From Deltaproteobacteria bacterium (GTDB lineage: Bacteria; Desulfobacterota; Syntrophia; Syntrophales; UBA8958): a stretch of 32,976 nt of DNA. The stretch is from NCBI GenBank assembly GCA_029561465.1, contig JAKQIZ010000011.1, forward strand, positions 1 through 32,976, written 5' to 3'. Below are positions 1 through 32,976 of this stretch, piece after piece. Made by a program: the position numbers and the translations under genes. The number at the start of each line of letters is the position of its first letter. Within the stretch, counting starts at the first letter, position 1. The notes beneath the pieces were generated by a model. The model was not told the DNA's origin. It did no database searches and saw only the letters and a list, made by a program, of their open reading frames with translations.

Positions 1-1455
1 GATGTGGAGGGAAGGGCCAAGCACTTTTACAGCATCTACGCCAAGATGAAGAACCAGCGGATCGATTTCGACGAGGTTTATGACCTTATCGCTTTCCGGA
101 TCATCCTGGACACCGACAAGGACAAGGAGTGCTACGAGGCCCTGAGCATCGTCCATGCCCTCTGGAAACCAGTTCCCGGCCGTTTCAAGGACCGTATCGC
201 CATGCCCAAGGCCAATGGCTACCGGTCGCTACATACGACGGTCATCGGTCCCTACGGGGAGCGCGTGGAGATTCAGATCCGGACCCGCCAGATGCACGAA
301 TGGGCGGAAGAGGGAATAGCGGCCCACTGGCGCTACAAGGAGCGTCGCGCGGATCTGGGTTCAGATGATCAACAGATCATGAAACTCCGGGAACTTCTGG
401 AGGTTCAACAGGAGGTGGAAAACCCCCGTGAATTCATGGCCAATCTCAAACTGGCCCTCTTTCCCGACGAGGTTTACGTCTTTACACCGGGTGGCGACGT
501 GAAGTCTTTCCCCAAAGGCGCCACACCCCTCGATTTCGCCTACAGCATCCATACCGATGTGGGCAATCAGTGCATCGGCGCCCGGGTGAACCGAAGCATT
601 GTGCCGTTGAAGTATGAACTGCAAAACGGTGACACCGTGGAGATCATCACCCAGGCGGGTCATCATCCCGGGAAGGACTGGCTGAAATGGGCGGTGACCT
701 CCCGGGCCCGGTCCAAAATTAAGAACTGGATCAAGACAGAAGAACGGAAGCGGAGTATTGAGATCGGCCGGGAGATCCTGGAGCGGGAATTCAAGAAGCA
801 GAACCTAAAATTATCGCAGTTCCTGAAATCCGACGATCTCAAGGGCATCTATGAGGAGCAGAGCATCTCCACGCCAGATGACTTGATGGCCCTCATCGGC
901 TACGGTCGCATTTCCGCCAAACACCTCGTCAACCGCTTTGTCCCGGAAGCGGCCGTCAAGACCGAAGAACCGGCCGCGGACAAGATCCGAAAGAAGGCGA
1001 AAAGCGTCGCCTCGCTGGGCATCTCCCTTACGGGGATCGAGGACGTCCTAGTGAAGTTCGCCCATTGTTGCGATCCCATCCCCGGCGACGAGATCGTGGG
1101 ATATATTTCCCGGGGGCGGGGGATTACGATTCATACCAGCCAATGCGCGAACCTTCAGGAACTGGACCCCGAACGTTTTGTTGAGGTGTCTTGGAATATA
1201 AAGGACAAACAGACCTATCCCGTGGATATCCTCGTCATCTGCCAGGACAAAAAGGGGGTGATCGCCGAGGTCAGTTCCGTTATCTCCGCCCTGGATATAA
1301 ACATCAGTCATGCCGAGGTGGAAACCACCCAGGATCTACGGGCGATCTGCAATTTCCGCATCGAAGTCCACGATCTCCAAGAATTCAACCGGGTGGCGGC
1401 GGCAGTCAAGAAGGTGAAGTGTGTGCTGTCCATAGAACGGACGAAGAAGTCATGA
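1..1455 (+). CDS. spoT: Bifunctional (p)ppGpp synthetase/hydrolase, Rel/SpoT family, 5'-truncated by the window
   Basis: Reading frame is open from base 1. Synthetase domain with RFKD (RXKD motif of bifunctional Rel/SpoT, not EXDD of RelA), PKANGYRSLHT and EIQIRT; then TGS (VYVFTPGGDVKSFPKGATPLDFAYSIHT) and a C-terminal ACT-like region. Confidence 0.95.
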   Translation, partial: DVEGRAKHFYSIYAKMKNQRIDFDEVYDLIAFRIILDTDKDKECYEALSIVHALWKPVPGRFKDRIAMPKANGYRSLHTTVIGPYGERVEIQIRTRQMHEWAEEGIAAHWRYKERRADLGSDDQQIMKLRELLEVQQEVENPREFMANLKLALFPDEVYVFTPGGDVKSFPKGATPLDFAYSIHTDVGNQCIGARVNRSIVPLKYELQNGDTVEIITQAGHHPGKDWLKWAVTSRARSKIKNWIKTEERKRSIEIGREILEREFKKQNLKLSQFLKSDDLKGIYEEQSISTPDDLMALIGYGRISAKHLVNRFVPEAAVKTEEPAADKIRKKAKSVASLGISLTGIEDVLVKFAHCCDPIPGDEIVGYISRGRGITIHTSQCANLQELDPERFVEVSWNIKDKQTYPVDILVICQDKKGVIAEVSSVISALDINISHAEVETTQDLRAICNFRIEVHDLQEFNRVAAAVKKVKCVLSIERTKKS

Positions 1456-1524
1456 GGGAGTCTTCCATGTTGACAGCCGGGGATAATATGAAGTATGTAC
1501 CGCCCACGCTTAAAGGTGGAACCC

Positions 1525-2220
1525 ATGTATAGATTCAGGATTGTCGCTGTGTTAACAATAATCTGCGCCGTCGTCCTCTACGGGATGCCGGGTTTGTCCC
1601 GATCGCAGCCGGGACGCGGCGACCGGGCGATTGTCATTGACGCCGGGCATGGCGGATCGGACTTGGGCGTCAGGATCGCGGACAAGACCTACGAGAAAGA
1701 TCTGAATCTGCGCCTCGCCCTGGCCCTGCAGAAGGAATTGGCCACGTCGGGCTATCGCCGGGTGTTGCTGACGAGATCCGCCGACAAGGATGTGTCGGTG
1801 AAAGAGCGAAGCGAATTGATCCGGAAAACGAATCCCGCCCTGGTGATCAGTCTTCATGCCAATGCCGGTTTCAGCGGTAAGGCCCGGGGATATGAACTGT
1901 ATTTTCCGGGTTTTAAAACCGGGAAAGAGGACCGCAACGATCCGGCGGCGATTATCGGTGATATGACCAAAAACAAGCATCTAAACGACAGCGTCCGGGT
2001 AGCCCAGCATATTCAGAAGCAGCTTGCGGAGATCTTTCCTAAGGAGAACCGGGGGCTTCGGGAGGCTCCCCTGCCGCTGCTGGAGGGGATAAATGTCCCG
2101 GCGGTTATCATCGAGATCGGGTTTATTACCAACAAGGAGAACCGTAAAAAGCTTGACGATGAAAAAAGCCGCCAGGGCATTGCCCAGGCCATCGCCCGGG
2201 GGATTCGGGAAGGCATTTAA
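1525..2220 (+). CDS. N-acetylmuramoyl-L-alanine amidase (Amidase_3), secreted
   Basis: IVIDAGHGGSDLG, VISLHANAG and VIIEIGFITNKEN motifs. Start chosen at internal ATG 1525 because it gives a signal peptide and has an upstream GGTGG; the tracked ORF begins at 1495. Confidence 0.9.
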   Translation: MYRFRIVAVLTIICAVVLYGMPGLSRSQPGRGDRAIVIDAGHGGSDLGVRIADKTYEKDLNLRLALALQKELATSGYRRVLLTRSADKDVSVKERSELIRKTNPALVISLHANAGFSGKARGYELYFPGFKTGKEDRNDPAAIIGDMTKNKHLNDSVRVAQHIQKQLAEIFPKENRGLREAPLPLLEGINVPAVIIEIGFITNKENRKKLDDEKSRQGIAQAIARGIREGI

Positions 2221-2841
2221 ATGGCGGCCCCATATCATTTGGTCATCGCCTCTAAGAATCGGGGCAAGGTCGAGGAGCTCAGGGCGATGCTCGCCGATCT
2301 GCCCCTGGATATCCTTTCCCTGAGTGATTATCCGGAGGCACCGGCGGTTTTTGAAGATGGCGACAGTTTCCTGGCCAATGCTTTGAAAAAGGCCCGCAGC
2401 CTGGCTGCCTATACCGGCAAGACGGTCCTGGCTGACGACTCGGGCCTGGAGGTGGACCGGCTAAACGGCGCCCCAGGGATATATTCGTCGCGGTACGCCG
2501 GGGAGGACGCGACGGATGACGAAAACAACCGGAAACTCCTAGCCGAGATGCAGGGGGTTCCCGGGGACGAACGGGGTGCCGCTTTTTGCTGTGTTCTGGT
2601 CCTTTACCGGCCGGATGGTACTTACGAGAAATTTACCGGCCGCTGGCCTGGGCAAATCGGGGAGACATTGCGGGGCCGCCGCGGTTTCGGCTACGATCCG
2701 ATCTTTTATGTGCCCGCTTTGGGAAAGACGGTGGCGGAACTGACACCGGAAGAAAAAAACCTTGCCAGCCACCGGTCGCAAGCCGTCCTGGCCTTGAAAA
2801 AATATTTACAGGACCATGTCTTTCCCGAATTACGTCGTTGA
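2221..2841 (+). CDS. rdgB: XTP/dITP diphosphatase (RdgB/HAM1 family)
   Basis: LVIASKNRGKVEELRAML, ADDSGLEVDRLNGAPGIYSSRYAG and GFGYDPIFYVP motifs. Starts directly after the amidase stop codon. Confidence 0.95.
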   Translation: MAAPYHLVIASKNRGKVEELRAMLADLPLDILSLSDYPEAPAVFEDGDSFLANALKKARSLAAYTGKTVLADDSGLEVDRLNGAPGIYSSRYAGEDATDDENNRKLLAEMQGVPGDERGAAFCCVLVLYRPDGTYEKFTGRWPGQIGETLRGRRGFGYDPIFYVPALGKTVAELTPEEKNLASHRSQAVLALKKYLQDHVFPELRR

Positions 2842-2877
2842 GTGGGAGGCATCGGGACTCGCCATTACATGGATGTG

Positions 2878-2954
2878 CGGGGCGTAGCGCAGCCTGGTAG
2901 CGCGCCTGCTTTGGGAGCAGGATGTCGGGGGTTCAAATCCCTCCGCCCCGACCA
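2878..2954 (+). tRNA. tRNA-Pro (anticodon TGG), CCA encoded
   Basis: Acceptor CGGGGCG/CGCCCCG + A-CCA; anticodon stem cctgc/gcagg with loop ttTGGga; GTTCAAATC T-loop. Confidence 0.95.
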
Positions 2955-3000
2955 ATGATAATGCCGTCACGGCGCAGCTAATAAAACAAGGAGCGAATTC

Positions 3001-3792
3001 ATGAGTGAAATAAAAGAAGGAACCATCAGCCGGGAAAAGAAGGGCCATATTTTTTTGATCGGCGTCCATCGAGCCACAAAGATGAATGCTTTTACCTGGG
3101 ATATGCTGGTGGATTTATCCCGGGCGTTTGGGCAATACGAGGAGGATCGGGAGATGCGATGCGCCGTCATGTACGCTGAAGGTGACCATTTCACGGCGGG
3201 TCTCGATCTGGGCGATGTGGCGCCCCATGTAGCCAAGGGGGAACCCTTCATCCCCGAAGGAGCCGTCGATCCGTGGGCGGTCCATGGACGCATGCTCTCC
3301 AAGCCGCTGGTGATCGCCGTGCAGGGACGATGCTATACCCTGGGGACGGAACTCTCTATGGCGGCCGATATCGTCGTCGCCGCCGCCGATACCCGTTTCG
3401 CCCAACTTGAGGTGAAGCGGGGCATTTTCCCCTTCGGGGGAGGGACGATCCGACTGGCCAAGACGGCCGGCTGGGGCAATGCCATGCGCTACCTACTCAC
3501 GGGCGACGAGTTCAACGTCCAGGATGCCCACCGCTTCGGTCTGGTGCAGGAGGTCGTCCCCCCGGGACAGCAGTTAGAAAAGGCATTGGAGATCGCGGAA
3601 AAGATCGCCGCCCAGGCGCCTCTGGCGGTCCAGGCCACCCTCGCTTTGGCCAAGACGGCAACCTACGAGGGATTTGCGGCAGGCGTCCGGGAGATCATGC
3701 CGAAGCTCCTGAAGATCATGAAGACGGAGGACGCGGCTGAAGGGGTCATGTCCCTGATCGAGCGCCGTCCGGCCAATTTCAAGGGCCGATAG
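3001..3792 (+). CDS. Crotonase / enoyl-CoA hydratase-isomerase family protein
   Basis: Crotonase fold signatures (FTAGLDLGDV, SKPLVIAVQGRCYTLGTELSMAADIVVAAADTRFAQLEVKRGIFP). AAGGAG SD upstream. Confidence 0.9.
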   Translation: MSEIKEGTISREKKGHIFLIGVHRATKMNAFTWDMLVDLSRAFGQYEEDREMRCAVMYAEGDHFTAGLDLGDVAPHVAKGEPFIPEGAVDPWAVHGRMLSKPLVIAVQGRCYTLGTELSMAADIVVAAADTRFAQLEVKRGIFPFGGGTIRLAKTAGWGNAMRYLLTGDEFNVQDAHRFGLVQEVVPPGQQLEKALEIAEKIAAQAPLAVQATLALAKTATYEGFAAGVREIMPKLLKIMKTEDAAEGVMSLIERRPANFKGR

Positions 3793-3809
3793 CGACGGCG
3801 ACGGGGCCA

Positions 3810-5156
3810 TCAGCCGGGGAGAACCTCGATCCCCTGCTGGGTCATCCAAGCGGAAAGATCGTCAAGTGAGCGGCGGGCGTATTCACGCCCCCGCTCACTT
3901 TTTTTTATCCTCAGAGACAGGGGTCGCAGCAGACCGTGGTTGATGTTCATCGGCTGAAACTCTTTTTTCCCCGCTGTGGTGATATGTCGGATCAGGCTCC
4001 CCAGGGCCGTCGTATCCGGAGGCGGCGACAGTTCGACCCCCGTCAACATTCGCGCGAGGCTGAGGCCGGCGTAAAGACCCATGGCCGCCGACTCGATGTA
4101 TCCCTCGACCCCCGTCAACTGCCCGGCGAAAAGGAGATGGGGGTAGGAGATGAGCTGCAGACGGTTGTTGATCAAACCCGGGGAACGGAGGAAGGTGTTG
4201 CGGTGGATGCTGCCATACCGGGCAAATTCCGCCTGGGAGAGGCCGGGGATCATCCGAAAGATCCGCTCCTGTTCGGGCCGGGTGAGTTTGGTCTGGAAGC
4301 CCACCATGTTGAGCAGGGTGCCGCTTGCGTTTTCCCGCCGCAACTGCACCACGGCCCAGGGTTGTCTGCCGGTCCGGGGATCCGTGAGCCCCACGGGTTT
4401 CATGGGTCCGAAAAGCAAGGTCCGGGGACCCCGCTGCGCAAGGATCTCTACGGGGAGACAACCTTCGAAATAACGAGGACTTTCGAAGCTGCGTAGGGGG
4501 AACTTTTCGGCGGCAAGGATCTCCTCCCGGAAGGCATGGTAGGTCTCCTCACTTAGGGGGCAGTTCAGGTAGTCGCCGGCTCCTTCCTCGCTGGAAGGAT
4601 CATAGCGGGAGGCCCAGAAACTCCTGGTCGGATCGACGGAATCGGCGGCGACGATCGGGGCGACGGCGTCATAGAAATACAGGCATTCCCGACCCGTAAG
4701 GCGTTGGATCGCCGCGGTCAAGGCATCGGAGGTGAGCGGACCGGTGGCGACAATGGTGGGGGCGGCGGTGGGTAGTTCTGCAATCTCCCGGCGGACGAGC
4801 TGAAATCGTTCCCCCCAGGCCAATAGATGCTCCTGTATGTGGGAGGAGAAAAGCTGCCGGTCCACGGCAAGAGACTTCCCGGCAGGCAGGGACGTCCGGT
4901 CAGCGGCAGCCATTAACAGCGAACCCAGACGCCGCATCTCCTCCTTGAGAAGTCCGGCGGCGCTGGCCGGATCTCCCGACCGCAGGGAATTGCTGCACAC
5001 CAGCTCGGCCAGGCCGGGGGAGGAATGAGCTGGAGAATATCGCTCCGGCTTCATTTCCCAGAGGGTAACGCGACAGCCACGGCAGAGCAACTGCCAAGCC
5101 GCTTCGCATCCCGCCAGGCCACCGCCGATTACCATCGCCTGTCCGTTATGGTTCAT
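3810..5156 (-). CDS. trmFO: Methylenetetrahydrofolate--tRNA-(uracil-5-)-methyltransferase TrmFO
   Basis: VIGGGLAGCEAAWQ FAD-binding N-terminus, CSNSLRS, and the FQPMNINHGLLRPL C-terminal signature. Tracked ORF begins at 5171; MNHNG start at 5156 preferred. Overlaps the end of topA. Confidence 0.95.
   Translation of the reverse strand: MNHNGQAMVIGGGLAGCEAAWQLLCRGCRVTLWEMKPERYSPAHSSPGLAELVCSNSLRSGDPASAAGLLKEEMRRLGSLLMAAADRTSLPAGKSLAVDRQLFSSHIQEHLLAWGERFQLVRREIAELPTAAPTIVATGPLTSDALTAAIQRLTGRECLYFYDAVAPIVAADSVDPTRSFWASRYDPSSEEGAGDYLNCPLSEETYHAFREEILAAEKFPLRSFESPRYFEGCLPVEILAQRGPRTLLFGPMKPVGLTDPRTGRQPWAVVQLRRENASGTLLNMVGFQTKLTRPEQERIFRMIPGLSQAEFARYGSIHRNTFLRSPGLINNRLQLISYPHLLFAGQLTGVEGYIESAAMGLYAGLSLARMLTGVELSPPPDTTALGSLIRHITTAGKKEFQPMNINHGLLRPLSLRIKKSERGREYARRSLDDLSAWMTQQGIEVLPG
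3864..3906 (+). terminator. Rho-independent terminator reading on + strand, after the crotonase gene
   Basis: AAGTGAGCGG-c-GGGCGT attc ACGCCC-CCGCTCACTT, 16 bp with a one-base bulge, followed by an 8-T run. Confidence 0.85.
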
Positions 5157-7563
5157 GGCCGACCTGATCACTCCTGTATTTGCATTCTTTACGATGGCAT
5201 TGTATATAGGTACCAGTCTTTGTATGCTTTTCTACCAGGAAGGGGGCTTTGCACAACGGACAGGCCTCAGGGAGGGGCCGATTCCAGGAAACGAATTTAC
5301 AATCAGGATAGCGGGTGCAGCCGTAAAAGATTTTTCCCGTTTTCGATCGCCGTTCCGAAAGGAATCCGTTACAGCCCGGCTCCGGGCAATGGATGTCCAA
5401 GGGTATGGGATGGATGACTTTGCAGGCGGGATAACCAGTGCAGCCAAGGAATTTTCCATACCGCCCAGATTTTATGGCCAGCGGTTTTCCGCATTGCTCA
5501 CAGATCTTGTCGGTGAGGACCTCCTCTTTCGGTGAAGCGGGTTCACTGCCCGCCGCGGTGATTTTTACCGTCGTCTTGCATTCGGGATAGCCGGAGCAGG
5601 CCATGAACTTGCCGAATCTTCCCTGCTTCAGCACCATGGGCCGACCGCATTTTTCGCATGTAAGTTCCGGGACACCTTCGCCATTTTTTTCCGCCGAACC
5701 GTTTCCCGCTTCGGGGAGATTCATGGTGTTTTTGCAATCCGGGTAGTTCGTGCAGGCGATGAAACGACCGTTCCTCCCCCATTTGATTGACATGGGGCTC
5801 CCGCATTTTTCGCAGACCATGTCCGTGGGGATGCCCTTGCCTTTGAGACTCTTCATCTTTCCCGCCGCCGCCTGTAGCTCCCGGGCAAACTCGGCGTAAA
5901 AATCCTTCAGTGTTTCGATACGGTCGTTTTTGCCCTCCTCGATGCGGTCGAGCCGGTCTTCCAGGGAGGCGGTAAAAGATACATCGAGGATCTTCGGGAA
6001 GTTTTCCACCAACAGTTCGGTAACCAGCATCCCCAGGTCGGTGGGATGGAATCTCCCTTTCTCCATGCGGACATACTCCCGGTCCTGGATGGTAGCGAGG
6101 ATCGCGGCGTAAGTGCTGGGCCTGCCGATCCCCTTTTCTTCCAATTCCCGGACGAGGGTGGCTTCGGAAAACCGGGGCGGGGGCTGGGTGAATTTCTGTT
6201 CCGGGGTGAGGGCCGTTAGTTTCAGGACTTCGCCGGCGGCAACTTCGGGAAGGAGTCTGCCCATTTCTTCCTCTCCTTCGCCGCCGTTATCGTCTTTACC
6301 TTCTCGATAAACCTCGGAAAAACCGGAAAATCTCAAGATGGAGCCCTGGACGCGGAGTTCATAGACCCCCGCCGTGATGTCGATAACAGTTTGATCGTAA
6401 CGGGCCGGGGACATCTGGCTGGCGACAAAACGGTTCCAGATGAGGAGATAGAGCTTGTACTGATCCGGGGTCATGTGTGCCTTGATTTCACCTGGCCGGT
6501 ATCGCAACGAAGAAGGACGGATCGCCTCGTGGGCGTCCTGGGCCGAGGCGCTGTTCTTGAAGTGCCTTGGTTTTGGCGGCAGGAAGTCCGGATCATAAGA
6601 AGTCCGGATGTAATTTCTCACCTCCTGCATGGCCTCCTCGGAGATACGCACCGAATCGGTGCGCATATAGGTGATGAGGCCAATCGAACCTTCCGGACCA
6701 AGTTCGACCCCTTCATAGAGCTGCTGGGCCACGCTCATGGTCTTCTTCGCGGAGAAGCGAAGCCACCGGGAAGCCTCCTGCTGGAGCTTGCTGGTTGTGA
6801 ACGGGGGCAGGGGATTTCGCTTGAGTTCTTTCTTCTCCACCCCGGCGACCGTGAAATCCTGTTCCCCCAGTTCCCGCAAAACCCGGTTTGCCTCTTCACT
6901 GCCGCCGATCCTGGCCTTCTTGCCGGAGATCTTGACGAGCCGGGCGTCAAACGGTGGCGGCATATGGGCGGCCAGGGACGCCGTGATGTTCCAGTACTCT
7001 TCGGAGACAAAGGAGCCGATTTCCTTCTCCCGATCACAGATCAGGCGCACCGCCACCGATTGCACCCGTCCCGCGCTGAGGCCCCTTTTGACCTTGTCCC
7101 AGAGAAGCGGGCTGATCTTGTAGCCCACGAGGCGATCGAGGATCCGGCGGGTTTGCTGGGCCTCGAATTTCGAGCGGTCGAGGGCGAGGGGGTTGGCGAT
7201 GGCGTCCAGAACAGTCTTCTTGGTCAGATCGTTAAAGAGGGCGCGGTGAAGCTGCCTTTTTTTACCACCGATTTCTTCGGCTACATGCCAGGCGATCGCC
7301 TCTCCTTCCCGATCCGGGTCGGGGGCGAGAAAGATTCGCTCTGCTTTTTGCGCAGCCTTTTTGATCTCGGCAATGACCTTTTTCTTGCTTTCTATTACAC
7401 TGTAGCTTGGGGTAAAGTCGCGTTCCAGATCTATCCCCAGGGAACTCTTGGGCAGATCTTTGACGTGTCCCAGCGTTGCCCGCACATCAAAATCCGGGCC
7501 AAGAAATTTCTTGATGGTCTTCACCTTGGTTGGCGATTCCACTATAACTAATGAAGAAGACAT
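5146..7563 (-). CDS. topA: DNA topoisomerase I with extended C-terminal zinc-ribbon array
   Basis: LVIVESPTKVKTIKKFLG, PDREGEAIAWH, SAGRVQSVAVRLI, GLITYMRTDS; multiple 4-Cys Topo_C zinc ribbons at the C-terminus. Confidence 0.97.
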   Translation of the reverse strand: MSSSLVIVESPTKVKTIKKFLGPDFDVRATLGHVKDLPKSSLGIDLERDFTPSYSVIESKKKVIAEIKKAAQKAERIFLAPDPDREGEAIAWHVAEEIGGKKRQLHRALFNDLTKKTVLDAIANPLALDRSKFEAQQTRRILDRLVGYKISPLLWDKVKRGLSAGRVQSVAVRLICDREKEIGSFVSEEYWNITASLAAHMPPPFDARLVKISGKKARIGGSEEANRVLRELGEQDFTVAGVEKKELKRNPLPPFTTSKLQQEASRWLRFSAKKTMSVAQQLYEGVELGPEGSIGLITYMRTDSVRISEEAMQEVRNYIRTSYDPDFLPPKPRHFKNSASAQDAHEAIRPSSLRYRPGEIKAHMTPDQYKLYLLIWNRFVASQMSPARYDQTVIDITAGVYELRVQGSILRFSGFSEVYREGKDDNGGEGEEEMGRLLPEVAAGEVLKLTALTPEQKFTQPPPRFSEATLVRELEEKGIGRPSTYAAILATIQDREYVRMEKGRFHPTDLGMLVTELLVENFPKILDVSFTASLEDRLDRIEEGKNDRIETLKDFYAEFARELQAAAGKMKSLKGKGIPTDMVCEKCGSPMSIKWGRNGRFIACTNYPDCKNTMNLPEAGNGSAEKNGEGVPELTCEKCGRPMVLKQGRFGKFMACSGYPECKTTVKITAAGSEPASPKEEVLTDKICEQCGKPLAIKSGRYGKFLGCTGYPACKVIHPIPLDIHCPEPGCNGFLSERRSKTGKIFYGCTRYPDCKFVSWNRPLPEACPLCKAPFLVEKHTKTGTYIQCHRKECKYRSDQVGHEP

Positions 7564-7567
7564 GTGT

Positions 7568-8719
7568 TTACTCCTGAAGAATATACTTGTTTCCCGGCGT
7601 CTGCCGGATCAATCCCCGCAATTCGAGCTGCAGCAGGGCTGGCAGAACTTCCGATGCGGCAAGACCCGTGGCGGCGATGAGATCATCGACGGTGCGGGGG
7701 TGGGAGGAGAGATGTTTGATAAGAAGTCCTTCCTTGCCGCTCACCGCGGGCCTTGGCCGCGGTGAGCAATCTGGGGTCACAACGACGGCGGCCGGTGGCA
7801 GTGGTTCTACCTCCTCCTGCAGGTCCTCCGAAAAAGATGTCTGTGGTTTGATTTCATCAAGGATATCATTGACGTTTTCGACGAGCTTCGCCCCCTCCTT
7901 GATGAGGCGATTCGTCCCACGGGAACCGGCCGCGTCGATACCCCCGGGAACGGCGAGCACCTCGCGTCCCTGTTCCAGGGCGATCCGGGCGGTGATCAGG
8001 GAACCGCTCTTTTCCGTGGCCTCGACCACCACCACCCCCAGGGACATGCCGCTGATGATACGGTTCCGGGCGGGAAAGTTCGGGGCATTGGGGGGAGTTC
8101 CCAGGGGGAACTCCGATACTACGGCGCCGCTCCGGGCGATCTCTCGGGCCAGCCCCTCGTTTTCCGGGGGATAGATCACGTCGATTCCCGAGCCCAAAAC
8201 GGCAATGGTTCTGCCCTGCACCGACAGGGCGCCCCGATGGGCGGCCGTGTCGATCCCCCGTGCCATGCCGCTCACCACGGTGACGCCGTGCAGGGACAGC
8301 TCGCGGCTGAGACGTTCAGTGGTGAATTTGCCGTAGGCGCTGGCCGTGCGCGAACCGACCATGGCAATGTTTATATCGTTGGGCCGAAGCTCTCCCTGCA
8401 CGTAGAGGAGAAAGGGAGAGTCGTAGATGTAGAGGAGCCGTCTCGGAAAGCGGGGATCCTGGCAGGTCATGATGGTTGCCGGCAATTCCGCCGCCCGGTC
8501 CAACTCTGCGTCAACTCTTTCCCAGAGAATGAAATCATTGATGTTTCTTGCTGTTTTGGCGCCGATGCCAGGTACGGCCGCCAGCATGTTCAACGGCGCC
8601 CGGAAGATCCGTTCGGGGGCGCCGAAACTCTGGAGGAGATTCCGCACGCCGATGTTGCCTAATCCTTCCACGTACCGGAGGGCTATCCAGTATTTCATGT
8701 TTTCACGTTGTTGCGTCAC
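7568..8719 (-). CDS. dprA: DNA processing protein DprA/Smf
   Basis: AMVGSRTASAYGK, VVSGMARGIDTAAHRGAL, FPARNRIISGMS, plus a C-terminal winged-helix-like region. Confidence 0.95.
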   Translation of the reverse strand: MTQQRENMKYWIALRYVEGLGNIGVRNLLQSFGAPERIFRAPLNMLAAVPGIGAKTARNINDFILWERVDAELDRAAELPATIMTCQDPRFPRRLLYIYDSPFLLYVQGELRPNDINIAMVGSRTASAYGKFTTERLSRELSLHGVTVVSGMARGIDTAAHRGALSVQGRTIAVLGSGIDVIYPPENEGLAREIARSGAVVSEFPLGTPPNAPNFPARNRIISGMSLGVVVVEATEKSGSLITARIALEQGREVLAVPGGIDAAGSRGTNRLIKEGAKLVENVNDILDEIKPQTSFSEDLQEEVEPLPPAAVVVTPDCSPRPRPAVSGKEGLLIKHLSSHPRTVDDLIAATGLAASEVLPALLQLELRGLIRQTPGNKYILQE

Positions 8720-9129
8720 ATTCCAATCCTGCCGCTTCGGCGTTAATGAAGGTTGAACATACCGGAATAAAATGAAGTCGTCTCATCGGGTCAATCAGGA
8801 GGGCATAGCCGGCCGGAACATTGTTGCCGAAGAAACCGCCGCACGATATATCTCATCTCCAAACGCTGTCAAGGTATTTCATTAGAGTCGATAATATGGA
8901 TTTTTTTCAATCATATAAACGCCGCCGGGAAATATCTGTTGTCAATGAGGGGCATTTCCGATAAAGGAGCGCCGGAGGCGACTCCGGGGTGAGGAAAAAC
9001 CTTAAGCCGGAAATGTTTCTTTTTTCACTTCCCGCGGCTGCCCGGACCGAAGGTGTCGGGAGACTCCGGAAACTGGAGCGTATGGGGCGCCGAAAATCCT
9101 TGAGGAGGTTTGTCATTCAACCCTTACCG

Positions 9130-10776
9130 ATGATAAAAAAATCAAGCTGGATACTCTGGTCAGTGTTGCTGGCGGTGGTGGTTATCCATCCTTTGGAGCC
9201 GGTCTGGAGTGGCGAGGTCCTGCTCCATCCCGAGGCGATCGAACTGGGGGACGTAGGCGCCGGTGTATTCAAAAAAGGACAGGCGATCATGACCTTCGTG
9301 GATTCGGAACGGAAAGATTGGGCGATTGCGGCGCCGGATGGATGGACTTGCAAATCCGGGCAGCCCCTGACGGGGACCATCGCGCACCGCCATCCCGCCA
9401 AGATCAATATTGCCATGAAGTCTTCTCTGGCGCCGGTGGGTGAAAACGGTAGGCACCAACATCTTTATAATGTGCAATTGCAACTGGAATTCGAAAACAA
9501 GCAGGTCGTCTATCAGCGGCTCATTGCCGCCGGACCTCATAGAGAAGGAATAGCCTTCAATATTGCCGGAGCGCTGAAGGTCATCGAACTATCATTTCAC
9601 GTCCGGGAATATCCCCTGGAGCCATTGCTTGCCATCCGTCCCCAGCGCCTCGATTTCGGTCTTCTGGAACCGGGCCGGCAGGTGGAGGGAAAGATCGAAA
9701 TCACCAACCGGGGGCGTCAGCCCCTGAAATGGAAAATCGAGCCGACCCGCTGGCCCACCGACGGAGAGAACGGCGAAGCCGCCGTGGGTCAATATCACTC
9801 CTTTCACCGTCCGGAGCTAACGGGAACGGGCGTCTATCGCCCGGATCCGACCCGGAGCGGAGCGGCGGAGTTCAAAGGAAACTGGACGGAAAACGAAGGC
9901 TATCCCGAGGCGCAGGACAAGGCGGTGTTGAAGTACAATTATTCCGGAACGGGGATCATCGTCCATTTCTGGAAATCACCGCTGGCCCGGTCCATGAAGG
10001 TGTATCTGGACAACCGTCCCATCGGCAATCTGGAGGCTTTCAGCGAGCAGATCGCCGCTGCCGAATACCTCCTGCCCGAATCACCGGCGCCGGGTTCCCA
10101 TACCCTGACCCTGGTCAATCAACAAGGGAGAACTATCGTTGAGGGGGTAAAGATCCTGGGGAGGGAAATGGTGAAAGACCAGGGGAAATGGGTCCGGATC
10201 TTTCCGGATGTGGGGGTGACGACCCGTGAGGTCGATTATCTTCATATCGCTGTGGATACGGCAAATCTGAAACCGGGGGCCCATGGACGCTGTTTCCGAA
10301 TAGATTCCAACGGCGGCAGCGCGGTGGTGGAGATCCATACGGAAGTAGCGTCGGAAGCGGGGGCGAAGATTCTGGACGTTTATCGGTACCGTCATGGGGA
10401 CGACTTTCTCTTCACGACCAATCCCCAGGGAGAGGCCGGGATGCTCTCATCGCGTAATTACCGGAAAGACGGCATCGCCTTCCGCCTCTTCAGCCCGGGA
10501 ACACCGGGGACGACGGAATTTTATCGCTGGTACAATCCCCGTCAGCAATGTCACTTTTATTCCTATGAGGCCGGCGGGGGGGGGAAGCTGTCCCGAGACT
10601 TCATCCTGGAGGGGACCATAGGTAACATCGCCACCAGCCGCCTGCCCAACACCCGTCCTTTGCATCGCTGGCGCCATGTCGGCACGGGGCAGTTTTTTTT
10701 CACCACGGATGCCAGGAGCGAGGGCTACAACAAGAAAGGCTTCCGATACGACGGGATCGCCGGCTATGTGCGCTGA
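9130..10776 (+). CDS. Secreted multidomain protein with ASH/DUF1573-like region and C-terminal DUF5648-like repeats
   Basis: Signal peptide from ATG 9130 (MIKKSSWILWSVLLAVVVIHPLEPVWSG); RPQRLDFGLLEPGRQVEGKIEITNRGRQPLKWKIE; repeated 'YR(Y)..GDDFLFTT', 'FYRWYNPRQQCHFYS', 'LHRWRHVGTGQFFFTTD'. Tracked ORF extends to 8989. Family assignment is from memory. Confidence 0.65.
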   Translation: MIKKSSWILWSVLLAVVVIHPLEPVWSGEVLLHPEAIELGDVGAGVFKKGQAIMTFVDSERKDWAIAAPDGWTCKSGQPLTGTIAHRHPAKINIAMKSSLAPVGENGRHQHLYNVQLQLEFENKQVVYQRLIAAGPHREGIAFNIAGALKVIELSFHVREYPLEPLLAIRPQRLDFGLLEPGRQVEGKIEITNRGRQPLKWKIEPTRWPTDGENGEAAVGQYHSFHRPELTGTGVYRPDPTRSGAAEFKGNWTENEGYPEAQDKAVLKYNYSGTGIIVHFWKSPLARSMKVYLDNRPIGNLEAFSEQIAAAEYLLPESPAPGSHTLTLVNQQGRTIVEGVKILGREMVKDQGKWVRIFPDVGVTTREVDYLHIAVDTANLKPGAHGRCFRIDSNGGSAVVEIHTEVASEAGAKILDVYRYRHGDDFLFTTNPQGEAGMLSSRNYRKDGIAFRLFSPGTPGTTEFYRWYNPRQQCHFYSYEAGGGGKLSRDFILEGTIGNIATSRLPNTRPLHRWRHVGTGQFFFTTDARSEGYNKKGFRYDGIAGYVR

Positions 10777-10808
10777 TCGTTAATTTTTGCCAAGGACATG
10801 ATTCATGC

Positions 10809-10837
10809 TTGACAAAAGCCGTCAAAAAAGCTATTAC
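10809..10837 (+). promoter_or_regulatory. Sigma70-like promoter of the tRNA cluster
   Basis: TTGACA - 17 nt - TATTAC, about 22 nt upstream of the first tRNA. Confidence 0.7.
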
Positions 10838-10858
10838 GCTCCCTCTTTTACACAGCAT

Positions 10859-10935
<77 letters not shown>

Positions 10936-10944
10936 GGCGAATAT

Positions 10945-11022
10945 GGTGGGTGTAGCTCAGTTGGTTAGAGTGCCGGGTTGTGGCCCCGGAGGTCGAGGGT
11001 TCAAATCCCTTCACTCACCCCA
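10945..11022 (+). tRNA. tRNA-His (anticodon GTG), with encoded G-1
   Basis: GTGGGTG/CACTCAC acceptor, extra 5' G opposite C73, loop ttGTGgc, CCA encoded. Confidence 0.93.
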
Positions 11023-11039
11023 TTGATTGCATTAAAAAG

Positions 11040-11116
11040 GCGCCTGTAGCTCAGTTGGATAGAGTCGCAGACTTCGAATCTGTTGGTCGTACGTTCGAGT
11101 CGTACCAGGCGCGCCA
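11040..11116 (+). tRNA. tRNA-Arg (anticodon TCG)
   Basis: GCGCCTG/CAGGCGC acceptor, loop ctTCGaa, T-arm gtacg-ttcgagt-cgtac, CCA encoded. Confidence 0.92.
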
Positions 11117-11149
11117 GATATAAAAAAATAGGTTCTCTTCAGCAATACC

Positions 11150-11225
<76 letters not shown>

Positions 11226-11232
11226 GAAAATC

Positions 11233-11270
11233 AAGGGGATTCAGGTAGATAGCCGGAAGCCCCTTTTTTT
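11233..11270 (+). terminator. Probable intrinsic terminator of the tRNA cluster
   Basis: aagggg ... cccctt followed by T run directly after tRNA-Lys; the loop is long. Confidence 0.6.
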
Positions 11271-11814
11271 GTTTCTCGTCCCGTGGCTAATAAAGAAATA
11301 TGGACGGATTAAATCATATTATGATCATTAAGTGCTTATTTCGGCGATGATAGGACTCGTCATCGTCATGGTCGCCGCACGGTCATGTCCGCCCACTTGT
11401 CGGAATGGCATCCGATCTTCAGTGGCATTCCATTCTCATAACGACATTCGACCATGAATTATGTAAATTACATACATATAAACTGATTGATATCATTGGG
11501 AAATAACGGAAGTTGCGGGTACAAGCGCCTTTCCGGATTTTTATGGTAAAATATATTAAATATCAATAGCTTGTATATTGCTGTGATCCGGAGCTTCCAT
11601 AGGGATATTTTGGCGGAAAACGTCGTTATTTTTCATGGGAATACCCAGTCTCCCCTCCCCGACAGGGAGAAGTCGAGGATGATAGTGGTGCCGGTCATGG
11701 GTATCCGGGCCAGGGAGAGCCAATCCTTATCCGGCTGGTGATCTCCAATATAAGCCGGGGATGGTTCCTGCAGTATCGACCCCGACGGGTCATGGACCGT
11801 ACCGAGGAGAAGTT

Positions 11815-12306
11815 ATGGTTGTAGAGAAGAACACCCGCTGTAAGGAGGTAACAATTTATACCGACGGGGCCTGCCTGGGGAATCCTGGTCCCGGGGGCTA
11901 TGGCGTAGTTTTGATCTATGGGCGGACAAGGAAAGAATTGTCGGGCGGCTGTCGCCTGACTACGAACAATCGGATGGAACTAACCGCCGCCATTGTGGGC
12001 CTCAAGGCGCTGACCGTTCCCTGCCGGGTGACATTATTTACCGATTCCCAGTATCTGGCCAATGCCATGACCAAAGGCTGGGCGCGACGGTGGCAGCAAA
12101 ACGGCTGGATGCGTAACAAGTCGGAAAAGGCCCTCAATCCGGATCTCTGGGCAAAGCTGCTGGATTTATGCCGCTGCCACGAGGTGAGATTCGTCTGGGT
12201 TCGGGGTCATGCGGGTAATCCTGAGAATGAGCGCTGCGATGAGCTTTCCCGACAGGCGGCGGCGCGTGGTGAAAACGTGGACGATGACATAGGCTGTGAC
12301 CCCTGA
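11815..12306 (+). CDS. rnhA: Ribonuclease HI
   Basis: [63 protein letters not shown] 11815 has a GAGGAG SD; the ORF track extends to 11761. Confidence 0.95.
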
Positions 12307-12462
12307 GACCCTGATGTTTCCCTCTACCGTTGGTAGCCCCTTCGCGAGGCGGCGGCGAAGGCTGGCAATCCCCTTGGATGTCCCGCCTGTTCCCGCCGCT
12401 GTAGGACCGTTGGAAAGCGTTGGCAGTGAGCGTCGAATCTTATGTCCGGTCAGCCCGGTGCC

Positions 12463-13863
12463 TCAGGATTCGAAGTGAGTGAGCGACGGCTTGCCGATGG
12501 GATATACATTGAAGCCGATCCGAAAGCATGCCGCGTGGTCGAGGATGTTTCTGCCGTCGAAGATAAAGGCCGGCTTTGCCATTTCCCGATATATACGCTC
12601 GTAATCGAGGGTGCGGTAGATGTCCCATTCCGTCATGACGGCGATAGCGTGGCAGCCGGCGGCGGCCTCATAGGGGTCCTCCCGGTAATCCAGGACGCCG
12701 GCCCGTCCGGACAGATCGATGCGGGCGTTGTCCAGGGCCTTCGGGTCGGAGATCACGACTTCCGCATGCTCTTCCAGAAGTCGTTTGGCTATGAAGATCG
12801 CCGGGCTTTCTCGGGTGTCGCCCGTGTTGGCCTTGAAGGCGAAACCGAAAATACAGATCCTCTTACCCGCCAGGGTATTGAACATGGCCGTCATCATGTT
12901 CATGATGAATCGTTCCTGCTGGTAAGCGTTTATATTAACTACGCTATCCCAGTAGTCGGCCACCTCTTCCAGACCGTAGAACCGGCAGAGATAGACGAGA
13001 TTGAGGATGTCCTTCTTGAAGCAGGAGCCGCCGAAGCCAACGCTTGCGTTGAGGAACTTTGCGCCGATCCGGCTGTCCATGCCCACGGCGCGGGCCACCT
13101 CCGTTACATCCGCTTCGGTTTTTTCGCACAGGGCGGAGATGGCGTTGATGGAAGAGATCCGCTGGGCCAGGAAGGCGTTGGACACCAGTTTGGACAGTTC
13201 ACTGCTCCAGATATTGGTGGTGATGATCCGGTCCCGGGGGATCCAGCGGGCGTAGATTTCCACAATGGAGTTCCGGGCCGATCTTCCCCGCTCCGTTTCC
13301 CGGGAGCCGATGAGGATGCGGTCCGGATTTTCCAGATCATGAATCGCTGATCCTTCGGCGAGAAATTCTGGGTTGGACAGGACATCGAAGGAAATGCCGT
13401 TGGGCTGGCTATTGAGGATCCTCTCCATGGCCAGGGCCGTCTTGACCGGTAGGGTGCTCTTTTCGATTACAACCTTGTTCGAGATGGAATTTTCCAGGAT
13501 TTGACGTGCTGTCTTTTCCCAGTACTGGAGATCCGCTGCCATGCCGGCACCGGCGCCAAAGGTCTTCGTGGGGGTGTTGACGCTGACAAAGATGATGTCG
13601 TTGTCGCGAATCCCCCCGTCGATGTCGGTGCTGAAAAAGAGATTCCTCCCCCGCGCGGTCCGGACGAGTTCATCCAGTCCAGGCTCGTAGATCGGCAGAT
13701 TAGCGGAATTCCAGGCGGCGATCCGCTGGGTATTTATGTCCACCACCGTCACCCGGTAGTCGGGACACTTGGCGGCAATCATGGCCATGGTGGGTCCGCC
13801 GACATAGCCCGCTCCGATGCAGAGGATGTTCTTTTTATTCACTACATCACGATTTGTTTTCAT
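12463..13863 (-). CDS. ugd: UDP-glucose 6-dehydrogenase, eukaryote-like clade
   Basis: ILCIGAGYVGGPTMAMIAAKCPDYRVTVVD, NLPIYEPGLDEL, NLFFSTDI, FISVNTPTKT-like segment, NPEFLAEGSAI, GFGGSCFKKDILNLVYLC, GFAFKANTGDTRESPAI. ATG 13863 with GGGAGAG SD preferred over the tracked 13911. Confidence 0.95.
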   Translation of the reverse strand: MKTNRDVVNKKNILCIGAGYVGGPTMAMIAAKCPDYRVTVVDINTQRIAAWNSANLPIYEPGLDELVRTARGRNLFFSTDIDGGIRDNDIIFVSVNTPTKTFGAGAGMAADLQYWEKTARQILENSISNKVVIEKSTLPVKTALAMERILNSQPNGISFDVLSNPEFLAEGSAIHDLENPDRILIGSRETERGRSARNSIVEIYARWIPRDRIITTNIWSSELSKLVSNAFLAQRISSINAISALCEKTEADVTEVARAVGMDSRIGAKFLNASVGFGGSCFKKDILNLVYLCRFYGLEEVADYWDSVVNINAYQQERFIMNMMTAMFNTLAGKRICIFGFAFKANTGDTRESPAIFIAKRLLEEHAEVVISDPKALDNARIDLSGRAGVLDYREDPYEAAAGCHAIAVMTEWDIYRTLDYERIYREMAKPAFIFDGRNILDHAACFRIGFNVYPIGKPSLTHFES

Positions 13864-13879
13864 GGTTTTCTCTCCCGGA

Positions 13880-15061
13880 TCAAAAAAAATTCTTTTCCAC
13901 GTAGGCGGCAATAGCCAGACAGGCCGTCAATCCTGGGGATTCGATACCGATGAGATCGATGAGCCCGGGAAAGCCCCGGTCGCTCTCCTCCCGGATGAGG
14001 AAATCCGCTGCCGGTTCGCCGGGACCCTGCAGCTTGGGACGGATGCCGCTCATGTCCGGGAAGAGGATAGCCTCAGTAATCCCTGGAAGATACTTACCGG
14101 CGGCGGCGGCGAAGTCCTTTTCCCGGCCTTTGTCGATGGCGTAAAGATTGGCTTTCTCGGCGGTGGGATTGGTTTTGGCTATTTCGCCGTCTTGCAGCAT
14201 GCGGATTTCCTCGCCGTTCAGGTAACGGCTATCCGGTCCGAAACGGATACGACCCGACAGATCAACGGTGGCATGAATGCCCAGCCCGACATTGTTCTTC
14301 AGGGGAATGGGATAGACGAGATGCCGGAGCGACGGGGAGGGGGAAGGACGGAGATAATTGCCCTTGCAGGGCCGCAGACGGTAGCCCGCGGCGTCGATGT
14401 CGATTCCGGCCCGGTAGGCTACGGCATCGGCGTGGAGTCCCGCACTGTTGATCAAGATCTTCGTTGCCACTCGGTACGCCCCGTGGTTTATTTCCAGTTC
14501 GTAGCCTCCGGCGATGCGGTGGATAGCCGTGACGCCAGCGCGGCAGGAAAGGATCGCCCCTTGAGTCTCCGCGGCGGCAAGCAGGGACTGCATAAGGCGA
14601 TGACTGTCCACAATCCCCGAGGTAGGCGAGATCAGGGCGGCCTGGGCCGCAACCGCCGGCTCCAGAGACCGGAGCCGCCTTTTCCCCAGAATTTCCAGGT
14701 CCGAGACACCATTGCCGGCGGCCATAGCCTTGATGCGGGCAAGCTCCGCCTCCTCGTCTTCATTGACGGCGACGATGAGTTTGCCGATCCGGGCGTGAGG
14801 GATGTCATGGCGGCGGCACCAGGCATAGAGAAGCCCGTTTCCTTCCACGCACAGGCGACTCTTCAGAAATTCTCGGGGATAGTAGATCCCGGCATGAATC
14901 ACCTCGCTGTTCCGGGAACTCGTTTCCTGTCCAAAACGCTCGTTTCTTTCCAGGACCACCAGTTTTCTGTCCCGGTTGGCCAGTTGCCTAGCCAGGGCGA
15001 GGCCGACAACGCCGGCGCCGATGATGAGCACATCGAACATCATCTCCGGGGTGGCGTTCAT
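13880..15061 (-). CDS. lhgO: FAD-dependent oxidoreductase, L-2-hydroxyglutarate oxidase/dehydrogenase (LhgO-like)
   Basis: [70 protein letters not shown]. Start 15061 gives an ATGA overlap with the upstream gene. Confidence 0.85.
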
Positions 15062-16005
15062 TGTGAAAACAACACTTCCCGGAAGTATGCGACCGTCTTG
15101 GCGAGACCTTCGGCCAGCGGCACCCGAGGTTGCCACGACAGGAGACGTTCCGCCCGGGCAATGTCGGGGCGGCGCTGTGCGGGATCGTCCTGGGGCAGGG
15201 GCCGAAAGACGATTCGGGAAGTCGATCCGGTGAGGCGGATCACATTCTCCGCCAGTTCGAAAATGGTGAATTCCGACGGATTGCCGAGATTCACGGGTCC
15301 GACGACCTCATCGGGAGTGTCCATCATCCTGATGATACCGTCGATTAGGTCGTCGCAATAGCAGAAGGAGCGGGTTTGGGATCCGTCGCCGTAAACGGAT
15401 ATGTCTTGTCCCCTCAGGGCCTGAACGATGAAGTTGCTGACCACCCGTCCATCGTCTATGGCCATGCGTGGACCATATGTATTGAATATCCTAACTATTT
15501 TTATTCGCAATCCATTCTGGCGGCGGTAATCCATCATGAGACATTCCGCGGCCCGTTTACCCTCGTCGTAGCAGCTGCGGATACCGATGGGATTGACTCG
15601 TCCCCAGTATTCCTCGTGCTGGGGATGAATTTCCGGGTCGCCATAGACCTCTGAAGTCGAGGCCTGAAGGATTTTGGCCTTTACCCTCTTTGCCAGCCCC
15701 AGTGTATTAATCGCGCCCATGACACTAGTTTTTATGGTCTTGATGGGATTGTACTGATAATGGACCGGCGAGGCGGGACAAGCGAGGTTGTAGATCTCGT
15801 CCACCTCCAAATAGATCGGCTGGGTAATGTCGTGGCGGACGAACTCGAAGTTGGAATGGCCGATCAGATGGCGGATATTGTTCTTGTTGCCGGTAAAGAG
15901 ATTGTCCAGACACAGAACGTCGTGACCCTGGGCAAGGAGCCGGTCGCAGAGGTGGGAGCCCAAAAAACCCGCGCCGCCGGTGATCAATATTCGTTTCATC
16001 TTCAT
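15058..16005 (-). CDS. uxs: UDP-glucuronate decarboxylase (UDP-xylose synthase), extended SDR
   Basis: [96 protein letters not shown]. Confidence 0.93.
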
Positions 16006-16265
16006 GGCGGAAAGACCTTGTTAAAATACATATGCCACCTGTTTTCTCCCCTATCCGCGGAGGGGAGAAAACAGCGGCCAAGCCAAGTCGCGTTTCCAGA
16101 TGGTAAAACAGAAAATTTTCGGTTATATAAAGGGTCATCTTGGCAGTGTCAAGACAATTAAGAACATCAATCCTTGTTTCAGGCCTCTCACGACGCGGGC
16201 AGGGCACGGAAAGGAGAAGATAATGCAGCGGCTGTAAAGCCCTTTACGGCCGCCGGCCCGGAAAA

Positions 16266-17126
16266 ATGACTGACAACCTTGAAAAGAGATCCCTGGGAAA
16301 ACTTTACGTTACGGCCACGCCCATAGGCAACCTCGAGGATATCACCCTGCGAGCGATCCGCATCCTCCGGGAAGTGGATGAGATCTACGCGGAAGACACC
16401 CGCCGGACAAGAAAGCTGCTCCAGGCTTACCAGATTGACACCCCGATTTACAGCCTCTACGATGCCGTGGAAAAGAAACGGTCGCGGACCGTTATCGACC
16501 GACTGGCGGCGGGAAGCAGCATCGCCTATGTCTCCGATGCGGGGACTCCCGGGATATCCGATCCCGGTTATCTCCTGATCAGCGAGGCCCTGCAGGCCGG
16601 GATGCCGGTGGTTCCCGTCCCTGGCGTTTCGGCGGTCGTCGCAGCGCTTAGCGCCTCGGGGCTGCCCATGCATGCCTTCGTATTCCAGGGTTTTTTGCCC
16701 GCGAAGCCCGGACAGCGCCGGCGAATGCTGAACGACTGCCGTACCGAGAAGCGGACCATGGTCTTTTATGAATCCCCGCGGCGGCTCCGGTCGTGTCTGG
16801 AAGACATCGGGAAGCTCATGGGAACGCGACCCATCGTCGTCGCCCGGGAGCTGACGAAATTACACGAGGAGTTCATCCGGGGCAACGCCGAGGAGATTCT
16901 CGAGACGCTTTCCGGGAGGAGCCTCAAAGGAGAGATCACCCTGATTATTGGAGGCCGGCAAGAAAAGGAGCGGGGATACAGCGATGAAGAACTCATGGAT
17001 ATGCTCCGGGAGTTGGGCCGGGAGGCTTCTCTCAGCTTACGGGACCGGGTGGCGAGAGTCACGGAGATGACGGGGCTTCCCCGGAAAAATATCTACCAAA
17101 TTGCTTTGACAGGGAAATTTTCTTGA
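16266..17126 (+). CDS. rsmI: 16S rRNA (cytidine1402-2'-O)-methyltransferase
   Basis: LYVTATPIGNLEDITLRAIRIL, AEDTRRTRKLL, AYVSDAGTPGISDPGYLL, VPVPGVSAVVAALSASGL, GFLPAKPGQRR. Confidence 0.95.
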   Translation: MTDNLEKRSLGKLYVTATPIGNLEDITLRAIRILREVDEIYAEDTRRTRKLLQAYQIDTPIYSLYDAVEKKRSRTVIDRLAAGSSIAYVSDAGTPGISDPGYLLISEALQAGMPVVPVPGVSAVVAALSASGLPMHAFVFQGFLPAKPGQRRRMLNDCRTEKRTMVFYESPRRLRSCLEDIGKLMGTRPIVVARELTKLHEEFIRGNAEEILETLSGRSLKGEITLIIGGRQEKERGYSDEELMDMLRELGREASLSLRDRVARVTEMTGLPRKNIYQIALTGKFS

Positions 17127-17176
17127 ACTGTGATCGCGGGTATGGTAGCAGAGACGAAAACCTGGGAGGAGACAGG

Positions 17177-17419
17177 ATGAGCGAACGGGTTAGGGGACCG
17201 GAGGACATGATCTATGATCTGGTCGATGTCGTCGAAGAGGGGAATCCGGATCTTGGCGACATGTCGGTGCGAAAACCGAAGATCGCCCTGGTGAATCCCA
17301 ATCTTCAGGAAGAAATGCTCAAGAAGGTGGAGGAAACCACGGAAAGGCTGGTTCGCGAATTGTTTCCGGTTATTGCTGAACGGATCATTAGGGAAGAGAT
17401 CGAGAAACTCAAGCAGTGA
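17177..17419 (+). CDS. Small conserved-type protein with DUF2497/PopZ-like C-terminal helix
   Basis: ATG 17177 preceded by GGGAGGAGA; C-terminus NPNLQEEMLKKVEETTERLVRELFPVIAERIIREEIEKLKQ. Confidence 0.65.
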   Translation: MSERVRGPEDMIYDLVDVVEEGNPDLGDMSVRKPKIALVNPNLQEEMLKKVEETTERLVRELFPVIAERIIREEIEKLKQ

Positions 17420-17464
17420 GACCCCCGACATCCATAAAAAGCGCCGGACAAGCGAAGAGAATAA

Positions 17465-18076
17465 ATGAAGAAAAATGAACGCGGACGGAATCTCCGTCGC
17501 TGTCTGCTGATCGCCATGCTTGCGATCAGCCTGATAACTGGATGCGCAAAGAAGATCCCCCATTTTCTGACCCCGGAATATGACAAACGGGGCGTGAGAC
17601 TCATTGCCATATTGCCGGTGGCGAATCAATCGAAAAATGCAGAAGCGGCGGCGCTGTTTCGGGACAAGGTACTGGAGGCGGTATATTTCCAGGGATATCC
17701 CAAAATCCCTCTGAACGCGATCGACGAGAAATTATCACCTTTTTTTAACGACTATCGGCGTCCCACTCCGGAAACCATGCCGCCCCGGCAGGTAGGTGAA
17801 CTGCTGGGCGTGGACGCTGTCCTCTATGTTACCCTCAACGAGTGCGATACCTCCTTTCTTCTCCTTTATGCCGCCACCGAAGTCACGGCCACTTTCGATT
17901 TGCGGAGCACCAAGACCAACGAAAGCATCTGGAATACCAAGTATTCTCTTACGGAGAGGAATTTTGAGATCACCAGGGATCGCCTCCGCATGAAGAGTTG
18001 TCAAGTCTTCGAGCCGGCAATGGAGGAGATAATTACCAAGGCTATGGAAACCCTCCCCCTGGGACCGGATGCATGA
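17465..18076 (+). CDS. Lipoprotein, DUF799/GNA1162-like
   Basis: Lipobox LITGC; IAILPVANQSKNAEAAALFRDKVLEAVYFQGY and LLGVDAVLYVTLNE. Confidence 0.75.
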   Translation: MKKNERGRNLRRCLLIAMLAISLITGCAKKIPHFLTPEYDKRGVRLIAILPVANQSKNAEAAALFRDKVLEAVYFQGYPKIPLNAIDEKLSPFFNDYRRPTPETMPPRQVGELLGVDAVLYVTLNECDTSFLLLYAATEVTATFDLRSTKTNESIWNTKYSLTERNFEITRDRLRMKSCQVFEPAMEEIITKAMETLPLGPDA

Positions 18077-18093
18077 AGAAAAGGTGAAGCTTC

Positions 18094-18849
18094 ATGAAGT
18101 ACAAGCTGATTTTATCTTTCTTTTTCATAGCCATGCTGACCTGGTTGATACCGGGGGATTTGTTGGCCGGACGGCCCCTGACGGTTAAGGTGGATAAGGG
18201 CGAGGCCGTTGTCAGCCATCTCGAAGGCGAGGTCCAGGTCCTTCCCCAGGGCAAAGAGACTTGGCGGATTCTAAGGGAAAAGGCCAACCTTTGGGGGGGC
18301 GATGAGATTGTTGTCGGGAGCAATTCGAGACTGGAGATCACCCTTGCCGGCGATTCGCGGCTCCGTTTCGCCGAGGAGACCCACTTACATCTAGAACGGG
18401 CTGGGGCCGGCAAGTCGGCGGATGTCAAGGTTCACCTTGTCGTGGGCCGGACCTGGGTAAAGGTGAGTAAGACGATGGGGCTAAAGAGAAAATTCGAGAT
18501 ATCCTGCGACAACGCTGTTACAGGGGTGCGGGGGACGATCTACCGGCTGAACGTGCACCGGGATGCCTCGGCGCTGGTGCGGGTATATGAGGGTGAAATC
18601 TCCGTTACCGGCGCGACGAAGGCGATGGAGACCGAGACGACCCTCGGCCCTCCCAGCAAGATTACCGGACCGCACAAGATCACTGGTCCCCACAAGGTTT
18701 CCCGGGAAGAGTGGACGATGATCATCCGTTCCATGCAACAGGTGTATATCCGTGCGGACGGATCGGCGGATAAGCCACAGGCGTTTTCCGCGGAAGAAGA
18801 CCGCGATGCCTGGGTGGACTGGAACCGAAGCAGGGACAGGGTGCTTTGA
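18094..18849 (+). CDS. Secreted FecR-domain protein
   Basis: Signal peptide; VVSHLEGEVQVLPQG...LWGGDEIVVGSNSRLEITLAGDSRLRFAEET...CDNAVTGVRGTIYRLNV. Confidence 0.8.
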   Translation: MKYKLILSFFFIAMLTWLIPGDLLAGRPLTVKVDKGEAVVSHLEGEVQVLPQGKETWRILREKANLWGGDEIVVGSNSRLEITLAGDSRLRFAEETHLHLERAGAGKSADVKVHLVVGRTWVKVSKTMGLKRKFEISCDNAVTGVRGTIYRLNVHRDASALVRVYEGEISVTGATKAMETETTLGPPSKITGPHKITGPHKVSREEWTMIIRSMQQVYIRADGSADKPQAFSAEEDRDAWVDWNRSRDRVL

Positions 18850-19406
18850 TGGATGCGGGGCGGATCAACATCCCCAACACCCTGACGGTTTTGCGGATCA
18901 TTCTCGTGCCCGCGATCGTCATTCTCCTCATGCAGGGTGATTTTTTCATGGCACTGATCCTTTTTACCCTGTCCGGGATCACCGACGGTCTGGATGGCTT
19001 CCTGGCCCGGGTTCTCCATCAGCAGACGGAACTGGGGGCTTACCTCGATCCGATTGCCGATAAGGCCCTGATGGTGAGTTGCTTCGTAACGCTGTCCATC
19101 AAGCATGTCATTCCTGGCTGGTTGAGCGTTATCGTCGTGAGCAGAGACTGCATCATTCTCATCGGCATCGCAATGCTGGCCATCATGTCCGTATCCTTTC
19201 AGATCCGACCTACGATGATCAGTAAATTGACCACGGTATTTCAACTTTTAACGATTTTCGTCGTCCTGCTGGTCCATACCTTGGCGATAGTAGTGGATTT
19301 TAGGATGGTTTTACTTGGATTATATATTGTTACATCAGCATTGACTGTTCTTTCGGGGCTGAACTACATCTTCAAGGGGATACGTTTCATCAATTCGGCA
19401 TCGTAA
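18849..19406 (+). CDS. pgsA: CDP-alcohol phosphatidyltransferase (phosphatidylglycerophosphate synthase-like)
   Basis: NIPNTLTVLRIILVPAIVILL and the CDP-OH motif SGITDGLDGFLARVLHQQTELGAYLDPIADK. ATG overlaps the fecR stop (TGATG). Confidence 0.85.
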   Translation: MDAGRINIPNTLTVLRIILVPAIVILLMQGDFFMALILFTLSGITDGLDGFLARVLHQQTELGAYLDPIADKALMVSCFVTLSIKHVIPGWLSVIVVSRDCIILIGIAMLAIMSVSFQIRPTMISKLTTVFQLLTIFVVLLVHTLAIVVDFRMVLLGLYIVTSALTVLSGLNYIFKGIRFINSAS

Positions 19407-19479
19407 AATATATAGATTTGCCTTGACATAAAAGGTTTTTCCTGTTAAGCGCATGGACCGTTCGCAGATAAATAAGTTT

Positions 19480-19554
19480 AGGCACGTAGCTCAGGGGGAG
19501 AGCGCCATCCTGACGCGGTGGATGTCCAGGGTTCAAATCCCTGCGTGCCTACCA
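19480..19554 (+). tRNA. tRNA-Val (anticodon GAC)
   Basis: AGGCACG/CGTGCCT acceptor + ACCA; anticodon stem ccatc/ggtgg with loop ctGACgc. Confidence 0.93.
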
Positions 19555-19562
19555 TGACATCG

Positions 19563-19604
19563 AGAGAGGGCATCAGCGAAATCTGAGCGTGGTGCCCTCT
19601 CTTT
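19563..19604 (+). terminator. Hairpin between tRNA-Val and thrS (terminator or attenuator candidate)
   Basis: AGAGAGGGCA ... TGCCCTCTCT perfect 10-bp stem; only a short T tract follows. Confidence 0.5.
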
Positions 19605-19623
19605 AATTCGTATCAGGGTGAGA

Positions 19624-21543
19624 ATGATGAGGGAGATAACAATTACCTGGCCTGATCGACAGCAGAGCACTTTGCCGAACGGGGTTGCCGTAAAAGACGC
19701 CATTGCCGTCTGGAAGCCGGAACTGCTGACGACGACTGTGGCGGTGAAAATCAACGGTAAAGCCGTTGATCTGTCAGCTCAGGTTTCGGAAGACGCCCTG
19801 GTGGAACTCATCGATGTGGCGTCCAAGGAGGGCCTGAGCATCCTTCGCCACAGCGCCTCTCATATCATGGCCCAGGCGGTACAGGATATCTTTCCCGGGG
19901 CCAAGGTAAGCATCGGTCCTTCCATAGAGGATGGTTTTTACTACGATTTCGAGTATGAAACCACCTTCACGCCCGAAGATCTACAGAAAATCGAACAGCG
20001 GATGAAGGAGATCGCCGCCACCGATGCCCCCTTCTCCCGCCGGGAGCTTTCCCGGGAGGAGGCTGTGGCCTTGTTCCAAGACAAGGGAGAGACCTACAAG
20101 GTCGAACTGATCAACGATCTCCCACCCGATGTCCGGACCGTGAGTGTTTACACCCAGGCGGGATATGAAGACCTCTGCCGGGGTCCTCATCTGCCCTCGA
20201 CGATCATGGTCAAGGCCTTCCGTCTCCTTAATGTGGCCGGCGCCTATTGGCGGGGCGACGAGCGCAACAGGATGCTCCAGAGGATTTACGGGACCTGCTT
20301 TGCCACCCAGGAGGCGCTGGACGAATACCTGCGGATGATGGGGGAAGCCAAAAAGCGGGATCACCGCCGTCTGGGCCGGGAGCTGGATCTATTCCAGATG
20401 AACGACGAAGCGGGGCCGGGGTTGATCATCTTTCATCCCAAGGGGATGATGCTCCGCTATCTCATCGAGGAATGGGAACGGCAGGAGCACCTGAAGCGGG
20501 GCTACGATATGGTCATGGGTCCCCAGATCCTCAAAGACGACCTCTGGAAAAGGTCGGGACATTTCGACCATTATCGGGAAAACATGTATTTCACCGAGGT
20601 GGAGGGTCAGGGATACGGCATCAAGCCCATGAACTGCCTGTCCCACATGCTTATCTACAAAGCGAAGATCCGCAGTTATCGAGATCTGCCGTTACGTTAC
20701 TTCGAGCTGGGAACGGTGCACCGTCATGAAAAAACCGGGGTGTTGCATGGACTCATGCGGGCTCGGCAGTTCACCCAGGATGACGCCCATATCCTCTGCA
20801 CCCCCGAACAACTCAACGAGGAGATTCGGGCGATTGCCGATTTCGTCGCCTATGCCATGAAGATCTTCGGTTTTGAATATGAAGTAGAACTGAGCACCAG
20901 GCCGGAAAAATCCATCGGCTCCGACGCGGACTGGGAACTGGCGACTTCGGCTCTGGAAGGGGCCTTGAAAGACGGCCGCATGGGTTACGAGATCAACGAG
21001 GGTGACGGGGCGTTTTATGGACCAAAGATCGACTTCAAGCTCAAAGACGCCCTAAAAAGGAAATGGCAGTGCGCCACCATCCAGTGCGACTTTACCCTTC
21101 CGGAACGTTTCGACCTGTCCTATGTAGGCTCTGATGGGGAAAAGCATCGCCCCGTCATGCTGCACCGGGTAATTCTCGGTGCCATTGAGCGCTTCATGGG
21201 GGTCCTGATCGAACATTATGCCGGAGCTTTTCCGGTTTGGCTCTCACCGGTGCAGGCGTCGATCCTGACGGTTACGGAAAAGCAAATTCCTTACGGAGAT
21301 CAGGTCCATCAGGCGCTTGTAGATGCCGGTATCCGTGTCGAGAAGAGTTTTACCAACGATAAACTGGGCTACAAGATCAGAGAGGCCCAGATGCAGAAGA
21401 TGCCTTATATGCTGGTCATCGGTGACCGGGAAGTGGCGGAACGGACCATTTCCCCCCGACGACGCGACGGGAAAAACATGGGGGCCATGACGGTGACGGA
21501 TTTTATCGCCCATGTCCGGGAAGAGGTTAGCAATTATCGCTAA
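19624..21543 (+). CDS. thrS: Threonyl-tRNA synthetase
   Basis: TGS N-terminus, [76 protein letters not shown]. Start among GTG 19618, ATG 19624 and ATG 19627 is uncertain. Confidence 0.97.
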
Positions 21544-21569
21544 GCTATGCTAATTTTAGGAGGTGACGT

Positions 21570-22076
21570 ATCGCTAAGGAGTTGAATATCAACGAAGAAA
21601 TCAAGGCAGTGCAGGTAAGGCTCATTGAAGAGGGCAGGCAGTTGGGTATTCTGCCCCTCAACGAAGCCTTGGCCATCGCTGCCAAAGCCGGTCTCGATCT
21701 GGTGGAGATTGCGCCCAATGCGGATCCACCGGTCTGCCGGGTCATGGATTACGGCAAGTATCGATACCAGCAGAGTAAAAAACTCCAGGATGCGAGAAAA
21801 AGCCAGACGACGATACAGATCAAGGAAATACGCCTGCGACCGAAGACGGAAGAGCATGATTTGGAGGTGAAGATCCGTCATATCAAAAAGTTTCTGCAAC
21901 AGAACGACAAGGTGAAGATTACCATGATGTTCCGGGGCCGGGAGATAGCTTATTCGGATCTGGGGCGGAAGATTATGGAAACGATACGCGACGCCCTGGA
22001 CGAGGTGGGAGCAATGGAGATGCAGCCGAAGCTGGAAGGCAGGAACATGATCATGATCGTGGTTCCAAAGAAATAA
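21570..22076 (+). CDS. infC: Translation initiation factor IF-3, probably starting at an AUC codon
   Basis: [69 protein letters not shown] at 21558-21566 is placed for ATC 21570; the track's TTG 21582 is internal. Confidence 0.9.
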
Positions 22077-22104
22077 ACATTTTATAGCGAGGAGACGAGC
22101 AACC

Positions 22105-22302
22105 ATGCCAAAATTAAAGACTCATCGGGGCGCCGCCAAGCGTTTTTCCCTTACCGGCACGGGAAGGGTGAAGAGGGCCAAGGCGTTTTCCAACCATATT
22201 CTGTCGACGAAATCGCCGAAGCGGAAAAGAAATCTCCGGAGATCGGCGGTGGCGGACAAGACCAATGAGGCCGCCCTCAAAAAATTACTGCCCTATCTGT
22301 AA
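22105..22302 (+). CDS. rpmI: 50S ribosomal protein L35
   Basis: [33 protein letters not shown]. Confidence 0.97.
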
Positions 22303-22363
22303 CTTCGAGGCGGTAACGATCCGAATGCATCCGGTTCCAAACCAATGAAGGAGAAAAGAATAA

Positions 22364-22723
22364 ATGCCCAGGGTAAAAAGAGCCATAACGGCTAAGAAGA
22401 AACGTAGAAAGATATTGAAGTTTGCGAAGGGGTTTTTTGGTGCGCGCCGGCGCCTACTGCGGACGGCGACGGAAGCAGTCAACAGGGCGATGAAATACGC
22501 CTTCCGCGACCGCCGGATGAGAAAAAGAGACTTCCGAAAACTCTGGATCACCAGGATCAGCGCTGCCGCCCGTCTGAACGAGATCAGCTACAGCCGTTTG
22601 ATCGATGGCATGAAAAAGGCGGAGGTATCCATCGACCGCAAGATTCTCGCCGATCTGGCCGTCCATGATCCGCAGGCCTTCAAAGAGATCGTGACCATGG
22701 CCAAAGGACAAATCGCTTCATGA
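22364..22723 (+). CDS. rplT: 50S ribosomal protein L20
   Basis: MPRVKRAITAKKKRRKILKFAKGFFGARRRLLRTA...YAFRDRRMRKRDFRKLWITRI. Confidence 0.97.
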   Translation: MPRVKRAITAKKKRRKILKFAKGFFGARRRLLRTATEAVNRAMKYAFRDRRMRKRDFRKLWITRISAAARLNEISYSRLIDGMKKAEVSIDRKILADLAVHDPQAFKEIVTMAKGQIAS

Positions 22724-23736
22724 TCCAGGAACTAAAGGAACTTGCGCAGCGGGCCGAAACGGAGTTGCAGGGAGCCCACACCGAGGAGGCACTCAATGTA
22801 CTGCGAACAAAATATCTGGGTCGCAAGGGTTTGCTTACTCAGATGCTGCGCCAATTGGGAAGCGTCTCCACTACCGAGCGGCCTCTGTTTGGAAGATTAA
22901 GCAACGAGATCAAGGAAAAAATCTCCGCCTCCCTGGATGCCGCCCTGGAGAGAATCAAGGATTCTCGCCGGAATGAACTGCTGTGCCGGGAGGCCATCGA
23001 TATAACCCTTCCCGGTCGGGCTGTCCGGATCGGTCACCGGCATCCGGTAACCCAAGTTATGGAGGAGATATGCGGGATCTTTTCCCGTTTGGGATTTACC
23101 GTCGAGGAAGGGCCGGAGATCGAGACGGATTATTATAATTTCGAGGCGTTGAACATTCCCAAGGATCATCCGGCCCGGGATATGCAGGACACCTTCTATG
23201 TAGAAGACAACATCGTCCTGAGGACCCACACCTCGCCCGTACAAATCCGGACCATGGAAAAGATGCAGCCGCCGGTGCGGATATTATCTCCCGGCAAGGT
23301 CTATCGTCCCGATTCCGATGTTTCCCATACCCCAATGTTCCATCAGATAGAAGGGCTCCTGGTTGACCGGGGCATCACCTTCGGGGACCTCAAGGGTACC
23401 CTGACTTTCTTTCTCCAGGAGGTATTCGGCGCGGATATCCTGTTGAGATTTCGGCCAAGTTTCTTTCCCTTCACCGAACCCAGCGCCGAGGTGGACATCC
23501 GCTGCGTTATGTGTGGGGGCGAAGGTTGCCGGGTATGCGGCCAGAGCGGCTGGTTAGAAATCTTGGGTTCCGGCATGGTGGATCCGGCGGTATTCGCAAA
23601 TGTCGGCTATGATCCTGAAGGATATTCAGGGTTTGCCTTTGGGCTGGGGGTGGAACGGATTGCCATGCTGAAGTACGGTATATCCGATATCCGCCTTTTC
23701 TTCGATAACGACGTGCGCTTTTTGGAGCAATTTTAA
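22720..23736 (+). CDS. pheS: Phenylalanyl-tRNA synthetase alpha subunit
   Basis: GHRHPVTQVMEEI, EGPEIETDYYNFEALNIPKDHPARDMQDTFYV, RPSFFPFTEPSAEVD; ATGA overlap with rplT. Confidence 0.97.
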   Translation: MIQELKELAQRAETELQGAHTEEALNVLRTKYLGRKGLLTQMLRQLGSVSTTERPLFGRLSNEIKEKISASLDAALERIKDSRRNELLCREAIDITLPGRAVRIGHRHPVTQVMEEICGIFSRLGFTVEEGPEIETDYYNFEALNIPKDHPARDMQDTFYVEDNIVLRTHTSPVQIRTMEKMQPPVRILSPGKVYRPDSDVSHTPMFHQIEGLLVDRGITFGDLKGTLTFFLQEVFGADILLRFRPSFFPFTEPSAEVDIRCVMCGGEGCRVCGQSGWLEILGSGMVDPAVFANVGYDPEGYSGFAFGLGVERIAMLKYGISDIRLFFDNDVRFLEQF

Positions 23737-23739
23737 CCT

Positions 23740-26157
23740 ATGAAGGTAAGTCTTAAATGGCTCCGGGACTATGTCGATGTCGATATGGAACCGGCGGTTC
23801 TGGCGGAAAGCCTTACCATGGCGGGTCTGGAAGTGGAGGCAGTCGAGGAGGCGGGACCCGATTTCGACGGGATCGTGGTGGCCAGAATTCTTACCGTGCG
23901 CCCCCATCCCCAATCGTATAAGCTGCACCTGTGTGAAGTCACCATCGGCTCGGAGACACTGCCCATTGTATGCGGTGCCCCCAACACCAAGGCCGGCACC
24001 AACGTTGCCTTAGCCCGGGTCGGCGCCACAATTCCGGGAGGCTATACCATCAAGAGTTCACGCCTCCGCGGCGAACTCTCCGAGGGGATGCTCTGTTCAG
24101 AAGAGGAATTGGGAATTGGCGAAGATAATACGGGGATCATGATCCTCCCTCCGGAACTGCCCTTGGGAATGGACCTTAAGGAGGCTCTGGGGCTGTTGGA
24201 TACAGTCCTGGATATCGGCATTACGCCCAATCGCGCCGATTGCCTGTCCATCATCGGCATCGCCCGGGAGGTGGCGGCGATTACGGGAAATACCCTGAGG
24301 TATCCGGAGACAGCCGTCCGGGAAAATGAAGAGGACATCGACGGGATCACCTCGGTTACTATAGAGGATCCAGATCTTTGCCCCCGTTATACCGCCCGAA
24401 TCATCAAGAACATCACGATAAAGCCTTCGCCGGCGTGGATGCGGGAACGCCTGGAGGCCGTCGGTCTGCGGGCCATAAACAATATCGTGGATGTCACCAA
24501 TTTTGTCATGATGGAGCTGGGCCAACCCCTCCATGCCTTCGATTACCGGTTCCTTGAGGAAGGACGCATCGTCGTCCGACGTTCCCGCAACGGGGAGCAT
24601 TTCGTCTCCCTCGACGAAAAAGACCGGGTGCTGAGGGCCGATACTCTGATGATTTGTGATGGTGTCAAACCCGTGGCCATTGCGGGCATCATGGGCGGAT
24701 TGAATTCGGAGGTTAAAGACGACACCTCCACCATTCTTCTGGAGAGCGCCTATTTCCATCCGGCCTCCATCCACCGTTCTTCCCGCTGGCTGGGCATGGG
24801 TACCGATGCAGCCTTCCGCTTCGAACGAGGCATTGACCCCGAAGGGGTGGTGCGGGCATTGAACCGGGCGGCACAACTTATGGCGGAACTTGGAGATGGA
24901 GAAATCTGCAGGGGATACATCGATGTTTACCCGCGGCAAATCAGTGTCTCAAAAGACATACCCCTGCGGGGGCGGCGGGTGAGCGAGATATTGGGAACGA
25001 ACATTTCCGCCCGTGAGGCAGCCGGAATTCTGGAGCGATTGGAGATGACCATTGTTCCCGCGGGTGGTGACGACTATCTGGTTACCCCTCCCACCTGCCG
25101 GGTGGATATCGCCCGGGAGATCGATCTGATCGAAGAGATTGCCCGGATCCATGGTTTCCATAATATTCCCGTCACCATGCCCGCATCAGGGGTCGCTCCG
25201 GGACGGGAGAATTCCAGCCGTCGGCGCGAGGAGCTTCTCCGCACGGTGATGAACGGACTGGGCTATACGGAGGCGATCAATTACAGCTTCATCAACCCGG
25301 CGATGGCGGAACAACTCGGTCTGCCGGAAGGAGATCCACTGCGTTCGTTTGTAAAGATCCGCAATCCCCTGACGGAAGAACAGGCCGTCATGAGGACCAC
25401 CCTGGTCTATGGTCTGCTGGAGGTCATGAACCGGAATGCCCGGAACGGATGTGCAGACCTGAAAATATTCGAACTCGGCCGGGTTTTCTTTGCCCGGGGC
25501 AAGGAGGAATTGCCGGAAGAAAAGGCTTGCCTGGCCGCCCTGGTCACCGGCAGCCGTTATGATTCCTCCTGGCACCACCATGGGATCGGGGCGGATTTTT
25601 ACGATCTGAAGGGCGTGCTGGAATCACTTTTTGCTGTCCTGAAAATAACCGGGGCAAAATTTATTGCGCCGGCGGCTGAATGGTCTTTTCTTCATCCCGG
25701 ACGGTCCTGCCGCGTCATGATCGGGGAAAAGGTCGCGGGTTTCCTCGGGGAGATTCATCCCCAGGTGCAGGAAAGGCTGGATTTGCGCAGTCGCGCCCTG
25801 GTGTTACAACTGGAGCTGGACAGCCTTGCAGTTCCTGCCGCGGCGGGAAGATCATTCCGGGAAATATCGAAGTATCCCGCCAGTTCCCGGGATGTGGCGT
25901 TTCTAGTACCGGCGGTTATGGAAGGAGAGGCACTGTGCCGGGCTGCTTATAACCAACATGAAGTATTACTTGAAAGTGTCTCGATTTTTGATGTATATAC
26001 GGGCAAAAATCTTCCGGAAGGAATGAAGAGCGTCGGTCTGCGGTTTTCGTATCGATCCGGTGACAGGACCTTACGGGAGGAAGAAATCAACAGTGCCCAT
26101 GGCCGGATCGTAAAAACCATGGTTGGGGCGACAGGGGCAAAGGTCCGTGGTGAATAA
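23740..26157 (+). CDS. pheT: Phenylalanyl-tRNA synthetase beta subunit
   Basis: MKVSLKWLRDYVDVD, tRNA-binding domain, NIVDVTNFVMMELGQPLHAFD, RFERGIDPEG, FDX-ACB C-terminus. Confidence 0.97.
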   Translation: MKVSLKWLRDYVDVDMEPAVLAESLTMAGLEVEAVEEAGPDFDGIVVARILTVRPHPQSYKLHLCEVTIGSETLPIVCGAPNTKAGTNVALARVGATIPGGYTIKSSRLRGELSEGMLCSEEELGIGEDNTGIMILPPELPLGMDLKEALGLLDTVLDIGITPNRADCLSIIGIAREVAAITGNTLRYPETAVRENEEDIDGITSVTIEDPDLCPRYTARIIKNITIKPSPAWMRERLEAVGLRAINNIVDVTNFVMMELGQPLHAFDYRFLEEGRIVVRRSRNGEHFVSLDEKDRVLRADTLMICDGVKPVAIAGIMGGLNSEVKDDTSTILLESAYFHPASIHRSSRWLGMGTDAAFRFERGIDPEGVVRALNRAAQLMAELGDGEICRGYIDVYPRQISVSKDIPLRGRRVSEILGTNISAREAAGILERLEMTIVPAGGDDYLVTPPTCRVDIAREIDLIEEIARIHGFHNIPVTMPASGVAPGRENSSRRREELLRTVMNGLGYTEAINYSFINPAMAEQLGLPEGDPLRSFVKIRNPLTEEQAVMRTTLVYGLLEVMNRNARNGCADLKIFELGRVFFARGKEELPEEKACLAALVTGSRYDSSWHHHGIGADFYDLKGVLESLFAVLKITGAKFIAPAAEWSFLHPGRSCRVMIGEKVAGFLGEIHPQVQERLDLRSRALVLQLELDSLAVPAAAGRSFREISKYPASSRDVAFLVPAVMEGEALCRAAYNQHEVLLESVSIFDVYTGKNLPEGMKSVGLRFSYRSGDRTLREEEINSAHGRIVKTMVGATGAKVRGE

Positions 26158-26184
26158 AACGGCGAGATGACAGGAGGAGAAACA

Positions 26185-26460
26185 ATGACGAAGATTGATA
26201 TTATTCAGGACGTATACGAGAAACTCGGCTTTTCCAAGAAGGATTCTGCACGGATTGTCGAATCGGTATTTGAAATCATGAAAGAATGCCTGGGTCGGGG
26301 AGAAAAGATAAAGATATCGGGATTCGGCAACTTCGTCGTCAAGGAGAAGAAGTCGCGGCGGGGCCGTAATCCACAGACGGGCAAAGAAATAGAGATTTCG
26401 GCCCGTCGCGTCCTTACCTTCAAGTCGAGCCAAGTCCTGCGAAAGGCGCTCAACGGCTGA
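26185..26460 (+). CDS. ihfA: Integration host factor alpha-like HU/IHF family protein
   Basis: KIKISGFGNFVVKEKKSRRGRNPQTGKEIEISARRVLTFKSSQVLRKALNG; GGAGGAG SD before ATG 26185. Confidence 0.92.
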   Translation: MTKIDIIQDVYEKLGFSKKDSARIVESVFEIMKECLGRGEKIKISGFGNFVVKEKKSRRGRNPQTGKEIEISARRVLTFKSSQVLRKALNG

Positions 26461-26497
26461 TCCGGGATCGTAAACCAACAATGACGGGAGTCTGATT

Positions 26498-26839
26498 ATG
26501 GATGAATCGATTCCTGACAAGACTTACTTCCGCATTGGAGAAGTGAGCAGCATCCTCGGTGTGGAACCTTATGTGGTCCGCTACTGGGAGTCGGAGTTCA
26601 AATCGGTACGACCTGTCCGCACCGGGTCCGATCAGCGGCTTTACCGCCGTAAGGATCTCGAGCAACTGCTACTCATCAGGAACCTCCTGTATAGAGACAA
26701 CTTTACTATTCGGGGTGCAAAAAAACAGCTTTCCAGAAAAAATCCGGATCCGAGCCGTGACGGGCTGCCAAATGAGGATCGACGGCTCCTCAGAGAAGTA
26801 AAAGCGGAATTGTCTAAAATCAGGGAGCTTCTTTCCTGA
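26498..26839 (+). CDS. MerR family transcriptional regulator
   Basis: YFRIGEVSSILGVEPYVVRYWESEF...RLYRRKDLEQLLLIRNLLY. Confidence 0.9.
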   Translation: MDESIPDKTYFRIGEVSSILGVEPYVVRYWESEFKSVRPVRTGSDQRLYRRKDLEQLLLIRNLLYRDNFTIRGAKKQLSRKNPDPSRDGLPNEDRRLLREVKAELSKIRELLS

Positions 26840-27014
26840 GACCGCCAGAGCCGCTCGGGGAAGATCCGCCAAGGCTAATACGACAGCCATCTTCCCTCCA
26901 CCGGCGGTGATCCAAACGGATAGATCATTTCCGCCTTCCCCCCGGTGTTCCTTTAAATTCCTGATCCTTGCCGACATCTCAGCCGAGGCCCGCCGGTATT
27001 GACGGTCTCTTTTT
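26838..27014 (+). ncRNA. Candidate structured RNA (no family assigned)
   Basis: Closing stem GAGACCG/CGGTCTC followed by TTTTT, inner stem CTCGG/CCGAG, and two local hairpins. No comparative evidence available. Confidence 0.3.
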
Positions 27015-27061
27015 ACAAATCGCCGGAGTTGTCTTCCATCCCTGCGGGACGCGAGGGCAGG

Positions 27062-27355
27062 TTATTTCTTTTTCTTCGCGCGACTCGCCCGCTTGGAGGC
27101 CTTCAAGGGGTTGATCTTCTGGGTGTTTTCCTTGATTACCAGCTTAACGTGGGTGGCCCGGGGGCAATTGCCCATAAGCCATCTGCTGGCCGGATCCATG
27201 TATACCTGGCAGAAGCGACCGGTCGCCAGCTCGACTATCTTGCCGCAGCCTTCGCATTTTTCCACAATCGTTTTACAAGCCCCATCCTTGAAGGCGCAGC
27301 CATTGCTCTTCATGAACACACAATCGGCGCCCGTTCTGATCGTCTGACAAATCAT
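27062..27355 (-). CDS. PxxKW-family cysteine-rich protein
   Basis: MICQTIRTGADCVFMKSNGCAFKDGACKTIVEKCEGCGKIVELATGRFCQVYMDPASRWLMGNCPRATHV...INPLKASKR. GAGGTG SD upstream of ATG 27355. Family recognised from memory. Confidence 0.8.
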   Translation of the reverse strand: MICQTIRTGADCVFMKSNGCAFKDGACKTIVEKCEGCGKIVELATGRFCQVYMDPASRWLMGNCPRATHVKLVIKENTQKINPLKASKRASRAKKKK

Positions 27356-27441
27356 CTTTTTCACCTCAAAAAAAAGTTGGTATTTCTAACAAATAACCAT
27401 GGTTCTGTCAAGGATAAAGGGGTCAAAACATGGGGAATGAA

Positions 27442-27470
27442 TTGACTTAAAAGGTCCGTCGTGCTAGAAG
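27442..27470 (+). promoter_or_regulatory. Sigma70-like promoter for the PTS operon
   Basis: TTGACT - 17 nt - TAGAAG, about 45 nt upstream of ATG 27515. Confidence 0.55.
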
Positions 27471-27543
27471 AACCGCTATCTACTGCCATGGCGGCTGGGG
27501 AGAAAAGGTTGAGGATGAAGACATCGGATCTGCCCGGTTTTTT

Positions 27544-28260
27544 TTGCGGTCCCTCTTCGTGATGTCGTCCCTGAATTTCAGGAGAATGCAGAATCTGGGT
27601 TTTGCCTATGCCATTTTACCCCTGACCCGCAACATGGATGAAAACAAGGAAAGGATCGTGGCCTTTCTTCAGCGCCAGCTCGAATACTTCAACACCCATC
27701 CCTATCTATCCGGCGCCGTCCTTGGCGCAACGATAAGACTGGCGGAAGAAGAAGACGCCGTTGCCCCCACCGATCAAACCGCGACAACGAAACTGAAAAA
27801 ATCCCTTATGGGTCCCTATGCCGCCATCGGCGACAATTTCTTCTGGGGGAGTCTCCGACCCCTGGCCGGAATCATCGCGGCGATTCTCGCTTATGAGGGG
27901 TTTATCTGGGCGCCGTTCGTTTTTCTTCTGATCTTCGATCCCCTGCATTTATGGATCCGTTGGCAAGGATTTCTTGAAGGCTACCGCCAAGGATGGCGGG
28001 GGATCGCTTATATCCAGTCCTGGAAACTGCCGCTGCTGGCTCATTACCTGCGCTGGGTTTCCCTGATCATCCTTGGGGTGATGACCGGGTTGCTTACCGC
28101 GGACATACACCTTTTTCCGGGACAGTTTTGGCTGCGGCAGGGACTGAATATTGCCGTGCTGGCAGCGGTACTGCTGTTTTATATTGCCGTACGCCGGGGA
28201 TTGTCGCCGCTACTGATCTTTTACGTGCTGACCGCCGTTTGTTTGGTGGTGATGATTTGA
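27544..28260 (+). CDS. PTS mannose/fructose/sorbose-type EIID component; N-terminus may be frameshifted at a T8 run
   Basis: LRSLFVMSSLNFRRMQNLGFAYAILPL, YFNTHPYLSGAVLGATIRLAEE, LMGPYAAIGDNFFWGSLRPLAGIIAA. Confidence 0.85.
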   Translation: MRSLFVMSSLNFRRMQNLGFAYAILPLTRNMDENKERIVAFLQRQLEYFNTHPYLSGAVLGATIRLAEEEDAVAPTDQTATTKLKKSLMGPYAAIGDNFFWGSLRPLAGIIAAILAYEGFIWAPFVFLLIFDPLHLWIRWQGFLEGYRQGWRGIAYIQSWKLPLLAHYLRWVSLIILGVMTGLLTADIHLFPGQFWLRQGLNIAVLAAVLLFYIAVRRGLSPLLIFYVLTAVCLVVMI

Positions 28261-28261
28261 T

Positions 28262-28531
28262 ATGCAGGAGATAAGGACCTTCGAGGTAAAGAACAAGCTG
28301 GGAATCCATGCCCGGGTGGCGGCAAAGCTGGTAGAGGAGGCCAGAAGATACAAGGCGAGAATATTCTTTGAATATGAAGGACAAGAGGTCAACGGCAAGA
28401 GCCTCCTCGGCATTCTGACTTTGGCGTGTGGATCGGGAGGCAGAATGACGGTCAAGGTAGAGGGCAGCGATGCCGCCAAGGCGCTGTCTGCTCTGGAGCG
28501 ACTGTTTGCCGATAAATTCGGAGAGGATTAG
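28262..28531 (+). CDS. ptsH: Phosphocarrier protein HPr
   Basis: NKLGIHARVAAKLVEEA (active-site His) and EVNGKSLLGILTLACGSG (Ser46 region). Confidence 0.92.
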   Translation: MQEIRTFEVKNKLGIHARVAAKLVEEARRYKARIFFEYEGQEVNGKSLLGILTLACGSGGRMTVKVEGSDAAKALSALERLFADKFGED

Positions 28532-28549
28532 CAAAAGGTAACAATAGTT

Positions 28550-30331
28550 ATGCCTGTAGAAAAGAACAAAAAAACTATGGTGCTCAAAGGAATCGGTGTA
28601 TCACCTGGGGTGGTGACGGGACGGGCTTACCTTTTCGATCGCCTCGATGCCCAGATTTCCTTTTACAAACTCAACAAGGCAGGCCTGATAACAAAGGAAA
28701 TCAGGCGTTTCCGGGAAGCATTGCGGGCCTCGGAGCGGCAGTTGAAGGAAATCAAGAGTAAACTGACAGAGGTAGCGGGCCTGGAACCGATCTATATTAT
28801 GGATGTCCATATTATGATCCTCAAAGACAGATCATTTGTCGCCAACGTGGTCCAGCGAATTCGTGAAATGTCTGTAAACGCGGAATGGGCCGTTCGTTTG
28901 ACCATTGATAAATACCGCGACATATTTGAGAAAATGGACGATGAATACCTGCGGGACCGCTTCAACGATATCCGTTATGTCGGGCAGATGATCCTCCGCA
29001 ATCTTGCCGGACGGCGCCAGGAAACGATCTCCCCCCTAGGTGAAGGGGTGATCGTTATCGCCACGGATTTGTCACCTGCAGATACCGCCCAGATGATGAT
29101 CGACAAGGTGCTGGCTTTTGCTACCGACATGGGAAGTAAGACCTCCCATACGGCCATTGTGGCCCGATCCATAGCCATCCCGGCGGTTGTGGGACTGGAG
29201 AGGGTAACCAGACAGGTCCGGACGAACGATCTCATCATCATCGACGGCACCGCCGGTCTGGTCATCGTCAATCCCGATCCGGAGCTCCTGCACCGCTACG
29301 AGGAGAAAAAGCACCATTACCAGACGGTTCGGGAAGAAGCGCTTAAATATGCAAAATTTCCGGCTGTTACCAGAGACCGTTGCCGGATCCAGATCGCCGG
29401 CAATATAGAGTTCATCGAAGAAATTCCCTCCGCCGTCGCCCACGGAGCCGAGGGAATCGGACTGTATCGTACCGAGTTCATATACATCAACCGGGAAGAG
29501 CTGCCGACGGAGGAGGACCACTTCCTCAATTATCGCCGGGTCATCGGTGTAGAGGGGCTGGAATGGGCAACCATCCGCACCTTCGATCTGGGTGGCGACA
29601 AGTTCTTTTCCGACCCGAAACTGGCCAAGGAAATGAATCCCCAGATGGGGCTCCGGGCCATTCGTTTCTGCCTAAAGGAAATCAATCTGTTCAAGGTGCA
29701 GCTCCGGGCGATCCTCCGGGCCAGCGCCTTCGGGAAGGCAAAGATCCTCTTCCCCATGATTTCGGGCATCGAAGAAATACGTGCCGCGAAGAAGATCCTC
29801 GGAGAGGTCCGTGATGATCTGAAACAACAAGGAATCTCGGTGGGCGAGGATATCGAGATCGGTGTCATGATCGAGGTGCCATCGGCGGTCATCATCGCCG
29901 AGGAACTGGCCAAGGAAGTCGATTTTTTCAGTATCGGCACCAACGATCTGATTCAGTACGTCCTGGCCATCGACCGGATCAACGACCGGGTTACCTATCT
30001 CTATGAACCCCTCCACCCCGCCGTCCTCAGGATGATCAGAAAAGTGGTGGAAATAGGCCACCGGGCCGGCATTCATGTGGCCATGTGTGGGGAAATGGCC
30101 GGAGACCCCACATATGCGATGATCCTGCTGGCCATGGAAATAGACGAACTGAGCATGAATCCCCTGGCCATTCCCAAGGTAAAGGAAATCATCAGGGAAA
30201 CGACCCTGAAAGAAGCGCGACAGCTCATGAGAAGGGTAATGAAAATGGCCTCGGCGGTGGAAATTCGGGAACATGTGGAAAAGACCATGCGGGAAAAATT
30301 TTCCGGTCTTTTGGCCGGTAACGGATCTTAG
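28550..30331 (+). CDS. ptsI: Phosphoenolpyruvate-protein phosphotransferase (PTS enzyme I)
   Basis: TDMGSKTSHTAIVARSIAIPAVVG active site, GIGLYRTEFIYI, FSIGTNDLIQYVLAIDR, VAMCGEMAGDP. Confidence 0.96.
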   Translation: MPVEKNKKTMVLKGIGVSPGVVTGRAYLFDRLDAQISFYKLNKAGLITKEIRRFREALRASERQLKEIKSKLTEVAGLEPIYIMDVHIMILKDRSFVANVVQRIREMSVNAEWAVRLTIDKYRDIFEKMDDEYLRDRFNDIRYVGQMILRNLAGRRQETISPLGEGVIVIATDLSPADTAQMMIDKVLAFATDMGSKTSHTAIVARSIAIPAVVGLERVTRQVRTNDLIIIDGTAGLVIVNPDPELLHRYEEKKHHYQTVREEALKYAKFPAVTRDRCRIQIAGNIEFIEEIPSAVAHGAEGIGLYRTEFIYINREELPTEEDHFLNYRRVIGVEGLEWATIRTFDLGGDKFFSDPKLAKEMNPQMGLRAIRFCLKEINLFKVQLRAILRASAFGKAKILFPMISGIEEIRAAKKILGEVRDDLKQQGISVGEDIEIGVMIEVPSAVIIAEELAKEVDFFSIGTNDLIQYVLAIDRINDRVTYLYEPLHPAVLRMIRKVVEIGHRAGIHVAMCGEMAGDPTYAMILLAMEIDELSMNPLAIPKVKEIIRETTLKEARQLMRRVMKMASAVEIREHVEKTMREKFSGLLAGNGS

Positions 30332-30349
30332 GAGCACAGGTGGCCATCC

Positions 30350-32976
30350 ATGACGACTTTGATAGGCAAGATAACCGGCTGGTTCCGGGACAGCCGCCAT
30401 TACCGGCCGGAAAGTCTGTACGAAGAAACCAATTTCCTTTTGGACTGGCTGGTCCGGAAGGCCCTGTGGAAGATCTCTTTTGATACGGAGGTTGCCGAGA
30501 ATCTGAGAAAACTCGGCAATGAAGGTCTGGTGGTTTATGCCCTGAAGGACCGGAGCCAGCTCAACAGCCTCATCCTCTGGGATCTGGCCCGGCGGAAAGG
30601 GATACCCATGCCGGTACACAGCCATGACGTAAACATGACGTTATGGCAGCCCTTTTCCGCCTCCCTGCGCGTTATCGCCTCGGCTTGGAGTCGTATTTTC
30701 TTCCGCCGTCGGGGTGAGGGAGACGGCAACGGCTTCCTGGCCGTAAGGAATCATCTGGCTGCTGGTCGGGCCCTGATCATTCATTTAGGGGGATCGGAAT
30801 TCTTCGAGAATAAAAGAGTCAACGATGTCCTGAACGGTCTCCGGGAGGCACAGGAAGCTCTCGATCGGCCGCTGTATATCATACCAGTGCTGGTTACCTA
30901 CGGACGGAGACGGGAGAAAGAAAAGGAGAGCATCCTCAACATCCTCTTCGGCCAGACGGACAACACAATGTTCCTCCAGCGACTGGTCTCATTTCTCCGC
31001 TTTGCCGGCAAGATATACGTCATGCCCACGGAGCCGGTGGAGATAGCAAGATTTTGCCGGGAAAACACCGAGCAGCTCCGGGGGGAAGCGGTCTATAGTC
31101 TGCGCAGTGAACTGCTCAGCCGCATCGATGAGGAGAAGTCGGCGCTGATTGGACCTTTTCTCAAGTCCCGCCAGGAGCATATCGGCATGGTGCTAAAGGA
31201 ATCGGATCTCATCGGCTTCATGGAAAGAGAGGCCGCTGCTGGCAAGAAGGACTATGCCACCGTCGTGAAGGAAGCCAAAAAATACCTCAACGAGATCGCC
31301 GCGGATTACCAGGAGGCGTATATCGAGGTGTGGGACCGGGTACTTTCATGGCTATGGAACAACATCTATGACGGCGTGGTTGTGGACCTGGAGGGCATGG
31401 CCAGGATCCGCAATGTTTCGAAAAAGATGCCCTTCGTCATCATTCCCTGCCACCGAAGTCACATCGATTATTTACTTTTATCTTATGTCTTTTACCAGCA
31501 TCGCATCCAACTGCCCTTAATTGCCGCCGGCACCAATATGGCCTTCGGCCCTTTCGGTTATCTCTTCCGCAAGTCCGGGGCGTTCTTTCTTAGGCGGAGC
31601 TTTCGTGGCAACGCCCTGTACGGGGAGGTCTTCGCAAAATATCTGGAGGTGCTCATCCGGGAAGGACTGCCCATTGAATTTTTCATCGAGGGAGGGCGGA
31701 GCCGCACCGGCAAGATGGTGATGCCGAAATACGGGCTGCTGTCCATGATCATTCAGGCCTTCCAGAGGCATGCGGCGGAGGATCTGGCAGCCATTCCCGT
31801 CTATATTGGCTATGACCGGGTGATCGAAGAGAAATCATACCTCAAGGAGCTGAGCGGGGTGCCCAAGGAGCGGGAAAAGACCACGGATGTCATCAAGAGT
31901 TCACGAATCCTTCGTAAACGGTATGGCAGCGTCTATGTGAATATCGGCGCGCCAATATATCTGCAGGCTTTCCTTGCGGCTCAGGACAAGAGCTTTGCCG
32001 AGATGGACGTGGAGGAGCGTCAGAGCCTCTATCGGAAGATGGGGTATGAAATCGCCCTGGCCATAAACAAGGTTTCCGTGGTCACGCCCTTCGCTCTGAT
32101 CTCGGCGGGGCTACTGTCCCATGACCGCCGCGGGATCAGCCACGACGAATTGATGGCGATCCTCAAGGAGTTTTACGAATATCTGATCCATATGAAGGTC
32201 AGCCTAGCGGCCACCTTCGTCCGCCGCGACAAGGCCATCAACGACGCCCTCCTGTTGTTCGATCAATCAGGACTGATTTCGCGACTTGGGGAAGAGGAGG
32301 GAGAGGAACCGGAACTGGAAGAAATTGTTTACAGCCTCGACGACGACAAACGTCTCAACCTGGAATACTACAAAAACAACATCTTGCATTTCTTCCTCCC
32401 CATCAGCTTCGTCGCCAGCTCCATGCTGGCTTATCCCCAGGACCATATCCCCCTGGGACTGATCCTGGATGATTACAGATTCTTAAAACGTTTGTTCTGG
32501 AACGAGTTTATCTTCGACACGGAGCAGGAGGACGGCGGCGAGGTCAACAACGCCCTGGCGTATCTCCTGGATCGGGAAATGATCGCAATCCGGGGACCGG
32601 AAGAGGGCGCTGAGGCCTGCTTCGAGGTGAAGGGGAAAGGGCGGACCAACCTCCGTCCCTTTGCGGGACTGATCGAAAATTACATCCAGTCCTACTGGAT
32701 CGTCGTCCGGGCGTGCGCCTACCTCCGAAAAGGACCCCGCTCCGAGCGGGAGTGGCTGAAAGGCATCCACAAACTGGGGGCGATTATGTTCCGTAAGGGT
32801 GAGATCCGCCGGGCGGAAGCGCTATCCGAGGCCAACTACGGGAATGCCTTGATCGCCCTGCAGGAGGAGGGGATTCTTGCAGTTTCGGAAAACACGGAGA
32901 AGAAAGACCGTAGGGACAGAAGAATATTCTCCCTGACAAACGACCGGCGGGCCCACGAAAACTTGCGCCGGCGTCT
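30350..32976 (+). CDS. plsB: Glycerol-3-phosphate acyltransferase PlsB-like, 3'-truncated by the window
   Basis: My translation of the open + frame from ATG 30350, which lacks a stop and so is absent from the ORF track: MTTLIGKITGWFRDSRHYRPE..., PCHRSHIDYLLLSYVFY, GAFFLRRSFRGNALYGEVF, EFFIEGGRSRTGK, AIPVYIGYDRVIEE. Confidence 0.92.
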   Translation, partial: MTTLIGKITGWFRDSRHYRPESLYEETNFLLDWLVRKALWKISFDTEVAENLRKLGNEGLVVYALKDRSQLNSLILWDLARRKGIPMPVHSHDVNMTLWQPFSASLRVIASAWSRIFFRRRGEGDGNGFLAVRNHLAAGRALIIHLGGSEFFENKRVNDVLNGLREAQEALDRPLYIIPVLVTYGRRREKEKESILNILFGQTDNTMFLQRLVSFLRFAGKIYVMPTEPVEIARFCRENTEQLRGEAVYSLRSELLSRIDEEKSALIGPFLKSRQEHIGMVLKESDLIGFMEREAAAGKKDYATVVKEAKKYLNEIAADYQEAYIEVWDRVLSWLWNNIYDGVVVDLEGMARIRNVSKKMPFVIIPCHRSHIDYLLLSYVFYQHRIQLPLIAAGTNMAFGPFGYLFRKSGAFFLRRSFRGNALYGEVFAKYLEVLIREGLPIEFFIEGGRSRTGKMVMPKYGLLSMIIQAFQRHAAEDLAAIPVYIGYDRVIEEKSYLKELSGVPKEREKTTDVIKSSRILRKRYGSVYVNIGAPIYLQAFLAAQDKSFAEMDVEERQSLYRKMGYEIALAINKVSVVTPFALISAGLLSHDRRGISHDELMAILKEFYEYLIHMKVSLAATFVRRDKAINDALLLFDQSGLISRLGEEEGEEPELEEIVYSLDDDKRLNLEYYKNNILHFFLPISFVASSMLAYPQDHIPLGLILDDYRFLKRLFWNEFIFDTEQEDGGEVNNALAYLLDREMIAIRGPEEGAEACFEVKGKGRTNLRPFAGLIENYIQSYWIVVRACAYLRKGPRSEREWLKGIHKLGAIMFRKGEIRRAEALSEANYGNALIALQEEGILAVSENTEKKDRRDRRIFSLTNDRRAHENLRRR

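Follow-up and report, generated by a model that had tools for sequence, protein, structure and literature searches.

ManZ of E. coli (EIID-Man, PDB 6k1h/7dyr) belongs to the same family as the EIID protein analysed here and is encoded by one open frame, beside ManX and ManY. Restoration of a reading frame by transcriptional slippage on a homopolymer has been described in other genes: in Citrobacter rodentium tssM1, approximately 20% frameshifting on an A11 run was demonstrated by mass spectrometry of RT-PCR products and by GFP fusions (PMC4256274), and in Shigella mxiE, which has a U run, a layout of two frames is the normal gene, as described in PMC1088944. In E. coli, insertion on poly(T7/8) rescues out-of-frame reporters to about 5-10% of the in-frame control (PMC6260861), and homopolymer insertions in E. 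coli and Buchnera are restricted to A or T runs (PMC5574713). According to Antonov et al. (2013, PMC3711429), most frame breaks that are found in a single genome and backed by homology are expected to be sequencing errors.

Here we analyse an EIID gene with a broken frame in a stretch of 32,976 nucleotides (the window). The gene is very probably an ordinary EIID gene in which a T9-type run has been contracted by one base, through a consensus error or through a recent or subpopulation indel, rather than a selected recoding device.

The EIID locus and its start codon

The source MAG (194 contigs, 92.5% complete, 5.6% contaminated, ~2.6 Mb) has Syntrophus-like MAGs as its nearest named relatives. 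In the window, the genes of EIID, HPr and enzyme I (EI) follow each other in this order on one strand (Table 1); the EIID frame matches the profile of its family, PF03613, with 163.5 bits (cut-off 25) and an E value of 7e-48. Head-to-head with the PTS genes lies a divergent neighbour on the minus strand (27065-27364), encoding a cysteine-rich protein of the PxxKW family (NF038144; DUF6811). The layout is that of the genus, with EIID beside HPr and EI (27062-30331 in the window) and apart from EIIA and EIIC; this split EIID-HPr-EI arrangement is possibly a regulatory PTS layout.

Table 1. Features around the broken EIID frame, with positions in the window
Feature	Position	Strand	Basis or remark
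Putative sigma-70-type promoter, TTGACT-17-TAGAAG	27442..27470	+	read in sequence; TTGACT 27442-27447, 17-base spacer, TAGAAG 27465-27470
Shine-Dalgarno-like AAAAGG	27503..27508	+	6 bases 5' of ATG 27515
Short frame from the family's normal start codon, MKTSDLPGFFCGPSS*	27515..27562	+	translation; conserved N-terminal codons; ATG 27515-27517, stop TGA 27560-27562
T8 run at the Phe-Phe-Leu codons	27538..27545	+	exact length 8; holds U_UUU_UUU 27538-27544
EIID frame (PTS mannose/fructose/sorbose family IID), TTG to stop	27544..28260	+	PF03613
HPr phosphocarrier gene, directly 3' of EIID	28262..28531	+	PF00381, E 7e-26
PTS enzyme I gene	28550..30331	+	PF05524/PF00391/PF02896; TIGR01417

ATG 27515 opens a frame of only 15 codons, and the EIID frame lies one base off it across the T8 run; the first usable starts within the EIID frame itself are TTG 27544 and ATG 27562. 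An earlier note on this DNA had described exactly this arrangement: an ATG that reads MKTSDLPGFFCGPSS-stop, a Shine-Dalgarno sequence and a promoter upstream of it, a one-base offset at the T run, and the TTG and the late ATG as the starts available without an extra base. All of these were found again, run length and offset included. Both upstream signals are also present in the nearest relative (G002), the AAAAGG unchanged and the putative promoter as TTGACT...TAGAAA; TTGACT-17-TAGAAG of the window did not pass a strict consensus promoter scan.

EIID is present in all seven other genomes of the genus that were searched, and in each of them it is one open frame from the position equivalent to ATG 27515, starting with MxxxDLxGFFLRSLF. 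The site was compared in an alignment of the window with four congeners and, for the other three, in a codon table: it has nine bases in all seven congeners and eight in the window (counted between CCGG and GCGG/ACGG/GCGC for the window and the four aligned relatives). The composition of these nine bases differs, with T9 in three congeners, C or G followed by T8 in three and T7CT in G002; thus the run varies in length and interruption, yet the frame is kept in 7/7. The peptide that is out of frame in the window, MKTSDLPGFF, is identical in eight of ten residues to MKASDLSGFF of one congener (G004), and the DLxxxFLRS segment preceding the NFxRMQ motif is split over two frames in the window and contained in a single one in the seven congeners. 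E. coli ManZ, of known structure (6k1h), aligns across the stretch, with SDIRGVFLRS matching ASDLAGFFLRS. Judged from these alignments, the one-base offset is not chance. The upstream start of all congeners, together with the alignment of ManZ through the segment, places the N-terminus of EIID at ATG 27515, and TTG 27544 and ATG 27562 are not natural starts.

Could translation nevertheless begin naturally behind the T run, either from TTG 27544 or through re-initiation at ATG 27562? A protein starting at the TTG still spans positions 12-259 of PF03613, and the stop of the short frame overlaps the late ATG (TGATG, 27560-27564). However, all congeners begin upstream, with profile matches from position 2-3 onwards, the upstream segment is contained in solved EIIDs, and neither TTG 27544 nor ATG 27562 has a Shine-Dalgarno sequence at proper distance; we consider a natural start behind the run most improbable. 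The expectation of the earlier note, an EIID that starts at ATG 27515 and includes GFFLRSLF, with a run lacking one T relative to the family, is thus borne out by the seven congeners and ManZ, and the comparison of homologues that it had proposed yields no orthologue among the seven starting at a TTG or ATG after the run.

The gene body and the partner PTS genes

The earlier note had also raised the possibility of a gene in decay. In this case, EIID would be a pseudogene, perhaps following the loss of the partner genes EIIA, EIIB and EIIC, and two observations would fit: the start codon is out of frame, and a search of the MAG for EIIA, EIIB and EIIC found none of them, whereas EIIA and EIIC are present in all seven congeners. 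However, the body of EIID has no internal stop, and its comparison with G002 gives a dS of 0.67, a dN of 0.143 and a dN/dS of 0.215. The dN/dS of HPr and EI for the same pair is 0.153 and 0.075, respectively, and that of EIID for another pair of congeners (G003-G007) is 0.145. Unique amino acid changes are not in excess: the window MAG has 8, 12 and 8 and G002 has 16, 15 and 13 with three different outgroups. Purifying selection acts on the EIID body, which shows no acceleration, no relaxed selection and no further lesions; since it is intact and constrained, the break is either recent or not real.

The absence of the partner genes was dropped as support for decay. In G002, an EIIABC cluster (at 3-5 kb of its contig) lies beside pyrD and pyrK, and no counterpart of this neighbourhood was found in the window MAG, pyrD included. 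Because pyrD and the surroundings are missing too, a gap in the MAG explains the absence of EIIABC better than gene loss does. With its intact body and this probable gap, a decaying EIID is highly doubtful.

Slippage, frameshifting and switching at the T run

If the deletion is real, the main product would be the 15-residue peptide, with small amounts of EIID arising through adventitious routes. RNA polymerase could slip on T8 and add a U; ribosomes could shift by -1 on U_UUU_UUU, giving MKTSDLPGFF|LRSLF...; or translation could re-initiate at ATG 27562, which overlaps the TGA of the short frame. The in-phase heptamer and the TGATG overlap, and with them the latter two possible routes, go beyond the earlier note. 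None of the three is conserved as a mechanism, because no relative needs one.

Functional transcriptional slippage would mean that one U is added to the T8 run in some transcripts, placing ATG 27515 in the EIID frame. The length of the run suffices (the lower limit in E. coli is approximately T7; PMC6260861), natural rescue on a homopolymer has a precedent in Citrobacter tssM (PMC4256274), and across the Syntrophales the T-rich codons are more pronounced here than anywhere else in the gene. Against this, the frame is open in 7/7 congeners, with the run interrupted in the nearest of them, the yield expected on T8 is low, and a genome-wide RNA study of Buchnera found no frame-restoring slippage (PMC5574713). 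A break conserved among orthologues, as expected of a slippage gene, was seen in none of the seven congeners. Functional slippage is therefore very unlikely.

Programmed -1 ribosomal frameshifting, which would leave the RNA unchanged, is extremely improbable. The heptamer U_UUU_UUU is exactly in phase with ATG 27515, and a -1 shift would lead on to TTG 27544, but the heptamer is not conserved in the relatives, it is much weaker than A_AAA_AAG in E. coli (PMC5009743), and no stimulatory structure was found downstream (the fold of 27546-27630 has a z-score of +0.53 against shuffles). A small terminator-like hairpin at 27523-27538 was considered as well and rejected: it folds no better than shuffled sequences, and the fold is not the same in the relatives.

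The codons at the run were compared in 30 Syntrophales EIID orthologues. The Phe-Phe-Leu of FFLRS is strongly biased to TTT TTT TTA/TTG, unlike most Leu codons of the gene. TTA or TTG encodes the Leu of FLRS in 18 of 23 copies, compared with 243 of the 993 Leu codons at other positions of these genes, and this column ranks first among the 35 Leu columns. The Phe preceding this Leu is TTT in 22 of 23 copies, against 262 of 457. The sequences are related, so that the probability from Fisher's test overstates this bias. AT-rich codons near gene starts would be the plain explanation. The biased codons keep a slippage-prone run at this position, and this is the one observation that speaks for a functional reading. 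On such a reading, selection in Syntrophus-like bacteria would maintain the Phe-Phe-Leu run because its proneness to slippage tunes or switches the output of the PTS, and our genome would have been caught out of frame; this is a long shot.

The same bias in the FLRS Leu codon (18/23 against 243/993) and the retention of a T7-T9 run at this position in the genus would also fit phase variation, with replication slippage changing the length of the T run and thereby turning EIID on and off in the population. Yet the gene is in frame in all seven other species (one genome per species), T8 would make a short contingency tract and the EIID of a mostly regulatory PTS is no surface antigen; all this makes phase variation highly improbable. 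The frame break is restricted to one assembly and occurs in none of the seven congeners, and since the relatives are always in frame, conserved programmed slippage, programmed frameshifting and a genus-wide switch are unsupported. There is no evidence for a programmed or switching device at EIID.

Origin of the contraction and comparison with known systems

Very probably, then, one base was lost from an ordinary gene. Its N-terminal Phe-Phe-Leu codons make up a long stretch of T, the probable site of the one-base contraction; with one base fewer than in any of the sister species, the run leaves ATG 27515 out of frame with an intact remainder. Among the causes proposed by the earlier note, the lost T stands, with an assembly error or a recent indel fitting best; decay is disfavoured by the dN/dS of 0.215 without excess amino acid changes, and slippage and phase variation are disfavoured by a break in one genome only and by relatives whose run is interrupted or of other length. 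As to how the base was lost, a consensus error of the metagenome assembly has about an even chance, and a slippage mutation of the sampled organism, either recent or present in a subpopulation, is a serious but less than even possibility.

Counted against an error or indel as the best explanation, long open frames extend across 44 of the 84 runs of at least eight bases in the contigs sampled. We surveyed indels with frameshift-aware protein-to-DNA alignments of sampled contigs (~873 kb of the MAG against 731 kb of G002), and each apparent break was checked for a codon-phase substitution bias on both sides. Across 42 genes whose substitutions relative to G002 follow a coding-type pattern (19,030 codons, ~57 kb), there was no other break flanked on both sides by coding-type substitutions. 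The survey is blind within a few codons of gene ends, and EIID itself fails the automatic phase test, because only about ten codons precede its break. The MAG is thus not generally rich in indels, and a real mutation becomes more likely. That the assembly might be indel-rich had been suggested by 16-20 apparent breaks in the window MAG (G000; tblastn and frameshift-aware alignment), but this idea was dropped, as these breaks failed the substitution-phase test; they resemble antisense open frames or gene edges. A list of nucleotide gaps was discarded as an indel survey, being too noisy. A single homopolymer error in a 2.6-Mb MAG is unremarkable.

The consequences are mostly a matter of annotation hygiene: gene calls beginning at TTG 27544 or ATG 27562 omit the true N-terminus of the protein, and no claim that the EIID start or the PTS has been lost should be based on this MAG. 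Should the deletion be real and regularly bypassed, the gene would be a small natural case of adventitious frame rescue in an anaerobic syntroph.

Compared with the known systems, EIID is a family member of E. coli ManZ, with SDIRGVFLRS...NFERMQALGF of ManZ aligning with the genus motif xSDLxGFFLRS...NFxRMQNLGF, but unlike manZ the gene of the window adjoins HPr and EI, and the EIIA and EIIC genes of the congeners are located elsewhere. With C. rodentium tssM1 it shares a homopolymer at which one additional nucleotide would restore the frame of a conserved gene; in contrast to the longer A run of tssM1, the run of EIID is T8 and lies close to the start codon. As in mxiE, insertion of a U would join two overlapping frames into one protein, but the relatives of EIID have a single open frame. 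The break also resembles the singletons of the prokaryotic GeneTack survey (PMC3711429), with a break in one genome only, intact homologues and a poly-T site; for the window, error and mutation are both candidate causes. The EIID frame break is of an ordinary kind.
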